Shown: positions 1-64,000 of the stretch, in pieces | Layout: each line of letters opens with the position of its first letter | Numbering within the stretch: position 1 is the first letter of the stretch | Origin: Candidatus Binatia bacterium | GTDB taxonomy: Bacteria; Desulfobacterota; Binatia; UBA12015 | Direction of reading: 5' to 3' | DNA: 64,000 nucleotides | Assembly (NCBI GenBank): GCA_029243485.1 | Contig: JAQWRY010000001.1 | Span: 248,001-312,000, forward strand | Made by a program: the position numbers and the translations under genes | Notes under the pieces: generated by a model | Database searches by the model: none | Seen by the model: only the letters and a program-made list of their open reading frames with translations | Told to the model about the DNA's origin: nothing

Positions 1-285
1 GACGCGGAGGTCGGAGTGGCCTGGCTCACGCCCGAGCGGATTCGCGCCCACACCGACGATCTCAACTTCGTGGCCAAGACGTTCACGAACGGCATGCGGT
101 TCGAGATCCAGAACGTCGTCGTCGACGGCAACAAGATCTGCGTCCAATGGCACGACGAGGCGGAAACCGCCCACGGGAAGATCTACACCAACGACGGGCT
201 GTCAATCTTTGTATTCGAGGACGACGGTCGGGTCCGAAGCTACCTCGAATACGTCGACTTAGACCGCGTCTTCGCCGCGATTTGA
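1..285 (+). CDS. SnoaL-like / NTF2-fold protein, 5'-truncated by the window edge
   Basis: The frame is open from base 1, so the true start lies outside the window and the GTG at 16 is probably internal. The visible 94 residues end at TGA 283-285. They form the alternating strands typical of the C-terminal half of the SnoaL/NTF2 cone fold, for example KICVQWHDEAETAHGK followed by GLSIFVFEDDGRVRSYLEY. Family members act as small hydrolases, isomerases or ligand-binding proteins, often in polyketide, steroid or aromatic pathways. No catalytic assignment is possible from this half. A second SnoaL-like gene lies at 53117-53602. Confidence 0.6.
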   Translation, partial: DAEVGVAWLTPERIRAHTDDLNFVAKTFTNGMRFEIQNVVVDGNKICVQWHDEAETAHGKIYTNDGLSIFVFEDDGRVRSYLEYVDLDRVFAAI

Positions 286-405
286 GCTACTAGGGCGGGC
301 CTCCCGCGGCCTGCAGCCCAAGGCCGCATGCATGCACGGCACCCTTGATAGCCAAAGCCTCTAATGGCCTCAGCCATCGCTGCGTTGAACGCGGAACACC
401 CCTGG

Positions 406-972
406 ATGTGCGCCTTGAAGAACTCGATCTTTCACTGCACTGCGAGCCTGACCGTAGCGCTCACGGTCGTCGCGGCTCCGTCCGCCTTCGCGGGCGGCGG
501 CGACATCAACTGGGAGGAGCAGTTCAACCTCTCGGGCGGCACCGATGAGCTCACGAACATAGATCGGCGCGGACAGAAGATCCTGGTCGGCGTCGGCCCC
601 TCGATCCCGGGTGGCATGAACGACACTTGGATCGTCCGGGCGTACGACGCCAAGACGAGCGCACTCTAATGGGAGGACAGCCCCGCCGGCGAGACCGACG
701 TCCCCCGGGGTGCGACGCACTTATTCCTACAGGATTAGACTCTCGTCGTCGGAGACATTGCCGAAGACGTCGGAGGCGACACGGATCGGCGGCTGCGCCG
801 CTACAAAACGAAGAACGCCAGCCTGCCCTGGGAAGACCAGTACGACAGCGACTTCGGCTACGACGAGATCACGCAGCTCATCGCGAAGGGGAACAACGTC
901 TTCACGCTCGTCGAAGTCGACAAGGCCGGTCCCGACCAGGACTGGCTCGTCACGAACTACGACCGGCAGTAG
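406..972 (+). pseudogene. secreted beta-propeller (PQQ/WD-like repeat) protein with two in-frame stops
   Basis: A clean signal peptide starts at ATG 406 (MCALKNSIF... APSAFA), followed by propeller-like repeats such as WIVRAYDAKTSAL and LRRYKTKNASLPWED, whose spacing resembles PQQ-type blades. The frame is broken by TAA at 667-669 and TAG at 736-738, yet the same frame continues with sensible protein up to TAG 970-972 (DWLVTNYDRQ). Removing the two stops gives one continuous protein of about 187 residues, so this is a nonsense-mutated gene and not two genes. Even repaired it would be short for a propeller, so a larger deletion is also possible. Upstream in-frame ATG 364 exists, but 406 fits the signal peptide better. 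Confidence 0.7.
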
Positions 973-1023
973 CGACCGAGAGGGAGCGAGGGGCGCGCAC
1001 GGCGCGCCCCTCGCCCGCTCGGA

Positions 1024-2730
1024 TCAGACGGCGTCGGCGGAGTCGAGGGTCTTGCGCAGCTCCGGCTTCATGAACTTGCCGCTCGCGTTGCGCGGCAGCG
1101 ACGTGTCGAGGAACCAAATGTAGCGCGGCACCTTGAACGCCGCGATCCGCTCCTTAACGAAAGCGCGCAGAGCATCCGCCTCGATCGAAGCACCCTCCGC
1201 GAGAACGACGGCGGCACCGACCTCCTCACCCAGGCGGTCATCGGCCACGCCGATCACCGCGCATTCCGCGACCGCGTCATGCTCGAAGATCGCCGCTTCA
1301 ACCTCGGCGCAGTACACATTCTCACCGCCGCGCAGCAGCATGTCCTTCGCGCGGTCGACGATGGCCACGAACCCGTCCTCATCGATCTTTGCGATGTCGC
1401 CGGTGTGGAGCCAACCGTTCGTGATGCTCTCCGCGGTCGCCTCGGGACGGTTCAGGTAGCCGCGGATCACCTGGGCGCCGCGGACGCAGAGTTCACCCAC
1501 CCCACCGTCGGTCACGGGCCTGCCGTCGGCCCCTTCGATCAGGGTCTCGAAGACCGGAAGGATCGGTCCCGCCGTTTCCGGCTTGTCGAGGAAGAAATCG
1601 GCGGAGTTCATCGTGATCACGCCACACGCCTCCGTCATGCCGTAGCCCGTGCCGGGGCGGGCGCTCGAGACCTTGGCTTCGATCTTCTCGACGAGGTCGG
1701 GCTGGATGGCCGCGCCACCGCCGCCGAGCGACTTCAGAGACGACGTGTCGGTCGTGATAAAGTTCTCGTGGGCGATCAGCTCGCGAGACATCACGGGCAC
1801 GCCGGAGATTGTCGTGACACGCTCCTTCTCGATGAGTTCGAGCGCCCGGCCTGCTTCCCACTTGTACATCAGAATGAGCTTGCCACCTGTAAGCGAGGCG
1901 CCATGCATCACGCAGTTGCAGGCGGTCACGTGGAACAGCGGCGTCACGACGAGGAAGCACGGCGGGTACGACGTGGCGTCGGCCGTCGGTTCGGCCTTCC
2001 TCCCGGCGGCGGCAAGCGCCGCGGGCGACGCCGAGTTCCAGAATGCCATGCTCATGATGTTGTTCGTGCAACCGCGATGCGTGAGCTGCGCGCCCTTCGG
2101 GCGCCCGGTCGTACCGGAGGTGTAGAAGATGCACGCATCCGAGTCCGGCTCGATCTCGACGTCGGGCAGCGTGCCGCCACCGGCCACCAACTCGGACCAC
2201 GGAACAGAACCCGCCGGCGCCTCAGCTTCCATCCGGACCGCGACGATCTGGAACTCCCCGACCTGATCCCGAACGGACTCGAGCCGCTCGAGCCGCTCTT
2301 TGTCCGCGATGAGAAGCGTCGGCTTCGCGTCGTCGAGTGCGTATGCCATCTCGGGCCCGGTCCACCACGCGTTCATCCCCACCACGCTCGCGCCGACGGA
2401 GATCGCGGCCCAGTAGGCGAGCACCCACTCGGGGTAGTTCCGCATCGCAATCGCGATGCGATCCCCGGGCTTCACGCCGAAGCGATCCACCAGGTTGCGA
2501 GCAGCTGCGGCCACGAGCTGATGCGCCTCACCGTAGCTGAGGCGCTCCTCCTGGTAGACCAGGTAATCGGCGTCGCCGTGACCGGCGGTGCCGAGCCAAA
2601 CCTGCCGCATGTCGGCCGGAGCGTTCTTGTAAGTGCGCAGATGCAGTCCGTCGATCTCGACCGTCGTGATCTCGAACGGGCCGCCCTCGCCGGTCAGCTG
2701 GGCCGTAACTTCGCGAAGTTCTTTGTACAT
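1024..2730 (-). CDS. AMP-forming acyl-CoA synthetase (class I adenylate-forming enzyme)
   Basis: This 568-residue protein activates a carboxylic acid as acyl-AMP and transfers it to CoA. The P-loop-like signature YTSGTTGRPKG is at about residues 203-213, the A5 motif GTGYGMTEACG at 360-370, the hinge region GWLHTGDIAKIDEDGF then DRAKDMLLRGGENV at about 439-472, and the catalytic C-terminal lysine in NASGKFMKPELR near residue 552. Length and motif order match long/medium-chain fatty-acyl or aromatic acyl-CoA synthetases; the substrate cannot be read from sequence. It starts at ATG 2730, with an AGGAATC ribosome site just upstream. No SDR, dehydrogenase or thiolase is adjacent. Confidence 0.9.
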   Translation of the reverse strand: MYKELREVTAQLTGEGGPFEITTVEIDGLHLRTYKNAPADMRQVWLGTAGHGDADYLVYQEERLSYGEAHQLVAAAARNLVDRFGVKPGDRIAIAMRNYPEWVLAYWAAISVGASVVGMNAWWTGPEMAYALDDAKPTLLIADKERLERLESVRDQVGEFQIVAVRMEAEAPAGSVPWSELVAGGGTLPDVEIEPDSDACIFYTSGTTGRPKGAQLTHRGCTNNIMSMAFWNSASPAALAAAGRKAEPTADATSYPPCFLVVTPLFHVTACNCVMHGASLTGGKLILMYKWEAGRALELIEKERVTTISGVPVMSRELIAHENFITTDTSSLKSLGGGGAAIQPDLVEKIEAKVSSARPGTGYGMTEACGVITMNSADFFLDKPETAGPILPVFETLIEGADGRPVTDGGVGELCVRGAQVIRGYLNRPEATAESITNGWLHTGDIAKIDEDGFVAIVDRAKDMLLRGGENVYCAEVEAAIFEHDAVAECAVIGVADDRLGEEVGAAVVLAEGASIEADALRAFVKERIAAFKVPRYIWFLDTSLPRNASGKFMKPELRKTLDSADAV

Positions 2731-2769
2731 GTGATTCCTCCGGATGGATGTGGAATGGCTCGGAATTGC

Positions 2770-3273
2770 CTAGCGAGCCGGGAGCGCCTCATCAAAGGCC
2801 GACACCGGCGCCTCCGGGAGAAGCCGCGGCCGGGTTACGAGGTCTCGCCAGAACCCGCAGCCATGGCCTCGATTATCGGTGGCGGAGCGGACCTCCTCGC
2901 CGAGGAAGATGCGCCCTTCCGCGGCGCCGAAACGTCGCCACTCGGGCGCACCGTCGCCGTTCGGGTCGCCGGTAGCCGCAAAGCGCGTCCAGTATCCGAC
3001 CATCGTGTCCGAGAGCTCTTGCTCGACGTCGGCAAAGGGCATCGCCCCAACCGGCACCCCGAAGACATAGCGAATCTCTGCTGAGTGGTACGCCCCGAGC
3101 TCGATGTCGGTATTCAGCGGAACCTGGAAAGCCGGCGTATTTGGTGCCCCAAGGCGCGCCGTCTCGATCGATGGACATCAGAAAGCCGCATCCCCGAACG
3201 CCACGACGAGGGCCATCACCAGGAACAGGGCCGACAGAGTCCGGAGAGAGTTCGTAGGAGTGGATTTCCCCAT
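2770..3273 (-). pseudogene. secreted type-B carboxylesterase gutted by an internal deletion
   Basis: Read on the minus strand, ATG 3273 begins a textbook signal peptide (MGKSTPTNSLRTL then SALFLVMALVVAFGDA) that runs into TGA at 3178-3180. Directly after it, in the same frame, comes the C-terminus of a type-B carboxylesterase: IELGAYHSAEIRYVF, which carries the catalytic histidine block, then LSDTMVGYWTRFAATGDPNG and the family C-terminal tail. The nucleophile elbow (GESAG) and acid region, some 350-400 residues, are missing. The protein cannot be an active esterase. An alternative in-frame ATG lies at 3288. A second fragment of the same family lies at 46907-47260. Confidence 0.8.
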
Positions 3274-3456
3274 TGGGTCCGCACCCATGATCGCATCCCG
3301 GGCAGGAATGGCACACTTCGACACACTTCGGGCCACCCGTGGCGCACTTCAGTGACACACTCCGGCGGGTCCGCGGGAAATCGCGAGGAAACCGGGGTGA
3401 ACACTGCTGGCACGCCGAGTGCAGTAGTAGCTTCTCATCCCCCAAGACACCCCCTC

Positions 3457-3495
3457 GGGGCCCTGCCGGTATCCCCCTCCCGCCGGCAGGGCCCC
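3457..3495. terminator. strong GC hairpin, possible terminator or attenuator
   Basis: GGGGCCCTGCCGG at 3457-3469 is the exact reverse complement of CCGGCAGGGCCCC at 3483-3495, with a 13-base loop. There is no U-run on either side, so intrinsic termination is uncertain. It lies upstream of both flanking genes, which suggests a 5' leader structure or a transcriptional boundary. Confidence 0.4.
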
Positions 3496-3605
3496 ACCCC
3501 TCCACCCCGGAAATCGAACGACGGATCGCGCGACAAACGCTCGGTCCGTTTTCTGCGTCTGGCACGCCAACTCGGCAGCCTCCCAACTCCGCCGGCCCTC
3601 TGCCC

Positions 3606-3658
3606 AGACGAGGGATGATGTGCACGATCGGGGCACGGGAGTCGCTGTCGGCCGAAAG
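3606..3658 (+). repeat. dispersed repeat family A, copy A1
   Basis: The core GTGCACGATCGGGGCACGGG starts at 3620 and recurs at 17860 (one base changed) and 53084 (identical). The following bases GAGTCGCTGTCGGCC are shared in part with A2 and with A4 (reverse strand at 46754-46777). The core is an imperfect palindrome, GTGC...GCAC, centred on CGATCG. Repeat B1 follows about 70 bases downstream. Confidence 0.65.
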
Positions 3659-3726
3659 CAACAGAAGCCGCCGTGCCCGCCGGAGATCAAGACGAGGCTC
3701 CCCCGACGAGGCGCAACAAGAGTGAC

Positions 3727-3760
3727 GATTAAAGAAGACGCCGAGATTAAAGAACGTCTC
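3727..3760 (-). repeat. dispersed repeat family B, copy B1
   Basis: On the minus strand this reads GAGACGTTCTTTAATC, then 8 bases, then TTCTTTAATCG. The two TTCTTTAATC units are offset by 18 bases. The same arrangement occurs in B2 (46861-46894), and related forms in B3 (34275-34309) and B4 (47524-47557). Homology with B2 continues for about 50 bases beyond the motif, through CTCTTGTTGCGCCTCGTCGG on the minus strand. Confidence 0.65.
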
Positions 3761-3834
3761 TACTTCGGAAGCCGGACCGACTACGATCCCCGCCGTTTTC
3801 TGCAGGGCTTGGCCATGCGATAGGTGCCGAGCAG

Positions 3835-4224
3835 ATGTCTTCGAACGTGGAGCGGCCCGGCTGGATGACCGGCATGGCGACCCTCTGCGCGGTCGCCGTC
3901 GTCGTACTCCTCGTGCGTGACCTGTTCATCCCGAGCACACGCGACGTGGAGATCTGGTTCGGGTTCGAAATTCACGGAGGCTGGGCGCGCGCGACCGCTC
4001 CGATCCACTGGGCGATCTTCGCATTCGGCGCGTGGGGCTTCTGGACCTCGCGACCCTGGATCGTTCCACTCGCCGCGTACTACACCTTCTACGGCGCGTT
4101 CAGCCACATCGTGTGGAGTGAAGTCAGCCCACACGGGAACGGAATCGCAATCGGACTAATCCAGGCTGCAGCCATCTCGGCGTTCGGCATTTTGCTGCTG
4201 CGCCAGGGGCGCTCGCTGCGCTGA
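3835..4224 (+). CDS. small integral membrane protein of unknown function
   Basis: 129 residues with four probable membrane segments: MATLCAVAVVVLLVRDLF, PIHWAIFAFGAWGFW, WIVPLAAYYTFYGAFSHIVW and GLIQAAAISAFGILLL. I do not recognise the family. The segments are joined by very short loops, with a charged, Trp-rich stretch (STRDVEIWFGFEIHGGW) between segments 1 and 2. It stands alone between repeat-rich spacer and a convergent gene. The ATG at 3835 has only a weak ribosome site (CCGAGCAG). Confidence 0.65.
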   Translation: MSSNVERPGWMTGMATLCAVAVVVLLVRDLFIPSTRDVEIWFGFEIHGGWARATAPIHWAIFAFGAWGFWTSRPWIVPLAAYYTFYGAFSHIVWSEVSPHGNGIAIGLIQAAAISAFGILLLRQGRSLR

Positions 4225-4268
4225 CCGCGCGCGCCGGCAACGGCCGAACCGATTAGAGCACTCGCCGG

Positions 4269-6716
4269 TCAGAGCGCCGCGAGGAACGCCAACAGCGCAT
4301 CGCGCTCGCCGCGCGGGAGCGCGAGGAACCGGTCGCGAGCCGCCGTGGCCTCCCCTTCGTGCAGCCCGATCGCCTTTTCTATCGTATCTGCGCGACCGTC
4401 GTGCAGGTACGGGCCGCTCTGCGCGACGCCCCACAGTGGAGTCGTTCGGAACTCCGTCGGTCCGGCGCGACCGGCCTCGACGCCGTCTCCGAGCGACGGT
4501 CCCATGTCATGCAGGAGGAGGTCCGAGTACAGACGGACGTCCGTCTCGCCCAGTCCGTTCTCTCCCGCGGGGAGGGACTCCACGTGGCACGAGCCACAGC
4601 CACTAGCCCCGAACGCCTCGGCGCCCGCAGTGACCGGAGTCGGGCCTGCCTCGGGCGGCGGCAGCAGCCGCAGGAAGTCGAAGAGCAGCTCGACCCGGGT
4701 CCCATCATCCTCGGGGTCGGACGTCGGATCGCAAGGCGAGATCTCGCCTTGGGGGAGCTCTTCGGCAGGCCGTCGCGGATTGGTGATGCCCATCTCCTCG
4801 ACGAGAGCCTTCTCGATGAAGGTACGCAGGTCGGCCTGCTCGGCCTTCCAACCGAACCGTCCCAACTTGTCACCCACCTGGTTCGCGCGGCCGGAAACTC
4901 CGTCGCCGTCCGAATCGTCCGGGTCGGCGTTGGCCAGAATCGCGTCGGCCGGGATCGTGTCGACCAGCCCGACGCCGTAGAGCGGAGGCGTCTGGCGACG
5001 CCGAGGGACGGCGTTCTTCGGGGTGGCTTCATGCTGCAGCGAGCAGTCCTTGGTTCGAATCACCTGCGCCTGCAGCAGCGGCCCACCCACCTCGTGCATG
5101 GGATCGAACCGCCCTGCGTCGTCGCGCCCGAACAGAGTCACCGTACGGTCACTGGATCCACCCGCCGTCGGGTGGCTGTGGCACTCCCCGCAGCTCGCAC
5201 CGTTGAAGGCAGGGCCCAAGCCCGTGCTCGGAGTCTCGACGCGGGTGAAGGTGTGGATGCCCCGGAGATACCGTTCCCGGGCAGCCCCCTCGAGCCCGAC
5301 CGGCACCGGCACGTCGCACGTCGTCGGCCCGCTCTGCTGTGGATCCTGAACCGCCGGACAGCGATCGCACACGTCGCCCACACCATCGAGATCACCGTCG
5401 AGTTGATCGGCGTTCGCGACCTTCGGGCAATTGTCCGGAGCACACATCCCGCCCTCGGTGCCGAATCCGTCCCCATCGACGTCGTTGCACGGGTCGCAGG
5501 CATCACCGATGCCGTCGCGATCTCGATCGCGCTGCGCGGGGTCGAAACTCAGAGGACAGAGATCACAGGCATCGCCGAACCCGTCGTCGTCAGCATCGGC
5601 CTGATCGACGTTCGGAACCTCGATGCAGTTGTCCGTCGCGCAGGTGTTCGCCTTGAACCCCGGATCACCAAATCCATCCGCATCCAGATCGGTGCACGGG
5701 TCGGACACGTTCGCGACTAGGTCGCCGTCGAAATCCGTCGAGACCTCATGCAAGTGCAGGATGTTGTTCACCGGCTCCGTGCCGTTGTAGTCGCGGAGAT
5801 TCGCGGGCTTGCAGTGATGCGCCACGACATGGCGCGCCTGGTTTCCGGACGAGCCGTGGAAGCGGAAGCAGTACTTCCCACTAATAGAGCCGCCGACGAC
5901 CTCGTTCTCGCGGGGAAGCCTTACCCAGCCGGGGTCCTGCGCGTACCCGCGGCTCGTGTAGCCGTCGAACACGAAGCCCGATCCCTCGAGAATGTTGTGC
6001 GCGAAAAGGTTCCCGGACGACTCGCCGCGAACGTGCACAATCGATCCACGAATCGTGTTCCGCGCGTAATACGCACCGCTCGTATGCTTGTGATAGATCG
6101 CGGACGTCCCAGCGGATTCGATGAGATTGTCGGTAATCTCACAGTCCACGCACCACAGGACGTAGATGCCTTCCTGTCCCGTCTTGATGATCTTGTTGTG
6201 CTGTACTTTCGCGCGAACCGTCCCGTCGCCGAGGTGGATGCCGTCCTGCTCATTCGCGCCCGCGTGATTGCCGCGAATCAGATGATCCGACGCCATCCCG
6301 CTCTCGGTTCCGCCGGCGAGCTCGATTCCGATCGTGTTTCCTTCGACGATGTTGTCGATGATCTGGTTTCGATCACCACCCCGCAGGCGGATACCGCGCT
6401 TGAAGGCGGTCACGTGACAGTTCTTCACCACGGCGTCGTTCACCTTGTCGAGGCGAATACCGTACGTGGATTTCGTCGTGCCGAGGCCCTCGATCGAGTG
6501 ACCGTTGCAGTCAAGCTCGGCGTGCGGCGTCATCCGCAAGCCGACGCGTTCACAGCCCACGAGATCTTCGGAGAGAACGACCTTCCCGATCACGTTGTCG
6601 CCGCACTTGCACGGATCCTCGGCGTCGCACTTGCCGGCTTCCGCCGACGCGGCCAGCAAGAGAACCAGGCAGAGCCCCTGGAGCCCGAGCAGGCACCACG
6701 TCTTCATCGTTTCCAT
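4269..6716 (-). CDS. secreted beta-helix / thrombospondin-3 / di-haem peroxidase-like fusion protein
   Basis: This 815-residue protein has a signal peptide (MKTWCLLGLQGL... SAEA). Residues about 30-330 have right-handed parallel beta-helix repeats of NosD/PbH1 type, with recurring motifs such as NQIIDNIVEGNTIGIEL and HNKIIKTGQEGIYV. Residues 340-465 are calcium-binding thrombospondin type-3 repeats (DLDADGFGD, DADDDGFGDACD, DRDRDGIGDACD, DGDLDGVGDVCD). The rest is a di-haem c-type oxidoreductase (MauG/DHOR, COG3488-like) with haem sites CGECH (509-513) and CGSCH (707-711) and a C-terminal LWGVAQSGPYLHDGRA block. It is expected outside the inner membrane. ATG 6716 is chosen because GAGGAG lies 8 bases upstream; ATG 6707 is the alternative. 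It is convergent with the small membrane protein. Confidence 0.85.
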   Translation of the reverse strand: METMKTWCLLGLQGLCLVLLLAASAEAGKCDAEDPCKCGDNVIGKVVLSEDLVGCERVGLRMTPHAELDCNGHSIEGLGTTKSTYGIRLDKVNDAVVKNCHVTAFKRGIRLRGGDRNQIIDNIVEGNTIGIELAGGTESGMASDHLIRGNHAGANEQDGIHLGDGTVRAKVQHNKIIKTGQEGIYVLWCVDCEITDNLIESAGTSAIYHKHTSGAYYARNTIRGSIVHVRGESSGNLFAHNILEGSGFVFDGYTSRGYAQDPGWVRLPRENEVVGGSISGKYCFRFHGSSGNQARHVVAHHCKPANLRDYNGTEPVNNILHLHEVSTDFDGDLVANVSDPCTDLDADGFGDPGFKANTCATDNCIEVPNVDQADADDDGFGDACDLCPLSFDPAQRDRDRDGIGDACDPCNDVDGDGFGTEGGMCAPDNCPKVANADQLDGDLDGVGDVCDRCPAVQDPQQSGPTTCDVPVPVGLEGAARERYLRGIHTFTRVETPSTGLGPAFNGASCGECHSHPTAGGSSDRTVTLFGRDDAGRFDPMHEVGGPLLQAQVIRTKDCSLQHEATPKNAVPRRRQTPPLYGVGLVDTIPADAILANADPDDSDGDGVSGRANQVGDKLGRFGWKAEQADLRTFIEKALVEEMGITNPRRPAEELPQGEISPCDPTSDPEDDGTRVELLFDFLRLLPPPEAGPTPVTAGAEAFGASGCGSCHVESLPAGENGLGETDVRLYSDLLLHDMGPSLGDGVEAGRAGPTEFRTTPLWGVAQSGPYLHDGRADTIEKAIGLHEGEATAARDRFLALPRGERDALLAFLAAL

Positions 6717-6921
6717 TCCAATAGCTCCTCGCAAACCTGGCTGTGCGGCGAAACGGGGAAGAAGAAACGGGGTGGGTGGGGCCGCCACTACGACTGTGAC
6801 AAAGCGAATATCCACTCCGCCCACCCCTGGACAAGAGAGAAACTTCTCGGTGCCCCTGGCTGGACGCAGGCCCACGGATGCCGCTAGGACGAAGAAAACC
6901 CGAGAAAGGCCGAGAGGAATC

Positions 6922-8091
6922 ATGGAAGATCTGAGCTTCACACTGCGCACCCGCAATGAGCCCGCACAGGCGCTGGGCTTGACCGAAACCGCCTTTGATC
7001 CGATCCGCGTCGGCTTCCTGGGCGACCTCGAGATGGACGTGAAGCGCATCGAGAAGATCTTCGCCGAGCCGGTCCTCCTGGCGTTCGAGGAAGAGATCGC
7101 GAGCGGGCGCCTGAACCGTCCGGTCGAGCTGATCGTCGAGCCGGCGTTCGCCCTCCCCCATCACGATTGGCAGGTCGCCGCACGCGCCCTCGAGCGCTTG
7201 AAGGAGCGCGGCTGCGTCGCCGTCGTGGGGCCCCTCATCTCCGACAACGCCCGCACTCTGCGGGCGACCGTCGAACGGCTGGAGCTCCCCTGCATCACCT
7301 GGTCGGGAACGTCCGACTGGTTCGGCGAGTACTGCTTCCGGCTCGGGAACGGCGGCTGCACCGAGGAGGGCCAGCTCATGGGGTCCTGGTTGAAGCACCA
7401 GGGCATCGAAACGGTCGGGATTTTGAACGAGCTCTCGCCCAATGGCCGCGAGTACTTCGAGTCGTTTCGTTGGGCGTGCCACCAGTTCGACCTGCGCATC
7501 GTCGGGGTCGAGATGATCACGCAGACGCCGACCGATCTCGAGAAGAGACTCGGACGGCTGAAGGACTCCGGCGCGCAAGGCCTCGCGTACATGGGCTTCG
7601 GCTGGCCGACGACGCTCATGCGGCCGATGTTCGAGCGACTCCAGTGGGATCCGCCACGGATCATGACCACCGCGTTTCAGTTCTGCTACCGCTCGAAGGA
7701 ATGGATGCAGGCCCTCAAGGGCTGGGTCGGCCTCGACCAGGTCTGCGAAGAGAACCCGCTGTACCCGAAGTTCCTCGACAACTTCGAAGCGCACTTCGGC
7801 TGGCGCCCGCCGAACCCCAACACCGTTCCGGTGCTCTCGTACGACTGCGGCCGCGTCATCGCCGAAGGGATCTTCCGCGCCGACACCCTGAGCGGCCCGG
7901 GCATGAAGCGCGGGATCGAGCGCATGCGCTTTGCGCCGAGCTACACCGGCGGCCCGCGCACGCACATCGCGGCGGGCCCCTACGATCACCAGATGTTCAA
8001 GGGGGATTGGCTCCTCTATCGCTCGATCGAGGAACGGGCCGATGGAGACGTTCAGACCAAATTCGAAGGTTACTTCGAGCCCAACGTCTGA
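6922..8091 (+). CDS. type-1 periplasmic-binding-fold protein without a signal peptide
   Basis: The 389 residues resemble branched-chain amino-acid/amide binding proteins (Peripla_BP_6): PIRVGFLGDL opens the first lobe, VAVVGPLISDNARTL is the ligand loop, TWSGTSDWFGEYCFR follows, and TVGILNELSPNGREYFESF begins lobe two. No export signal precedes the domain; the N-terminus is polar (MEDLSFTLRTRNEP). No permease or ATPase gene is near. It may be a cytoplasmic ligand sensor comparable to AmiC, or an orphan binding protein with a mis-set start. AGAGGA lies 5 bases before ATG 6922, which supports this start. Confidence 0.75.
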   Translation: MEDLSFTLRTRNEPAQALGLTETAFDPIRVGFLGDLEMDVKRIEKIFAEPVLLAFEEEIASGRLNRPVELIVEPAFALPHHDWQVAARALERLKERGCVAVVGPLISDNARTLRATVERLELPCITWSGTSDWFGEYCFRLGNGGCTEEGQLMGSWLKHQGIETVGILNELSPNGREYFESFRWACHQFDLRIVGVEMITQTPTDLEKRLGRLKDSGAQGLAYMGFGWPTTLMRPMFERLQWDPPRIMTTAFQFCYRSKEWMQALKGWVGLDQVCEENPLYPKFLDNFEAHFGWRPPNPNTVPVLSYDCGRVIAEGIFRADTLSGPGMKRGIERMRFAPSYTGGPRTHIAAGPYDHQMFKGDWLLYRSIEERADGDVQTKFEGYFEPNV

Positions 8092-8236
8092 CGCCCAGCC
8101 GCCCCCCAACGAAGCGCACAGCAGACCGCGACCAAAGCATCTCGAATCGGTTGACCACTTCGCTCAGGACGCCTACTTCTGGGGGCCCGATCTACGAGCG
8201 CGGAGCCAGCGCCCGACTGTTCAAGAAGAGGCCGTC

Positions 8237-9502
8237 ATGAACCCACGCCGTCCCCGCCCCACCTCAAGCTTCGATCCGCTACGCACGCGCCGCGCCCTCC
8301 TTCGCGAGGGCGTCTATGGTGCCGGCCTCCTCGCTGTCGGCTCCTTCCTCAGCGCCTGTGGCGACACGACGGTCGCAGGCAGCCAGCCGCGACAAAGCAA
8401 CATTCCCAACGTCGGCCCACTCGGCGCGCCTGACGAGAACGGCATCCGTCTCCCGAACGGCTTCCGGTCCCGCATCCTGGCGGCCTCCGGTGAGCCCGTC
8501 CCGGGGAGCGGGGGGTACCTCTGGCACGGTGCGCCCGACGGCGCCGCAACCTTCCTGCAGCGGGACGGCGGCTGGATCTACACCGTCAACAGCGAGATCC
8601 CGAACGGCGACGGCGGTGCGAGCGCAATCCGCTTCGATTCCGACGGCAACGTGGTCGACGCGTACCGGATTCTGTCCGGCACGAATTTCAACTGTGCCGG
8701 GGGCCCGACGCCGTGGGGAACGTGGCTCTCGTGCGAAGAAGACTTCTCCGGCCACGGCGCCGTCTTCGAATGTGACCCGACCGGCGCAACCGAGGCGGTG
8801 CGGCAGGCCGCGATGGGCCTGTTCGTGCACGAGGCGGTCACCGTCGACGACTTGCGTGGGCAGCTCTACATGACCGAAGACATGCCGGACGGCGGCTTCT
8901 ATCGCTTCACGCCGAGCAGCTATCCCAACCTGGGTAGTGGCACGCTCGAGATCGCGCGGGTCGCCGACCTCGACGCCGTCCACGCGGGTGGCGTCAGTTC
9001 CGTCGCGTGGCTCACTGTGCCCGACCCGCTCGCGACGGACGAGTTCACGCGGTACCAGGTCGAGGGGAGCACCGGATTCCTCGGCGGCGAAGGCATCTGG
9101 GAACGCAACGGACACGCCTTCTTTGCAACCAAGTTCGACAATCGCGTCTACCACTACGACATCGAAGCCCAGACGATCTGCACGCTCTATTCCGCAGCGG
9201 ACGACGGCGGTGTTCTCACCGGCGCCGACAACGTCACGATCGCCGACCTGGGTGGTGAGGTTCTCGTCGCCGAAGATGGCGGCGACATGCAGATCATCGC
9301 ACTGGTCCCGGGCGCGGACGAGTGCGATCTGAATTCCATCGTCCCCCTCTTGCAGGTCGTGGGCCAGGACGACTCCGAGGTCACCGCCCCGGTCTTCGAC
9401 CCCTCCGGCACTCGCCTGTATTTCGGGTCGCAACGAGGGTTCGGCGGAGACTTCTTCGCAAGCGGCATCACGTACGAGGTGAGCGGACCATTTCTCGTGT
9501 GA
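8237..9502 (+). CDS. PhoX-like (DUF839) exported lipoprotein
   Basis: 421 residues. The N-terminus has a twin-arginine-like and lipobox region (RTRRALLREGVYGAGLL then SFLSAC), suggesting Tat export with a lipid anchor at the cysteine. The mature part looks like DUF839/PhoX: RLPNGFRSRILAASGEPV, NSEIPNGDGGASAIRF, CAGGPTPWGTWLSCEED, and VHEAVTVDDLRGQLYMTED, which are characteristic blade sequences of PhoX-type six-bladed propellers. PhoX enzymes are calcium/iron phosphatases, but many DUF839 proteins have no known reaction. It is followed 18 bases later by a cupin gene on the same strand, probably co-transcribed. Confidence 0.8.
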   Translation: MNPRRPRPTSSFDPLRTRRALLREGVYGAGLLAVGSFLSACGDTTVAGSQPRQSNIPNVGPLGAPDENGIRLPNGFRSRILAASGEPVPGSGGYLWHGAPDGAATFLQRDGGWIYTVNSEIPNGDGGASAIRFDSDGNVVDAYRILSGTNFNCAGGPTPWGTWLSCEEDFSGHGAVFECDPTGATEAVRQAAMGLFVHEAVTVDDLRGQLYMTEDMPDGGFYRFTPSSYPNLGSGTLEIARVADLDAVHAGGVSSVAWLTVPDPLATDEFTRYQVEGSTGFLGGEGIWERNGHAFFATKFDNRVYHYDIEAQTICTLYSAADDGGVLTGADNVTIADLGGEVLVAEDGGDMQIIALVPGADECDLNSIVPLLQVVGQDDSEVTAPVFDPSGTRLYFGSQRGFGGDFFASGITYEVSGPFLV

Positions 9503-9520
9503 GGAGAGGCGGAGCATCAA

Positions 9521-9982
9521 ATGAGCGAAGAACTCACTGCGGCCATCCACCTCGGCGACGATGACATCCCCTGGGTCGATCTCCCGGACGGCTCGGGCCT
9601 GAAGCTGGTCTACGCCAAGATCAAAGAAGGTCTCTGGATCATCCGGAACAGGTTCAAACCGGGCTTCGGGGTCGGCACGCACAAGCACACCGGCCCGGTC
9701 TTCGGCTACACCTCTACGGGGGCGTGGAAATACGAAGAGTACGAATACGTGAACCGCGCCGGGTCCTTTCTCTACGAACCGGCCGGCTCGGTACACACTC
9801 TGATCACTCTTCCGGAGAACACCGAGGACACCGACGTCTGGTTCCAGATCTACGGGGCCAACCTCAATCTGAATCCGGATGGGAGCATCGAATCCGTCGT
9901 CGATGCGCAACTCATCTCGGACGCCTACTTCGCGTTGTGCGAGATGCAGGGCCTCCCCCGCCCCAACGTCGTTACCGACTGA
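9521..9982 (+). CDS. single-domain cupin, ChrR/2,4'-dihydroxyacetophenone dioxygenase-like
   Basis: 153 residues with one cupin barrel. Motif 1 is GVGTHKHTGPVFGYTSTG with two metal-binding-type histidines, and motif 2 is FLYEPAGSVHTL with the third. It resembles small cupins annotated as 2,4'-dihydroxyacetophenone dioxygenase-like, which hold a metal and can cleave C-C bonds or sense ligands. GGAGAGG lies shortly before ATG 9521. Its position between the PhoX-like and GH3 genes suggests one transcription unit but does not fix the substrate. Confidence 0.75.
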   Translation: MSEELTAAIHLGDDDIPWVDLPDGSGLKLVYAKIKEGLWIIRNRFKPGFGVGTHKHTGPVFGYTSTGAWKYEEYEYVNRAGSFLYEPAGSVHTLITLPENTEDTDVWFQIYGANLNLNPDGSIESVVDAQLISDAYFALCEMQGLPRPNVVTD

Positions 9983-10049
9983 ACTCCTCCGCCTGCCTGG
10001 GCGGCGCGCCTTGAAGAACGGCCCCCATTGTGATCGTTCGCGGGGCGTC

Positions 10050-12029
10050 ATGAAGATCCTTCGGAGAACCGTCCTCTCGATCTGCGCGGTGGTGGCGATC
10101 GTGCTCCTCGCGGTTACCGCCGTCGTCCTTCTTTCGGTCCGGCGAGACAGCGCGGCGCAGGAGACCCTGGGCCGGCTCGCACCCAAAATCGACACCGATG
10201 GGCGACGCGTCCGCGACCTCAACAAGAACGGCTCCGTCGACCCATACGAAGACCCCCGCGTCGCCACAGACCAACGCGTCGAGGACCTGGTCGGCCAGAT
10301 GACGGTCGCCGAGAAGGTCGGCCTCATGCTCCAGCCTCCGATCTTCATGGAGCCCGACGGAAGCCTCAAAGACGGATGGGGCGGAGCTTTCATGCAGGGC
10401 TTCGGAACGGCTGAGGCCATAGCGGGCAGACAGATCCGACACTTCAACCTGAGGAACTCGTCCGACTGCGAGGCGATGGCCGAGTGGAACAACCGGCTTC
10501 AGGAGATGGCGGAACGAACCCGCCTCGGCATTCCTGTCACGATCAGCACCGACCCGCGTCACGGGGTCCGTGATGCGGGCGCCGTGACGTCCGTGGGCAC
10601 CAAAGGCTTCTCACTCTGGCCCGAGCCCCTCGGCCTCGCCGCCACCCGAGACCGTGCCCTCGTGAAGCGCTTCGGGGAGATCGCGAACCAGGAGTACCGC
10701 GCGGTCGGAATTCGCACGGCGCTGCACCCCATGGCCGACCTCGCCACGGAGCCCCGCTGGGGCCGGGCGATCGGAACGTTCGGAGAAGACGTCGGACTCG
10801 TGTCGGAGATGGTCGTCGCCTACATCGATGGATTCCAGGGACCGGAGATCGGCAACGAGAGCGTGCTCTGCATGACCAAGCATTTTCCGGGCGGCGGGCC
10901 GCAGAAGGACGGGCTCGACGCCCACTTCAGCTACGGCGGGGACCAAGCGTATCCCGGCGACGCATTCGAAACGCACCTGATCCCGTTTGAAGCCGCGATC
11001 GCGGCGGGGACCGCGCAGATGATGCCCTACTACGGCGTACCGGTGGGCCAAACGAGCGAGGACGTCGCCATGGGATTCAACCGTGACGTCATCACCGGGC
11101 TGCTGCGCGATCGCTTCGGGTTCGACGGCGTGGTGTGCACGGACTGGCAGATCGTTGCGCCGAAGGGCGCCGGCCCGATCGAGGTCATCCATGCCCGCTC
11201 CTTCGGAGTCGACGACCTGTCGATTCCGCAGCGCTACCGCAAGGCGCTCGACGCGGGCGTCGATCAGTTCGGCGGAGAAGAGGATCCGGCGCCGCTGATC
11301 GGGTTGGTCGAGTCAGGCGCGCTCCCCGAGGAGCGCCTCGACACGTCGGTTCGTCGGATTCTCCGCGACCAGTTCCGGCTCGGCCTCTTCGACGACCCAT
11401 ACGTGGATGCGAGCGCAGCGGTCGAGATCTGCGACCAACCAGAGTTTCACGCCGCCGGCGCCGAAGCCCAACGCCGATCGATCGTGCTCCTACAAAACGA
11501 CGAAGACCTCCAAGGCGACCCGCGCCTCCCCCTCGCACCCGAAACCCGCCTCTACATCGAGAACATCGACCCCTCCGTCGCGGCGCACTACGGGACCGTC
11601 GTCCCCACGCTCGACGAGGCCGACGTCGCGCTCATTCGCATGCAGACGCCGTGGGTCGAGCATCCACCGGAAACGATCGGAGACCGGATTTTCAACACGC
11701 TCTTCCATCAGGGCGACCTCGACTTCAAGGGGGAGACGCTGGAGCACCTCCAGACCGTCGCGCGCACGAAGCCGACGATCCTCGCGATCTACCTCGACCG
11801 CCCCGCCGTCCTCGCGGGCGTCGCCGAGTACACCGCCGGGATCCTCGGCCACTTCGGCGCGACCGACGAAGCCCTTCTCGACATTGCGTTCGGGCGCTCG
11901 ACCCCCCGCGGCAAGCTTCCAATCGAGCTCCCCTCGTCGATGGAGGCGGTACGGGGGCAGAAGGAAGACCTCCCGCATGACTCGACCTCCCCTCTCTTCC
12001 CCTTCGGCTTCGGGCTTACCTACGACTAA
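10050..12029 (+). CDS. glycoside hydrolase family 3 beta-glycosidase, membrane-anchored or exported
   Basis: 659 residues that hydrolyse non-reducing beta-linked sugars with retention. An N-terminal hydrophobic segment (ICAVVAIVLLAVTAVVLL, about 11-28) anchors or exports it. GH3 domain 1 shows GIPVTISTDPRHG, RWGRAIGTFGED, and TKHFPGGGPQKDG, and the nucleophile is Asp365 in VVCTDWQIV. The C-terminal sandwich domain carries RRSIVLLQND and ends FPFGFGLTYD. Before the catalytic domain, DLNKNGSVDPYEDP resembles a dockerin/EF-hand calcium loop. It starts at ATG 10050 and is followed 28 bases later by the aldo/keto reductase. Confidence 0.88.
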   Translation: MKILRRTVLSICAVVAIVLLAVTAVVLLSVRRDSAAQETLGRLAPKIDTDGRRVRDLNKNGSVDPYEDPRVATDQRVEDLVGQMTVAEKVGLMLQPPIFMEPDGSLKDGWGGAFMQGFGTAEAIAGRQIRHFNLRNSSDCEAMAEWNNRLQEMAERTRLGIPVTISTDPRHGVRDAGAVTSVGTKGFSLWPEPLGLAATRDRALVKRFGEIANQEYRAVGIRTALHPMADLATEPRWGRAIGTFGEDVGLVSEMVVAYIDGFQGPEIGNESVLCMTKHFPGGGPQKDGLDAHFSYGGDQAYPGDAFETHLIPFEAAIAAGTAQMMPYYGVPVGQTSEDVAMGFNRDVITGLLRDRFGFDGVVCTDWQIVAPKGAGPIEVIHARSFGVDDLSIPQRYRKALDAGVDQFGGEEDPAPLIGLVESGALPEERLDTSVRRILRDQFRLGLFDDPYVDASAAVEICDQPEFHAAGAEAQRRSIVLLQNDEDLQGDPRLPLAPETRLYIENIDPSVAAHYGTVVPTLDEADVALIRMQTPWVEHPPETIGDRIFNTLFHQGDLDFKGETLEHLQTVARTKPTILAIYLDRPAVLAGVAEYTAGILGHFGATDEALLDIAFGRSTPRGKLPIELPSSMEAVRGQKEDLPHDSTSPLFPFGFGLTYD

Positions 12030-12057
12030 ACTCACCGTAACGAAACGGAGACCGGCC

Positions 12058-12933
12058 ATGATCGAGAAAATCCCCTTCGGAAGCACCGGCCACCAGAGCA
12101 CTCGCACGCTGTTCGGCGCTGCAGCCCTCGGGGGGATGCGGCAGGAGAAAGCCGACCAGGTGCTCGAAACCCTCCTCGCGCACGGCGTGAACCATATCGA
12201 CACCGCCGCGTCCTACGGCGATGCGGAGCTCCGGATCCAGCCCTGGATGAAGACGCGACGTGCGGAGTTCTTCCTCGCGACGAAGACCGCAGAGCGGACC
12301 TACGATGGAGCCAAGGCGGGCCTCCACCGATCGCTCGAACGGCTGGGCGTCGAGCAGCTCGACCTCATCCAGATGCACAACCTCGTTGATGAGGACGGCT
12401 GGCGCACGGCGTTCGCCGCCGGCGGTGCACTCGAGGCTCTGACGCAGGCCCGCGACGAAGGCCTGGTGCGCTTCCTCGGCGTAACCGGCCATGGAACACG
12501 GGTCGCGGCGATGCACCTCCGCAGCCTCGAGCGTCACCCGTTCGATTCGGTTCTGCTCCCGTACAACTTCACCATGATGAGCCAGCCGGCGTACGCCGCG
12601 GACTTCGAGGCCCTGGTGTCCATCTGCGAGGCGAGCGGCGTCGCCGTGCAAACGATCAAGAGTATCGCCCGACGGCGCTGGACCGAGAACGCGGAGCGAC
12701 GATTCAGCTGGTACGAGCCGCTCACCGAGCCCGATGCGATCGCCTGCGCCGTGCGCTGGGCGCTCGGCCGACCCGGGATCTTTCTCAACACCTCGAGCGA
12801 CGCCCGCTTTCTCGAGACGGTTCTCGCCGCCGCGGCCGAGCTCGGCGAGCGGCCTACGGACGACGCGATGAGAGCGGAAACCGCTCGCGCGGGTGTCGAG
12901 CCCCTGTTCGTCCCCGGGCACGAAGGGATCTGA
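12058..12933 (+). CDS. aldo/keto reductase family oxidoreductase
   Basis: The 291-residue TIM-barrel protein has NHIDTAASYGDAE (catalytic Asp/Tyr region), FFLATKTAERTYDGA (Lys) and LDLIQMHNLVDEDGW (His), the AKR tetrad region, followed by GLVRFLGVTGHG. It is shorter than classical AKRs and resembles the MviM/YajO-like bacterial branch. NAD(P)H-dependent carbonyl reduction or sugar/lactone dehydrogenation is expected; the substrate is unknown. It directly follows the GH3 gene, so a role in handling a released sugar is a reasonable inference. An ACGGAG ribosome site precedes ATG 12058. Confidence 0.85.
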   Translation: MIEKIPFGSTGHQSTRTLFGAAALGGMRQEKADQVLETLLAHGVNHIDTAASYGDAELRIQPWMKTRRAEFFLATKTAERTYDGAKAGLHRSLERLGVEQLDLIQMHNLVDEDGWRTAFAAGGALEALTQARDEGLVRFLGVTGHGTRVAAMHLRSLERHPFDSVLLPYNFTMMSQPAYAADFEALVSICEASGVAVQTIKSIARRRWTENAERRFSWYEPLTEPDAIACAVRWALGRPGIFLNTSSDARFLETVLAAAAELGERPTDDAMRAETARAGVEPLFVPGHEGI

Positions 12934-12947
12934 AGCCCCGCAGCAGT

Positions 12948-14297
12948 TCAGAGAAGCTGAACGCGAGCGCCTTCGATCTCGCGCATCGCGGGCGCGAGGA
13001 GCGCCTCTTCGCGCAGACACCGCCGCACGAAGTACCGCGCCAACTGGCCATCGAGTTCCGGCGGCGCCTCGAGCACGAAGGCCTCGAGCGCCACATCGGC
13101 ATCTTGCCAAGACGACGGCCGCCGACCGAGTAGCGTCGCCACCTCGTCGAGATCCTCGGCCTCGAGTTGCGGCCCGTATCGCTCCGCCCGGCGTAGGTAC
13201 TGCGCCACCCGCAGAGCGACGTCCAGGTCGTACGTTTCCCCGCGCCCCTCGCCGCCGAGCACGCCCGCGAGGAAGTCGTACGCTCCCGACCGACGGGTCG
13301 GCTTCGCATCCGGCAACGCCGGCGCCTCGATCTCGACGCCAGCTCGGTGCGCGATCAACTCGCACGGGATCCGCCCGTACACGAGGTACCAGCCGAGGAA
13401 CTGCGCGAGGTTCGTGCCCTTCGGACAACCACGCACAATGGCCGCCACCGCCATCGGCGTCTGAAGCCCGAACCGAATCGTGTAGAAATCGAGCGCGGCG
13501 ACGTCGAGGTCACAGCCCGTCTTCTGCGCGTAGCGCTCGAAACCCGGGCGGAGATCACCGAAGGGCTCCGAGAGATCGCGGGCGCGCAGCGCGCCCAGGT
13601 CCGCGAGGGGATCTCCAATGCACGCCAGCTCGAAGTCCAGCAGTGCCGTCACGCGAGCGCCATCGAAGATGAAGTTTCCGGAGTCCGCATGGAGACACGC
13701 CAACTGCGTGCGCTGAGGAAGATTGCGACGCACCCAGCGGATGCCGAACTCGATCATCGGTTCGGGCGCGGACTTGCGCGCACGGTAACCGCTCTCCCAA
13801 CGCGCGAAGTCGCCCAGAGGAACCTCATCCGGCCGCGGCCGCTCGACACCGATGTCTTCGAAGCGCTTCACGTCGATGGCGTGCAGGTCGGCATAGAGGT
13901 CCATCAAGTGAGCGAGAACCGACGCGCGGTCTTCCGGGTCTTCATTCGTCGACAGGTCCGGACGACCGGGGATGGCGTCCATGAGGAAACCCCGCGGGTC
14001 CTCGCACAAACCGTAGACGTGGGGGACGAGGAGGCCCTCGGACTCGAGAACTTCAAAGACGGCGACCTCGTGCTCCAGTGGGTAGATGCCACTGCCGACC
14101 TCGCCGCGATCCCCGCGAAAATACAGAGGCAGGATCCGCCCGTCCCGCTCGACGTCGACAAACCACGCCGGACGCCAACGCTCCTGCCGCCGCGCGCGGA
14201 CGATCCGACCACCCACGGTCTTCTCGATCCAGTCGAACGCCCGCTTCCACTCCGGGGCGAGCCCGTCTCGGTTCACCTCATCGTCGTCGTGCGCCAT
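12948..14297 (-). CDS. aminoglycoside-phosphotransferase-fold kinase (APH family)
   Basis: 449 residues. The kinase-like fold is shown by the catalytic loop CLHADSGNFIFDG (a variant of HGDxxxxN) and the metal motif LLDFELACIGDPLADLG. It has a long C-terminal helical extension of about 150 residues. Members in lipid- and steroid-degrading bacteria often sit by acyl-CoA dehydrogenases and are suspected to phosphorylate hydroxylated acyl substrates. It is unlikely to be a drug-resistance enzyme given this context. It lies convergent to the aldo/keto reductase, and a candidate operator lies 64 bases upstream of its ATG. Confidence 0.8.
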   Translation of the reverse strand: MAHDDDEVNRDGLAPEWKRAFDWIEKTVGGRIVRARRQERWRPAWFVDVERDGRILPLYFRGDRGEVGSGIYPLEHEVAVFEVLESEGLLVPHVYGLCEDPRGFLMDAIPGRPDLSTNEDPEDRASVLAHLMDLYADLHAIDVKRFEDIGVERPRPDEVPLGDFARWESGYRARKSAPEPMIEFGIRWVRRNLPQRTQLACLHADSGNFIFDGARVTALLDFELACIGDPLADLGALRARDLSEPFGDLRPGFERYAQKTGCDLDVAALDFYTIRFGLQTPMAVAAIVRGCPKGTNLAQFLGWYLVYGRIPCELIAHRAGVEIEAPALPDAKPTRRSGAYDFLAGVLGGEGRGETYDLDVALRVAQYLRRAERYGPQLEAEDLDEVATLLGRRPSSWQDADVALEAFVLEAPPELDGQLARYFVRRCLREEALLAPAMREIEGARVQLL

Positions 14298-14360
14298 GCC
14301 GGTAAAGGTTGCCAGAAACGTCGAGCGGTCGCGAGCCCGGCACCCGTCCAGGTACCCCCC

Positions 14361-14379
14361 TGGTCAAGACACCTGACCA
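14361..14379. promoter_or_regulatory. inverted-repeat operator candidate TGGTCA-N7-TGACCA
   Basis: A perfect 6-base inverted repeat with a 7-base spacer lies between the APH-type kinase (start 14297, minus) and the remnants beginning at 14399 (plus). The size and half-site (TGGTCA/TGACCA) suit a GntR/FadR- or TetR-type dimer. No regulator gene is adjacent. Confidence 0.35.
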
Positions 14380-14398
14380 TTTTACCTAATGTGATGCC

Positions 14399-14663
14399 AT
14401 GGGCAGCCCCTCGTTTTCTGCGTCCGAGCCTCCTCGTCGTCCCGACGACGCACGCGCTCCGAACGGAGCGCTACAAGTACATTGAGTACGAAGGGCGCGA
14501 TCCTGAACTCTACGACCTCTCGATCGACCCCGGCGAGTACACGAACCTGATCGGCACCGACGAAGGCGACGCGCTACTTCCCGCGCTCCGCGCGGAACTG
14601 CGGCAAACTCGAACCGCCGCCAAAGACGGGCGCCCGACGCCACGGGCCAAGAGCGGGTCGTGA
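14399..14663 (+). pseudogene. C-terminal fragment of a sulfatase
   Basis: The frame carries the hallmark sulfatase tail: ALRTERYKYIEYEG, then PELYDLSIDPGEYTNLIG, then a terminal helix. The whole catalytic N-terminal part, including the C/S-x-P-x-R formylglycine site, is absent. The preceding sequence is the kinase's upstream region, so the gene lost roughly its first 400 residues. The stop TGA 14661-14663 overlaps the GTG that opens the next remnant. Confidence 0.7.
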
Positions 14664-15065
14664 ACACCCTCCGTAAGATCTGCGCCGTCGCCCTCTTCCC
14701 GTCCATGGTCCTCGGCATCACCGCCACCTGCATCTGGTTGCTCGAGTCGGACCGGCGCGATTTGTTCAAGACGACCCAGCTCGCGACCATCAGCGCCGGC
14801 TTCATTCTCCTCTTCGCCCTCGAACGCCTCGCCCCCCACCGAGACCGATGGAACGACGGACGCGAACGGGACTTCTAGACCGATCTCTTCCACAACGGCT
14901 TCGGTGCGGTGACGTTTCCCGCGCGCCTGGCCGTCGCAATGGCCGACATGCCGGCCTTCCCCACCGGATTCGTCGGACAGCTCCTCTCTCCCTTCACCTG
15001 GCGCCGACTCGAAGCCGAGGGTGCGCCGGACGGCGGCTTTCTCGAGCATCTGGTAAAGGAGCCGC
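14660..15065 (+). pseudogene. sterol desaturase / fatty-acid hydroxylase superfamily remnant
   Basis: A start at GTG 14660 gives a membrane segment pair (AVALFPSMVLGITATCIW, TTQLATISAGFILLFALE) then RLAPHRDRWNDGRERDF, as in membrane di-iron hydroxylases. TAG 14876-14878 interrupts it, and the frame resumes TDLFHNGFGAVTFPARLAVA, then jumps to FPTGFVGQLLSPFTWRRLE, which resembles the family C-terminus. The three histidine boxes are missing. Both a nonsense codon and an internal deletion are therefore visible. It borders the intact SDR at 15087. Confidence 0.65.
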
Positions 15066-15086
15066 GTGAGCAGAGCAGGGGTAGAC

Positions 15087-15923
15087 ATGACGAACTACGT
15101 AGACGGCAAGACGATTCTCATCACAGGCGCGGCCGGCGGCTTCGGACGCTTGGTCGCCACGAAGACCGCCGCCCTCGGCGCCAACGTCGTCGGAGCCGAC
15201 GTGAACGAGGCCGAACTTCAGGCCACCGTCCGCACGATCGCCGACGCAGGCGGCCAAGCCGAGGCCGTACCGACCGACGTCACGAGCCTGAGCCAGATGA
15301 GGGCCTTCGCCGCCAAGGCGGTCGAGCGCTTCGACGCTATCGACGTCATGGTGAACAACGCGGGCACGATGCCGCTGGCCCTGTACGCCGACCACGACGA
15401 AGCTGCGGCTGCCTGGGACAAGTGCATCGACATCAACTTGAAGGGGGTCCTGCACGGCATCATGGCCGTTCATGATCAGATGATCGCCCAACGCCGCGGC
15501 CACGTCGTGAACCTCTCCTCGATCTACGGCAACTACCCTGTAGCGGGCGCGGCGGTCTACGGCGCGACGAAGGCCGCGGTGAACGTGCTCTCCGAATCGC
15601 TGCGACAGGAGTCGCAGGGGCGCATCAAGGTCACGACCATCCGCCCGACCGGGGTTCCCGGCACCGCGCTCGGAGACGGCATCGTCAACCCAGCCGCTCT
15701 CGGTGGCATCCTGGGCGGGAACGAGGCCGCCTTCATGGACAAGGTCGGTACGGTCTTCGGCGAAACGCCCCCCGCCGAACTCGTGGACCCCGACAGCATC
15801 GAGTACTTCGCGCTGAGTCCGGAGATCCTCGCCGACCAGATCGTGTTTGCGATCAATCAGCCTTGGGGCGTTTCGATCAGTGACCTCACCGTGCGTGCGT
15901 CCGGCGACGGCTACGTGATCTAG
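15087..15923 (+). CDS. short-chain dehydrogenase/reductase
   Basis: 278 residues. The Rossmann start ILITGAAGGFGRLVA has the TGxxxGxG cofactor motif, VMVNNAGTM follows, and the catalytic Ser and YGATK (Tyr-x-x-x-Lys) are in VVNLSSIYGNYPVAG...VYGATKAAV. Asp after the second strand (VVGADVNEAEL) favours NAD(H). The substrate is probably an alcohol or hydroxyacyl compound. ATG 15087 is preferred over GTG 15066 because GCAGGGG precedes it and the domain starts directly. Confidence 0.85.
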   Translation: MTNYVDGKTILITGAAGGFGRLVATKTAALGANVVGADVNEAELQATVRTIADAGGQAEAVPTDVTSLSQMRAFAAKAVERFDAIDVMVNNAGTMPLALYADHDEAAAAWDKCIDINLKGVLHGIMAVHDQMIAQRRGHVVNLSSIYGNYPVAGAAVYGATKAAVNVLSESLRQESQGRIKVTTIRPTGVPGTALGDGIVNPAALGGILGGNEAAFMDKVGTVFGETPPAELVDPDSIEYFALSPEILADQIVFAINQPWGVSISDLTVRASGDGYVI

Positions 15924-15935
15924 TGCGAGTGCATT

Positions 15936-16358
15936 TCAGTCATCGTCGGAGTGACGCACCGGCTTGCGCTTCTGCTTTATCTTGCCGCGACGCTGCTTCG
16001 CATCGACCCGCCGAACTTTCGATGCGCGCGTAGGCTTCGTCGGACGACGTGGGCGCGGGCGGATCGTCGCCAACCGAACCAGCGCGACCAGTCGCTCGAT
16101 TGCATCCGCGCGATTCCTGGCCTGCGTTCGGTACCGGCTCGCGTCGACCAGCACGATGCCGTCATCCGTCAACCGTGCCCCCTCGACCTTGGGAAGACGC
16201 GCGCGAACGGCCGCCGGTAGAGCGTGCGGATCGAAGCGAAGCTGCACGGCGGTGGCGAGCTTGTTCACGTTCTGCCCTCCCGGCCCCGAGGACCGGACGA
16301 AACTCTCCTCGATGTCGCTGTCATCGATCGACAGCGAGGGGCTCACGCGAATCTTCAC
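15936..16358 (-). CDS. arfB: alternative ribosome-rescue factor ArfB (peptidyl-tRNA hydrolase)
   Basis: 140 residues that release nascent chains from ribosomes stalled on non-stop mRNA. SFVRSSGPGGQNVNK contains the catalytic GGQ (residues 27-29), and the basic C-terminal tail KQRRGKIKQKRKPVRH is the part that enters the empty mRNA channel. Length matches YaeJ/ArfB and excludes full release factors, which have several more domains. The gene is convergent with the SDR and shares no obvious operon. Confidence 0.92.
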   Translation of the reverse strand: MKIRVSPSLSIDDSDIEESFVRSSGPGGQNVNKLATAVQLRFDPHALPAAVRARLPKVEGARLTDDGIVLVDASRYRTQARNRADAIERLVALVRLATIRPRPRRPTKPTRASKVRRVDAKQRRGKIKQKRKPVRHSDDD

Positions 16359-16362
16359 CCCT

Positions 16363-16838
16363 TCAATCTAGCTTGAAGGCGGTGAGACCGCCGGTGTCGT
16401 TCGTCCAATCGCCCCACGCGACGAAAACCATCCCATCGACGACGACCGGCGCCGACTGCACCTGCGCCGGCAGACTCCAATGGCCGAGCACCGCTCCCGT
16501 CGCCGGATCCTGCGCGACGACGCCCGTCACCTCCACGGGGCTGCACGTCGGAAAGTCCGGGGCGGTGTTGTGGAAGCAAATTTCGATGTCACAGCCGGCC
16601 TCACCATCGAAGCAGCGAACCTCGCGGCCGATGCGCAGGGCCCGAGGGTGGTTGAGCGTGCGGCCGGGGGCCTCGAACTCCATCCAATCGTCCCGCGCGG
16701 GATCCCCGCCGCCGCGACCATCGCCGCGGCCGGATAGGCTGCGCGCAGCGGGAGGAGCAGCAGCATTCAGCACCCCGAACGACCCCCAGCCGACATTGCA
16801 CGGGAAACCGTAGGATCCCAGGAAACCCGAGGCGGGGC
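16363..16838 (-). pseudogene. C-terminal fragment of a PQQ-type beta-propeller protein
   Basis: On the minus strand the frame opens after a TAG with no good start and reads FGVLNAAAPPAARSL, WMEFEAPGRTLNHPRAL, VVAQDPATGAVLGHWSLP, then SAPVVVDGMVFVAWGDW. These are typical last-blade repeats of PQQ-binding-like propellers. Most of the propeller and any signal peptide are missing. It ends 5 bases from arfB. A related type of protein is broken at 406-972. Confidence 0.6.
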
Positions 16839-16867
16839 CGTCAAGCTAAACCGCCCAGACAACGGCC

Positions 16868-17773
16868 TCAATTCCTAGGCCGGTCGAATGGATTCGGGTA
16901 CTCGATTGCCGTCCGAAAGGCCCCCTCCATCTCGGAAAAAGCGGCTTCGGTGTCCCAGATACCCGTCGATGCGATGATCTCGCGCTCGACCGTGTGATTG
17001 GCAAACAGGCTGATTTTCCCGTTCCCCGCCCCGATCACCCGGCGGGTCAGCCACCCCGACGCTGCGCTGGCCAGGTACAAGACGGGCGGCACGACGTTCT
17101 CCGGGGCCATCCGCGCGTTCGAGGGGTCGTATTGGTTCAGGGCCTTGCCCCCACCGATCCCCATGGTCATCCGGGTGGTCGCGATCGGCCCGATGCAGTT
17201 GGCCGTGACTCCGTACCGTCCGAGGGAGTTTGCGCACGACATCGTGAGGCCGACGATCCCCATCTTGGCGGCCGCGTAGTTGGGCTGGCTCGGCGCTCCG
17301 TACAGACCGGCCCCCGACGTGAAGTTGATGAGGCGGTACTCTCCACCCTTGTTCTCACGCCAATGGGCCGACGCATGACGGGTGGTGTTGAACGTCCCGT
17401 TCAGGTGCACGTCGATGACCGCGCTCCAGTCCGCCTCGGTCATGTTGAAGATCATCTTGTCGCGAACGATGCCCGCGCTGTTCACGAGGATGTCCATTCG
17501 GCCGAACGCGTCGACCGCGGACCGAATGAGCTGCTCCGACGCCGCGTAGTCCGTGACGTCGGTGTGGTCCGCCCGGGCGACCCCTCCCGCGTCTCGGATC
17601 CGCGCGGCCACCTCATCCGCGGGCCCCTGGTCCACACCGTTGCCGTCCATCCCGACGCCGAGGTCGCTCACGACGACGCTCGCCCCCTCGGCCGCCAATC
17701 CCTCGGCGACGGCGGCACCAATTCCGCGTCCCGCTCCCGTTACGATCGCCACCCGCCCGTCCAGTCGTCCCAT
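16868..17773 (-). CDS. short-chain dehydrogenase, 17-beta-HSD4/FabG-like
   Basis: 301 residues. VAIVTGAGRGIGAAVAEG binds the cofactor, VVVSDLGVGMDGNGVDQG is the insertion typical of the (3R)-hydroxyacyl-CoA dehydrogenase branch of 17-beta-HSD4, and ILVNSAGIV and PNYAAAKMGIVGL carry the active site (Tyr-x-x-x-Lys). The likely reaction is NAD-dependent oxidation of a 3-hydroxyacyl-CoA in beta-oxidation of a fatty or steroid side chain. It starts at ATG 17773, diverging from the outer-membrane protein across a 211-base spacer that contains repeat A2. Confidence 0.85.
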   Translation of the reverse strand: MGRLDGRVAIVTGAGRGIGAAVAEGLAAEGASVVVSDLGVGMDGNGVDQGPADEVAARIRDAGGVARADHTDVTDYAASEQLIRSAVDAFGRMDILVNSAGIVRDKMIFNMTEADWSAVIDVHLNGTFNTTRHASAHWRENKGGEYRLINFTSGAGLYGAPSQPNYAAAKMGIVGLTMSCANSLGRYGVTANCIGPIATTRMTMGIGGGKALNQYDPSNARMAPENVVPPVLYLASAASGWLTRRVIGAGNGKISLFANHTVEREIIASTGIWDTEAAFSEMEGAFRTAIEYPNPFDRPRN

Positions 17774-17844
17774 GGACGAAAACGTAGCCCACGCCTCCCC
17801 GTCCGGCCACGACCGCCCCCCTGCGACTCGGCCCGCCCGACGGC

Positions 17845-17898
17845 GAGACGCGAGCTGATGTGCACGACCGGGGCACGGGGGGGGGCTGTCGGCCGAAA
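17845..17898 (+). repeat. dispersed repeat family A, copy A2
   Basis: The core at 17860-17881 (GTGCACGACCGGGGCACGGG) differs from A1 by one base. The flanks also match A1: GAGACG...GCTGATG before, and CTGTCGGCCGAAA after. The copy lies in the divergent spacer 103 bases before the GTG of the outer-membrane protein gene and points toward it. Confidence 0.65.
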
Positions 17899-17984
17899 TC
17901 AGTCGAAGCTCCCAGTGCCGCCTCAGACCTGCAGGATGGTGGGGCCCCATTAAAGGCCCGGTCGCCAGCGCCCGAAAAACCTTC

Positions 17985-18848
17985 GTGACCGTTTTGCGCC
18001 TGCATTCATGGATCCTCGCCCTCGGCGTTGCGATCGCGATCGCGATCGCGCCGGCAGCTGAGGCCGAGGAGATTACAGAGGACATCGAAGCTGCGGGAGG
18101 AACCGCGCAGCGCAACCTCACCGCCAACCTGCCTCTGTTCAAGTCGATCGCCGGCGAGCGTCAGGACGAGCTTCCGCTCCCGGTCGGCGTGAACTTCGCC
18201 TACATGCACACCTGGGACAAGCTCGAGATCACGCGACTCGACGCGAGCCTGGGAGGTGCGACGATCCCAGTTCCTCCATCGGACTTGAGCGATGTCAAAG
18301 TGTCGACCGACAGCTTCACCGGCACAATCGACATCTGGATCCTGCCCTTCCTCGATCTGTACATGGTCGGTGGCTACAGCCAAGGCAACGCGGACATCAC
18401 CGTCAGCATCCCGAATCTGCTTCCCCGACTCGACGTCGAAGTTCCCTACGAAGTGTGGACGTGGGGTGGCGGCGGCATCCTCACCGGCGGGTGGGACCGC
18501 TACATCGGCCTCGTGAACCTCACCTACACGGTGAGCAGCGTCGACGTGATCGACTCCAAGGTGGGCAGTCTGCTGGTGTCACCTCGAGTCGGCGTTCGCG
18601 CCGGCCACGACGGCATCGAGGGCGTCCTCATCGTCGGAGCGAACTACATGTCGATCTCTCAGAACGTCTTCGGCAGCTACGACCTCGGCCCGCTCGCGGT
18701 CGGATACGACCTCGACATCCGCGAGGCCGATGCGTGGAACGGCTCGATCGGGGTGAACATCGATTTCTGGAAACACCTGAACCTCCTCGTCGAGGGAGGT
18801 ATCGGCACCCGCCGGTCCGTTCTAGCCTCGCTCATCGCGCGGTTCTGA
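17985..18848 (+). CDS. outer-membrane beta-barrel protein of unknown function
   Basis: 287 residues with a signal peptide (ILALGVAIAIAIAPAAEA) and amphipathic strands such as VGVNFAYMHTWDKLEI, LDLYMVGGYSQGNADITV and GVLIVGANYMSI. It ends in Phe (SLIARF), the terminal aromatic expected for BamA-assembled barrels. The spacing and length suit a 12-stranded barrel, and I could not assign a specific family. The start is GTG 17985; no in-frame ATG precedes the signal peptide. Confidence 0.6.
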   Translation: MTVLRLHSWILALGVAIAIAIAPAAEAEEITEDIEAAGGTAQRNLTANLPLFKSIAGERQDELPLPVGVNFAYMHTWDKLEITRLDASLGGATIPVPPSDLSDVKVSTDSFTGTIDIWILPFLDLYMVGGYSQGNADITVSIPNLLPRLDVEVPYEVWTWGGGGILTGGWDRYIGLVNLTYTVSSVDVIDSKVGSLLVSPRVGVRAGHDGIEGVLIVGANYMSISQNVFGSYDLGPLAVGYDLDIREADAWNGSIGVNIDFWKHLNLLVEGGIGTRRSVLASLIARF

Positions 18849-18879
18849 GCCGCCGCCCCGGCGTGCTAGGGCGCTTGGG

Positions 18880-20274
18880 ATGGCTGGGCCAGGAAGTCGC
18901 CCCACCCGGGCCCAACGCGCAGGTCTCGTCCTTCTCGGGCTCCTGCTTCCGCTGCTCCTCCTCGAGGTCGGCCTCCGCATCAGCGGGGCGTTCTGGACCC
19001 GGTCGCAGGACCGAGCGAACACCGCCCGGCTCGACGACGACGGCGCCATCCGCGTCCTGTGTCTCGGCGAGTCCACGACGGCCTACGGGTATCCGGCGGT
19101 CCTCGAGCGGATCCTGAACGAAGGACAGCCCGTACCTCCCTATCGCGTGTTCAACGAAGGCATCGCCGGAACTACGACCGACCAGATCCTCGAACGCCTC
19201 CCCGGCCTCCTCGATCGCTACGAGCCCGATGTCGTCGTCTCGATGATGGGGATTAACGACCCGAAGGACGCACCGGTCCGCGGTCTCGGCACGATGCTCT
19301 CGAGCCTGCGCGTGGTCGAGCTCTACCGGCTTCTGAGCGAACACCTCGGCGACCGCTGGTCGGGAATCGGCGGCGGTCCCGTCATGGCAGAGACTCCCGA
19401 GGCACCCGGCCTGCTCGCCGAAGCGGAGGACCGCCTCGGAGAGGGCGACCTTTCCGAGGCCCACGCTCTCGTCCGTCGAGCCACGGAAACCGCGCCGCGT
19501 TCCTACGACGCGTGGCGCCTGCGAATCCAGATCGAGGGCGCGCAGGGACTTCGCGACCGGAGCGCCCTTCTCGAGCCGGCGAACTCCGCTCTCGGCAAGC
19601 GACTCGCGGCGACACCAACCGACCTGGCCACGAGGCTCACCCTCGCCCGGCTCCATCTCGACGTTCGTGCCTACGACGAAACCCGCGCCCTCTTGCTCGA
19701 TGCGCCTTCCCCCGCTCCGGAACATCAGCGATGGCGACGACTCCTCGCTGCCGCGTATGAGTTCCCTTCGCGCGAAGCAGCCCAACGTGCCGACTGGGAC
19801 ACAGCCGTGGCGGAGCTCGAAGCGGGGCTCGCCAAACTTCCGACCGACGCCACGCTGATCCGCGCCGAGTTCCGCGATCGCATCGCACGCAGCGAAGAGG
19901 CCCGCGGAGACTCGGCTGCAGCCGAACACCACACGACCGCCGCACGCGAGTTGCGCGGTCGGCTCGACCACTCGTTCACAGCGAGAAGCTACCGCACGCT
20001 CTACGACTCGCTTCGAGACCGCCGCGTGCAGCTCGTTGCCTCCCAGTACCCCGGCCGCTCGATCGACGAGGTGAAGGAGATGCTCGACGGTGCTCCGGAC
20101 GTCGTCTTCGTGGACAACGCGGCTTCGTTCCGCGAGGCCATCGACCGTCATGGATTCTGGCGCGTCTACGAGGATGAGTTTGCAGGCGACTTCGGGCACA
20201 TGACCGAGCTGGGCAAGGAGATCCTCGCCCGCCGCGTCGCCGACGGCGTTCGCGCCGCCGCGCCCCAGTCCTGA
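18880..20274 (+). CDS. membrane-anchored SGNH/GDSL hydrolase with a helical-repeat insertion
   Basis: 464 residues. A membrane anchor (LVLLGLLLPLLLLEVGL) is followed by the GDSL-like block I VLCLGESTTAYG with the nucleophilic Ser, block III VVSMMGINDPKD with the oxyanion Asn, and block V DFGHMTELG with the Asp-x-x-His pair near the C-terminus. Between blocks III and V lies an insert of about 200 residues of TPR-like helices (LAEAEDRLGEGDLSEAHALV, LTLARLHLDVRAYDETRAL). SGNH enzymes of this arrangement act on acylated sugars or peptides in the periplasm. It starts at ATG 18880 and ends at a strong terminator. Confidence 0.8.
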   Translation: MAGPGSRPTRAQRAGLVLLGLLLPLLLLEVGLRISGAFWTRSQDRANTARLDDDGAIRVLCLGESTTAYGYPAVLERILNEGQPVPPYRVFNEGIAGTTTDQILERLPGLLDRYEPDVVVSMMGINDPKDAPVRGLGTMLSSLRVVELYRLLSEHLGDRWSGIGGGPVMAETPEAPGLLAEAEDRLGEGDLSEAHALVRRATETAPRSYDAWRLRIQIEGAQGLRDRSALLEPANSALGKRLAATPTDLATRLTLARLHLDVRAYDETRALLLDAPSPAPEHQRWRRLLAAAYEFPSREAAQRADWDTAVAELEAGLAKLPTDATLIRAEFRDRIARSEEARGDSAAAEHHTTAARELRGRLDHSFTARSYRTLYDSLRDRRVQLVASQYPGRSIDEVKEMLDGAPDVVFVDNAASFREAIDRHGFWRVYEDEFAGDFGHMTELGKEILARRVADGVRAAAPQS

Positions 20275-20278
20275 GCCC

Positions 20279-20324
20279 TCAACGATAGCAGGCCGCGTCG
20301 AGAGACGCGGCCTGCTGTCGTTGA
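20279..20324. terminator. bidirectional hairpin terminator
   Basis: The 21-base arms at 20279-20299 and 20304-20324 pair with one mismatch around a GAGA tetraloop. It lies between the convergent SGNH hydrolase and pilin remnant, 5 bases after the hydrolase stop. It is the most stable hairpin I noticed in the window. Confidence 0.8.
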
Positions 20325-20399
20325 ATCCACGCCGAAGTCGAGAGGGGGGAGACCTGGCGCGGATCCATCGGGGGATGGAAGGGTGGGAAGGGAGGCGAC

Positions 20400-20777
20400 T
20401 TACGGCGCGTCCTGGAGACCGCCGTTCGCGGAGTCCCAGTTGAACGTCTTGTCGCCATTGGTGTGGTCCGCAACAGCCGTGAAGAAGGTTCCGGCCGGTG
20501 TGACCGTGAGGTTCACGCCCGGGGATTGTGCGAACCCGGTGAGACTGGCCACGTCCGAGGTGTAGGCCGCGTTCGCTGCGACGTAGGCTTCCTGCGCCGT
20601 TGCCATGTTCCGGATGTCCGACGAAAAACGCGCGTTGAAGCCCTGGGCTCGGTAGGCCGAGAACTGCGAAATCGCGATTGCCGCGAGAATGCCGATGATG
20701 GCGACGAACACCAACAATTCGAGCAGCGTGCCAGCCGCCCCACGAATGACCCACTGCGTAAGCCGCGCCTGACTCAC
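20400..20777 (-). CDS. type IV pilin-like protein with an altered prepilin site
   Basis: 125 residues. The N-terminus reads VIRGAAGTLLELLVFVAIIG then ILAAIAISQFSAYR, clearly a type IV pilin/pseudopilin alpha-helix. The usual G|FTLIELL processing site is G|TLLELL here: the Phe1 codon is missing, so the conserved Glu is at mature position 4 and not 5, and the usual IAIPQF is IAISQF. The C-terminus (TAQEAYVAANAAYTSD, FTAVADHTNGDKTFNWDS) matches deltaproteobacterial pilins. No assembly gene is nearby. The start is probably GTG 20777. It may be nonfunctional. Confidence 0.65.
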   Translation of the reverse strand: MSQARLTQWVIRGAAGTLLELLVFVAIIGILAAIAISQFSAYRAQGFNARFSSDIRNMATAQEAYVAANAAYTSDVASLTGFAQSPGVNLTVTPAGTFFTAVADHTNGDKTFNWDSANGGLQDAP

Positions 20778-20826
20778 GAAGTCCGGATCGGCCCACGCCC
20801 GCGTGCCCCGTCGCGACCCAACGACT

Positions 20827-22050
20827 ATGGAATCCTCAGACGGCCCGGACCCCCTCATGACCCTCTCCCTGGAAGAACGAGTCGAGCGCCTGCGTCAGCG
20901 GCTGCGCGACGAAACCGAGATAGGTGCGGGCGAAGCCAACGTCGTGGTCTCCCCGTATCGGATCTGCCCGATCGGGGCGCACGTCGACCATCAGGGCGGC
21001 CCCGTACTCGGCACGGCAATCGACGCCGGAACCCTCCTGGCATTCGCGCCGTCGGGGTCGTCGGCCTGCCGCCTCCAGAGCACCAACTTCGAGGGCCAGT
21101 ACGAGACGGATCTGACGACGACCAAGAGCGCGCCGGAAGGCTGGGGCCGCTACTTCTGGGCGGCCGCCGCGACCCTAGGGACACGCACGCCCGCACCACT
21201 GCGCGGCATCGTCGGACGGGTCGAGGGCTCCCTGCCCGGCGGTGGGCTGAGTTCGTCGGCGTCGGTCGTACTGGCCTACCTCACGGCGATCGCCCATGAG
21301 AACGGGATCGAGCTCAGCCCTCAGGAGTTGGTGAACTTCGCGCGCCAGGCCGAGAACGAGTACGTGGGCGTGAAGTGCGGGATCCTCGACCCGGCCTGCA
21401 TCGTGGCATCAAAGCGCGACCATCTCGTTTCGATCGACACCCTCCAGTGCGAGTTCGAACCGATCCCGGGGGAAAAGGCCGCTTCCCAGAGCACGTTCCT
21501 CGTCGCGTTCTCCGGGGTCGATCGCAATCTGCGCCATACCGGCTTCAACGACCGCGTCGATCAGTGCCACGAGGCCGCACGACACCTGGGGCAGCTATGC
21601 GGAAATGCGGCCGCGGAGAAGCTCGGCGACCACATCGACGCGGTATTCGAAGAGCATCTGGACGCCCTCCCCTCCACCCTGCAGAAGCGCGCACGGCACT
21701 TTTTCGAGGAGCGGCACCGAGTCCGAGCAGGCGTCGAAACGTGGCGTAACGGCGACCTCGAGGGATTCGGACGCCTCATGAGCGATTCGTGCCGGAGCTC
21801 GATCGAGAACTTCGAAGTCGGCTCTCCGGAGATCGGCGCCCTGCACGAGCTCATCTGCAGAACGCCCGGGGTCTACGGAGCGCGGTTCAGCGGTGCCGGG
21901 TTCGGCGGCTGTGTCGTGGGGCTCGTCGCCGCCGACCGCGCGCAGGAATGCCTCGAACGCATCGAACGCGAGTACCGCCGCCTCGCGCCCGAGCTCACCT
22001 CGGCGTACGTATTCCTCGCCCAAAGCCGCGACGGGCTGAACGTTCGATGA
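20827..22050 (+). CDS. GHMP sugar kinase, galacturonokinase/galactokinase-like
   Basis: 407 residues that phosphorylate a sugar at C1. The signature PYRICPIGAHVDHQGG matches the substrate loop of plant galacturonokinase more closely than the bacterial galactokinase form GRxNLIGEHTDY. The ATP loop is SLPGGGLSSSASVVLAY (GHMP motif 2), and motif 3 is YGARFSGAGFGGCVVGL. The stop overlaps the ATG of a nucleotidyltransferase (ATGA), so the two products are made together. I infer a salvage route from free uronate or galactose to a nucleotide sugar. The alternative start ATG 20857 is possible. Confidence 0.8.
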   Translation: MESSDGPDPLMTLSLEERVERLRQRLRDETEIGAGEANVVVSPYRICPIGAHVDHQGGPVLGTAIDAGTLLAFAPSGSSACRLQSTNFEGQYETDLTTTKSAPEGWGRYFWAAAATLGTRTPAPLRGIVGRVEGSLPGGGLSSSASVVLAYLTAIAHENGIELSPQELVNFARQAENEYVGVKCGILDPACIVASKRDHLVSIDTLQCEFEPIPGEKAASQSTFLVAFSGVDRNLRHTGFNDRVDQCHEAARHLGQLCGNAAAEKLGDHIDAVFEEHLDALPSTLQKRARHFFEERHRVRAGVETWRNGDLEGFGRLMSDSCRSSIENFEVGSPEIGALHELICRTPGVYGARFSGAGFGGCVVGLVAADRAQECLERIEREYRRLAPELTSAYVFLAQSRDGLNVR

Positions 22051-22793
22051 ACATCCTCCTCCTCTGTGCGGGCTTCGGCACCCGCCTTGGTCCCGTCGCC
22101 AAGGGGCGACCCAAAGCCCTCCTCCCCATCGCGAAGAAACCGCTCGTCGAGCACCTCGTCGACCAGCTGGCGTCGACGGGTCTGGTCGACGACATCCACG
22201 TCGTCACGAACGCCCGCTTTGCCGACCAATTCGAAGAGTGGGCGACCAAGCTCCGAAACCGCGGACTGTCCGTCGTCGTCTCGAACGACGGCGCGACCGA
22301 GAATGAAAACCGACTTGGGGCCGTCGGCGACCTCGCCTTCGCCACCCACCGCAACGCTCTCCGCGGCCCCTTGCTCGTCGCGGCCGGCGACAATCTCTTC
22401 GACTTTCCCCTGGGCGACTTTCTTGGCGATCACGAGGCCAACCCGCGCACGCTCGTCGTCATGAAGCCCGAGTCCGACCCGGCGGCCCTTCGCCGTACCG
22501 GCGTCCCGGAGGTCGGGCCGGGAGGCCGCCTGCTGCGACTTCACGAAAAGCCGACCATCCCGCCGAGCCAGTACAGCTGCCCGGCGCTCTACATCTTCGA
22601 ACCGCACGCGCTCACGCTACTCGACACGTTCCTCGCCGAAGCGCCGAACACGGATGCACCGGGCCATTTCATCTCATGGCTCGCAGAGCGCGACGCCGTG
22701 TTCACCCACGAGATGAAGGGCGACCGCCTCGACATAGGCGACCCCGAGGGATACCGCGCTGCGGAGGCGTGGCTCCTCTCGCGCAAACCCTAG
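22047..22793 (+). CDS. sugar-1-phosphate nucleotidyltransferase
   Basis: 248 residues of the NTP-transferase fold. MNILLLCAGFGTRLGPVAKG is a variant of the GxGTRL(x)9PK nucleotide loop, with PKALLPIAKKPLVEHL completing it; VVAAGDNLFDFPL-type sequence (VAAGDNLF) carries a metal-binding Asp, and GHFISWLAE lies near the end. It lacks the C-terminal left-handed beta-helix, as in RmlA/GalU-short enzymes. The upstream kinase overlaps by 4 bases, so it probably uses that kinase's sugar-1-phosphate. It is convergent with the flavoprotein gene at 22803. Confidence 0.85.
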   Translation: MNILLLCAGFGTRLGPVAKGRPKALLPIAKKPLVEHLVDQLASTGLVDDIHVVTNARFADQFEEWATKLRNRGLSVVVSNDGATENENRLGAVGDLAFATHRNALRGPLLVAAGDNLFDFPLGDFLGDHEANPRTLVVMKPESDPAALRRTGVPEVGPGGRLLRLHEKPTIPPSQYSCPALYIFEPHALTLLDTFLAEAPNTDAPGHFISWLAERDAVFTHEMKGDRLDIGDPEGYRAAEAWLLSRKP

Positions 22794-22802
22794 TAGGGCC
22801 GC

Positions 22803-23948
22803 TCAGAGGAACGTGGTGTCGGTTTCCTGTCCGAGAAGAAGCCGACCCGTGAGTTCGTATGTGGTCGGTGCCACCATCATGTGCTGTGTCGCGACATGAA
22901 CGTCGCGGAACACCCGCTGCAGTTTCGAGGCACGGTGCACCGACGAGCCGCCGCCCAACTCGTACATCCGGTCCACGGCCTCCGCCGCAGATCGAGTCGC
23001 CCACGTCGTGGCGAGCCGTAGATCGCGTTTGCGGTCGACGGGAATCGGTCCACCCGCGGCGGCCGCTTCCGACGCAGCCGCGACGGTCTCGAACAGGAAC
23101 GCCCGCGCCGATCGTAGCCCCGCCTCCGCCTTCGCCACCTCACTCTGCGAGTGCGGCCGGTTCGCCAGGGGGCGAGTCGCTCCGGCCGGCGTCTTCGCAC
23201 CCGCGAGGTCCACCAACTCGCGGATCGCGGAACGGGCCAGACCCATGGCGACACCGGCGATCCCGAGCGCGAGCAACGCAAAGTTCGGGAACTGATACAG
23301 TGGACGATCCAGCGGGCGATCGACCGAAAGAGCCACGGCCCGGCCGCCCGGCACGAACACATTCTCCATCGCGAAGTCCGTCGAGCCCGTGCCGCACAGC
23401 CCCGAGACGTCCCACGTATCGAAGAACGCAATGTCGACCGCCGGTGCGAGAAGCAGATGCGGAATCGGCGCTCCGCTCGGGGCGGCCACCATCGTCCCGT
23501 CTCGGATCACCCGACAGCCACCCATGACCCAGTCGGCGTTCTGCGAACCCGAGCCCCACTGCCATCGACCGTTCACCCGGAAGCCGTCGCCCTCGCCTAC
23601 CGCCTCCCCTTGCGGCGCGAATACGCCGGCAAGAATTGTTTCCGGAGCGGCGAAGATGCATCGCGCTTCGGTTTCAGCCACGTACCCAAGCAGGCTCCCC
23701 GAGGTTGCGTAGATGAAGACACACCAGGCAGCGGACCCGTCGGCCTCCGCAAGAGCCTCTACAGTCTCCAACATCTGGGCGGGCGGTGCCTCGAGTCCAC
23801 CGTAGGCCTCGGGGACCAGGAGTCGACAGAACCCCTCCTCCGCGAATCGGCGTGCCAGATCTTCGGGGAGCCGGCGGGCGGCTTCGATCTCGGCGGCACG
23901 GTCCCGCAGAATCGGGGCGAGTGAGCGAGCGGCAGCGACGGTATCCAC
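22803..23948 (-). CDS. acyl-CoA dehydrogenase-fold flavoprotein, HsaA/group D monooxygenase-like
   Basis: 381 residues. LVPEAYGGLEAPPAQMLE and ADGSAAWCVFIYATSG are typical of the acyl-CoA-dehydrogenase-related monooxygenase group (HsaA, HpaC-dependent hydroxylases), as are VNGRWQWGSGSQNADWVMGG and the C-terminal VFRDVHVATQHMMVAPTTYE with its conserved His. These enzymes use reduced flavin supplied by a separate reductase to hydroxylate phenols such as the steroid seco-intermediate 3-HSA. It is a monooxygenase by homology; a true dehydrogenase role cannot be excluded. No flavin reductase is adjacent. Confidence 0.75.
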   Translation of the reverse strand: MDTVAAARSLAPILRDRAAEIEAARRLPEDLARRFAEEGFCRLLVPEAYGGLEAPPAQMLETVEALAEADGSAAWCVFIYATSGSLLGYVAETEARCIFAAPETILAGVFAPQGEAVGEGDGFRVNGRWQWGSGSQNADWVMGGCRVIRDGTMVAAPSGAPIPHLLLAPAVDIAFFDTWDVSGLCGTGSTDFAMENVFVPGGRAVALSVDRPLDRPLYQFPNFALLALGIAGVAMGLARSAIRELVDLAGAKTPAGATRPLANRPHSQSEVAKAEAGLRSARAFLFETVAAASEAAAAGGPIPVDRKRDLRLATTWATRSAAEAVDRMYELGGGSSVHRASKLQRVFRDVHVATQHMMVAPTTYELTGRLLLGQETDTTFL

Positions 23949-23969
23949 GGATTCGATTCCATAGCGCCC

Positions 23970-24794
23970 ATGAGCGGCTCGTACAAAGGTGTTAGAGGAC
24001 CATCACACATGCCTTCTTCCGACACGACGGCGGGCTTCGCTCGCGAGATCCACGTCACAGTGGAACCGCGGCGCGCAATCGGCGAGCTCGTCGACGACTT
24101 CCACCACTTCCGCGCCACGATCGAACATGACGGCAGGACGATCACGTCCGTCACCGGCGAGGCGCTCCGAATCCCGTGGGAGACCTGTGGTGGTTCCGTG
24201 GAGCCGCTGCGCGGGCTCGTCGGTGCACCACTCAAAGGCTCGATCCGTGAGGTCGCTCGGTTGGCGCCGGCCAAGTTGCAGTGCACACACCTGTACGATG
24301 CCGCCTGCGTTGCGGCGGCGCGCGCGGGTCGGGGTGCGGCCTCGACCGTGTACAGGGCGATCGTCCCCGACCGCGTTGACGGGAAGACGCGCGCGACTCT
24401 GCACCGGGACGGCGAGCTCCTACTCGAGTGGGATCTCGATGGCTACGGCATCGCCGGACCCGCGCCGTTTGCGGACCAGGTTCTCGTGGGCGGCAACTTC
24501 GCGGCGTGGGCCGAGAGCACCTTCGAGGCGGAGATAAGCGAAGGCGTTCTACTCCTGAATCGGGCCTGCATCATCGCGAGTGGCCGCAGAATAGATCTCG
24601 ATGATGCACCGCGCGCCATCGACGTGCCCGGAACGTCTCTGGGCGTGTGTCACACCTACTCGGCGGCACACGGCGAACGCTCACATCGAATCGTGGGATC
24701 GGCGCGCAACATCGCCCCGGCCGACGACGCGCGACGCGCAAGCCTCAACCCCACGCCGGCCGACATCCAGCACTTTCACAAGCGCCCCCGCTGA
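23970..24794 (+). CDS. DUF2889 family protein
   Basis: 274 residues. The DUF2889 pattern is visible in VDDFHHFRATIEHDGRTITS, VTGEALRIPWETCGG and CTHLYDAACVAAARA. The family is common in bacteria that degrade steroids and aromatics, and its function is unknown. The start ATG 23970 is near the divergent flavoprotein gene (22-base gap), so the two promoters overlap; this suggests co-regulation. An internal ATG at 24009 (MPSSDTTAGFAREIHV) is a possible shorter start. Confidence 0.75.
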   Translation: MSGSYKGVRGPSHMPSSDTTAGFAREIHVTVEPRRAIGELVDDFHHFRATIEHDGRTITSVTGEALRIPWETCGGSVEPLRGLVGAPLKGSIREVARLAPAKLQCTHLYDAACVAAARAGRGAASTVYRAIVPDRVDGKTRATLHRDGELLLEWDLDGYGIAGPAPFADQVLVGGNFAAWAESTFEAEISEGVLLLNRACIIASGRRIDLDDAPRAIDVPGTSLGVCHTYSAAHGERSHRIVGSARNIAPADDARRASLNPTPADIQHFHKRPR

Positions 24795-24804
24795 GACCGC
24801 TAGA

Positions 24805-25512
24805 CTAAGCCGCGACAGACGGATGGTCCCCCCGCACGCGCCCGTGCATGGGGGACTCACCCAGACCGAGCAGCAAGCGAACGTCATCGAGCGGCAACGC
24901 GAGGAGATTCTCCCAATCCGTCGCGGGGAGCCAGGCCGCACGTCGACCTCGTTGGTACGAGGCCCACACGAAGCGGCGACCTTCGGCATCCAGCCCGATC
25001 AGCCCAAGCGCAATCAGAACACCGGTAGCGAGACTCGTCACCTGTCCCAGGCAGAAGGCCAACAGCGCCGTCTCGCCGCGGAGGTCGCAGTCATAGCCTG
25101 CGACCACGTGTTCGAGATCGTGCTGATCGCGCCGCCTCGCGAAGAATCGGGCGCGGCCCTCGTCGGCCCAGGGTTCGTCGCCGAGGTCCTCGGTGGCACC
25201 GCTCGCCTCTACCAATGCTTCTGCGGACAGGTCCTCACGCTCCACGAAGTCGAGGTACACACGGCCGAGACTTCCGTCCGGCATTTTCGCGAGCCACGTG
25301 CGGTCAACCAGGACCGAGAGGAGATCCCGTTCTTCGTCGACGACCCTCTGCCCGACACGACTCGCCCGGAAGCGTCGGAACCAACCCTCCTCGAAGGGGC
25401 CGTCGAGCGCATCGTAGAGCTCCAAGACCGGACCCGTGTTCTCCGGATCCTGCCAGATCCGGCGAAGAGCACTGACCGCATCGAGCGGACGAATCCATTG
25501 TGAGCGACCCAC
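24805..25512 (-). CDS. Coq4-like protein with the HDxxH(x11)E zinc motif
   Basis: 235 residues. HDLEHVVAGYDCDLRGE at 131-147 matches the Coq4 signature HDxxHx11E exactly (His131, Asp132, His135, Glu147). Coq4 acts in C1 modification of the ubiquinone ring precursor in eukaryotes and some bacteria. No other ubiquinone gene is present. The C-terminal half (LLAFCLGQVTSLATGVLIAL) is helical, as in that fold. The assignment rests on the motif and its spacing. A different hydrolase role for this bacterial branch is possible. Confidence 0.75.
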   Translation of the reverse strand: MGRSQWIRPLDAVSALRRIWQDPENTGPVLELYDALDGPFEEGWFRRFRASRVGQRVVDEERDLLSVLVDRTWLAKMPDGSLGRVYLDFVEREDLSAEALVEASGATEDLGDEPWADEGRARFFARRRDQHDLEHVVAGYDCDLRGETALLAFCLGQVTSLATGVLIALGLIGLDAEGRRFVWASYQRGRRAAWLPATDWENLLALPLDDVRLLLGLGESPMHGRVRGDHPSVAA

Positions 25513-25578
25513 AGTTCCCTTGTGGTCATCTGATCCGATTCGCGCAAGTCCGATGTCCGAGGAATCAATGAAGAACCG

Positions 25579-26889
25579 TCAGCGGCGCGCATACAACCGC
25601 ATCGCGACTCCGGATACGACACAGCCGAGCGCCGCGAACTGCAGAGTCGCCCCGATACCGATCAGCCCGGCCACCGCCCCCATCGCCAGGGACCCGATGG
25701 GCGTCAGGCCGCCCCAGGCGACCTGGAAGAGGCTCATCACGCGACCCCGGTTGTCGTCGTCCACGAGCTGCTGAATCAACGTCTGCAGACCCGTCATGAC
25801 CGCGAAGTAGAAGTACCCGACGACGAACTGCGCGCCGAAAGCCATCCACGGCACGGTGCTCGACGCAAAGACCGCGAAGGCGAGCCCGTACAGCGCCAGA
25901 CGGACCGCCGCCTTTGCGAGGGTCGGTCGCGGGTCACGACCCGTGACGAGCGCGCCCAGCATCGCGCCAAACGCCGTCGTCGCAACCAGCCACGGGAACA
26001 GGCCTTCGTCCCCAAGAACCCTGGCCGCGAACACGGGGAGCATCGCGATGTGGCCGATCCCGAAGACCGACAAGCACCCCGCCGTCGCGATCGCCGCGAG
26101 GGCCGGACGACGCTCCCGAGCGTGGTCCCACCCGTCGCGGATCCGCTCCAAGATGCCGCTCGTCTCGTCTTCGTCGATCTCATTCGAGACGCGCATCCGA
26201 CTGACGAGCACGCCGGCAACCGCGGAAGCTCCGGCGAAGACCAAGAACCCGACCGCATAGCGGCCCGACGCGACGAGCGGCGCTGCGAGCAAGGGCCCCA
26301 CGACACGGGTCAGGTTGTTCATCGCCGACTGCAGGGCCACCGCGCTTGCGAGATCCTCGCGGTGAACTGCGTTCGCCGCGATCGCCATGGTCGCCGGCCC
26401 CGCGAACGCGAAGGTCGACCCCATCCAGAATGCCAGGCCGAGCAACACCGCGGGAGTGATGAGCTCGTAAGAAGACAACCACCCCAGAATTCCCGAGACG
26501 ACGACCACCATGGCGTAGCAGGTGAGGACGATTGTCTTGCGGTCGATGCGATCCGCGAGTGCCCCCGCGATCGGCGCCAATACGAGTGCGGGAATCAGCA
26601 GCGCAAACGTGAGCAATCCGACCTGGAACGGATCGCCGTGACTCAAGTCCACCATCAGCGCTTGGAGCGAGATGTGCGCAAGCCAAAAGCCCGTCTGGTT
26701 CACGACAAAGGCCGCGAACAACAGCTGGTAGTCTCGATGCCTCAGGGCGGCGAAGATCCCACTCTGAATCGGCTCGACGGTGTGAGGCGCCCGCGACGAC
26801 GGTACGCCCATCGCTACCGAGTCCGCAGGGTTGAGCGCAGCCTCGCCCGGATTCGAACCCAGACTCTCCTCTGCGTGAGACTTGACCAT
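25579..26889 (-). CDS. MFS exporter of the EntS-like type
   Basis: 436 residues with about 11-12 predicted membrane helices. It begins FAALRHRDYQLLFAAFVVNQ, the typical opening of the MFS_3/EntS group of multidrug and siderophore exporters, and includes ALADRIDRKTIVLTCYAM, the loop 2-3 motif. It is a proton-driven exporter of unknown substrate. About 40 soluble N-terminal residues precede the fold. ATG 26889 is the assumed start. Confidence 0.8.
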   Translation of the reverse strand: MVKSHAEESLGSNPGEAALNPADSVAMGVPSSRAPHTVEPIQSGIFAALRHRDYQLLFAAFVVNQTGFWLAHISLQALMVDLSHGDPFQVGLLTFALLIPALVLAPIAGALADRIDRKTIVLTCYAMVVVVSGILGWLSSYELITPAVLLGLAFWMGSTFAFAGPATMAIAANAVHREDLASAVALQSAMNNLTRVVGPLLAAPLVASGRYAVGFLVFAGASAVAGVLVSRMRVSNEIDEDETSGILERIRDGWDHARERRPALAAIATAGCLSVFGIGHIAMLPVFAARVLGDEGLFPWLVATTAFGAMLGALVTGRDPRPTLAKAAVRLALYGLAFAVFASSTVPWMAFGAQFVVGYFYFAVMTGLQTLIQQLVDDDNRGRVMSLFQVAWGGLTPIGSLAMGAVAGLIGIGATLQFAALGCVVSGVAMRLYARR

Positions 26890-27035
26890 GGTGAAGGTGA
26901 TGTCGGCGGCACGCTCGAACGTCGAAAGCCGAGGCGCGTCGGATCCGCCCCCGCAGCGAACGCGCGGGCCATCAGCGACTCGACGTCTTTAGCAGCCGCG
27001 GTGCGCGACTTCACCCGAGGCGCGCATGAACTCCG

Positions 27036-27782
27036 CTACAGCAGACTCACAAGTTCCGACAGATCGCGGATGACCCACGTCGGCTCGGGACCGTCGTACT
27101 CGCGCAACGCACGTTCTTTGTCGCGCACCCGCCGCTCAACCCATACCGTTCGCATCCCCAAGCTGGAGGCGCCGCGAACGTCCGCGTCGAGGTTGTCGCC
27201 CACGTGCACGGTCTCTTCCGGCGTCGTGCCCAACGCCTCGAGTGCATGACGGAAGATCTCGGGACGCGGCTTTCGAATCCCGACGGTCTCCGACACCGTG
27301 AGCGCGGAGAAGTGTCTCTTGAGCTCCGCCGTTTCGAGGATGTCGAGTGCCGTCTCGGTGTGACTGAAGTTCGAACACAGGCCGAGGCGCCGGCTGCGAG
27401 CGAGCTCGGCGAGCACCTCGTCATGATGGGCCGGCGTCTCCGCGACATCCTGAATCTTGCCCATGTGCGCCCGCGTGAGGGCCTCCGGCAATCCGGCGTC
27501 ATCCAACTCGAGCCGCTCCACGACGCGCGAGAACCGCAGGAGGGTCGGCAGCTCGATCCCCCGGTCAATATGGCTCTCCATGAGTTCGCGATCGGTCTCG
27601 CGGAGCGTTGCAAGGAAGTCGTCGAACGGAACGTCGTGGCCCCGCAGAGCGATCGCCTCGTGTTGAGAAAGAATCGTCGAGGGCATCGTCCGACCGCCAA
27701 TCGCGGCCATCGGCAGACGAGAGAAGTGCAGGTCGACGAGGGTGTCGAAGAGATCGAAGAGAACTGCGCGAACGACCGTCAT
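27036..27782 (-). CDS. HAD-superfamily hydrolase
   Basis: 248 residues. AVLFDLFDTLVDLH supplies the DxD(T) nucleophile motif 1, LGLCSNFSHTETALD motif 2, KPRPEIFRHALEALG the motif 3 lysine, and VHVGDNLDADVRGASSLG motif 4. This is a subfamily I phosphatase or dehalogenase-like enzyme; the substrate is not predictable. Its ATG overlaps the stop of the upstream quinone oxidoreductase (ATGA), so translation is probably coupled. Confidence 0.85.
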   Translation of the reverse strand: MTVVRAVLFDLFDTLVDLHFSRLPMAAIGGRTMPSTILSQHEAIALRGHDVPFDDFLATLRETDRELMESHIDRGIELPTLLRFSRVVERLELDDAGLPEALTRAHMGKIQDVAETPAHHDEVLAELARSRRLGLCSNFSHTETALDILETAELKRHFSALTVSETVGIRKPRPEIFRHALEALGTTPEETVHVGDNLDADVRGASSLGMRTVWVERRVRDKERALREYDGPEPTWVIRDLSELVSLL

Positions 27783-28750
27783 GGCTCAATCACGATCTTG
27801 CCCACAGCCCGGCGGTCCAACACGCGAGCCATCGCCTCTCCGGCGCGGTCGAGCGGGTAGCGGCCTCCGATGTACGGCCGCAGTCGACCCGCCTCGAGAT
27901 ACGCGCGCATCTCCGCCCGATTGCGCTCCGCCGCCGCAGCCTCCCGCGTGAGAAAGGACGCGATCTCGTAGCCCTTCACGATCACGCCCTTCAGAAGAAC
28001 GAGGTTCAGGGGAATGCTCGGGATCTGCCCGCTGGCGAATCCGATCACGACGTAGCGCCCCCCGTAGCGCGTCGCACGGAGAGCTTCTTCCGCATACGCT
28101 CCCCCGACCGGGTCGATGACCGCATCGGCTCCGCCCCCGGTCAGCTCCTTCAAGCGCTCCTTCAGAGGCTCCACTCCGTAGACCACTCCCTCGTCCGCGC
28201 CGATGCTGCGCGCGACGGCGACCTTGGGCTCGGACGAGGCGCACGCGATCACCCGAGCACCCAGGAGCTTCCCGATCTGCACGGCCGCAGAACCCACGCC
28301 GCCCGCCGCCCCCAGGACAACAAGCGTCTGACCGGGCTCGATCGCCGCGGTGGTTCGCACGGCGTCGTAGGCTGTGGAGTACGCCGTCGGAAACGCAGCC
28401 GCTTGGGCAAAGTCCACGCAATCCGGAATGCGTTGCAGCCCGGCAGCGGGAACGGCCAATTTCTCCGCGTACGCCCCGGTGAATACGCTTCCGAAGACCC
28501 GGTCCCCCGGCGCCAGGCCCGAGACCGCCGCGCCGACGCCGCAGACGGTCCCGGCGAAATCGCTGCCCGGGGTGAATGGTGGATCGACGGAGATCTGGTA
28601 GCGATTCGCGACGATCAGAGCGTCCGGGAAGTTCACCGAGACGGCGCCAACGTCGACGAGGACTTCTTGCGCCGCCGGGACGGGCGCCGGGAGCTCCTCC
28701 AGATTGAGCGTACGCGGCGGCCCGTAGGCGTGACAGACAATCGCCTTCAT
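27779..28750 (-). CDS. zinc-independent MDR oxidoreductase, NADPH:quinone oxidoreductase-like
   Basis: 323 residues. MKAIVCHAYGPPRTLNLEEL opens the GroES-like domain, TPGSDFAGTVCGVG follows, and LVVLGAAGGVGSAAVQIGKL is the NADPH-binding Rossmann motif. DAVIDPVGGAYAEEALRA is typical of the QOR/crotonyl-CoA-reductase-like group. It lacks the zinc-binding Cys cluster of alcohol dehydrogenases. It overlaps the upstream acyl-CoA synthetase (ATGA) and the downstream HAD gene, forming a three-gene operon. Confidence 0.88.
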   Translation of the reverse strand: MKAIVCHAYGPPRTLNLEELPAPVPAAQEVLVDVGAVSVNFPDALIVANRYQISVDPPFTPGSDFAGTVCGVGAAVSGLAPGDRVFGSVFTGAYAEKLAVPAAGLQRIPDCVDFAQAAAFPTAYSTAYDAVRTTAAIEPGQTLVVLGAAGGVGSAAVQIGKLLGARVIACASSEPKVAVARSIGADEGVVYGVEPLKERLKELTGGGADAVIDPVGGAYAEEALRATRYGGRYVVIGFASGQIPSIPLNLVLLKGVIVKGYEIASFLTREAAAAERNRAEMRAYLEAGRLRPYIGGRYPLDRAGEAMARVLDRRAVGKIVIEP

Positions 28751-30291
28751 CGGATACGCGTCTCGTGGTCTTGCCAATATCGATCGCGGAGAAGCCGCTT
28801 GTAGAGCTTCCCGCTCTCGGCACGAGGCAATTCGTCTGTGAAGTCGACGGAGCGCGGACACTTCACACCCGACAAGCGCGCGCGACACCAAGCGATCAAT
28901 TCCCGTTCGAGCGCAGGACCCGCCTCGGCGCAGTCGAGGAGTTGGACGACCGCCTTTACCTCCTCACCGAACTCCTCGTTCGGTACGCCAATCACCGCGA
29001 CATCCGCCACCTTGGGATGCGTGACGAGAAGGTTCTCGGCTTCCTGTGGATACACGTTCACCCCGCCGCTGATGATCATGTGTGCCTTGCGGTCGGTGAG
29101 GTAGAGATAGCCCTCCTCATCAACCCGGCCCACATCGCCCACGGTCGACCAGCCCTCCGTCGTGTAGCTGCGCGCCGTCTTGTCGGGGTCGTTGTGGTAT
29201 TCGAAGCGCGCGCCGCCTTCGAAGTAGACGGTTCCGACCTCGCCGACGGGCAGCTCGGTACCGTCCTCCCCGACGATGCGGACCGCACAGTGCTGGGGGC
29301 GACCGACGGAACCACGATGCGCGAGCCACTCCTCGCTCGAAAGGCTCGTCGAGCCGTTCGCCTCCGTCGCGGCGTAGTACTCGTAGAGGATCGGCCCCCA
29401 CCACTCGATCATCTCCTCTTTCACCGGCACCGGACACGGAGCAGCCGCGTGCACGGCGAGGCGGTGGCTCGAGAGATCGTATCGTCTCCGGACGTCGCCT
29501 GAGAGCCGCAGCAGCCGAACGAACATCGTCGGCACCCACTGACTCAACGTGACGTGATGGCAATCGATGAGCCGCAGGGCCTCCTCGGGATCGAACTTCT
29601 CCATGAGAACCGACGTGGCACCGATTCGCTGCATCGCCATCGTACAGCGGAGCGGCGCCGAGTGGTACAGCGGCGCGGGCGAGAGATAGACGTCGTCCGC
29701 GCTCACCTGCCAAAAGCCTTGGGTCAGCCCCAGCATCATCGGGTCCGCATCACCGATGGCCCGGTCGGGAAGCGGAACCCGAATGCCCTTCGGATGCCCC
29801 GTCGTGCCCGACGAGTAGAGCATGTCCTGCCCCTCGCATTCGTCCGGGATCGGCGTCGTGGGCCGGCCGGCAACGGCATTCTCGTAGCTCTCGAACCCGG
29901 GCACCGTGCCGCCGATCATCAGCCAGGTGTGCACGTGCGGCAGTCGAGCGACCAGCAGCTCGGCCACCCCGGCCAGCTCCCGCGAGGCAATCACCACCTC
30001 CGCACCACAATCGCGCACGATGTACTCGATCTCGTCCGCAGTCAGGTGGGTGCTCAACGGTGTGTAGTAAAGCCCCGAGCGCTGCGCCGCCCAGCACGGC
30101 TCGTGATAGTATCGATCGTTCACCTGTAGCATCGCGATCGCACCGCCACGCCTAACGCCGCGGTTCCGCAGGAGGTGCGCGCACTGATTCGACCGCTCGT
30201 CGAGCTGGCGATACGTAACGATCTCGCCAGAGCGCGCGAGAATATACGCAGGCTTGTCGGGCGTGGCGCGGGCATGAATTTTCGGATGCAC
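28747..30291 (-). CDS. AMP-forming acyl-CoA synthetase
   Basis: 514 residues. MLYSSGTTGHPKGIRVPLPD is the A3 nucleotide motif, LYEYYAATEANGST the A5 motif, GWSTVGDVGRVDEEGYLYL then TDRKAHMIISGGVNVYP the A7-A8 hinge, and RAESGKLYKRLLRDRY holds the C-terminal lysine. It resembles the FadD19/FadD17-type synthetases used for steroid side-chain or bile-acid acids, though specificity is inferred. It is first in a three-gene overlapping operon. GTG 30291 is the chosen start; another GTG lies at 30309. Confidence 0.88.
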   Translation of the reverse strand: MHPKIHARATPDKPAYILARSGEIVTYRQLDERSNQCAHLLRNRGVRRGGAIAMLQVNDRYYHEPCWAAQRSGLYYTPLSTHLTADEIEYIVRDCGAEVVIASRELAGVAELLVARLPHVHTWLMIGGTVPGFESYENAVAGRPTTPIPDECEGQDMLYSSGTTGHPKGIRVPLPDRAIGDADPMMLGLTQGFWQVSADDVYLSPAPLYHSAPLRCTMAMQRIGATSVLMEKFDPEEALRLIDCHHVTLSQWVPTMFVRLLRLSGDVRRRYDLSSHRLAVHAAAPCPVPVKEEMIEWWGPILYEYYAATEANGSTSLSSEEWLAHRGSVGRPQHCAVRIVGEDGTELPVGEVGTVYFEGGARFEYHNDPDKTARSYTTEGWSTVGDVGRVDEEGYLYLTDRKAHMIISGGVNVYPQEAENLLVTHPKVADVAVIGVPNEEFGEEVKAVVQLLDCAEAGPALERELIAWCRARLSGVKCPRSVDFTDELPRAESGKLYKRLLRDRYWQDHETRIR

Positions 30292-30359
30292 GGCCGATAC
30301 GTTTAGCACATGTCGAGACGCGCTTGCTGCGTCGGCGAATCGAGGGTGTAATCCCAGAC

Positions 30360-31358
30360 GTGCCCGACCTTTTGCCGGCGAAATGCCGCCGCGCCTCGCC
30401 GCGCCCTCTCTCTGCATTCCTCCTTGGAACCGCGGCGCTGCTCGCCGTGGCCTGCGGCCCACCCGCGGCACCGCCGCGCGCCCCCACGGCCGAGGTCGAG
30501 GCCGAACGCCAGCGACAGTATCAGCAGGCCGCCGCGCACCTCCTCGGGCACATGGAACGGGTCTCACGCGTCGGTGCACGAATCACGGTTGCCGGCGCGC
30601 CGTTCTGCGGAGAGGACACCAAGCCGTACATCGGAATCCTCAGCGCCAGTCGCAGCAGCGTGGCGCGAAAGCTCGGGCAACACCAGGCCTGGAAAGAGGC
30701 CGGGGCCGCCATGCGCGAGGTGTGGCAGATCGAAGGCGGTCCCGAAGTGCTCGCCGTTCTACCCGACTCTCCCGCCTCCGAGGTCGGAATCCAGGTGGGC
30801 GACCACATCATCGACCTCAAAGCCCTGACCGACACACCGGGCTCCCCTCTCTGGCTCGAAGTCTCTCGCCACGGCAAGCCGATCCGCGAAAAGATTCCGT
30901 ACGTGGCCGAGTGCGAGTACCCCGTCACCGCAACGGTCGGTGACATGGTGAACGCACACGTCTCCGGAGAGACGATCATCATCACTACCGGTCTGCTCCG
31001 GTTCGTCGAACGTGATGACGAGCTCGCCGTCGTGATCGGCCATGAGTTGGCGCATCGCATCCTCGGCCACCGTCGTTCGCGGCGGCGCAGTCGCGAACGA
31101 GCCGCCGACTACATTGGCGTATACCTGGCTGCCCGCGCCGGCTACGACCCGGCCGCCGCCGCGGACTTCGTCCGCCGGCTCGCTGCCGAGCATCCCGAAC
31201 TCATCAGCGAACGCGCGTCGCCCGCCCACCCCGGCACACCGGGTCGCGTCGCCGCGCTCGATCGGGCCGTCGCCGAAATTCGGGAGAAGCAGCGACGCGG
31301 CGCCCCCCTCTTCCCGGAGACGATCGAAGGCCTCGACCCCGAGAAGGACGCTCGTTAG
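30360..31358 (+). CDS. periplasmic M48-type zinc metalloprotease lipoprotein with an N-terminal PDZ-like domain
   Basis: 332 residues. The lipobox is LLGTAALLAVAC. VLAVLPDSPASEVGIQVGDH resembles a PDZ fold placed before the protease domain. The zinc motif is VVIGHELAHRILGH with HELAH at 228-232, and RERAADYIGVYLAARAGYD supplies the downstream Glu/Asp ligand and YLAARAGYDP typical of M48C peptidases such as BepA. BepA-like enzymes clear misassembled outer-membrane proteins; here the PDZ replaces the TPR domain. It is convergent with the DUF3604 gene and overlaps its stop by 4 bases. GTG 30360 is the assumed start. Confidence 0.8.
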   Translation: MPDLLPAKCRRASPRPLSAFLLGTAALLAVACGPPAAPPRAPTAEVEAERQRQYQQAAAHLLGHMERVSRVGARITVAGAPFCGEDTKPYIGILSASRSSVARKLGQHQAWKEAGAAMREVWQIEGGPEVLAVLPDSPASEVGIQVGDHIIDLKALTDTPGSPLWLEVSRHGKPIREKIPYVAECEYPVTATVGDMVNAHVSGETIIITTGLLRFVERDDELAVVIGHELAHRILGHRRSRRRSRERAADYIGVYLAARAGYDPAAAADFVRRLAAEHPELISERASPAHPGTPGRVAALDRAVAEIREKQRRGAPLFPETIEGLDPEKDAR

Positions 31359-33514
31359 CGCGGGGCCGCGGCCTCGACGAAAATCGGTGAGGACCACGCG
31401 CGCTCTTCCACGTCGGCCAGACAATCGTCGACCGGCGGTCCGTGCTCGCCGCCGCCCGGGCACACCCGCCCCTTCACACAGACACCGTCCGTGTCTCGCT
31501 CACAGTTTAGCGGATCGCCGTTGACTGCAGGCGACAACTCCTGAATTGCACGCACGTAGTACACGGCCTCACGACCCGAGGCCGCGAACCCCGGGTCGTC
31601 GAACGAAACCCCGCAGCCCACGGGATCGCCCGGACAATCGAGCACCTTCCAGGGATCCTCGATCAGCGGACCCACGGCTTCGCCAGCTTCGACCTGCGGC
31701 CGGATCCGAACGACTTCGATTCGGGTGATCGCCCGACGTGTCTCACCGGGGTGGTGGCACTCCCCGAGACAGAGACGCTGAAGACGCTCCGGCGTCAGGC
31801 GCTCGGTCACGACGTCCGGACAACCGGGACGCTGCTCGAACGCACCCGCAGCGCGCACTTCAAAACTCGGCACGCCGGACACCTCGACCTCGGTGCCCAT
31901 GGGCACCCGCTCTCCATCGGGCTGCACGAGATCGAACCACAAGAGAATCCGGTCGCCGGAGGTCCCGTAAACCTCGCGCCGGTCGAGAGCGTCGAAGATT
32001 GCGCCGCGGTCTCGTCCGCTCGAATGCACGGCGACGAGTCCGCCGGTGTAGTAGAAGGAAGAGCCCCGCGCGTCACGCCAATCGGATCCCATGGCCGCAC
32101 CGTCCGTCATCCTCGTACGACCGAACTCCTTGTAGCCGGACCCACCCCGGGCGCGGTGGTTGTCACTCGACGCCATCAACCCGAACCGGAACCGTGTCGG
32201 AACTCCACCGTCGTCGAAGTTGCCGAGCGCCAGGCCATACTGCGCGCTCCCCTTCGGTCGGTAGTTGAATGCGGGCAAGAAAGCGTCCCGCAACTGTCCG
32301 CACTCGCCGAAATCCCCGATGCTGCTGTGCAGAACGGCACCCGTGGGGCTCAGGAACTCTCCCGTCGAGCCGCGAGCCCGCGCCGCGTCGACCTGGTACT
32401 GACACTCGGGACTTTTGGGATCCACGCACCGAGCGCGAACGATCTCTCCCGCCCTCCAGCAACAGGGCTCGAACGCCTCGGTCGGCTCGGGACAAACGAG
32501 CTTCGTGTCCTCGGTCACATGGGCGTCGGTTAGCTCCGCGAAGACCTCGGAGTTTCCATGCCCCGAGTAGACCTCGATCAAACGCTGCCGGGCCGGATCG
32601 TGGAGACCTCCGCCGAGTTGGTAGGCGAGATCCTGCCCCTTCGGATTCGTGATCCCCCACGCGAGGCCGTGCGGAATGACCAGTGCCGGGAAATCCCACT
32701 GATCGAGTTTCTCGAAGAGCACGGCGGGCGTCGCCGCCGTCTCGTAGCAATCGGGCGGCAAGTCGTGGACGTCGACTCCGTGCGCACACTCTTCACGCCT
32801 AAACGTAGCCAACGTCGCGCGATGAACGTCGGCGTACTCATCCCAACGATCGAGGTCGCCGAGCGACAGCCCGAGGCCCACCATCCCCCACACCAGATTC
32901 GCAGGCCCCGCCGACGCGATCGGTCGCAACGGCACTTCCTCTTCCTCGGTGCCGAGGACGACCACGTTCTTGTGTCCGAAGTGGGTGTCGGGAGTCATCC
33001 CGCCCTGCGACCATTCCCAACCAAGGAATGACACCAGGTCCGGATCACGCGGATCGCCCGCGACGCGATTGCAATTCCGGATCACTTCGCGAGTCTCCGC
33101 CCACTCCTTGGCCGTGAGGGATTCCGCGTGATCGTTGATGCTCCAGAAGTCGAGAGCAGAACAGAAGCGCGCGAAATCACAGGCGTCGGCAGGCGGATGC
33201 GCGCCCTCCCCGTGAAGCGCCGGGAGCCCCTGAGCCATCGCATCGGTCGAGTACGACGTGTGGACATGCAGATCGCCGAAGAGGATTTGCTTCCTGCCCG
33301 GCGCACCCAGAGCCGTCGCCGCTTCCGATCGCTCGGCTGTCCGCGAGGCGACCACCTCCGCGGGCAAGCGCTCGGTCGCGATCTCGCCCGGTCGCGGCCA
33401 GTCCGACCGACTCGCGTTCCAGTAAAACCCGGCGAGGACGGCCGAGACCACGAGCACCGCGAGCCCGAGGACACCGACGACGCCGTAGAGAAGAGTGCGG
33501 AGAAAGCGCTTCAT
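31355..33514 (-). CDS. membrane-anchored DUF3604 / PHP-type phosphoesterase
   Basis: 719 residues. The N-terminus has a membrane segment (VVGVLGLAVLVVSAVLAGFYW). QILFGDLHVHTSYSTDAM and DFWSINDHAESLTA are the first metal-site motifs of the PHP superfamily, and SNDNHRARGGSGYKEFG-type sequence (MASSDNHRARGGSG) is the DUF3604 signature near the C-terminus. DUF3604 proteins are large secreted or periplasmic proteins of unknown substrate, probably metal-dependent phosphoesterases. The gene begins with MKRFLRTLLYG and is divergent from the DUF4215 remnant. Confidence 0.8.
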   Translation of the reverse strand: MKRFLRTLLYGVVGVLGLAVLVVSAVLAGFYWNASRSDWPRPGEIATERLPAEVVASRTAERSEAATALGAPGRKQILFGDLHVHTSYSTDAMAQGLPALHGEGAHPPADACDFARFCSALDFWSINDHAESLTAKEWAETREVIRNCNRVAGDPRDPDLVSFLGWEWSQGGMTPDTHFGHKNVVVLGTEEEEVPLRPIASAGPANLVWGMVGLGLSLGDLDRWDEYADVHRATLATFRREECAHGVDVHDLPPDCYETAATPAVLFEKLDQWDFPALVIPHGLAWGITNPKGQDLAYQLGGGLHDPARQRLIEVYSGHGNSEVFAELTDAHVTEDTKLVCPEPTEAFEPCCWRAGEIVRARCVDPKSPECQYQVDAARARGSTGEFLSPTGAVLHSSIGDFGECGQLRDAFLPAFNYRPKGSAQYGLALGNFDDGGVPTRFRFGLMASSDNHRARGGSGYKEFGRTRMTDGAAMGSDWRDARGSSFYYTGGLVAVHSSGRDRGAIFDALDRREVYGTSGDRILLWFDLVQPDGERVPMGTEVEVSGVPSFEVRAAGAFEQRPGCPDVVTERLTPERLQRLCLGECHHPGETRRAITRIEVVRIRPQVEAGEAVGPLIEDPWKVLDCPGDPVGCGVSFDDPGFAASGREAVYYVRAIQELSPAVNGDPLNCERDTDGVCVKGRVCPGGGEHGPPVDDCLADVEERAWSSPIFVEAAAPR

Positions 33515-33561
33515 CGCATCTCGGTCGGTAGGCCACGAGGTGACCGCGTGTCAATCCGGGC

Positions 33562-34260
33562 GCCGACCTGATCACCCTGGATCCGACGAAGTGGGTTGCG
33601 CTCGGCAACCCGGAGGGCAGCAAGGGCTCCAAGCGCGTCGATAAGGATGCGGCACGCAGCGGCATCAGGAAGTCCTCTTCAAGCCCGGGAACAACGGCGG
33701 GCTCCTCAAGATCATCGCGGCGGGCTCCAACTTCCCGTGGGAACTCGGCGGCCCCCACGACCCGGCCTGGATTTACTTCCGTGCGGAGGACAAGTGGTTC
33801 TGCGCCGAGGCCGGCCGTGTGCCTCCCGCAGGTCTGCGGCAACGCTGCGCTCGAACTCGGCGAGGAATACGACGACGGCAACCAGGCCGACGACGGTTGC
33901 GACACCGACTGCACCATCGGCGCCTGCGTCGGCCAGGAGACCTACCCCACCAAGTTCGAAGCGATTCAGGCAGTCGTCTTCGAAGGCTACGGCTGCACCT
34001 CGGTCATCTGCCACAACGCAAGCCCCAAGCAGGGACAGCTCGCCCTGACGTCCGCGAATGCCTATGCCGAGCTCTTGGACCAACCCTCGGCGATCGCACC
34101 GGTCGTCGATCTCGTGGAACCCGGCGAGTCGATCAGCAGCGTGCTGTGCCACAAGCTCGCGGCCGGAACGAATTCGGTGCTCCCGGCCTTCGATGACTCA
34201 CCGCTACGAGCCGGGCGCGCACTTACACCCGAGCATCTCGAAACCGTCGTACTACTATAG
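33562..34260 (+). pseudogene. secreted DUF4215-type protein in three reading-frame pieces
   Basis: Three consecutive stretches in different frames make one protein: LITLDPTKWVALGNPEG (33562-33665), then QEVLFKPGNNGGLLKIIAAG through AEDKWFCAEAGRV (33666-33815), then CLPQVCGNAALELGEEYDDG onward to 34260. The third piece is a DUF4215 Cys-rich repeat, normally GxECDDGN, with a Cys-to-Tyr change, followed by GYGCTSVICHNASP and VLCHKLAAG, which resemble haem- or metal-binding Cys-His motifs. Frameshifts lie near 33665 and 33815. No start or signal peptide is visible upstream. Confidence 0.7.
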
Positions 34261-34274
34261 AGGGATACTATAGA

Positions 34275-34309
34275 GGGACGTTGGTTAGTCGCGCCGAATT
34301 TGTTTAGTC
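34275..34309 (+). repeat. dispersed repeat family B, copy B3
   Basis: GGGACGTTGGTTAGTC at 34275-34290, then 9 bases, then TTGTTTAGTC at 34300-34309. It starts 14 bases after the stop of the DUF4215 remnant. A direct repeat ACTATAGAGGGA (two copies, 34252-34276) precedes it and overlaps the stop codon. Confidence 0.55.
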
Positions 34310-34326
34310 GAGGGCGCGGTCGCCCT

Positions 34327-34378
34327 TAGTGCAGCGCCGTCGACATAGCCTAAACGCCTTGCCGCCGACGCTGCACTA
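34327..34378. terminator. inverted repeat between convergent genes, possible terminator
   Basis: TAGTGCAGCG at 34327-34336 pairs exactly with CGCTGCACTA at 34369-34378, with a 32-base loop. The right arm includes the TAG stop of the minus-strand CoA transferase. The loop is long for an intrinsic terminator and no U-run follows, so a function in termination is only plausible. Confidence 0.35.
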
Positions 34379-35602
34379 GGCCACCGCGCCCTTCGTCTTC
34401 AGCTCGATGATCTTCTCCCAATCAAGCCCGATCTCCTGCAGGATGTCGTCCCCGTGCTCGTTGAAGTCCGGTCCGCGCCGGGTCGGCATGGGCTTCTCGT
34501 CGAACTGCACGGGCGTCGCTGCGAGTTCGAACGCCGTACCACCGCTCGTTTCCGCCCCGGCAACGTAGCCGTTCGCCCGCACCTGCGGGTCTTCCGCCAG
34601 CTCGAGCACGTTCTGCAACGGCGCCCATTGCCCCTTCAGCGTGAAGAACTTGTCCCGCCATTCCGCGAGGGTCTTCGTCGCGAGTGCGGCGACGACGATC
34701 TCCCGCGCCTCCGCGGCATTCTCGGTGAGATGCTCGTGCGTGTCGAAACGCGGATCCGCGGCGAGCTCCGGTCGGTCGATGTGGTTGCAGAAATCGGGCC
34801 AGTACTTGAACGCCTGAAGCATCGTGAGGTTCAGGTAGCGATCGTCCTTGGTGAGGAACGTCCCGACGAGCGGATTGCCGAACCCGAGGCCTGGCCCCTT
34901 GATCGGTGCGTGCTGCCACGCCTGCCCCATCTGCTGAGACAGCGCCATCGTCGCGCCCATGGCCCACGTGCCCATGCTGAGCAACGACACATCCACGACG
35001 GAGGGCTCGCCCGTTCGCTCACGCTTGAACAGCGCGGCGGAGATCCCGCCTGCGATCGTCATTGCCCCCATCGAGTCCCCGTAGGCGGGTCCCGGTTGCG
35101 TGATCGCGCCGCCGATATCGGGCGGCGTACATGACGCAGCGCTGCCGCCTCGACACCAGAAACCGGTCATGTCGTAGCCGCCGTGCTCCGCCTCCGGCCC
35201 CTTGGTTCCGTACGCGGACCCCCTCGCGTAGATGATCTTGGGGTTGTGCGCGCGAACGTCGTCGACATCGACCTTGAGCTTTCGCGCCACCCCGAGCGTC
35301 TTGTTCGTCAGGAAGACGTCGCAGGCTTTCACGAGCTCGTAGAGAACCTCGAGTCCTTCGGGAAGCGTGAGATCGAGCGCGATGCTCCGCTTGCCCCGAT
35401 TCGAATGCTCGTAGAGGACATGGACGCCTTTGCCCAAATCCATGACCCCACTGCTGCCGAGCCCACGCATCGCGTCGCCGCGAGTGATGTGTTCGACCTT
35501 GATCACCTCCGCGCCCCACTCTGCCAAGACCGCCGACGCGGCCGGCACGAACGTGTGTTCGGCGACCTCGAGCACTTTGATTCCCTTCATCACGTCACTC
35601 AC
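34376..35602 (-). CDS. CaiB/BaiF-type (family III) CoA transferase
   Basis: 408 residues that exchange CoA between carboxylic acids. GIKVLEVAEHTFVPAASAVL opens the fold, ADWGAEVIKVEH-type sequence (AEWGAEVIKVEHITRGDAMR) is characteristic, NRGKRSIALDLTLPEGLEVL follows, and GPAYGDSMGAMTIAGGI contains the Gly-rich loop with the catalytic Asp normally in this region. GTG 35602 is chosen because GGGAGG lies 7 bases upstream. The substrate is unknown; bile-acid and carnitine enzymes belong here. The adjacent plus-strand genes are fragments. Confidence 0.88.
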   Translation of the reverse strand: MSDVMKGIKVLEVAEHTFVPAASAVLAEWGAEVIKVEHITRGDAMRGLGSSGVMDLGKGVHVLYEHSNRGKRSIALDLTLPEGLEVLYELVKACDVFLTNKTLGVARKLKVDVDDVRAHNPKIIYARGSAYGTKGPEAEHGGYDMTGFWCRGGSAASCTPPDIGGAITQPGPAYGDSMGAMTIAGGISAALFKRERTGEPSVVDVSLLSMGTWAMGATMALSQQMGQAWQHAPIKGPGLGFGNPLVGTFLTKDDRYLNLTMLQAFKYWPDFCNHIDRPELAADPRFDTHEHLTENAAEAREIVVAALATKTLAEWRDKFFTLKGQWAPLQNVLELAEDPQVRANGYVAGAETSGGTAFELAATPVQFDEKPMPTRRGPDFNEHGDDILQEIGLDWEKIIELKTKGAVA

Positions 35603-35660
35603 GATGTGACCTCCCTTTTCAACGGGGAGCCTACCCCGGTCCGAGCGCGCTGGGTAGGGC

Positions 35661-36440
35661 TTGGACGCGGATTGGATGTACCGACGCCTCCCCACCGACC
35701 CGGCCTTTCGGGGCTACCCCACCGCTCGAATCGGATCCGTTCTTCTGGGCGGGCTCGGCGTCGTTCTGATCGCGCTCGTCGGGGCGGCGATGGGCGTGGC
35801 TCGCGTGAGCAAGACCGTCGTCTGGAGCCTTTTGCCGCCGACGGCGATGTGGATGCTTTACGCCGTGCATGTCGGCAGACTTGGCTGGAAGGAGATCGCT
35901 CGGGCAGCCGCAGTCGCGATCGCGATTGCCGCGCCCTTCCTCCTCCTCCAGGTCGCGCGGACCGGCGAAGATCCGATGGGCCTCGGGATCTACCGACAAT
36001 GGGTTGTCCAGGCCTGGGATCCGGGGCGCCAGAAGGCCATCCCAAGCTGGCCCCTGTTCGGGCTCGCACGCGACCTTCTCTCGTCCGGCCTCATGCGCTT
36101 GAGCAATCTCACACTGTTCCTACCCGACGCGCTCGCGCGTCCGTGGCTCATCCTCCTCGCGACCGGCTTGCCGATTGTGACGCTCGCCGCCCTGCGTACC
36201 GAGGGGCTCGCCCGCCGATTCGTTCTATGGTGGCTCGCCTCGGCCGCGTTCGCCGCCGGCAGCGTCGCCTACCATTCGCTGACTGTCGACTGGTCCCCGC
36301 AGGGGCGGTATCTGCTCTTGTACTTCGTGACGGCGACAGCCACGGCGGTCGTCGCACCGCTCGTCACCGGTCGCACGTGGAGTTGGCCGTGGTCGATCGG
36401 CTGGCTCGCGTGGCTGACGGTGGTCGCCAGCGAGCCCGAA
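35661..36440 (+). pseudogene. C-terminal part of a polytopic membrane protein (DUF2142/GT39-like)
   Basis: An open stretch of about 260 residues with several membrane segments (IGSVLLGGLGVVLIALVG, KTVVWSLLPPTAMWMLYAV, RAAAVAIAIAAPFLLL) and LTVDWSPQGRYLLLYF, a pattern typical of the end of DUF2142 or GT39-like sugar-transfer membrane proteins. No start-side domain fits into the 58 bases before it, so the N-terminus has been removed. At about 36440 it runs into a different gene fragment. Confidence 0.55.
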
Positions 36441-36441
36441 G

Positions 36442-36675
36442 CGCTCCCGAGGCATCCGCCACTCCGCCGCATGGCACCCGAGCGACGCGATCCGGAAGTC
36501 CCATTCGAATCCGCCGCCCCACATGCTGACGCGGGAGGACTTCCGAAGAGGCTTCTCCCAACTCGCCCGTTACGGGCTCAGTTTCGACGCGTGGCTCTTC
36601 CACGCACAGATCGACGAACTCACCGCGCTCGCACGCCAGTCCGAGGAAACGACGATCGTGCTCGATCACGTCGGC
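36442..36675 (+). pseudogene. amidohydrolase-2 fragment
   Basis: In the frame of ATG 36523, sequence beginning near 36442 reads RGIRHSAAWHPSDAIRKSHS, PPPHMLTREDFRRGF, LARYGLSFDAWLFHAQI, and IVLDHVGG, which is the middle of a TIM-barrel amidohydrolase (PF04909). Both ends of the enzyme are missing. It is joined in frame to unrelated sequence at about 36676. Confidence 0.65.
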
Positions 36676-37158
36676 GGGCGCAAGAACCGTGCGACCAGGA
36701 TCACGAACAGCAGCATCGTAAAGAACCCGTTGCCCGCGACGTCGAAAAACAACGACCTCGTCGACGATCCCCGCCCGAACAACGTCACCATCCAACCCGG
36801 CTCGGTCACGAACAGCCAGGGCGTCATCCTCTCCGAGGATCCGCTCTCGGTGAACATCGGCTCTCTCGACCCCGGCGAGATCCCGATTCTATCCTTTGAC
36901 GTGACGATCGACCCGTCGACGCCGCACCTCACCAACATCGTGAATCAGGGCACGGCAACGGGCACCGGCATCCCGCCAGAACCCGACAACAACAACATGG
37001 ACGGAGCGGTGGTGGAGGCGCTCGAGAAGGGCGAGATTCCGCCGTTGCCCGAGCCGGCACCCGGCATGGGCGCCTGGACGCTTCTTCTGACAGCCCTCCT
37101 GCTGATGTGGCTCGGTGCTCGAACCGACTGGCGGCGATGGACCCCAACGCCTAACTAG
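36676..37158 (+). pseudogene. C-terminal fragment of a DUF11-type surface protein with an IPTL-like sorting tail
   Basis: From RKNRATRITNSSIVKN onward the sequence has repeats of DUF11 type (NNVTIQPGSVTNSQGVILSE, PGEIPILSFDVTIDPST, HLTNIVNQGTATGTGIPPE) and ends in PLPEPAPGMGAWTLLL then ALLLMWLGARTDWRR: proline-rich motif, membrane helix and basic cluster, as in IPTL/PEP-CTERM sorting signals. The N-terminal part of the surface protein is absent, replaced by the amidohydrolase piece. The RND adaptor begins 7 bases later. Confidence 0.6.
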
Positions 37159-37164
37159 AGACGA

Positions 37165-38256
37165 ATGCCCGGACTCGACCGCTGGCTCGTGCGTGCAGCG
37201 GTAGCCTCGCTGCTACTCGCGATGGGCTGTGAGACCTCCTCGGATACGGAGGAATACACCCGCCCCCCCGCGACCGTCGAGGTCGTGACGTTGTCGCCGA
37301 CGACGTTCGAAGAGGTCGCGAAGTTCACCGGAGCGTTGACCGCATCCGAGTCCGTGATGGTACGCCCCGAGACCACGGGCGTCGTCGAAACCATCGACGT
37401 CCAAGAGGGCGAGCATGTCAAAAAGGGAGACCTGCTCTTTGGGCTTCGAAGCATCGAACAGCGCGCGCGTCTCGACGAGGCCGTTGCGGTACGTGACCTC
37501 GCCCAGCGGGTCTACGACCGGGTGGAATCGCTCAAGGGCAACGAGGTCTTGTCGATCGAGGAACTCGACCGCGCCGGATCCGAACTGGCGCAGGCCACCG
37601 CCCGCCTCCAGATCGCCGAGATCGAGCTAGGCCGAACCCAGATCCGCGCACCGTTCGACGGCGTCCTCGGGCCGCGCCTGGTCTCGCCCGGAGACCGCGT
37701 GACCGGCGGCTCGATGTCTCGACGAGGAGACCAGACCGGCCTCCTGCAGATCGATGCAATCGACGAACTGAAGCTCAACTTCACGCTTCCCGAAGTCGCG
37801 GTGAACGCGGTCCGCATCGGCATCCCGCTGGAGATCAGTGTCGCGCCCTTCCAGGGCGAGCGCTTCCCCGGTGAGATCTACTTCGTCGCGCCGTCGCTCG
37901 ACCCCCTCAATCGACGGCTGCTCATTCGCGCGCTCATCCCCAACGCCGAGCACCGCCTCCGCGCCGGGCTGTCGGCGACGGTCTACCTTCCCATGGGCGA
38001 GCAGAAGGGTGTCCTCCTGGCGCCCGAGTCCGCGATCGTCCACGACGTCGCGGGCACGTTCGTCTGGCGACAAGCCGAGGACGGGACGGCCGAGCGAGTC
38101 CCCGTCCGTCTCGGTGCGCGCGGGCGCGGCATGGTGGCGATCGCGAGCGGACTCGCCGACGGTGACGTCATCGTCTCGGCCGGCACCAACAAGGTCTCCC
38201 AGGGCAGCCCGCTCGAGACCGTGGAAGCGGAGACAGCCGAGAAGGCCGGCTCGTGA
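37165..38256 (+). CDS. RND efflux periplasmic adaptor lipoprotein (MFP)
   Basis: 363 residues. The lipobox is ASLLLAMGC. The lipoyl/barrel-sandwich halves are GVVETIDVQEGEHVKKGDLL and GRTQIRAPFDGVLGPRLVSP, separated by a coiled-coil hairpin (SIEQRARLDEAVAVRDLAQR onward). A beta-barrel and membrane-proximal domain follow (HRLRAGLSATVYLP). It links the pump to an outer-membrane factor. The stop overlaps the start of the pump gene (GTGA). It resembles MexC/AcrA-like adaptors. No TolC gene follows the pump. Confidence 0.9.
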   Translation: MPGLDRWLVRAAVASLLLAMGCETSSDTEEYTRPPATVEVVTLSPTTFEEVAKFTGALTASESVMVRPETTGVVETIDVQEGEHVKKGDLLFGLRSIEQRARLDEAVAVRDLAQRVYDRVESLKGNEVLSIEELDRAGSELAQATARLQIAEIELGRTQIRAPFDGVLGPRLVSPGDRVTGGSMSRRGDQTGLLQIDAIDELKLNFTLPEVAVNAVRIGIPLEISVAPFQGERFPGEIYFVAPSLDPLNRRLLIRALIPNAEHRLRAGLSATVYLPMGEQKGVLLAPESAIVHDVAGTFVWRQAEDGTAERVPVRLGARGRGMVAIASGLADGDVIVSAGTNKVSQGSPLETVEAETAEKAGS

Positions 38257-41200
38257 AGTTCTGGAACGTCTGCATCGACCGGCCCGTCCTCGCGACGGTG
38301 CTCTCGTTGGTCGTGATGCTGGTCGGCCTCGTGTCGCTCACGCGGCTTCAGAACCGCGAGTACCCCGACGTCGACCCTCCCCTCGTCTCGGTCACGACGG
38401 TTCTCCCCGGCGCGGCACCCGAGGTCATCGAGACCTCCGTCACCCAGCCCCTGGAAGACCAACTCGTCGGCATCTCGGGCGTGCGACACATCACCTCCGT
38501 GAGCTCCGAAGAGGTCTCGCGCATCACCGTCGAGTTCGAGCTCAGCCAGAACGTCGACCTCGCGGCAAACGACGTCCGTGACCGGGTCGCGCGAGCGCGC
38601 CGCCTCCTGAACTCCGACGTCGAAGAACCGATCGTCTCCAAGCAGGATGCGGACGCCCAGCCGATCATGTGGTTCGCGCTCTCCGGCGAAGATCACGACC
38701 AGATCTACATCTCTACCGTCGCCGAGTCGCAAATTCGCGACCGGCTGAGCAAACTGCCCGGCGTCTCGTCCGTCATTCTCGGCGGCGAGCGCCGAATGTC
38801 GATGCGGGTGTGGATCGACAACGTAAAGCTCACCGGACACCTGCTCACAGTCTCCGAAGTGGCTGCGGCGCTGCGACGTCAGAACGTCGACATCCCGTCG
38901 GGACGCGTCGAGGGGGACCAGACCGAGTTCTCAGTCCGCACACTCGGTGAGCTCAAAACCCCCGAAGAGTACGGCGCCCTGATCATCGCCGAGGTGAACG
39001 AGGGGTTGATCCGCCTGCGGGACATCGCCCGCGTCGAGATCGGCCCAGAGACCGTCCGAAAGCTGGTTCACTTCAACCAGCTCCCGGCCGTCGGTCTCGG
39101 CGTCGTGAAGCAATCGAATGCCAACACGCTCGACGTCGCGAGAGCACTGAAGGCGGAGGTCGCGGCGATCCGGCCCACCCTGCCGCCGGGACTCGACCTC
39201 GAGATCGCCTTCGACTCCTCGATCTACGTCGAGCGCGCGCTCACCGACGTACGCCAGACGATCCTCGAAGCGATCATCCTGGTCGTCATCATCATCTTCC
39301 TGTTCCTGGGTTCGCTCCGTGCGACCGTCATTCCGGCTGCGGCCATCCCCGTGTCGATCATCGGTGCCTTCTCGGTTCTCTACTACCTCGATTTCTCGGT
39401 GAACACGCTCACGATGATGGGGCTCACGCTCGCGATCGGACTCGTCGTCGACGATGCGATCGTCGTCTTGGAGAACATCACGAGGTGGATCGAAGGCGGC
39501 ACCGAACCCCGGCGCGCCGCGCACAAAGGAATGGACCAGATCGCGTTCGCGGTCATCGCCTCGACGATCTCGATCCTGGCGGTTTTCCTGCCTCTCGCGT
39601 TCCTGACGGACAAGACGGGTCGGCTCTTTCGAGAGTTCGGTATCACGGTCGCTGCGGCGGTCGCGATCTCGGGCTTCGTCGCGCTTACGCTCTCTCCGAT
39701 GCTGTGCGCGCGCGTCCTGCGTCGGTCGCGCGACCAAGGGGGCTTCAAGAAGGCGTTCGCGAAGGGCGTCGAACGAATGGCCGCGCGGTACGAGATCGCC
39801 CTGCGGGCCGCTCTCGCCCACCGCTCCGTCGTTTTGATCGCCGGCATCGCCTGGGTCGGCCTCGGCCTGTTCGCTTTGAACACGATCTCCCGGGAGTTCA
39901 TTCCCACAGCAGACCGGTCGGCCGTCGTGACGATCATGCAGGCGCCAGAAGGCTCCACGATCGATTACACGGCCCGGTACATGAACCAGGCCGAAGACAT
40001 CCTCTTCGAAACACCCGAGGTCATGCGCAGCTTCGCCGTCGTCGCGCCCGGCCTGGGCGGTCCCGGGCGCGTCAGCGAAGCCGCGATGTTCACCAGCCTC
40101 GTCCCGTGGGAGGATCGCGACCGGGTCCAGCACGAGATCGTAGACGACCTCCGCGAGCGGATGCAGAAGATCCCGGGGCTCCAGGCCTTCCCGATCAATA
40201 TCTCCGCCTTCGGCGGCAGCATGTCGTCCGCGGTGATCTCGCTCGTCGTCCAGGGCCCCGACGTGAACCAGCTGTCCACGTACGCGGATGAGATCGTGGA
40301 GCGGCTCTCCGAGGTCCCGGGACTCGTGAACGTGCGCGCCGACCTCGAAGTGAACAAGCCCCAGTTGGAGATCGACATCGATCGCAACCGCGCGAGCGAC
40401 CTGGGCGTTTCGGTCCGGGAGATCGCGACCACGCTGCAGATCCTCGTCGGCGGCCTCGAACTCTCCGAGTTCAAGCTCGGCGGCGAGACCTACCAGGTCA
40501 TCGGCCGGCTCGAAGCGACCGGACGGGCCTCGCCGCGAGATCTCTACCAGCTCAACATCCGCTCCGAGACCGGCGAGATGATCTCGCTCGCGTCCGTCGC
40601 CCGGATCCGCGAGGCCGTCACTCCCCGCGGCCTCCCCCACTTCGATCGTCAGCGCTCCGCCACAATCACGGCAAGCCTCCTCGACGGATACGGCCTTGGC
40701 AGCGCCCTGGACCAGGTCCGCGTCGTCGCAGACGAGGTGCTCCCGGCAGGTCAGGGTTACCAAGCCGTGTTCTCGGGCGAGTCCGAGGACTTCTACGAGT
40801 CAGGCAACGCGCTCTTCTTCGCCTACCTCCTCGCGATCGTGATCGTGTACCTCACCCTCGCCGCGCAGTTCGAGAGCTTCCTCGACCCGATTACGATCCT
40901 CGTCGCGGTCGCTCTCTCGTTCACCGGCGCACTCGTGACACTGATCGCCGTCGGCGAGACGCTGAACCTGTTCAGTCAGATCGGTCTCGTCATGCTCGTC
41001 GGCATCGTCACGAAGAACTCCATCCTGATCATCGAGTTCGCAAACCAGCTTCAGGAAAGCGGCCGCGACCTGCTGGAAGCGACCGTCGAGTCGGCGCGCA
41101 CGCGGTTTCGCCCCATCTTAATGACCGCCACTTCGACGATCGTCGGGATTCTTCCCATCGCGCTCGGATTCGGAGCCGGCGGAGAAACGCGCGCCTCTCT

Positions 41201-41345
41201 CGGCGTCGCCGTCGCCGGCGGCATGTTGTTTTCCACGCTGCTCACGTTCTTCGTCGTCCCCGCAGTGCACCTGAGCCTCGCACGGTCACGACAAAAGGCA
41301 CCGGTCGCTCCAACGATCCCCAACACCGTCCCTCCGCCGGCCTGA
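38253..41345 (+). CDS. RND efflux pump inner-membrane subunit (AcrB/HAE1 family)
   Basis: 1030 residues, the normal length. KFWNVCIDRPVLATVLSLVV opens TM1. The TM4 motif GLTLAIGLVVDDAIVVLEN holds the paired Asp residues of the proton relay, and IGLVMLVGIVTKNSILIIEF is the duplicated half (TM10). Periplasmic docking segments such as PPLVSVTTVLPGAAPEVIET follow the AcrB order. It exports drugs, detergents or toxic intermediates with the adaptor at 37165. GTG 38253 overlaps the adaptor stop. The outer-membrane partner may be the factor at 53626, 12 kb away. Confidence 0.93.
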   Translation: MKFWNVCIDRPVLATVLSLVVMLVGLVSLTRLQNREYPDVDPPLVSVTTVLPGAAPEVIETSVTQPLEDQLVGISGVRHITSVSSEEVSRITVEFELSQNVDLAANDVRDRVARARRLLNSDVEEPIVSKQDADAQPIMWFALSGEDHDQIYISTVAESQIRDRLSKLPGVSSVILGGERRMSMRVWIDNVKLTGHLLTVSEVAAALRRQNVDIPSGRVEGDQTEFSVRTLGELKTPEEYGALIIAEVNEGLIRLRDIARVEIGPETVRKLVHFNQLPAVGLGVVKQSNANTLDVARALKAEVAAIRPTLPPGLDLEIAFDSSIYVERALTDVRQTILEAIILVVIIIFLFLGSLRATVIPAAAIPVSIIGAFSVLYYLDFSVNTLTMMGLTLAIGLVVDDAIVVLENITRWIEGGTEPRRAAHKGMDQIAFAVIASTISILAVFLPLAFLTDKTGRLFREFGITVAAAVAISGFVALTLSPMLCARVLRRSRDQGGFKKAFAKGVERMAARYEIALRAALAHRSVVLIAGIAWVGLGLFALNTISREFIPTADRSAVVTIMQAPEGSTIDYTARYMNQAEDILFETPEVMRSFAVVAPGLGGPGRVSEAAMFTSLVPWEDRDRVQHEIVDDLRERMQKIPGLQAFPINISAFGGSMSSAVISLVVQGPDVNQLSTYADEIVERLSEVPGLVNVRADLEVNKPQLEIDIDRNRASDLGVSVREIATTLQILVGGLELSEFKLGGETYQVIGRLEATGRASPRDLYQLNIRSETGEMISLASVARIREAVTPRGLPHFDRQRSATITASLLDGYGLGSALDQVRVVADEVLPAGQGYQAVFSGESEDFYESGNALFFAYLLAIVIVYLTLAAQFESFLDPITILVAVALSFTGALVTLIAVGETLNLFSQIGLVMLVGIVTKNSILIIEFANQLQESGRDLLEATVESARTRFRPILMTATSTIVGILPIALGFGAGGETRASLGVAVAGGMLFSTLLTFFVVPAVHLSLARSRQKAPVAPTIPNTVPPPA

Positions 41346-41458
41346 CGACCCCCGACACCGCCGACGAGGATCTCACTTTGATTCGAGGTGCACTCCGACG
41401 AGCGGCGTCGCGACTGCCTGCGGTTTCGACCGGGCAGTGAGTCCGCGGACCACAGTCG

Positions 41459-42082
41459 TCAGCGCGCCCGGGACGGCGCGGCCAGGATTCGGCTGAGGAA
41501 CCGCGCCGTTGCCGCCGCACGCTCGCGGAGCGGGTACCCCTCGGTATGAACCCAGCTCAGAAACATCGAGTACCACGTCCCCACGAACACCTCCGTGAGG
41601 GTTTCGACGTCTTCGTCCACGCGCACGTCGCCCGCGGCCCGACCGTCTTCGAGGAGCTTTCGGAACATCGCGCGCATTCGCCGGTCGTCGGCCTCGGCCG
41701 TCTCCGGGAAGGCCAGACTCATCATCGCCCTGAGCAACTCTCTCGCACGCGGGCCCTTCTCTTCCGCTCGTTCGGCCGCCGTCTCGAAGATCCAGACGAG
41801 ATGTTCGCCGAACGAGCCGCGGCGCCCCCAGGCCTCCTCGACGTCCTCGAAGAGTCCGATCAGCATCACATGCGAGAGCTCGCGCAGTAGGTCGATCTTG
41901 GCCGGGAAGTGATTGAAGAACGTCCCGTAGGCAATATCCGAGGCCCGCGCGATCTCCTCGACGGTCGTCGCCTCGTAGCCCTTGCTCTCGAACAGGCCCC
42001 TCGAGGCTTCTACGATCCGTTCGCGAACCTCGAGGCGCCGACGCTCTCGCCGAGTCGGCGGAGCCTCGGCGAGAGCGCTCAC
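41459..42082 (-). CDS. TetR-family transcriptional regulator
   Basis: 207 residues. The helix-turn-helix is TTVEEIARASDIAYGTFFNH within a typical TetR N-terminus (VRERIVEASRGLFESKGYEA). The C-terminal ligand domain has FVGTWYSMFLSW. It is the last gene of an operon in which GTG 42082 overlaps the amidohydrolase stop (GTGA). The likely target is the operon itself and perhaps the candidate operator upstream of the SDR at 44272-44281. The convergent RND genes end 113 bases away, so it may also regulate that pump. Confidence 0.85.
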   Translation of the reverse strand: MSALAEAPPTRRERRRLEVRERIVEASRGLFESKGYEATTVEEIARASDIAYGTFFNHFPAKIDLLRELSHVMLIGLFEDVEEAWGRRGSFGEHLVWIFETAAERAEEKGPRARELLRAMMSLAFPETAEADDRRMRAMFRKLLEDGRAAGDVRVDEDVETLTEVFVGTWYSMFLSWVHTEGYPLRERAAATARFLSRILAAPSRAR

Positions 42083-43320
42083 GCGGCGCCCCGGATGTCA
42101 GCCAACTCCGGCCCGATCTCCGCTGCGAGCGGACCCAGCTTCTCGAGATCAAAGCCGTACGCGCGCGCCGCGTTCGTGCCGAGCAACTTGCGGATGTCGT
42201 CTTCGTCGTAGGAGCCAAGCGTTTTTTGCATCTCGGTCATGGTGTTGGGCCACGTACCCTCGAGGTGCGGATAGTCGGTCCCGTACATCATGCGATCGAC
42301 CCCGATTCGGTGACGATCTTCACCCTCGTGGGGCGCGAGGAACGACGCACCGAGATGGCACTGGCGTGCGAAGTACTCGCTCGGCCGCAGAGACATCTTC
42401 TTCGTGAAGTGCGCGAAGATCGGGTTGTCCCATTTGTGCTCCATCATTCTGAGCGCACTCAGAATCCAGGAGCAGCCGGTCTCGGTCATGGTGAAACCGA
42501 GGCTCGGATAGCGCTCGAAGACGCCGGACCAAACCAGTGCACCGAAGGGGCGATGCGCCCACGTGTCGACCTCGTGAATGAACATCGCGGCGGCGACCGT
42601 GTCGTCTCCGTAGTCCGGCGTCCAACCCGAGTGCGAGTGAAGCGGCATCTCGAGTTCCGCGCATACCGCCCAGAGCGGCTCGTAGCGACGGTGGTGATAG
42701 AACGGGTGGGCGCCGGTGCTCGTCGGCAGAAGAACTCCACCCCAGAGGCCCGACTTCTTCGCCCGCCGAACCTCCTCGATCGTGACGTCGATGTCATCGA
42801 GGTTGATCAAGGCGACACCGGCGTGGCGCCCCGGATGAACGTTGCAAAAATCGGCGAGCCAGCGATTGTACGCCTGAACCCCCGCGAGGTTCTGATCCGG
42901 GCGGATTTTGTGGCGATACTGCATGAGCCCCGCCCCGAATGGGGCCATCTGCGGGAAGATCACCTCCCCCACCACACCGTCGCCCTCCAGATCCTTCAGC
43001 CGGACGGCCGCGTCGAACTCGCCGCGCCGAGGCGCGAAGGGGCTCGTATCGTCCTGCAACATCGCCATGAGGACGTCATCACTCAGATCCGACTGGGGAT
43101 TGAGAGCCTGGGAGAGCCAACCCGCCTCCCCGGTCTCTTCGGCGAAGGACGCGACAGCCTCCTGATCGAAGAACGTACCCGCTCGGGTGATCATCTCCCG
43201 CGCGTACTCCAGCCACCAAAGGTGTGCATCGTCGTGGAACCGCTTGGGCATGTAGTCGTCGTACCCGCCAGGATACGTCCCGGCGTGGCAGTCGGAGCTG
43301 ATCATCAAGAATCGCGACAT
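42079..43320 (-). CDS. amidohydrolase-2 (TIM-barrel metal-dependent hydrolase/decarboxylase)
   Basis: 413 residues. It starts MSRFLMISSDCHAGTYPGGY with the SDCHAG form of the metal site. MPLHSHSGWTPDYGDD and MMYGTDYPHLEGTW carry the further His and the catalytic Asp. Several such proteins are aryl decarboxylases or C-C hydrolases in aromatic or steroid catabolism; in this group the exact substrate is unknown. It is between an SDR and a TetR regulator. The start ATG 43320 has GGAGGAAT just upstream. Confidence 0.85.
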   Translation of the reverse strand: MSRFLMISSDCHAGTYPGGYDDYMPKRFHDDAHLWWLEYAREMITRAGTFFDQEAVASFAEETGEAGWLSQALNPQSDLSDDVLMAMLQDDTSPFAPRRGEFDAAVRLKDLEGDGVVGEVIFPQMAPFGAGLMQYRHKIRPDQNLAGVQAYNRWLADFCNVHPGRHAGVALINLDDIDVTIEEVRRAKKSGLWGGVLLPTSTGAHPFYHHRRYEPLWAVCAELEMPLHSHSGWTPDYGDDTVAAAMFIHEVDTWAHRPFGALVWSGVFERYPSLGFTMTETGCSWILSALRMMEHKWDNPIFAHFTKKMSLRPSEYFARQCHLGASFLAPHEGEDRHRIGVDRMMYGTDYPHLEGTWPNTMTEMQKTLGSYDEDDIRKLLGTNAARAYGFDLEKLGPLAAEIGPELADIRGAA

Positions 43321-43342
43321 TGGATTCCTCCCGGCGGACCGC

Positions 43343-44218
43343 TCAGTCGAGGCCCAGGTGCTGAAGCTCGATCGGGCACTCTCCTCGCGCGAGCTTCTGG
43401 GCGCGCTCCGTGAGGGTGGCCTCCATGCTCTCGCGATCGATCATGATCACGAAGTCGCCCTTGCGGATTCCGTCGAGCGCGAACTGTGCGAGCTCGTCCA
43501 GGTCTTGCACCGGCAGGTCGAAACCGGCCTTCTTCGCGCCCTCCATGAACGCATCGAAGGTCGTCTCCTTGTGCGCGTCGTACGCGCGCTTGGGTGCGAG
43601 GTCGGCCGGCCGGTTCCGTTTAGTCGTCCAGATTCCCGTCGGCAGCATCCCCCCCGACGGATAGAAGATGGCTGCGTGCAACTTCGTCTCTCGCCCGACG
43701 AGTTGCGCCTCGAGGCATTCCGTCATGATCGAAACGGCGGCCTTGCTCGATGCATAGACGACCTGCTGTGCGAGCGGCGAGATGCCCCCGTCGCCGGACG
43801 ACGTGTTCATCACGAGGCCCTTTTCGCCGGACTCGATCATGCGCGGCACAAAGGCCTGCACGCCGTGCGCCGTGCCGTGCACGTTCACGCTGTGCACCCA
43901 CTGGAAATCCGAGGGCTCGGTGTCCCACAGGTTCAGGTTCGGTGCGGCGACTCCCGCGTTGTTGCACAGGATGTGACAGGCACCGTGCGTTGCGAATACC
44001 TTGTCGGCGAGCGCCTCGACCGACTCCGGCTTCGTAACGTCGGTCACGACCCCGAGGACATCGCTGCCCAGTTCGGCGCACGCTGCCGTGAGCGCGCCTT
44101 CTTCCACGTCGGCGATGACGACCTTCATGCCCTCGCCCAGGAACGCCTTCGCAAGCGCTTTGCCGATACCCGATGCTCCGCCCGTGACGACTGCGACCCG
44201 ACCTTTGAAGTCCTTCAT
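43343..44218 (-). CDS. short-chain dehydrogenase/reductase
   Basis: 291 residues. VAVVTGGASGIGKALAKAF binds the cofactor, VVIADVEEGAL (Asp) suggests NAD, ILCNNAGVA follows, and QQVVYASSKAAVSIM holds Tyr-x-x-x-Lys. The extended C-terminus (AFMEGAKKAGFDLPVQDLDE and onward) is typical of a group found with steroid and fatty-acid genes. It is the first gene of the SDR/amidohydrolase/TetR operon, separated from the next gene by 22 bases. GGGGAGG lies before ATG 44218. Confidence 0.85.
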   Translation of the reverse strand: MKDFKGRVAVVTGGASGIGKALAKAFLGEGMKVVIADVEEGALTAACAELGSDVLGVVTDVTKPESVEALADKVFATHGACHILCNNAGVAAPNLNLWDTEPSDFQWVHSVNVHGTAHGVQAFVPRMIESGEKGLVMNTSSGDGGISPLAQQVVYASSKAAVSIMTECLEAQLVGRETKLHAAIFYPSGGMLPTGIWTTKRNRPADLAPKRAYDAHKETTFDAFMEGAKKAGFDLPVQDLDELAQFALDGIRKGDFVIMIDRESMEATLTERAQKLARGECPIELQHLGLD

Positions 44219-44237
44219 TCGGAAAACCTCCCCTATG

Positions 44238-44290
44238 GGTTGAGGTTATTCTTGTATTTCAGTCAAATTTAGATTGCAATCACTTTTTGA
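44238..44290 (-). promoter_or_regulatory. candidate promoter and operator of the SDR/amidohydrolase/TetR operon
   Basis: This stretch is unusually AT-rich for the window. On the minus strand TTGCAA and TACAAG lie 17 bases apart, as in a weak sigma-70 promoter (4 of 6 matches each). The -35 box sits inside the perfect palindrome GATTGCAATC (44272-44281). Repressor binding there would block RNA polymerase, so this is a good candidate for the TetR operator. It is based on pattern only. Confidence 0.4.
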
Positions 44291-44296
44291 CGCTGG

Positions 44297-45559
44297 TCAG
44301 GGCAATGGAGGGGTCGCGCCGGCAAGGCCCCGCTCGACGTCGGCGCCGGAGGGACTCTGGAAGACGCGCAGCCCGAACTCGGGTGCGATCGAGTAGATGT
44401 GGTCGAAAATGTCGGACTGAATGTCCTCGTACTGCGCCCAGACCGTCGTGCTGGTGAAGCAGTAGACCTCGACCGGAAGACCGTCGCTGGTCGGCTGCAG
44501 ATGCCGCACGAGCAGCGTCATACCCTGACGAATGTGCCGGTGGTTGCGCAGATAGGCGTAGATGTACGCGCGGAACGTACCGACGTTCGTGAGGTGCCGA
44601 CGATCCGCTACGCTCAGGTTGCCCTCGCCTGCGTTGTGCTCAGTGATCTCGCCGCGCTTCGCCTCGAGGTACGGGGCAAGGAGACCGAAGCCCGACAGCT
44701 TCTCCAACTCCGAATCGCTCAAGAAGTGGACCGTGCTGACGTCGACCTGGAAGGAACGCTTGATGCGCCGGCCACCGGCCTGCGACATTCCGCGCCAGTT
44801 CTTGAACGACTCCTGGATGAGGGAATACGTCGGGATTGTCGTGATCGTCTTGTCCCAGTTCTGCACCTTCACGGTGTAGAGGGCAATGTCGATCACGTCG
44901 CCATCAGCGCCGAACTTCGGCATCTCGATCCAGTCGCCGACGTGGAGCATGTCGTTGCCGGTGAGCTGGATGCTCGCAACGAGCGACAAGAGCGTGTCTC
45001 GAAACACGAGCAGCAACACCGCCGTCATCGCGCCGAGACCGGAGAGGAAGATCCACGGCGAACGATCCATCAGTACAGCGACGACGAGGAGCAGCGCCCC
45101 GAGGTAGAGGAAGACGCGCACGATCTGGATGTAGCCCTTAATCGGACGCGCAACGTTCTCGGGATCGCCAGAGTAGATCGAATTCGCCGCGGTCAGAACA
45201 CCGCCGACCGAGCTGGCACCCACCGCGATCATCGCCCCGACCGCAACTCTCTGCAGAATGACGCCGAAAATGTGATCCACGCCCGGATAGATCGCCGCCG
45301 CGAAGAACGCCGCGAGCGCCGGCGGGAAGTACGCCAAGCGCCGGAAGACCTGCCCATCTTCCAGCGCGTCGTCCCACTTCGCTTCGGTCCGGTTGATCAG
45401 CCTCTGCACCAGCCGCAGGAGGATCCGGCTCGTCAGCCCGTAGACCAACAGGACCAGAACGACGAGGATCAGGCTCGATACGACCTCATGTGCGTATGGC
45501 GCCTTGTCGAGCCAACTGAGCCCGAGCCCTTCGAAGTCGATGCGGCCGTTCTTAATCAC
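44297..45559 (-). CDS. mechanosensitive ion channel of the MscS family (YbdG-like)
   Basis: 420 residues. Hydrophobic helices begin at VVSSLILVVLVLLVYGL, with the pore-side helix at SGLGAMTAVLLLVFRDTLLS, followed by the beta domain LTGNDMLHVGDWIEMPKFGA and VKVQNWDKTITTIPTYSLIQ, the MscS channel signature. An N-terminal extension of two to three helices makes it YbdG-like. It protects cells during osmotic downshock. It is upstream of the SDR operon on the same strand with a 78-base gap containing the promoter candidate. Confidence 0.88.
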   Translation of the reverse strand: MIKNGRIDFEGLGLSWLDKAPYAHEVVSSLILVVLVLLVYGLTSRILLRLVQRLINRTEAKWDDALEDGQVFRRLAYFPPALAAFFAAAIYPGVDHIFGVILQRVAVGAMIAVGASSVGGVLTAANSIYSGDPENVARPIKGYIQIVRVFLYLGALLLVVAVLMDRSPWIFLSGLGAMTAVLLLVFRDTLLSLVASIQLTGNDMLHVGDWIEMPKFGADGDVIDIALYTVKVQNWDKTITTIPTYSLIQESFKNWRGMSQAGGRRIKRSFQVDVSTVHFLSDSELEKLSGFGLLAPYLEAKRGEITEHNAGEGNLSVADRRHLTNVGTFRAYIYAYLRNHRHIRQGMTLLVRHLQPTSDGLPVEVYCFTSTTVWAQYEDIQSDIFDHIYSIAPEFGLRVFQSPSGADVERGLAGATPPLP

Positions 45560-45562
45560 GCG

Positions 45563-46690
45563 CTACTTCGCGCCGTCGAAGTAGTCCATGAAGCCGGAGG
45601 GGAGATGTGGGCCGATCGCGAGCTGCTCGAGCACGCCGACACCCGTCCGCTTCCCACTGCGGGCGCGCACGACCTGCTGAATGTGCAGGTTCTCTAACCC
45701 CATCGGATCCACATCCGCGGCCTTGAACGACTCCGCCGCCATCGCGAGCTCACCCTTCCAGCGACCATGTCCCCATTCGGGGTGCATGTAGCCGATGCCC
45801 TTCATACGGAAGAGAAGCAGCGGCTCGAGCTCGATGATCTCTTCCTCACCACCCTCCGCAACGAGAGATATCTCCGCGGACTCGGCGCGACGTGTCCCCT
45901 TCTCCCATTTGATCTTCGTCTTTCCGCTGAGCATCTTGCGGACGCCGGGATCGACCGGCAGCGGGATGTCCTGCGGCGCGTCGTCGTACACCGGCGAAAT
46001 GGCACCGTCGAAGTGCCAGGGGTTGCCCATCTTGTCTTCGAAGATCCCGAAATGGGTGCAGCGGTCTTCCCACTGAATCGGCGCCCAAGCGAAGTACACG
46101 CCGCCGCTCACGGTCGCCGGAGCGCCGCCGGCATCGGGCTCACCCACGGGACGAATTCCCCAAGACCGATCCTTGGTCCCGAACACGCGACTAGCATCCA
46201 CCGCGAGGTCTTTTCCCTCGAAATGGATGTGACCTTGCCAGCGGCCGAACTGCGCAAACCGGGTCGCGTCCATCATCACCCGGGATCCCATGCGGCTCGT
46301 CTGACGCCCTTCCTCGATCGGTGAGGTACGCGGCGCGAAGGTGAGATCACATTCCACGCCGGTTTCGTTCTTCTCGAGTACGACTCGGCAGCGCTTCATC
46401 GGCTCGAGAACTTCGATCCGGAACGGCCCACACACCGTCGACGCTCGCTCGTCGGCCATTCGGGCCGATGCGTGAAAGGCGTACTGGACGCCCTCGTGGA
46501 CGAGGCTCAGGCCGCAGTCGATGATCCCCCGGTGCGGATACGTGCCCATCCCGATTCCGAAGTAGAACTCACCATCGTCGGCGTAGCCGTTGAACCAGTA
46601 CCGGTCGTAGACGTTCCGGTCGCTCGATGCGGGAACCGCCAGCGATTCGGCCGTCTGATGGATGGGATAGTCGTCGTAGATGGAGAGCAT
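45563..46690 (-). CDS. CrtC/AttH-like protein of unknown substrate
   Basis: 375 residues. The start ATG 46690 gives MLSIYDDYPIHQTAESL. Pieces such as YWFNGYADDGEFYFGIG, RVVLEKNETGVECDL and FEGKDLAVDASRVFGTKDRSWGIR-type sequence (VFGTKDRSWGIRPVG) match the two-domain beta-barrel pattern of hydroxyneurosporene-synthase (CrtC)-like/AttH lipocalins found beside steroid and terpene genes. The conserved GTKDRSWGIR block is characteristic of this subgroup. I cannot assign a reaction. No signal peptide is visible. It is 3 bases downstream of MscS on the same strand. Confidence 0.55.
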   Translation of the reverse strand: MLSIYDDYPIHQTAESLAVPASSDRNVYDRYWFNGYADDGEFYFGIGMGTYPHRGIIDCGLSLVHEGVQYAFHASARMADERASTVCGPFRIEVLEPMKRCRVVLEKNETGVECDLTFAPRTSPIEEGRQTSRMGSRVMMDATRFAQFGRWQGHIHFEGKDLAVDASRVFGTKDRSWGIRPVGEPDAGGAPATVSGGVYFAWAPIQWEDRCTHFGIFEDKMGNPWHFDGAISPVYDDAPQDIPLPVDPGVRKMLSGKTKIKWEKGTRRAESAEISLVAEGGEEEIIELEPLLLFRMKGIGYMHPEWGHGRWKGELAMAAESFKAADVDPMGLENLHIQQVVRARSGKRTGVGVLEQLAIGPHLPSGFMDYFDGAK

Positions 46691-46753
46691 TGCCCCGGCT
46701 TTTAGCCGGTTCCCGAGGGTGGCTCCAGCCCGGCTCCCCTGCAACTCAAGCAG

Positions 46754-46777
46754 CCCGACAGCGACTCCCGCGCCCGG
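46754..46777 (-). repeat. dispersed repeat family A, degenerate copy A4
   Basis: On the minus strand this reads CCGGGCGCGGGAGTCGCTGTCGGG-type sequence, matching A1 over GGGCACGGGAGTCGCTGTCG with one change (positions 3631-3650). It lies 64 bases upstream of the CrtC-like gene start and points toward it, like the other A copies relative to their gene. The GTGCACGATC half is degraded. Confidence 0.5.
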
Positions 46778-46860
46778 CCGGAATCAGGAAGAGGTCCCCG
46801 GACGGCCGAAGATCAAGACGAACCATCGAACGCACCCCGACGAGGCACGACAAGAGTGCC

Positions 46861-46894
46861 GATTAGAGAAGCCGCGAAGATTGGAGAACGTCCC
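46861..46894 (-). repeat. dispersed repeat family B, copy B2
   Basis: On the minus strand: GGGACGTTCTCCAATC, 8 bases, TTCTCTAATC; the two units are 18 bases apart as in B1. It starts 12 bases after the stop of the esterase fragment (46907). The homology with B1 extends through CTCTTGTCGTGCCTCGTCGG on the minus strand and further to about 46804. Confidence 0.65.
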
Positions 46895-46906
46895 TACCGT
46901 GTCACC

Positions 46907-47260
46907 TCAGTGCCCGGCCACCTCGGCGAGCAGCCGTGCCCGCTGAGCGTCGGAGATATCGTAGGCCCGGAACCTCGAAATCGGCAGGGGCCCGACCTCC
47001 GGACCAAGCTCCATCCATCTGGAATCCTGCGGGGCGTGGCGGGGCCACTGCGGGGCGCCCTCGTGATTCGGATCACCCGCAGGCGCGAAGGCGGCCCAAT
47101 GCGAGCCCATCTGCTCCGCCAGCTCTGTGTCGTAGTCGTGTCGCGGGAACAGCGGTGGCTTGCAGTCGAAGACGAAGGGCATCTCGCTCCCGTGGTACCC
47201 ACCCCCCTTGGTCTTTCCCCGAGGCGCGCACGTGAAGAAGTAGGGGTAGCCCGGATGCCG
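46907..47260 (-). pseudogene. C-terminal fragment of a type-B carboxylesterase
   Basis: Minus-strand sequence reads RHPGYPYFFTCAPRG, GGGYHGSEMPFVFD (catalytic-His block), MGSHWAAFAPAGDPNHEG, then APQWPRHAP and the tail to TGA 46907. The rest of the enzyme is absent. The fragment ends within about 10 bases of an opposite-strand DUF4215 remnant, so an illegitimate join is likely. Sequence details differ from the esterase remnant at 2770, so it is from a different gene. Confidence 0.75.
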
Positions 47261-47514
47261 AGGAATGCGACGATGGCAACATGGCCTCCGACGACAGCTG
47301 CGACGAGTTCTGCGGAATCGAATCGCAGCGCGGCAACGGCACGATCGACCCGGACCAAGAGTGTGACGGCGACGGCTTCGGCACCTGCATCAGCAACATC
47401 TGCCGCTCCGATTGCGGCTGCGTGCAGCCGATCTTCCGCATGAACGGCGAGAGCGCCTGGTCGCAATCGATCGCGGCCGGCGACAAGTGGCTGTTGAAGT
47501 TCGTCATCAACTGA
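47251..47514 (+). pseudogene. C-terminal fragment of a DUF4215 Cys-rich secreted protein
   Basis: Starting near 47251, PDAEECDDGNMASDDSCDEF is a DUF4215 repeat (ECDDGN), followed by RGNGTIDPDQECDGDGFGTC and a short tail ending KWLLKFVIN. No upstream start is possible because an opposite-strand esterase fragment abuts it. Repeat B4 begins 9 bases after the stop. The remnant at 33562-34260 has the same domain type. Confidence 0.65.
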
Positions 47515-47523
47515 CGGTCCGGG

Positions 47524-47557
47524 GGGACGTTGTCTAATCGCCGCCCTTTCGTCTGGA
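47524..47557 (+). repeat. dispersed repeat family B, copy B4
   Basis: GGGACGTTGTCTAATC at 47524-47539; the second unit at the expected offset (TTCGTCTGGA, 47548) is degenerate. It starts 9 bases after the stop of the DUF4215 fragment. Confidence 0.5.
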
Positions 47558-47619
47558 CGTGACCAACTCGCCCCAGCAGGCCCAGGCGAGCAGAGCCAAA
47601 CGGAAGGGTGGGGATTGAG

Positions 47620-50001
47620 CTACGTCCCCTCCACTAACCTACGCAGAGACAACCCCACCCCAAGCACCGCGCCGTCCGAGGACAAAGTCAGCCCATCAGG
47701 CAACTCGACGACAACGGCACCAGTTGCAGAGTCCCCGTCCAAGGACGCAAGCGCAACGACCGAAGCCTCCGAGAGAGCCCGGGACAGAGGCTCCACAGCG
47801 GCAACCCGCGGAGACGAAGCAAACAAAGGCATCAACTCCGCGTACTGGTCACGCCAGAGCGCAAGCAACGCGCGAATGGGCTTCTCCCGCGACCCGTCTC
47901 CCACGAGCAACCCATCCACATCCCGACTGAACCGCCGCGCGGTCGCACTCTCCGGCGCGGCCGCATCAGCAACGCGGTCGAGCGGCGTTTCCGTCGTGAG
48001 TGTCTCCCCAAACGAGCGGTGGCGCGTGTAGCTCTTCGACTCTTCGAGCACCGCGACGAGCGTTCGGAGTGCCGGCGGGACCGGGCCGCCCGCGATGTCC
48101 TCCAACATCGGCTCGCGGTACGCCACGTGACGGACGCCCAAGCCGTCGATCCGCTCGGAGAACGCATCGAGTCGGCGATACATGTCGTCGACATCGGCCG
48201 TGGACTCCGCAGGCGACCACAGCCGCTCGGCGATTGCGCCGGTGCGGGGCCAAATCCGCGAGTCGATCGTCTCCGCCGTCACCAACTCTGCCCACATCGC
48301 CGCCTCGCCACCGAAAATCCGGTACCGATCCTCAGGCGCGATGTCGGTTGCCTTCTGCAGGTCTGGCGGGGCCGTGCCGGGAACGTCGTGGCCGCCCGTC
48401 CGGCGCCCCGCGAACTCGGCCGACATCACGAGAGAGGAGAAGCCGCCGACGAACTCGTCTCCGTCTGCGGTCGCCTCGACCGCCATCTCGCCAATCGGGG
48501 AATCGGCCATCGCCTGGAGCACCCCATCCTCAAAGCGGACATCGCTCAGCGGCAGTACACCGCCGATGGCCAGCGCGCTGACGGCTTTCACGTCCTTGCC
48601 CTCGCCGTAGACGACCATGATGAGTTCCATCTCGCCGGCCGGAGTCTCCATCGTGACTTCCCAACTCTGCCACGGGCCGTCGGTCGGAATGATGACCGGC
48701 TCGGGGACCGCGAGCGGGTCGATGGCGTAGTGCGTCGACGCGTGGTTCTTGTGATCGAGGTAGTAGCCCTGCGACAGAACCGTCTCGTATCCGTCCTTCA
48801 CCGCTTCGGCGAGAGAGCCCGGCGTCAACCACGCATGCACCACCGCGTCGCGCGGTAGGTCTTCGTGCCGGATCTCCTCCCAACCCATCATCCGCTTGCC
48901 GTGTCCGGAGAGGATGCCGTGTAGCCGCTGATTGAAGTGGGCCTGCAACGCCCTGTGGTCGGGGAGACCGTGCTCGCGTTGGTACGCTTGCACCCTCTCG
49001 TTCGCATCCCACAGATCGGCCTTCGCCTCGTCGCCGCCGATGTGCACGTAGGGGTCCGGGAAGATTCCGGCCATCTCGCCGAGAAACGAGTCGAGGAACG
49101 CGTAGACCTCGTCCCTCGTCGGGTCGAGCGCCACCGAGTGAATCCCGTAGCGATTGGCCTTCGTCCACGGTCCGGGCTCGATCGCGAGCTCCGGATACGC
49201 CTCCAACCACGACAGTGAGTGCCCCGGCAGATCGAACTCCGGCACGACGCGGATCCCGCGGTCGTGCGCATACGCGACGATCTCTCGGAGGTCGTCCTGC
49301 GTGAAGTAGTCTCCGCCCGATCCGACCTCGTGGAGGAGCGGATGCAGGGCGCTCTCGACGCGAAACGCCTGGTCCTCGGTCAGGTGGAGATGAAGAACGT
49401 TCAGCTTCGCCGCCTCCATCGCGTCGAGATTACGCAGAATCACGTCCTTCGGAATCCAGTGACGGCACGTGTCGATCATGAGACCACGCCAACGAAAGCG
49501 GGGTGCGTCACGGATACGGGCAGCAGGAACCTGCACGCCGTCCCGATCGTTCTCGACGAGCTGCACGAACGTCTGCATGCCGTGGATCGCGCCGACCGGA
49601 GACGCGGCGCGCAGACGGGCGCCCTCCGGGGTGATGTCCAGCGCGTACGACTCATCGATCCACACGGGATCAGACTCATCCGCCGCGACACCGACGTCGA
49701 TGGTCAGCAGGGCCGCCCCACCCTCCTTCCCCGCGGCGCCTGGCAACCGCGTCCGCATCCGCTCGACCGCACGCTCGAGCCGCGGCTCGGTGTGGCCACC
49801 GAACTCGACCGTGAGTCCGTCGTCCAGATCCAGGTTGCCTTCGCGGAGGGCGAGATCCGTCGGGAGAGGCAGGACGGTGATGCGCTCGCGGTCGGCGGCG
49901 TCGATGAGCGGTGCGTCCGGGTTCAGATTCCACCAGACCCAACCGCCCATCACCGCAACCACCGCGACCACGGCGACGAGCAGTACGGGTCCTCGATTCA
50001 C
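47620..50001 (-). CDS. GH20 beta-N-acetylhexosaminidase with an inserted beta-rich domain
   Basis: 793 residues. An N-terminal membrane segment (VLLVAVVAVVAVMGGWVWW) anchors or exports it. The GH20 catalytic pair is Asp324-Glu325 in YVHIGGDEAKADLW; RGLMIDTCRHWIPKD and LNVLHLHLTEDQAFRVE precede it, and RIFGGEAAMWAELVT and RIWPRTGAIAERLWSP follow. Between YYLDHK (about 412) and FGGEAAMW (about 563) is an extra segment of about 110 residues (WQSWEVTMETPAGEMELIMV and LSDVRFEDGVLQAMADSPIG), which resembles a small beta-sandwich. It cleaves terminal GlcNAc/GalNAc from chitin or glycans. Confidence 0.9.
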   Translation of the reverse strand: MNRGPVLLVAVVAVVAVMGGWVWWNLNPDAPLIDAADRERITVLPLPTDLALREGNLDLDDGLTVEFGGHTEPRLERAVERMRTRLPGAAGKEGGAALLTIDVGVAADESDPVWIDESYALDITPEGARLRAASPVGAIHGMQTFVQLVENDRDGVQVPAARIRDAPRFRWRGLMIDTCRHWIPKDVILRNLDAMEAAKLNVLHLHLTEDQAFRVESALHPLLHEVGSGGDYFTQDDLREIVAYAHDRGIRVVPEFDLPGHSLSWLEAYPELAIEPGPWTKANRYGIHSVALDPTRDEVYAFLDSFLGEMAGIFPDPYVHIGGDEAKADLWDANERVQAYQREHGLPDHRALQAHFNQRLHGILSGHGKRMMGWEEIRHEDLPRDAVVHAWLTPGSLAEAVKDGYETVLSQGYYLDHKNHASTHYAIDPLAVPEPVIIPTDGPWQSWEVTMETPAGEMELIMVVYGEGKDVKAVSALAIGGVLPLSDVRFEDGVLQAMADSPIGEMAVEATADGDEFVGGFSSLVMSAEFAGRRTGGHDVPGTAPPDLQKATDIAPEDRYRIFGGEAAMWAELVTAETIDSRIWPRTGAIAERLWSPAESTADVDDMYRRLDAFSERIDGLGVRHVAYREPMLEDIAGGPVPPALRTLVAVLEESKSYTRHRSFGETLTTETPLDRVADAAAPESATARRFSRDVDGLLVGDGSREKPIRALLALWRDQYAELMPLFASSPRVAAVEPLSRALSEASVVALASLDGDSATGAVVVELPDGLTLSSDGAVLGVGLSLRRLVEGT

Positions 50002-50022
50002 GGGCGCGACTCGATCGCCGCG

Positions 50023-51453
50023 CTACGCGGGACGCCAGTTTCCGTGGAAACCGGCGGGAACCCTGTGCGGCAGCTTCACCGTCGCGAGCGGGGCGTCCGC
50101 GAGATTCTGCGCATCCAGCACGACGAGGTCACTGCGGCGCTCCGCCCCTCGATACACGACGCTCAGAAGGAAACCATCACCTTCGGGTGCATCGTCCGTG
50201 CGCGGAACGAAGACCGGCTCGGAACTCGCCGCATGCTCCCCGAGATGGTGCACGTCGGAGCGGCCCGACTCGAGGTCGTAGCGCAGCAGATCCGACATTC
50301 CACGCATCGCATCGCCGGACCCCGCACAGAAGCCGAAGCGATTGCGCAGACCGGTGCGGCGCTCGTCCACCCGCGGGAACTCGACCTCGGCGTCGTCGAG
50401 CTGCTCGTAGCGAACCGTTTTCGCATCCAGATCGATGTGCCAGCGCGTGAGCGTGGAGGGGTTCCCTCCGGGAGGTGCTTCGCCCAGGGGGAACGTGACG
50501 AACTGCGACATCTCGGCCGTGATCTTCCGCCCGTCAGTGTGCGCATTCATCGGATGGAACACGAAGCTGGGATCGGCGTCGATCCACACGACGTCGTCGC
50601 TCGTGCCGTCTCGCGGCATCACGCCGACCTTCGTGCCGAGCTCGGGCTCCCACTTCAGCACACTCTCGCCCTTCGCCGCACGCTCGACACGCATCGTCGC
50701 GGGAAAGAGCGGGAAGATCACGTGCTCGGCAGTGGTGATGAAGTCATGCACCATCGCCGGGAACGGAACCTCGATCTCCTCGGTCCGAACGAGGCGCCCA
50801 TCGGCCGACACGACGTAGTACGTGAGGAACGGAGCGAAGACGCTGTACCCGAAGCCGAGCATCTCGCCCGTGTCGGGATCGACCTTCGGATGCGCCGTGA
50901 AAATGCCCGGTGCGCGCCCCTCGCGAAGCTCCGTGCCCATCAGCTCGGCCACGTCCGGATCCATCGGCCGCGTCAGCTCCCCGTCGAAGTCGTGTACGCC
51001 TATCGTCTCGAGCGTCTCCGGATCGAGCTCGACCGGAGGAAGGCCGCCTTCAACCAACGACAACAGGCGACCTCCGTGCCATATCACATTCGTGTTCGAC
51101 GGCCCGCCCGGGACCCCCTTCGTGCGAGGATCGCTCATCATCGGGTTGCTGAAGCCGCAGAACAGCGACTCGCCGGCGTCCCGCTCGAGATTGAACCGCG
51201 GCGTCCGCACCCAGCGGTTGCGGTAGTGACAGCGTCCGTCCTCGATCTTGAAGGCGTGCACCATCCCGTCGCCCGAGAACGGATGATACTCGTCGCGCGG
51301 CGCGTACTGCTGGTTCGGGCCGTTGCGATACAGGGTGCCCGCCAGCTCCTTCGGAAGCTCGCCGTCGATGACTAGATCGCGCGCCTCGCCCTCCATCGGC
51401 CAGGGTTCCCACGCACCGGTCAGAAAGGGATGGTTCGGAAAAGATAGACTCAT
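50023..51453 (-). CDS. carotenoid cleavage oxygenase family protein
   Basis: 476 residues of a seven-bladed propeller with a four-histidine iron site: FTAHPKVDPDTGEM, FPAMVHDFITT, FVFHPMNAHTDG and AGFHGNWRP carry the ligand histidines in order. LAGTLYRNGPNQQYAP and HPFSGDGMVHAFKIEDG are typical blade starts. It cleaves a conjugated double bond in carotenoids, apocarotenoids or stilbene-like compounds with O2. ATG 51453 is well supported by AGGAGG 6 bases upstream. It is divergent from the VOC gene. Confidence 0.9.
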   Translation of the reverse strand: MSLSFPNHPFLTGAWEPWPMEGEARDLVIDGELPKELAGTLYRNGPNQQYAPRDEYHPFSGDGMVHAFKIEDGRCHYRNRWVRTPRFNLERDAGESLFCGFSNPMMSDPRTKGVPGGPSNTNVIWHGGRLLSLVEGGLPPVELDPETLETIGVHDFDGELTRPMDPDVAELMGTELREGRAPGIFTAHPKVDPDTGEMLGFGYSVFAPFLTYYVVSADGRLVRTEEIEVPFPAMVHDFITTAEHVIFPLFPATMRVERAAKGESVLKWEPELGTKVGVMPRDGTSDDVVWIDADPSFVFHPMNAHTDGRKITAEMSQFVTFPLGEAPPGGNPSTLTRWHIDLDAKTVRYEQLDDAEVEFPRVDERRTGLRNRFGFCAGSGDAMRGMSDLLRYDLESGRSDVHHLGEHAASSEPVFVPRTDDAPEGDGFLLSVVYRGAERRSDLVVLDAQNLADAPLATVKLPHRVPAGFHGNWRPA

Positions 51454-51543
51454 GAGCTGCCTCCTGGACCGAATAGTAGCCAGGAAGCCCCTCCGGAACC
51501 AACTCGACCCCACCCGCAACGGATCCTATGCTCCGGAGGAACC

Positions 51544-52047
51544 ATGAGCGTCGAAGTCAATGGGATCGCCCACATCCAGCTCACCGTGAACGATCCGGAG
51601 CGCTGCCTGCCCTTCTGGGAGAAACTCTGCCATTTCCTCGGGATGAAGAGCCTCATCCACGGGGACGGCGTGATCTACTGCATTGGCAGTCGCACCGGGC
51701 TCCTCGTGCGCGCCGCTCCGGCGGGCAAGCGAGACCGCACCTTCGACCAGGACCGCTCGGGAGTGCACCACTTCTGCTTCCGCGCCCGGAGTCGCGACGA
51801 CGTCGACGCGATTCACCGGTTCCTGCAGGACGAGCTCGAAGCGCACATCGTGCATGCCCCCGAGGATGGACCGCAGTTCGCTCCGGGCTATTACTCGGTC
51901 CTCTTCGAGGATCCCGACGGGATCAGGGCCGAAGTGAATCACGTCCCGGGAAAGGGGCACTTCGGCGACGAGGGCCGGCTGGGTCCGGCCGGCCCCGGAC
52001 CGGCCGATCGGTTCGGAGACGACGGCGTGACCGGCTCAGACGATTAG
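51544..52047 (+). CDS. VOC-fold (glyoxalase/dioxygenase) protein
   Basis: 167 residues forming one VOC module: NGIAHIQLTVNDPERCLPFW supplies the first metal His, and GVHHFCFRARSRDDV and YYSVLFEDPDGIRAEVNHV the later His and Glu positions. Members are lyases, isomerases or extradiol dioxygenases; the length of a single module suggests a glyoxalase-like enzyme. It ends with a flexible Gly/Pro/Asp-rich tail. GGAGGAACC precedes ATG 51544. A strong hairpin follows the stop. Confidence 0.8.
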   Translation: MSVEVNGIAHIQLTVNDPERCLPFWEKLCHFLGMKSLIHGDGVIYCIGSRTGLLVRAAPAGKRDRTFDQDRSGVHHFCFRARSRDDVDAIHRFLQDELEAHIVHAPEDGPQFAPGYYSVLFEDPDGIRAEVNHVPGKGHFGDEGRLGPAGPGPADRFGDDGVTGSDD

Positions 52048-52084
52048 CCGCGCCTACACGGTCCGGGTGCACCGCACATATTGA

Positions 52085-52123
52085 CCCGAGGGCCCCGAAA
52101 GCGGGATATTCGGGGCCCTCGGG
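52085..52123. terminator. hairpin terminator after the VOC gene
   Basis: A perfect 15-base inverted repeat, arms 52085-52099 and 52109-52123, with a 9-base loop. It lies 38 bases after the VOC gene stop and 71 bases before the next start. No U-run follows, so factor-dependent or structure-only termination is possible. Confidence 0.65.
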
Positions 52124-52193
52124 GCTCCCATCCTGCCGCGACCACCACGAGCCCCCCTCGACGGACGCACGAACGAACCGCAGGAGAATGCAC

Positions 52194-53024
52194 ATGCACA
52201 ACCACAAAATTCTCTTGCCGCTGATCGCGGCGATCGCCTTCCTCGTTCCGGCTCCTGCCCTCGCTCACCAGACCTCGCTGAAGGCGGTGTTCATCGCCGT
52301 TGCGGCGAGTGCGTCGCCGGTGAAGTTCGGGCCGAAGACCGCAGTGTCGATGAACCTCAGCTCCGGCAACGGCGGCACCATCAAGCTGAAGCTGAAGAAG
52401 GTTAGCGATGCCGCCGGCGGAAAGATCACGGCGGCCGGCAACAAGCTGCGCATGGACGTCATCGTGAACGGCGCCGCGCAGACCTGGCAGATTCCCTTCG
52501 ACATCTCGAACGGCAAAGGGAAGATCAACAATCACCTGCTCGGCCTCGTGAAGCCCGACATCATTCAGATCGTCGACATGGCTCTCGAGGACTCCGGAGG
52601 CGTCGCCTTCGGCCACTTCGGGTTCACGAACGAAGCGGGCCCGAGCAAGGCGCTCGCCTCCGCGATGGTCCAGACGGAAGACGGCAGCTTCATTCGCCTC
52701 GCCGACACGCGGGACGCCGACGTCTCTCTCAAGGCGAAGCACGGGGCCGAACTGAAAGTCCGCTTCGACAAACTCCACGACACGCTGGGCAACGACATTA
52801 ATGCCGCGGGGAACCGCCTCGAAGTGAAGACCATCGTAAACGGGACGCCGAAAACCGACAACTTCAGCTTCGACATCGTGAACGACAGCGGAGAGGTGGG
52901 CTTCAGCATCCCCGGCCTGAGCGCGGGCGACAAGGTGCGGATCATAAGCGTCGAAGGGTTCGACCCCGACAACAAGCGGTTCGCCGCCCTCGGCGTGCGC
53001 ATCCAGAACCCACCGGCGCCGTAA
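52194..53024 (+). CDS. secreted protein with two tandem copies of an unrecognised domain
   Basis: 276 residues: signal peptide MHNHKILLPLIAAIAFLVPA...ALA, then two tandem halves. The first carries KKVSDAAGGKITAAGNKLRM and DVIVNG, the second DKLHDTLGNDINAAGNRLEV and KTIVNG, each followed by a beta-rich stretch ending FGHFGF or AALGVRI. I do not recognise the domain. The ATG 52194 is chosen because GGAG precedes it by 7-8 bases; ATG 52188 is too close to that site. The protein is probably periplasmic or released. Confidence 0.65.
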   Translation: MHNHKILLPLIAAIAFLVPAPALAHQTSLKAVFIAVAASASPVKFGPKTAVSMNLSSGNGGTIKLKLKKVSDAAGGKITAAGNKLRMDVIVNGAAQTWQIPFDISNGKGKINNHLLGLVKPDIIQIVDMALEDSGGVAFGHFGFTNEAGPSKALASAMVQTEDGSFIRLADTRDADVSLKAKHGAELKVRFDKLHDTLGNDINAAGNRLEVKTIVNGTPKTDNFSFDIVNDSGEVGFSIPGLSAGDKVRIISVEGFDPDNKRFAALGVRIQNPPAP

Positions 53025-53068
53025 CGCATAAACCGCCCCGCGTCCCGCAGCTCGATCGGCCCGACTCC

Positions 53069-53105
53069 GAGACGTGGGCTGAGGTGCACGATCGGGGCAC
53101 GGGAG
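53069..53105 (+). repeat. dispersed repeat family A, copy A3
   Basis: GTGCACGATCGGGGCACGGG at 53084-53103 is identical to A1, with the flanking GAGACG...GGGCTGA. It lies 12 bases before the start of the SnoaL-like gene, so it probably forms its leader, ending in the GGAG ribosome-site region. Confidence 0.65.
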
Positions 53106-53116
53106 GAGTGGAGCCG

Positions 53117-53602
53117 ATGGCAGAGTTCGCAAAGGAAGAGATCCTCGAGGCACACAACCGGTTCCTCGACGTGCGCGGACGCGTCGTCGAGGGTGAGATC
53201 GGCTGGGACGCCATGGCCGATTTCTTCACCGAGGAGGCGACCTTCGTCGACCCGGCCTGGGGGCGCGTCGACGGACGCGACAACATCCGCGCGTTCTTCA
53301 AGAAGAGTATGCAGGGACTCGACGGCTGGTCCTTCCCGCACGAGTGGGAGGTGGTCGAGGGCAATCGCCTCGTCACCGGCTGGCAGAATCGACTTCCCGG
53401 CCGGCGACCAGACGGCGGCTACTGGCAGGCCCCGGGCATGTCGCGCCTGATCTACGCCGGAGACGGCAAGTTCTCTCTCGAGCACGACCTTCTGAACATG
53501 GCCCATGTCTTCGAGGTTATGAAGGAGAGCGGCTGGAAGCCTTCGGGCCCCATGAACGCGCCGCCCAAACAGCCCGTCCGCCTATGCGCGTGGGAGCCGT
53601 GA
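53117..53602 (+). CDS. SnoaL-like / NTF2-fold protein
   Basis: 161 residues starting ATG 53117. EEILEAHNRFLDVRGRVVEG and MADFFTEEATFVDPAWGRVD are typical of SnoaL-like polyketide cyclases and ketosteroid-isomerase-fold proteins, with YAGDGKFSLEHDLLNMAHVF late in the fold. Members may be dehydratases or ligand-binding proteins in aromatic catabolism. The frame upstream is open to 53084 but this is repeat A3, so 53117 is the better start. The stop overlaps a possible GTG (53599) of the outer-membrane efflux gene. Confidence 0.75.
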   Translation: MAEFAKEEILEAHNRFLDVRGRVVEGEIGWDAMADFFTEEATFVDPAWGRVDGRDNIRAFFKKSMQGLDGWSFPHEWEVVEGNRLVTGWQNRLPGRRPDGGYWQAPGMSRLIYAGDGKFSLEHDLLNMAHVFEVMKESGWKPSGPMNAPPKQPVRLCAWEP

Positions 53603-53625
53603 GCGCCGCTAAAACTCGTGTCGAG

Positions 53626-55035
53626 ATGGACCGACGTCACAAAATCATTCGTTTTCGGCACCTGCGTCGGGCCACCGTGGTTTCTGCAGCGCTTCTCACC
53701 GGCTGTATCTCCGCGAACCCTGCGCCCGACCTTGCCCGCACGGCGGATCTCGCGAGCAATCGGACCGGCCTCGACGCGAACCTTGCTCAGATTTGGTCGG
53801 GCCCGTGGGAGGATCGATCCGGCGGATGGGACGGGCATGAAGCACTCGGCATCGACGCGGCCGTGCGCGGTGCGCTCCAGAACGACCCAGCCCTGCGCCG
53901 ACACCTTGCGCTGGTCGCCGAGCGTCGAGCCGACCTCTCGCAGGCGTCGCTCCCGCCCAACCCGATCGTCGCGATGACGTTCGGAACCGCGCTCGACGGT
54001 ATGGCGGGCGCCCCGTTCGCCGTGCAGGCGATTCAGCAACTCACGTGGCTCTGGACGATGAGCGACCGAATCGATGCGGCAGACGCTGTTCTCGACGGCG
54101 CGGTCTTTCGGGCGGCGCACCGGGTCGTCACCACGTCGGCGACCGTGCGCGTGACGTTCGCCCGCGCGATGTGCATGGAACGCCTCACGCAACTGAACGA
54201 GTCGTACGTCAAAACGACGAAGAGGACGCTCGGGAAGATCTCCGAGCTCCACGGCGACGGCGGCGCCTCCCAGGTCGACCTCGACCGGGCCCGGATGGAC
54301 GCGAGCCGCGCGTCCGCAGACTACGTCAATGCGCTGCGCATGTACCGCTCGCTGCAGCTCGAACTCCTGCGTCTGATAGGACGCCCCGAAATCTCCACGG
54401 ACTGGAAGATGGCGGGCAATCTCGCCGCGACGCTACGCTACGATCCCCCCACCGAAGAAGACATCGAGGCGCGCGCGACGACCGTCCGCCTGGATCTGGC
54501 TGCCGCCGCCCGCTTTCGCGACGCGGCCGACGCCGAAGCCAGCCTCGCCGGCTGGATGCGCTTCCCGCAGGTCAGCCTCGCCACGGGCTTCCGTCAGAAC
54601 TTCAGCCGAAGACACGGATGGATGACGGGAGGGGCGCTGTCGATCCCGATCTTCGACGCCGGCTCGGCAGCGATCGCCCGTGCCGGTGCGCGGATCGATC
54701 AGGCCGAGCTCTCGATCGCCGAACTCCGTCAGGCCGCGATCACCCAAGCGCGGCTGGCCCTGAACGAGTGGCTGCGCGCGCGCGAGCAGACGAAGCTCTA
54801 CGGGGAGACCCTGGTGGCGCCCGCAAAGCGCGTCGTCGCCTCGCTCCAGGACGCGGACGATTCGGGCGAGGCCTATGTCACGGCGCTCCTACTCGCGCAG
54901 CGACGAATGATCATGCTCGAACGCGCCCGGGTCCAGGAGATGTTGGCCGGCGCAACCGCGTGGGTGAAGCTCGAGACCGCGGTCGGTGGCTCCCTCCAGC
55001 TACCCCTGGAAGCGCCCGCCGCTCCGGCGTTCTGA
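53626..55035 (+). CDS. outer-membrane efflux factor (TolC-like lipoprotein)
   Basis: 469 residues. The lipobox is VVSAALLTGC. LVAERRADLSQASLPPNPIV and LEDPESI-free helical repeats (SQVDLDRARMDASRASADYV, LSIAELRQAAITQARLALNE) give the two duplicated TolC coiled-coil halves, and AITQARLALNEWLRAREQTK is typical of the second. The start ATG 53626 gives a good signal peptide; GTG 53599, overlapping the upstream stop as GTGA, would add nine residues and couple translation. It forms the exit duct for RND or type I systems; the orphan RND pair at 37165-41345 is a candidate partner. Confidence 0.8.
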   Translation: MDRRHKIIRFRHLRRATVVSAALLTGCISANPAPDLARTADLASNRTGLDANLAQIWSGPWEDRSGGWDGHEALGIDAAVRGALQNDPALRRHLALVAERRADLSQASLPPNPIVAMTFGTALDGMAGAPFAVQAIQQLTWLWTMSDRIDAADAVLDGAVFRAAHRVVTTSATVRVTFARAMCMERLTQLNESYVKTTKRTLGKISELHGDGGASQVDLDRARMDASRASADYVNALRMYRSLQLELLRLIGRPEISTDWKMAGNLAATLRYDPPTEEDIEARATTVRLDLAAAARFRDAADAEASLAGWMRFPQVSLATGFRQNFSRRHGWMTGGALSIPIFDAGSAAIARAGARIDQAELSIAELRQAAITQARLALNEWLRAREQTKLYGETLVAPAKRVVASLQDADDSGEAYVTALLLAQRRMIMLERARVQEMLAGATAWVKLETAVGGSLQLPLEAPAAPAF

Positions 55036-55081
55036 CACACCCTCTGGCGCTCTGCCCGTCCCGTCCGTACGAAGGAGTCCC

Positions 55082-55999
55082 ATGACGACTTCGCCGACCG
55101 AGCAGACCTGGCTCGACCAACGGGATCTGGGCGGACTCCGCCATCGCCTTCTCACATGGGAGGGCGACGGCCCGCTCGTGCTGCTCGTACACGCCGCGAG
55201 CCTTTGCGCCGGCGCCTGGGCCCCGGTCGTATCGCGACTCTCTCCGGGCATGCAGGTCGTCGCGGTCGACCAGCGCGGCCACGGCGACACCGACGCGCCG
55301 GCCGGCTCCGAGGCCTACTCCTGGGAGCTGTTCGGCAACGACTTTGTGAGCATCGTCGAGTCCGTGACCAAGCGCTACGGGCGAGCTCCCGACCTCTGCG
55401 TGACCCACTCGTTCGCCGGCGACTGTGCCTTGGTCGGCCTGGCGAAGCGATCCGTGCCAATCGGCAAGATGATCCTGCTCGATCCGGTGCTCGCCGACGC
55501 CGAGGGCGCGACGGTAGGCGCCGAGCGACTCGCCAAAGGCACGATGCGTCTCGGCGAGCGGGAAGCAGGGGGCTTCAACTCCGCGGACGCGGTCGGCGAA
55601 GGTCTCGAACGCATCCTGCGTGCTCAGCTGGAGCGCGAAGGCCTCGACGCGGACGCCAAAGCGGCGTTCGCCGAGTTTGGAAGCGCCCCCGACGCCTCGG
55701 GGCGATATCGGCTGAAGTGCCGCCGCGAGAACGAGGCGGAGGTGTATCGAAACCGTCTCGCGATCGCGGACTACCTCGCAGACAAATTGGTCGATGCCGA
55801 CGTCCAACTCGTCTTCTCGAGCCGCCGGCGCGCGAAGCCCGAGGACCAAGCCGCCGCTTACGCGCGCGACTGGGACGTCGCGCAGCGCGTCGTGAGCCGG
55901 TGCCGCGCGGGCGACGTTCACCGACTCGACACCGTCGGCCATTTCCTCGTCCTCGAGGCCCCCGACCTCGTCGCCGAGACGATCCGCGGGCTCGCCTGA
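55082..55999 (+). CDS. alpha/beta hydrolase
   Basis: 305 residues. VLLVHAASLCAGAWAPVVSR supplies the oxyanion turn; the nucleophile elbow is THSFAGDC (variant of GxSxG); the acid is probably in VVAVDQRGHGDTDAP; and DTVGHFLVLEAPDLV holds the catalytic His. The second segment SRRRAKPEDQAAAYA is a lid. It may be an ester or meta-cleavage product hydrolase. The TGA overlaps the ATG of the next gene by one base (TGATG), so the two are translated together. Confidence 0.85.
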   Translation: MTTSPTEQTWLDQRDLGGLRHRLLTWEGDGPLVLLVHAASLCAGAWAPVVSRLSPGMQVVAVDQRGHGDTDAPAGSEAYSWELFGNDFVSIVESVTKRYGRAPDLCVTHSFAGDCALVGLAKRSVPIGKMILLDPVLADAEGATVGAERLAKGTMRLGEREAGGFNSADAVGEGLERILRAQLEREGLDADAKAAFAEFGSAPDASGRYRLKCRRENEAEVYRNRLAIADYLADKLVDADVQLVFSSRRRAKPEDQAAAYARDWDVAQRVVSRCRAGDVHRLDTVGHFLVLEAPDLVAETIRGLA

Positions 56000-56787
56000 T
56001 GGCACCGTTCCGGGACCCACCCGCCGAGACCTTCGAAGCAATCGCCAACTTCCGGGATCTCGGGGGACACCAGACCACAACCGGCCGACGGCTGCGGCGC
56101 GGAGTCCTCTTCCGTAGCGGCCACCTCGGTCGCGCGACCGACGACGATGTGGCCGAACTGCAGCGACTCGGGATCCGCCGCGTCTTCGACTTCCGCACAC
56201 AGGCGGACATCGCCGCCGACGGCGCCGACCGCCTTCCCAACGGCACGCAGCACGTACAGCTCCCGATGCCCGATCCCGCCGCCGGCGAGGACATCCGGAC
56301 CCTCATCGCGAAGAACGCCACGGACGGCCTCGAAGAGATCTTCGGAAACGGCAGAGCGGAGAAGCTGATGACCCGCGGCGCCGCGCACATCGTACGTCAT
56401 CGCCCCGAGCCCTACACCCGGTTCATGCACGGGCTCTGCGAGGCCGACGCCCTTCCCGCGCTCTTCCATTGCTCCGCCGGGAAGGACCGCGCCGGTTGGG
56501 CCGCCTCGGTGGTCCTCCTGGCCGTCGACGTCCCTGACGACGAGGTGATCGAGCAGTACCTCCTGAGCAATCTCGCCGCCGAGCGGCTTCGTCAGAACCT
56601 GACCGAGCGCGACGCGCGAACCTGGGGCGGCGTCCTGCAGCCCCTTCTCGAAGTTCGGCCCGAATACATCGAAGCCTCGTTCGAAGCGATGCGCGAGCGC
56701 TGGGGCGACTTCGACAGCTACCTCCGCGACGGCCTCGGCGTGAGCGAGGCCCAGCGCGACCAGCTCCGGGCGAAGCTTCTGGAGTAG
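55999..56787 (+). CDS. protein-tyrosine-phosphatase-fold enzyme (Siw14/TpbA-like)
   Basis: 262 residues. ALFHCSAGKDRAGWAASVVL is the HCx5R loop, with RGVLFRSGHLGRATDDDV (family motif) and RVFDFRTQADIAADG near the N-terminus and FDSYLRDGLGVSEAQRDQL at the C-terminus, which match DUF442/Y_phosphatase3 (tyrosine/serine phosphatase, IphP-like). It may act on a phosphoprotein or an inositol/phospholipid. ATG 55999 overlaps the preceding stop. Confidence 0.88.
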   Translation: MAPFRDPPAETFEAIANFRDLGGHQTTTGRRLRRGVLFRSGHLGRATDDDVAELQRLGIRRVFDFRTQADIAADGADRLPNGTQHVQLPMPDPAAGEDIRTLIAKNATDGLEEIFGNGRAEKLMTRGAAHIVRHRPEPYTRFMHGLCEADALPALFHCSAGKDRAGWAASVVLLAVDVPDDEVIEQYLLSNLAAERLRQNLTERDARTWGGVLQPLLEVRPEYIEASFEAMRERWGDFDSYLRDGLGVSEAQRDQLRAKLLE

Positions 56788-56838
56788 CCGGAATCCGGTT
56801 TGCGTGGGGCGCGTCTTCGCGCCAGGGTCTGCGCAGCC

Positions 56839-57872
56839 ATGGACGTACGCATCACCCACCTCCCCACGATCGAGATCCGCTTTCCGACGTCCGACTTCCT
56901 CGACGGGTCGGATGCCATGAATCCAGACCCCGACTACTCCGCTGCGTACGTCGTCGTCGAAGTCTGGAAGTACGCTCCGACCTTTCTCCCGAAGCGCAGG
57001 TCGAACTCGTCGACTTTCGGCACATCTCGGACGCAATCACGCCGCAGGAGGCGCTCGAGCGTCTCCGTGCGCTTGCGGACACCCGCTCCGAGCGCGAGAC
57101 CGAGATCCTCGCGAACGGATACCCCGCTTACATCACGTCGGCGGGCTGGCTCGGCTACGACGACGACAAGATTCGAAGGCTTTGCCGCGAATCGCTGGCG
57201 GCCGGCTGGACGAGTTTCAAGATGAAGGTCGGCCAGGATGTCGAGGACGACCTGCGACGCGGCCGAATCGTGCGTGAAGAGATCGGCCCCGATCGGGATC
57301 TGATGGTCGACGCCAACCAGGTCTGGGACGTCGGCGAAGCGATGGATGACATGGCGGCACTAGCCGAACTCGACTTGCTCTGGATCGAGGAACCAACGAG
57401 CCCCGACGACATCCTCGGACACGCACGCATCCGTCGCGAGATCCACCCGGTTGGGGTGGCAACCGGTGAACACTGCCATAACCGCGTCATGTGGAAGCAG
57501 TTCTTCGAAGCTGACGCGATCGACTACGCGCAGATCGACGGCTGCCGACTCGCCAGATTGAACGAAGTCTTCGCCGTGTTGCTGATGGCCGCGAAGTACG
57601 GCGTCCCGGTTTGTCCCCACGCCGGCGGCGTCGGGCTCTGCGAGTACGTGCAACATTTCTCGATCCTCGACTACATCTGCGTGAGCGAGAGGCTCGAGGG
57701 CCGGATGACCGAGTACGCCGAGCATCTACACAAGCACTTCGTGCACCCCGCCGTCGTCCGCGACGGCCGCTACCGCGCGCCGGAGGCGCCGGGGTTCAAC
57801 GTGAAGATCCGAGGGGACAGCGCGACACGCTACGCGTTCCCGAATGGGACGGCGTGGAAAGACCGTCCTTGA
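56839..57872 (+). pseudogene. L-fuconate dehydratase broken by an internal deletion and a frameshift
   Basis: The N-terminus ([29 protein letters not shown]) belongs to enolase-superfamily fuconate dehydratases. It is joined directly to VWKY..., then a single-base loss near 56974-56976 shifts to [20 protein letters not shown]. From there the frame is continuous: [26 protein letters not shown] (catalytic Lys), LMVDANQVWD (metal Asp), LLWIEEPTSP (Glu), YGVPVCPHAGG (His), CEYVQHFSILDYICV, and the tail. About 70-80 residues after YVVVE are missing. In active enzymes the reaction dehydrates L-fuconate to 2-keto-3-deoxy-L-fuconate. Confidence 0.8.
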
Positions 57873-60202
57873 CGCAGCCCTCCTTGAACACCCCGAGCCG
57901 ATCGCTTCGCGCGGCGCCGTGGCTGCTCATCGCCCTCATCGTCGCCGCCTACGCGCCGACGTGGGACGCCGAGTTCGTGGTCTGGGACGACGACGATCAC
58001 ATCTACGAGAACCGGCACATCCTCGCCGAGGACGGCTACTGGGAAGCGTGGAAGGATTGGCGCGACCCCGCCTTCTACCCGATCACGTTCACGAGCTGGT
58101 ACGTCGAGTGGCGCGTCGCCGATGGAGACCCCTGGCTCTTTCACGTGAACAACGTCGTCTTGCACGCGACGAACGCGATCCTTCTCGGATTGCTGCTCCG
58201 CGCCCTCGGACTCGGCTACGGCCTCGCGTGGACCATCGCCGGCGTCTGGGCGCTCCATCCTCAACAAGCGGCCAGCGTCGCCTGGCTGACCGAGCGGAAG
58301 AATCTGCTCTACGCGCTGTTCTATCTCGCGGCGATGCTGGCCTACGCGAGTTCCGTGACGCGGGAAGCCGGGGCCGCCACGCGCGGCTGGATCCTTTCTC
58401 TCGTTCTGGCGCTCGCCGCGCTGCTCAGCAAGGCCACCGCCGTCACTCTGCCAATCGCCATCGCACTCACCCACTGGGTCCGCGGCGCGAAATTCGACCG
58501 ACGGGCTCTCGTGCGCATCGGTGCGTTCTTCGCACTCTCGATCGTGGTCGGACTGGTCCACGTTTCTCGAGAGGAAGTGACCCCTCTCCTGCCCTTCAGC
58601 ACGCGGATGCTCGTCGCGGCACGCGCCGCCTGGTTCTACGTCGGCAAGTTCTTGTGGCCAACCGAGCTCGTGGCGGTCTATCCGAGATGGGCACTCGAGT
58701 CCGCACCGATCTGGGGCGGCGTATCCTTCGCCGCGCTCGGAGCGGCCGCGGCGATCGGACTCTGGCAGGCCCGACAAATTCCCGAGATCGCTTGGCTCGG
58801 TGTCGGAATGTACGCCGCCAACATTGCTCTCGTCATAGGCGTCGTCTGGTTTCCGTTCATGGGCTACTCGTTCGTGTCGGACCACCTCCTGTACGTGGCG
58901 GCCGCGGGACTCGCGCTGGTCTTCGGCCTCGTCGCGAATGCACTCCTCACTGCGGTCCGTGCCGGCGACGCCGTTCGAGTCACCATCGGGGGCGCGCTCT
59001 GGCTCTTCCTGGCCTTCCTCACCTGGCAGCAAACCGGGCTGTGGGAGAACACCGAGGCGCTGTGGACGCGGACCCTGGCCCTGAACCCGGAAAGTCGGCT
59101 CGCCCACAAAAACCTCGGCGTCTTCCTCATGGAGTCGGGACGGCCCGACGAGGCGCACGCCCACTTCGAGGCCACGCTCGCGCTCGAACCGAACGACGTC
59201 GAGGCGCTCCTCAACATGGGCGTCCTCGCCTCCGATCGCGGGGATTGGAACACCGCGATCCGCTACTACACCCGCACGATCGAGCGCGGCGCGTATCTGG
59301 CCATGGCGTTCAACAACCTCGGGATCGCCGCAACGCGCACCGGCAAGATCGACGCTGCGATCGGCTTCTACGAGCAATCCCTCGAGCACGACTCGGGCGA
59401 TCCGCGGACGTGGATGAACCTCGGCGCGGCCCGGGCCGCGGCGGGAGACCTCGACGGCGCGATCGAGGACTACGAAACCGCGCTTCGCATGAACCCGAGG
59501 GGCGCGAAGGCGCACTACAACCTCGCAGTCGCACTCTACACGCGGAACCAACCCGAAGCGGCCGCGGAGCACTACGAACACGTCCTGGCGGTCGAACCGG
59601 CCGACGTCGACGCGCTTTACAACCTGGGCGTCATCCGGATGGACCTCAGGCAAACCGCCGAAGCCATAGCACGGTTCCGCGAGGTGCTCGCGGTGGACGC
59701 CACCCACCCCGAGGCCGCGCATAACCTTGGCGTGGTATTGCTCAACAGCGGCGACTCCGTCGCTGCCGAGGAGGCCTTCACCCGCGCCTACACCCTCGCC
59801 CCGGGCGACCCCGATACCGCTCGCATGCTGGCGATGATCCGGCAACGACGCGACGACGCGGGCGGCGCGATCGCAGTCCTCGAAGAAGCACTGGCTCGAG
59901 ACCGCGAGCAGCCCCTACTCGCGAACCAGCTCGCGTGGCTGCGCGCGACGAGCGCGGATCCACAATGGCGCAACCCGCAGGAGGCCATCGCCTGGGCCAA
60001 GATCGGCGTCCTGGGCGGCGGCGGACACCCCTCCTATCTGGACACCTTGGCCGCGGCCCTCGCCGCCGCCGGCCGGTTCAGCGACGCAGAGGCCATGACT
60101 CGCGCGGCGATCGCGCGAACGCCGGAGCGCACACCCGCTGCCGTCGAACGCGAGCGGCGGCGCGCTCTCTACGCGATGGAGAAACCCTTCGCCGCTCAGT
60201 GA
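57869..60202 (+). CDS. polytopic membrane protein with C-terminal TPR array (TMTC/DUF1736-like)
   Basis: 777 residues. The first ~430 residues contain about 10-12 membrane helices with LWDDDDHIYENRHIL-type sequence (VVWDDDDHIYENRHILAE), as in TMTC-type glycosyltransferases, and FHVNNVVLHATNAILLGLLL. Nine or so TPR motifs follow, for example AHKNLGVFLMESGRPDEAHA, AFNNLGIAATRTGKIDAAIG, and AHYNLAVALYTRNQPEAAAE. It may transfer a sugar to exported proteins. The start is TTG 57869, overlapping the stop of the broken fuconate dehydratase (TTGA). There is no better ATG near the first helix. Confidence 0.75.
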   Translation: MTQPSLNTPSRSLRAAPWLLIALIVAAYAPTWDAEFVVWDDDDHIYENRHILAEDGYWEAWKDWRDPAFYPITFTSWYVEWRVADGDPWLFHVNNVVLHATNAILLGLLLRALGLGYGLAWTIAGVWALHPQQAASVAWLTERKNLLYALFYLAAMLAYASSVTREAGAATRGWILSLVLALAALLSKATAVTLPIAIALTHWVRGAKFDRRALVRIGAFFALSIVVGLVHVSREEVTPLLPFSTRMLVAARAAWFYVGKFLWPTELVAVYPRWALESAPIWGGVSFAALGAAAAIGLWQARQIPEIAWLGVGMYAANIALVIGVVWFPFMGYSFVSDHLLYVAAAGLALVFGLVANALLTAVRAGDAVRVTIGGALWLFLAFLTWQQTGLWENTEALWTRTLALNPESRLAHKNLGVFLMESGRPDEAHAHFEATLALEPNDVEALLNMGVLASDRGDWNTAIRYYTRTIERGAYLAMAFNNLGIAATRTGKIDAAIGFYEQSLEHDSGDPRTWMNLGAARAAAGDLDGAIEDYETALRMNPRGAKAHYNLAVALYTRNQPEAAAEHYEHVLAVEPADVDALYNLGVIRMDLRQTAEAIARFREVLAVDATHPEAAHNLGVVLLNSGDSVAAEEAFTRAYTLAPGDPDTARMLAMIRQRRDDAGGAIAVLEEALARDREQPLLANQLAWLRATSADPQWRNPQEAIAWAKIGVLGGGGHPSYLDTLAAALAAAGRFSDAEAMTRAAIARTPERTPAAVERERRRALYAMEKPFAAQ

Positions 60203-60261
60203 TCCGTGAAGCGTTCGGGGACGGCTGGCTACGAGGGCGGTCGGTCGGCTAGCCTCTGGCT

Positions 60262-60933
60262 ATGTCTGAGATGACGATTCACGAGGCCCTGTACACCACG
60301 CGCGCGATGCGTCGCGTGAAGAAGGATCCGATCCCCGAAGACGTCCAGGCCCGCATCCTCGATGCGGCGATCCGTGCGCCCTCGGGCGGCAACAGCCAGA
60401 ACTGGCGCTTCCTGCTGGTCGATGACCCTGCCATCCGCGACCAACTCGCGCCCATCTACAAGGGCTGCATCGACATGCTCTGGAAGACCATCTACGCCGA
60501 GCGCGTCGCAGCCATGGAAGCGAGGCCCGACGATGCCGACAGCATCGAGATGCAAAAGGTGATGAAGTCGGCGAACTGGATGGCGAACCATTTCGCCGAC
60601 TACCCGATCCTGCTGTTCGGCTTCGCGCAGGGCGATCCGACCGGCGGTTCGATCTTCCCCGCGATCTGGAGTGCCATGCTCGCAGCGCGCGCCGATGGCG
60701 TGGGCAGCACGATCACGAGCGTGATGATGTTTCAGATGGAGCAGGTCTTGAAGATCCTCGGTGTGCCCGCCGAGGACGGATGGGTCTTCGCCGCGTGCGT
60801 ACCGATGGGATACCCGACGGGCCGCTGGGGCCTCGCCCGCCGACGCCCCGTCCACGAGGTCGCCTTCCGCAACCAATGGGGCACGCCGCTCGGCCTCGAC
60901 ATACCCGAGCCGCTCTGGGAAACGAAGAAGTAG
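60262..60933 (+). CDS. nitroreductase-family FMN oxidoreductase
   Basis: 223 residues. TIHEALYTTRAMRRVKKDPI and ILDAAIRAPSGGNSQNWRF carry the FMN-binding Arg/Ser/Asn motif of the family, and GVPAEDGWVFAACVPMGYPT is near the C-terminal FMN clamp. Such flavoenzymes reduce nitro, quinone or enone groups with NAD(P)H; some are dehydrogenases in cofactor or steroid catabolism. ATG 60262 starts the family motif directly. It is convergent with the next hydrolase. Confidence 0.85.
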   Translation: MSEMTIHEALYTTRAMRRVKKDPIPEDVQARILDAAIRAPSGGNSQNWRFLLVDDPAIRDQLAPIYKGCIDMLWKTIYAERVAAMEARPDDADSIEMQKVMKSANWMANHFADYPILLFGFAQGDPTGGSIFPAIWSAMLAARADGVGSTITSVMMFQMEQVLKILGVPAEDGWVFAACVPMGYPTGRWGLARRRPVHEVAFRNQWGTPLGLDIPEPLWETKK

Positions 60934-60940
60934 ACGCGGA

Positions 60941-61756
60941 TCAGCCCGCGGCGTCAGCCCACTCGAGGTGGCCGCGCACTCGCGCGAGCCATTCCTCGGG
61001 ATGGGTGTGCTGCGGGCTGTGATACGCGCCCTCGACCACTTCGAGGCGCGCGCCGGGGATGCCGCCCGCGAGCCGCTCGGACGTCGGCACGAAGAGAGCG
61101 TCGAGCCCGCCTACGAGGACCGTCGTCGGGCACTCGACTTCCCCGAGACGGCCAGACACCGACGCGCACTGAAAGACCTGCGGCAACAGGCCGATGAACG
61201 CCTCGCGGTCGAGTCCGGAAAGCCGTCGCTCCGTATCGCTCTCGACCCAGGCGGCGCCCTTGCACCTCGCGAAGAGTTCGCGCTCCGGCGTCCGCGCGAC
61301 GGAGTCCACGACCGCACGCACTCCGAGCTCTCGCACCAGGTCTCCGAAGTTCTCCGGAGGAACGAGCCCCCTAGGCGCCTCGCTCGCGGTGTCCATCAAG
61401 ATCAGCGAGCGCACGAGGTCGGGCCGGCGCAGAACGAGCCGGAGCGCGACCATTCCACCCATCGAGTGACCGAGAACGTCAGCCGGGCCATCCACGGTGG
61501 CCTCGAGAAATCCGATCAGGTCTTCGGTTAGTGCGTCGAGCGTGTAGTCCTCCGCACGTCCCGTATTCGTCGACCCACCATGTCCCCGGTGGTCCGCGGC
61601 AACCACGCGACGATCCTGTGCGAGTGACTCGAAGTGAGTCTCGAAATCCGTCCGAGCTCCAGTGAACCCGTGAACCAACAGAAGCGTGCGTGCGGCATCG
61701 CCATGCTCCTCCCACTCGATCTCGACGTCGCCCAGCTTCGTTCGGGTGCCTGCCAT
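60941..61756 (-). CDS. alpha/beta hydrolase
   Basis: 271 residues. LLLVHGFTGARTDFETHF is the oxyanion region, DVLGHSMGGMVALRLVL the nucleophile elbow (GHSMGG), VLVGGLDALFVPTSERLAG the acid strand and VVEGAYHSPQHTHPEEW the catalytic His. It resembles epoxide hydrolase, haloperoxidase and ring-cleavage-product hydrolases (MhpC-like) of about this length. The substrate is unknown. ATG 61756 is the start. Confidence 0.87.
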   Translation of the reverse strand: MAGTRTKLGDVEIEWEEHGDAARTLLLVHGFTGARTDFETHFESLAQDRRVVAADHRGHGGSTNTGRAEDYTLDALTEDLIGFLEATVDGPADVLGHSMGGMVALRLVLRRPDLVRSLILMDTASEAPRGLVPPENFGDLVRELGVRAVVDSVARTPERELFARCKGAAWVESDTERRLSGLDREAFIGLLPQVFQCASVSGRLGEVECPTTVLVGGLDALFVPTSERLAGGIPGARLEVVEGAYHSPQHTHPEEWLARVRGHLEWADAAG

Positions 61757-61839
61757 GCAGAATTCCTAGCACTCTGCCACGGCAGCGTCGCGAATTTCCT
61801 GTCCTACACCGGACATTGGGGTATGCTGAGGCCGGCCCG

Positions 61840-63165
61840 ATGAATCCCCCCACCTCGCCCGATTCCACCCTGCGAGTGCTGCGCTGGTGGCTTCGCACGC
61901 TCAGCGTCGCGATCGCACTCGCCGCACTCGCCTACTCGGCGGCTGACGTGCGCCGGGGCGTGCTGCTCGCGCTGACAGTTCTCCTGGGGTTCCTGCCCTT
62001 CACGTACGCGCGACGGCGGCTTCATCAAGCGGTCGCGCCGCACCTCCGCCGACCGAACGGCGGCCCCGGTCTCTTGGTGGCTTGGACCGCCCTCGGGATC
62101 GCGTGCGACCTGCTAATGGTCTCTCAGCTCCTCCTCGCGCGCTCGCCCGACCCCAACCCGCTCCTCAACGCCTCTCCACTCGCCTGGATCGGCCCGGTCT
62201 GGTTCAGCGGGCACGCCCTTGTCTTGCTCGGCTTCGGCGGACTGGGCCTGGGACGACTCGCGGGCCGCACTTTCTCGCAACTACGGACACGACCCGTCGC
62301 AGACAACACCGCGCCCGCACTCTCGAGGCGCGGGTTTCTCCGACAGGCCAGCCTCGTCGGCGTCAGCGTCCCATTCGGTGTTTCTCTCTCCGGCGTAGGC
62401 ACCTCCTACGACTTCCAGGTGGAACACCGCGACGCGCACCTCGAGCAATGGCCCGCCCGGCTCGACGGACTACGAGTTGCGCACCTCTCCGACATCCACG
62501 TCGGTGGCGCCATGAATCGCGAGAAACTGCTCCGCGTCGCGGAACTCACCAACGGAACCAAACCGGACCTGGTTCTCCACACCGGGGACTTCCTCACGCA
62601 CCGTTCCGGAAACTTCGACGAGCCCTTGTACGAGGCTCTCGCTCAGATCGAAGCGCCGTACGGCCAATGGGCCTGTCTGGGCAACCACGACTACGACAAC
62701 GCGCCGCGGTTCGTCCGCCGGCTCGCCGACTGCGGCGTCACGGCCTTGCGCAACGAAGCCGTGATGATCGACGTACGTGGTCAGCCCCTCGAGATCGCCG
62801 GGCTCGAGTACCTGTCCGCACGAATCGATCGCACCGTCGACTACAAACGAATCCTCGCGGAGTTCGGTCCGAGGACGGCGCCCCGCCTCCTCCTGAACCA
62901 CGACCCACAGGGCTTCTCCGCTCTCCCGGACTCCTGCGCCGACCTCGTCCTCTCCGGCCACACACACGGTGGGCACATCGGCGTCCAACTGGGAGCGGAC
63001 AGCGCACTCAGTGTCGTCGGTATGGTCGGCCTTCGGGATCAGGGCTTCTACGACCGCGGCGACATGCGCTTGTACGTCACCCGGTGCGTCGGCTTCTACG
63101 GCTACCCGATGCGGATCGGCATCCCGCCGGAGATCGCCCTACTGACACTGCGCCGCAAGACTTGA
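61840..63165 (+). CDS. membrane metallophosphoesterase (calcineurin-like)
   Basis: 441 residues. The N-terminus has four hydrophobic segments (LRWWLRTLSVAIALAALAY, RGVLLALTVLLGFLPFTYA and two more), then LSRRGFLRQASLVGVSVPFG, a twin-arginine-like motif within the protein, and a metallophosphoesterase domain: VAHLSDIHVGG (D-x-H), LHTGDFL, WACLGNHDYDN (GNHD), LLLNHDPQGF and VLSGHTHGGHIG (GHTH). It resembles YkuE/YpbG-type membrane phosphodiesterases, which can cleave UDP-sugar lipids or nucleotides. ATG 61840 is used; no upstream gene is on this strand. Confidence 0.85.
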   Translation: MNPPTSPDSTLRVLRWWLRTLSVAIALAALAYSAADVRRGVLLALTVLLGFLPFTYARRRLHQAVAPHLRRPNGGPGLLVAWTALGIACDLLMVSQLLLARSPDPNPLLNASPLAWIGPVWFSGHALVLLGFGGLGLGRLAGRTFSQLRTRPVADNTAPALSRRGFLRQASLVGVSVPFGVSLSGVGTSYDFQVEHRDAHLEQWPARLDGLRVAHLSDIHVGGAMNREKLLRVAELTNGTKPDLVLHTGDFLTHRSGNFDEPLYEALAQIEAPYGQWACLGNHDYDNAPRFVRRLADCGVTALRNEAVMIDVRGQPLEIAGLEYLSARIDRTVDYKRILAEFGPRTAPRLLLNHDPQGFSALPDSCADLVLSGHTHGGHIGVQLGADSALSVVGMVGLRDQGFYDRGDMRLYVTRCVGFYGYPMRIGIPPEIALLTLRRKT

Positions 63166-63171
63166 ACAGGA

Positions 63172-64000
63172 TCAGTTCAAACCGGCGAGATAGGCCATCA
63201 GGTCGCGGAGCTCGCTCGGAGGGAGCTCTACGGCGATCGGTGGCATCGCGCTCCCCCCCGTCGCCTGCTCGAAGCCCGACGCAATCGTCGCGTCCGGAAC
63301 CAGGAGAGCCTCGAGAATCTCCGCGCGACTCGTTCGGTCCCCGAGTCCCGTCAGCTCCGGCCCCGTCGCGCCCCCTTCCCCGTCGACGGTGTGGCAGCGC
63401 TTACAATCGCCGGTGCCGTTGAAGACCGTCGCGCCGCGCTCGGCGTCGCCTCCGCGGAGAGCGATGCGGTACTTCGCGAGCGGGTCGGCCGGGTCGAGAC
63501 CCGCCTCGTACCGAGCCAGCCCCGCCCGCAGCTCTTCGCTGTCACGACCGCGCGCGGCCTCGAGAACGTCGAGTTGCACGTCAGCCGGAAGATCCCCCTC
63601 ATTCAGACGTTCGACGGCACGCGCGAGTCGAATGTCGGCCGCGCCGTTACCGCCTGCACCGAGCGAGGCCAGCATCGCGATCGAACGCTGACGCTCGAGA
63701 ACCGGCGCCGCGTCTCCGAGTGTGTCGCTCTGTTCGATCGCACGATCGGGGTCGTGCACCGCGAGGACATCGCGCGCCTCTGCCCGAAGCGCTGGGTCCC
63801 GGCTGGCGAGACCGGCCGAGGTCGCGGCAGCGAGAGCGTCCCCGGACGGTCCGTCCGAACGGGCCGAGAGTGCCGCGAGGCTTGCGATCCGGATGCCGCT
63901 CTCTTCCTTCGCATCCGTGACGCGCCCCTCGAGTTCCGCGTCCGAGAGAGGAAGCCGTTCGTACGAGGACGCGACGTCGAGAGCCTGGCCTTCCAGATCC
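63172..64000 (-). CDS. c-type cytochrome domain protein, 5' end beyond the window
   Basis: The frame is open through base 64000, so the start lies outside. The visible 275 residues begin with helical repeats (AELEGRVTDAKEESGIRIAS, AEARDVLAVHDPDRAI) and end with a single haem site: GDAERGATVFNGTGDCKRCH, then GGATGPELTGLGDRTSRAEI, and MPPIAVELPPSELRDLMAYL. The layout resembles the C-terminus of Planctomycete-type dehydrogenase/haem-binding proteins (TIGR02603-like). The Met of MPP is the probable axial ligand. It is convergent with the phosphoesterase. Confidence 0.8.
   Translation of the reverse strand, partial: DLEGQALDVASSYERLPLSDAELEGRVTDAKEESGIRIASLAALSARSDGPSGDALAAATSAGLASRDPALRAEARDVLAVHDPDRAIEQSDTLGDAAPVLERQRSIAMLASLGAGGNGAADIRLARAVERLNEGDLPADVQLDVLEAARGRDSEELRAGLARYEAGLDPADPLAKYRIALRGGDAERGATVFNGTGDCKRCHTVDGEGGATGPELTGLGDRTSRAEILEALLVPDATIASGFEQATGGSAMPPIAVELPPSELRDLMAYLAGLN

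Follow-up and report, generated by a model that had tools for sequence, protein, structure and literature searches.

Within the 64,000-nucleotide stretch of a Candidatus Binatia genome analysed here (the window), a single gene encodes an 815-residue chain that, judged from its sequence, is best read as a modular redox enzyme that binds calcium and is exported. The chain joins a parallel beta-helix, an arm of thrombospondin type 3 (TSP3) repeats and a C-terminal di-haem domain of the DHOR family. We propose, tentatively and with slightly less than even confidence, that it works as a tethered extracellular enzyme of the peroxidase type, with the groove of its helix on a polymer or surface partner and a PD40 protein as its partner.

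Gene and domain architecture

The gene lies on the minus strand, which the preliminary description of this DNA had not given, and is laid out as follows.

4269..6716, minus strand: whole gene of the beta-helix/TSP3/DHOR protein P0001, 815 residues (open reading frame, Pfam, relatives with the same order)
6636..6716, minus strand: signal peptide, residues about 1-27 (by eye, from a hydrophobic stretch and an AEA end; model helix 2-21)
5736..6635, minus strand: right-handed parallel beta-helix, residues about 28-327 (Pfam, model, fold comparison)
5331..5726, minus strand: TSP3 repeat arm, residues about 331-462 (Pfam, DxDxDGxGD loops, likeness to COMP and thrombospondin-2)
4272..5330, minus strand: DHOR (PF06537) di-haem c-type cytochrome domain, residues 463-815 (Pfam, alignment, model)

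The ATG at 6716 has a GGAG stretch upstream and encodes a signal-peptide-like start, and the frame above it stays open up to 7049. Pfam matched Beta_helix, TSP_3 and DHOR in this order, in agreement with the three modules recognised earlier; the four DxDxDGxGD loops then reported were located at residues 343, 374, 397 and 440, and the two CxxCH sites, 198 residues apart, at 509 and 707. A looser DxDxDG loop lies at 412 and a sixth at 601, within the DHOR domain. Shuffling the protein 20,000 times gave six DxDxDG motifs in no case and two CxxCH motifs in 11. GC at third codon positions reaches 0.81 in the helix part and 0.82 in the DHOR part, both clearly above the other codon positions, and 0.70 in the TSP3 part, close to the 0.72 of its first position. 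A scan of 3900-7100 revealed no promoter-like site, and its three terminator-like sites, against 2.0 expected, were not accepted as real.

The same three-domain order, which the preliminary description proposed to look for in other genomes, is present at no fewer than 11 loci in 9 of 14 family genomes, some of these loci being ended by contig edges and one carrying an in-frame TGA. Because independent assemblies keep the order, the fusion is not caused by read errors, and the earlier concern that such errors had joined separate genes is ruled out. In the remaining 134 genomes of the class, scored at the best six candidates of each, the order did not turn up; a second scan took the best two.

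Fold and haem sites of the DHOR domain

The match to DHOR (PF06537, formerly DUF1111) has an E-value of 6.1e-36 and 124.4 bits against a Pfam cut-off of 22. The loci yielded 43 DHOR stretches, of which four from the window's own genome were removed, three being copies of the window gene and one a copy of the C85 gene; 29 of the remaining 39, together with the window protein, form a 30-row alignment (A2). Duplicates (L111 twice, L104, L004) were left out, as were fragments and rows with gaps (L016 of G011, L032, L006, L109, L105 twice), so that the counts out of 30 given below exclude those rows. The two CxxCH sites and the RFGWKA, LLLHDMG, RTxPLWG and HDGRA blocks are conserved across A2, and the window protein conforms.

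The AF2 model of the domain (pLDDT 91, pTM 0.90) gave tied fold matches to hydrazine synthase (HZS) gamma (Z 16.2, 3.2 A, 219 aligned), MauG 3rlm (Z 15.9, 3.5 A, 242) and the bacterial cytochrome c peroxidase (bCcP) 1iqc (Z 15.7, 3.2 A, 225), and a further match to the MauG-like 6e1c (Z 15.1). The best 30 matches share the bCcP/MauG superfamily fold (Z 14.6-16.2, 219-251 aligned, 3.2-4.2 A), and Foldseek superpositions were loose, with TM by query length of 0.28-0.50 over the best 50 matches. A profile of the 30 DHORs matched bCcPs from 3e-8 and HZS gamma at 1.8e-6; its top match, a cytochrome c555 trimer at 2.1e-15, repeats a match to a single CxxCH region three times. The domain would hold two covalent c-type haems in a bCcP/MauG fold, and haem attachment is likely possible given three Cytochrom_C_asm matches over the cut-off in the window's genome. 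The haem sites and neighbouring positions are these.

5178..5192, minus strand: first haem site C509-G-E-C512-H513, predicted to carry the 5-coordinate, peroxidatic haem; unchanged in all 30 A2 rows
4848..4850, minus strand: W623 of GRFGWKA, aligned with the Trp of bCcP 3o5c that we take to be its inter-haem Trp; 27 of the 30 rows have W and the other 3 have R
4794..4796, minus strand: E641, aligned with the Glu of 3o5c that is presumably its acid-base Glu; acidic (E or D) in 25 of the 30 rows, with W in 2, Q in 2 and H in 1
4584..4598, minus strand: second haem site C707-G-S-C710-H711, predicted to carry the 6-coordinate haem for electron transfer; unchanged in all 30 A2 rows
4401..4403, minus strand: H772 of PYLHDG, invariant in A2
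4359..4361, minus strand: H786, predicted to supply the sixth ligand at the second haem; unchanged in all 30 A2 rows

The N-terminal haem, with His513 and with Glu641 and Trp623 near, would be the open, peroxide-reactive haem, and peroxide its presumed oxidant. The C-terminal haem would carry out electron transfer as a six-coordinate bis-His haem, held by His711 and, by alignment, His786. The sixth ligand of the corresponding haem is Met in bCcP and Tyr in MauG and BthA (PMC6405878). His786 stands opposite Met in two of three bCcP alignments and opposite a gap in the third (3o5c); the 14 residues from H772 to H786 equal the His261-Met275 spacing in chain 1eb7, and the aligned residue of HZS gamma is Thr. 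Since His786 is invariant where bCcP has Met and MauG has Tyr, the second haem is predicted to be bis-His and more peroxidase-like than MauG-like, while another invariant histidine, H736, may be an alternative ligand candidate. The window protein thus has the fold and the two CxxCH sites in common with MauG, BthA, MbnH and the bacterial di-haem cytochrome c peroxidases, and the bCcP Trp and Glu positions are mostly kept across the alignment; it differs in its His at the aligned six-coordinate position, its long N-terminal modules and the DHOR-specific LLLHDMG motif. Of the MauG/DHOR redox domain described previously, the DHOR head with a MauG/bCcP fold stands, and the comparison with MauG itself needs correcting because this aligned position is His rather than Tyr.

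The beta-helix and the thrombospondin arm

The helix matches both Beta_helix (PF13229, 3.3e-13, 50 bits against a cut-off of 25.9) and NosD (PF05048, 9.6e-13, above cut-off), and the NCBIfam model of the NosD copper maturation protein (TIGR04247) reached 25.3 bits against a cut-off of 300. Its model resembles the alginate epimerases AlgE6 (Z 32.1, 4.0 A, 290 aligned) and AlgE4 (Z 31.4), a GH87 structure (Z 29.5) and likewise the NosD component of the NosDFY transporter (Z 29.8), the best 50 matches spanning Z 26.8-32.1. Residues R110, R112, H161, E182, K210 and R230 are conserved and share one strand class. Of the 11 charged columns retained in 17 or more of 19 rows, 8 lie on one strand class, the classes being set by eye from the strand pattern of the model. 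DPH is the catalytic motif of the alginate epimerases AlgE and AlgG; it is absent from the helix, and an alginate C5-epimerase was rejected. The carbohydrate-type character first assigned to the helix finds support in the fold of polysaccharide epimerases and hydrolases and in the charged ladder, and is tempered by the likeness to NosD and the missing DPH. The conserved charged groove would bind, or also alter, an extended polymer or surface partner, such a polymer being the putative anchor or substrate.

The TSP3 stretch scores just below the Pfam cut-off of 25 (PF02412, 1.7e-5, 24.8 bits), with homologues on either side of it (L097 28.8, L093 22.1), and solved COMP and thrombospondin-2 match it at 9e-27 to 1.4e-25. 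This likeness makes the calcium-stiffened arm suggested earlier plausible, although model confidence over the stretch is low (pLDDT about 45-73 in blocks of ten). Such a calcium arm would hold the redox head away from the beta-helix, and the protein may be exported beyond the periplasm.

Genomic neighbourhood and a proposed propeller partner

The preliminary description had proposed to look whether the gene recurs beside polysaccharide genes. Among the neighbours examined, a minority of which were given to Pfam, no recurrent polysaccharide gene was seen and the neighbours of relatives are mixed; the recurrent neighbour is instead a gene for a PD40 beta-propeller, which lies directly downstream of the fusion at five clade-A loci. 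The stop and start overlap (TGATG) at three of these junctions, and 28 bases separate the genes at two, gene starts at neighbour loci being taken from a simple codon-usage script. A relative of the PD40 protein with its tail occurs in 7 of 7 genomes carrying clade A and 0 of 7 without it, a contrast that was framed after seeing the data and ignores kinship. The genomes without clade A gave no match (G004, G012), a tail match in another gene only (G009, G013), PD40 repeats without the tail (G005) or only weak best E-values (G007, 4.5e-8; G008, 1.1e-14). At the window locus the PD40 gene is encoded elsewhere in the genome rather than adjacent; the window gene is followed by a short frame on the plus strand, the remnant of an esterase and a gene for an AMP-binding enzyme. 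The window also has a GH3 gene, some 3.3 kb from the fusion gene. Two clade B fusions (G010:C38 and G013) have no PD40 neighbour, and that of G009 ends without downstream sequence. In the window's clade, the propeller protein would be the usual partner of the fusion protein and may make contact with it.

DHOR as a shuffled C-terminal head

Across the class, DHOR behaves as a shuffled C-terminal head that also follows DUF7453, PD40, DUF4215, F5/8C and CBM56, in architectures that include F5/8C-DHOR, DUF7453-TSP3-DHOR and PD40-DHOR in one frame. Rows taken as stand-alone DHORs were so judged by frame length and the lack of module-query matches, with Pfam run on L110 alone. In the DHOR tree, the helix, DUF7453, PD40 and DUF4215 forms make up one clade of 15 rows (support 99/98). 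The fewest changes for the helix fusion are two, and the branching among these forms is compatible with one origin as well as with two; two L026 rows have long branches and an unsure placement. The window's own genome also encodes a CBM56-CBM56-DHOR protein (G000:C85, L114), and CBM56-DHOR occurs in G002 as well. Like the window protein it is modular with a C-terminal DHOR, but it belongs to a distant DHOR subfamily and has a curated carbohydrate-binding module in place of the helix and TSP3 arm.

Among the titles listed in our open-access searches there was no publication on a fusion of DHOR with TSP3 or a beta-helix, and a direct search for CBM with di-heme gave nothing. A GH26-CBM31-CBM6-Big-DHOR protein, Xyn65 of Gilvimarinus xylanilyticus, is described in PMC9638140. 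It is likewise secreted and modular with DHOR C-terminal after polysaccharide-directed modules, but has proven xylanase activity and CBMs where the window protein has a beta-helix and TSP3 arm; its authors, too, propose redox chemistry on the polymer, with binding or stabilisation as the alternative (PMC9638140). The idea of an oxidase held on a polymer survives in part: the helix fold, the DHOR head and DHOR-CBM fusions elsewhere favour it, and the lack of DPH and of a recurrent polysaccharide gene among the neighbours examined does not.

Alternative functions

The propeller gene invites a different reading, in which a MauG- or MbnH-like maturase oxidises residues of the coupled PD40 protein by long-range electron transfer, as MauG does on the methylamine dehydrogenase precursor. 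The partly overlapping PD40 genes of clade-A relatives, one natural PD40-DHOR frame and the fold matches to MauG and 6e1c would suit it, but His786 demotes it to an unlikely rival, as all 30 rows carry His at this position, where MauG and BthA use Tyr. Tyr-to-His variants of MauG and BthA lose the bis-Fe(IV) near-infrared signal, the BthA variant retaining peroxide turnover (PMC6405878). Moreover, the genes called next to CBM56-DHOR (L114) include no PD40 gene, and the NCBIfam models of MbnH (TIGR04039, 13.4 bits against a cut-off of 362.85) and MauG-like proteins (15.3 bits) fall far short. The same propeller at clade-A loci could instead serve as the beta subunit of a stable, hydrazine-synthase-like complex with DHOR as gamma, acting on a small molecule with helix and TSP3 only as scaffold. 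The anammox enzyme has a bCcP-like gamma with a bis-His haem (gamma-II) beside a beta-propeller beta subunit (PMC12607021), and HZS gamma stood first, if tied, in the fold comparison. We nevertheless consider this very improbable: no third conserved neighbour gene was noticed by eye, HZS gamma fits the profile well over its last 61 residues only, H786 does not align with the haem-ligand His of HZS gamma, and clade B lacks the PD40 neighbour. The two systems also differ in that no alpha subunit is seen here and that hydrazine synthase is without helix and TSP3.

TSP3 proteins frequently belong to the cell surface or the matrix, which would accord with a DHOR head that has lost its enzymatic activity and is now a structural component of surface or matrix. 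The MtsC cohesion model does match the TSP3 stretch, far below its cut-off (60.2 against 350 bits), whereas all haem and ligand positions are retained in the window protein, and we regard a structural role as quite improbable. Supply of electrons or peroxide to lytic polysaccharide monooxygenases (LPMO), as proposed for Cbp2D/E of Cellvibrio, is highly improbable. The window's genome does have one AA10 LPMO (4.3e-43) along with CBM56-DHOR, and a Cbp2D haem domain could reportedly feed an LPMO, though slowly (PMC10916295); yet shipworm-symbiont X183 haem domains did not (PMC10916295). The co-occurrence test across family genomes gave no support, with an LPMO over cut-off in 3 of 9 fusion genomes (G000, G003, G006), also in 1 of 5 without the fusion (G005), and no match in G010, which is rated 100% complete and has two fusions. 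Cbp2D and Cbp2E are likewise large and combine carbohydrate-binding modules with c-type haem domains, but in the excerpts of PMC12542752 and PMC10916295 these redox domains (X158, X183, X132) are not termed DHOR and no helix or TSP3 is mentioned. DUF1111 (DHOR) di-haem peroxidases are reported in imelysin genomic contexts (PMC3143127), but no imelysin or iron transporter appears among the neighbours given to Pfam, which leaves a part in iron uptake extremely unlikely.

Biological meaning

To our knowledge, hardly any function of DHOR has been tested. A bolder generalisation, which we hold to be speculative and decidedly unlikely as stated, would make DHOR a general redox module that can be plugged into proteins acting on extracellular polymers. 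It would be the di-haem equivalent of auxiliary-activity enzymes, with beta-helix, CBM56, F5/8C and propellers as exchangeable anchors. The window's clade would then be a two-headed enzyme, with the helix groove working the polymer, the haem head oxidising the polymer or its products with peroxide, and the propeller acting as electron partner or substrate. The repeated placement of DHOR C-terminally behind polymer- or partner-directed modules, including the CBM56 protein of the same genome, offers a concrete hypothesis of tethered extracellular redox chemistry, one that can be tested directly through the coupled propeller gene and the bis-His haem predicted here.

One reading frame, three modules

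A single open frame encodes P0001, whose modules run from a signal-peptide-like start (judged by eye) through a right-handed beta-helix and a thrombospondin type 3 (TSP3) stretch to a C-terminal di-haem cytochrome domain, DHOR (PF06537).

4269-6716, minus strand: fusion gene encoding P0001, 815 residues

Pfam recognised Beta_helix (3.3e-13), NosD (9.6e-13) and DHOR (6.1e-36), together with TSP_3 at 1.7e-5, its 24.8 bits falling slightly below the cut-off of 25; solved structures of COMP and thrombospondin-2 were matches of the TSP3 stretch. The counts in the preliminary description hold: the protein has four exact DxDxDGxGD loops, and 198 residues separate its two CxxCH sites; shuffling the protein did not reproduce this set. 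Frame, domain and motif evidence bear out that description's claim of three modules in a single protein. Downstream of the gene lies a short carboxylesterase C-terminal remnant (2773-3042, minus strand; PF00135 positions 453-500).

A conserved protein of one lineage

The fusion is real, as nine of the 14 genomes in the window's family share the module order, which occurs at 11 loci: G000 (the window's own), G001, G002, G003 (C52 and C126), G006, G009, G010 (two copies), G011 and G013. Three loci are incomplete, in G001 (N-terminus lost at a contig end), G003:C52 (contig end) and G009 (C-terminus lost). The scan covered 148 class genomes at E 1e-60, with the six best candidates per genome scored, and at that depth the fusion was not found in the remaining 134. 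Nor did 395 genomes sampled across the phylum, with the window's genome as sole family member, give any further match at E 1e-60. Among 65 loci returned by a pattern-based scan of the collection of species genomes, two spanned the helix and the remaining modules; both belong to VGTK01 ('Deltaproteobacteria bacterium isolate K_Offshore_80m_m2_211') and match the two G010 copies exactly. Because of these class, phylum and collection scans, we regard the fusion as a conserved protein of one lineage within the searched range.

The G003:C126 fusion gene (L101, about 8880-9300, minus strand) carries one in-frame TGA in its TSP3 part, where relatives are uninterrupted; a selenocysteine codon, a broken gene and an error are all possible. 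Matches to tRNA-Sec scored 65-76 bits (cut-off 47) in all four genomes of the genus and 47-48 bits in three other family genomes, and control genomes gave matches in 14 of 14, above the cut-off in 5 of 14.

The beta-helix

The helix part of the full-protein model (pLDDT mostly >90) resembled AlgE6 (Z 32.1, 4.0 A, 290 aligned), AlgE4 (Z 31.4, 3.2 A, 283), NosD (Z 29.8, 3.5 A, 280), GH87 (Z 29.5, 2.5 A, 284) and AlgG (Z 28.9, 2.3 A, 276). Eleven charged columns are conserved in at least 17 of 19 helix relatives, and eight of these (D90, R110, R112, H161, E182, K210, R230 and R285) fall on the same strand class in successive coils, with strand classes assigned by eye. This ladder looks like a working groove, beyond mere scaffold. 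No activity is assigned to the helix, because the DPH motif of alginate epimerases was not found in it. Eight of the 19 relatives have neither DHOR nor TSP3; G010:C220, a 431-residue gene, is helix-TSP3 without DHOR, and other matches stop within the TSP3 part (G009:C35, G013:C479). A free-standing member of this helix family has similar gene surroundings in two genomes (L135, G000:C28; L115, G005:C6), with neighbours that by eye are acyl-CoA dehydrogenase-like, enoyl-CoA hydratase-like and a small esterase.

The di-haem head

Built from 30 DHOR domains, a profile reached bacterial di-haem peroxidases at 3e-8; its top row, a cytochrome c555 trimer, was matched in a single haem region only. The AF2 model of the domain (pLDDT 91, pTM 0.90) matched the hydrazine synthase (HZS) gamma subunit (Z 16.2, 3.2 A, 219 aligned), MauG (Z 15.9, 3.5 A, 242), the bacterial cytochrome c peroxidase (bCcP) 1iqc (Z 15.7, 3.2 A, 225), MauG-like 6e1c (Z 15.1, 3.4 A, 228) and BthA (Z 14.6, 4.2 A, 251), the first of these rows being tied. 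The latex oxygenase RoxA was a weaker match (Z 9.4, 4.1 A, 245). Foldseek superpositions were loose (TM 0.28-0.50).

Both CxxCH sites, H736, H772-D773 and H786 are invariant in all 30 aligned DHOR domains; W623 is W in 27 of 30, and the E641 column holds E or D in 25 of 30. H786 aligned with the bCcP Met in 1eb7 and 1iqc, and in 1eb7 that Met follows the preceding histidine by 14 residues, the spacing seen for H786; opposite it stand an alignment gap in 3o5c and Thr in HZS gamma. PMC6405878 describes a Met-His haem in bCcP and a Tyr-His haem in MauG and BthA; replacing that Tyr by His abolishes the bis-Fe(IV) signal in both, and the BthA variant still turns over peroxide. From the H786 alignment and these ligand types and variants, we predict that the second haem is bis-His and the enzyme peroxidase-type rather than MauG-type; H736 may be an alternative ligand.

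DHOR as a head on varying N-termini

In this class, DHOR sits as a head at the C-terminus of proteins with varying N-terminal parts:

G024; G039 (TSP3 score weak): DUF7453, TSP3, DHOR
G039:C25: PD40 propeller and DHOR, one frame
DUF4215 and DHOR
G031: F5/8C and DHOR
L111 (G031:C20), 6671-9301, plus strand: tandem DHOR x2, one frame
L114:6484-9015 (G000:C85, the window's own genome), plus strand: CBM56-CBM56-DHOR

The last gene holds G000's only two CBM56 matches, and CBM56-DHOR is retained in G002 (68%). In the DHOR tree, helix, DUF7453, PD40 and DUF4215 forms make a single 15-row clade (support 99/98), separate from an 8-row clade judged stand-alone and a 5-row clade with the CBM56 and F5/8C forms. 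Gilvimarinus Xyn65 (PMC9638140) is GH26-CBM31-CBM6-Big-DHOR, with DHOR C-terminal behind other modules as in P0001. These changing N-termini, that of Xyn65 included, are the best support for the earlier idea of a polymer-held redox head. DHOR proteins in G037 and G030 (L149, L150) carry an N-terminal pair of calcium-loop repeats, dockerin-like by eye, to which Pfam gave no name up to E 0.01.

A proposed propeller partner

Fusion proteins form two groups; clade A comprises those of the window, G010:C6, G006, G002, G001, G003 and G011. A PD40 beta-propeller gene lies directly downstream at G010:C6, G006:C659, G001:C146, G003:C126 and G002:C325 (incomplete at the contig end). Where complete, the partner has about 650-675 residues, a signal-peptide-like start and a conserved tail; DHOR stop and partner start overlap (TGATG) at three of five junctions and are 28 bases apart at two. 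A sixth adjacency is likely: G003:C52 breaks off within DHOR at residue 616, and G003:C114 begins within the domain at 626 and is followed 28 bases later by a PD40 gene; the two could be opposite ends of a single locus and were kept unjoined. In G011 the PD40 gene is about 4 kb away on the same strand, and in the window's genome the partner is on a different contig (G000:C32, 45% over residues 4-655). Clade B had no PD40 neighbour at G013 or G010:C38, G009 ending without downstream sequence. With relatedness uncorrected, the partner occurs in 7 of 7 family genomes with clade A, and the PD40-plus-tail gene was not seen in the seven without it, two of them weakly tested.

Proposed function

The window's genome has cytochrome c assembly matches. 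In hydrazine synthase (PMC12607021), a subunit resembling bCcP carries a bis-His haem and sits next to a propeller subunit, which would by analogy be a precedent for the DHOR-propeller pairing; MauG could similarly be one for acting on a partner protein. Partnership with a lytic polysaccharide monooxygenase (LPMO) gained no support from co-occurrence, with an LPMO in 3 of the 9 family genomes that have the fusion and in 1 of the 5 that lack it. LPMO exceeded the cut-off in 4 of 58 genomes, the window's own included, all of one family; the window's genome has a single AA10 match, L145 (G000:C70, 11025-11519 of the contig).

The preliminary observation is confirmed, and its interpretation, an oxidase held on a polymer by a calcium-stiffened arm, is supported in part. 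The fusion-PD40 link is new relative to it and persists where the genes lie apart. Modular DHOR proteins are already a known kind, of which P0001 is one more form; on our best reading, it would be a peroxidase-like redox enzyme that is exported, is held to a target through the helix and calcium arm, and acts together with the propeller protein.
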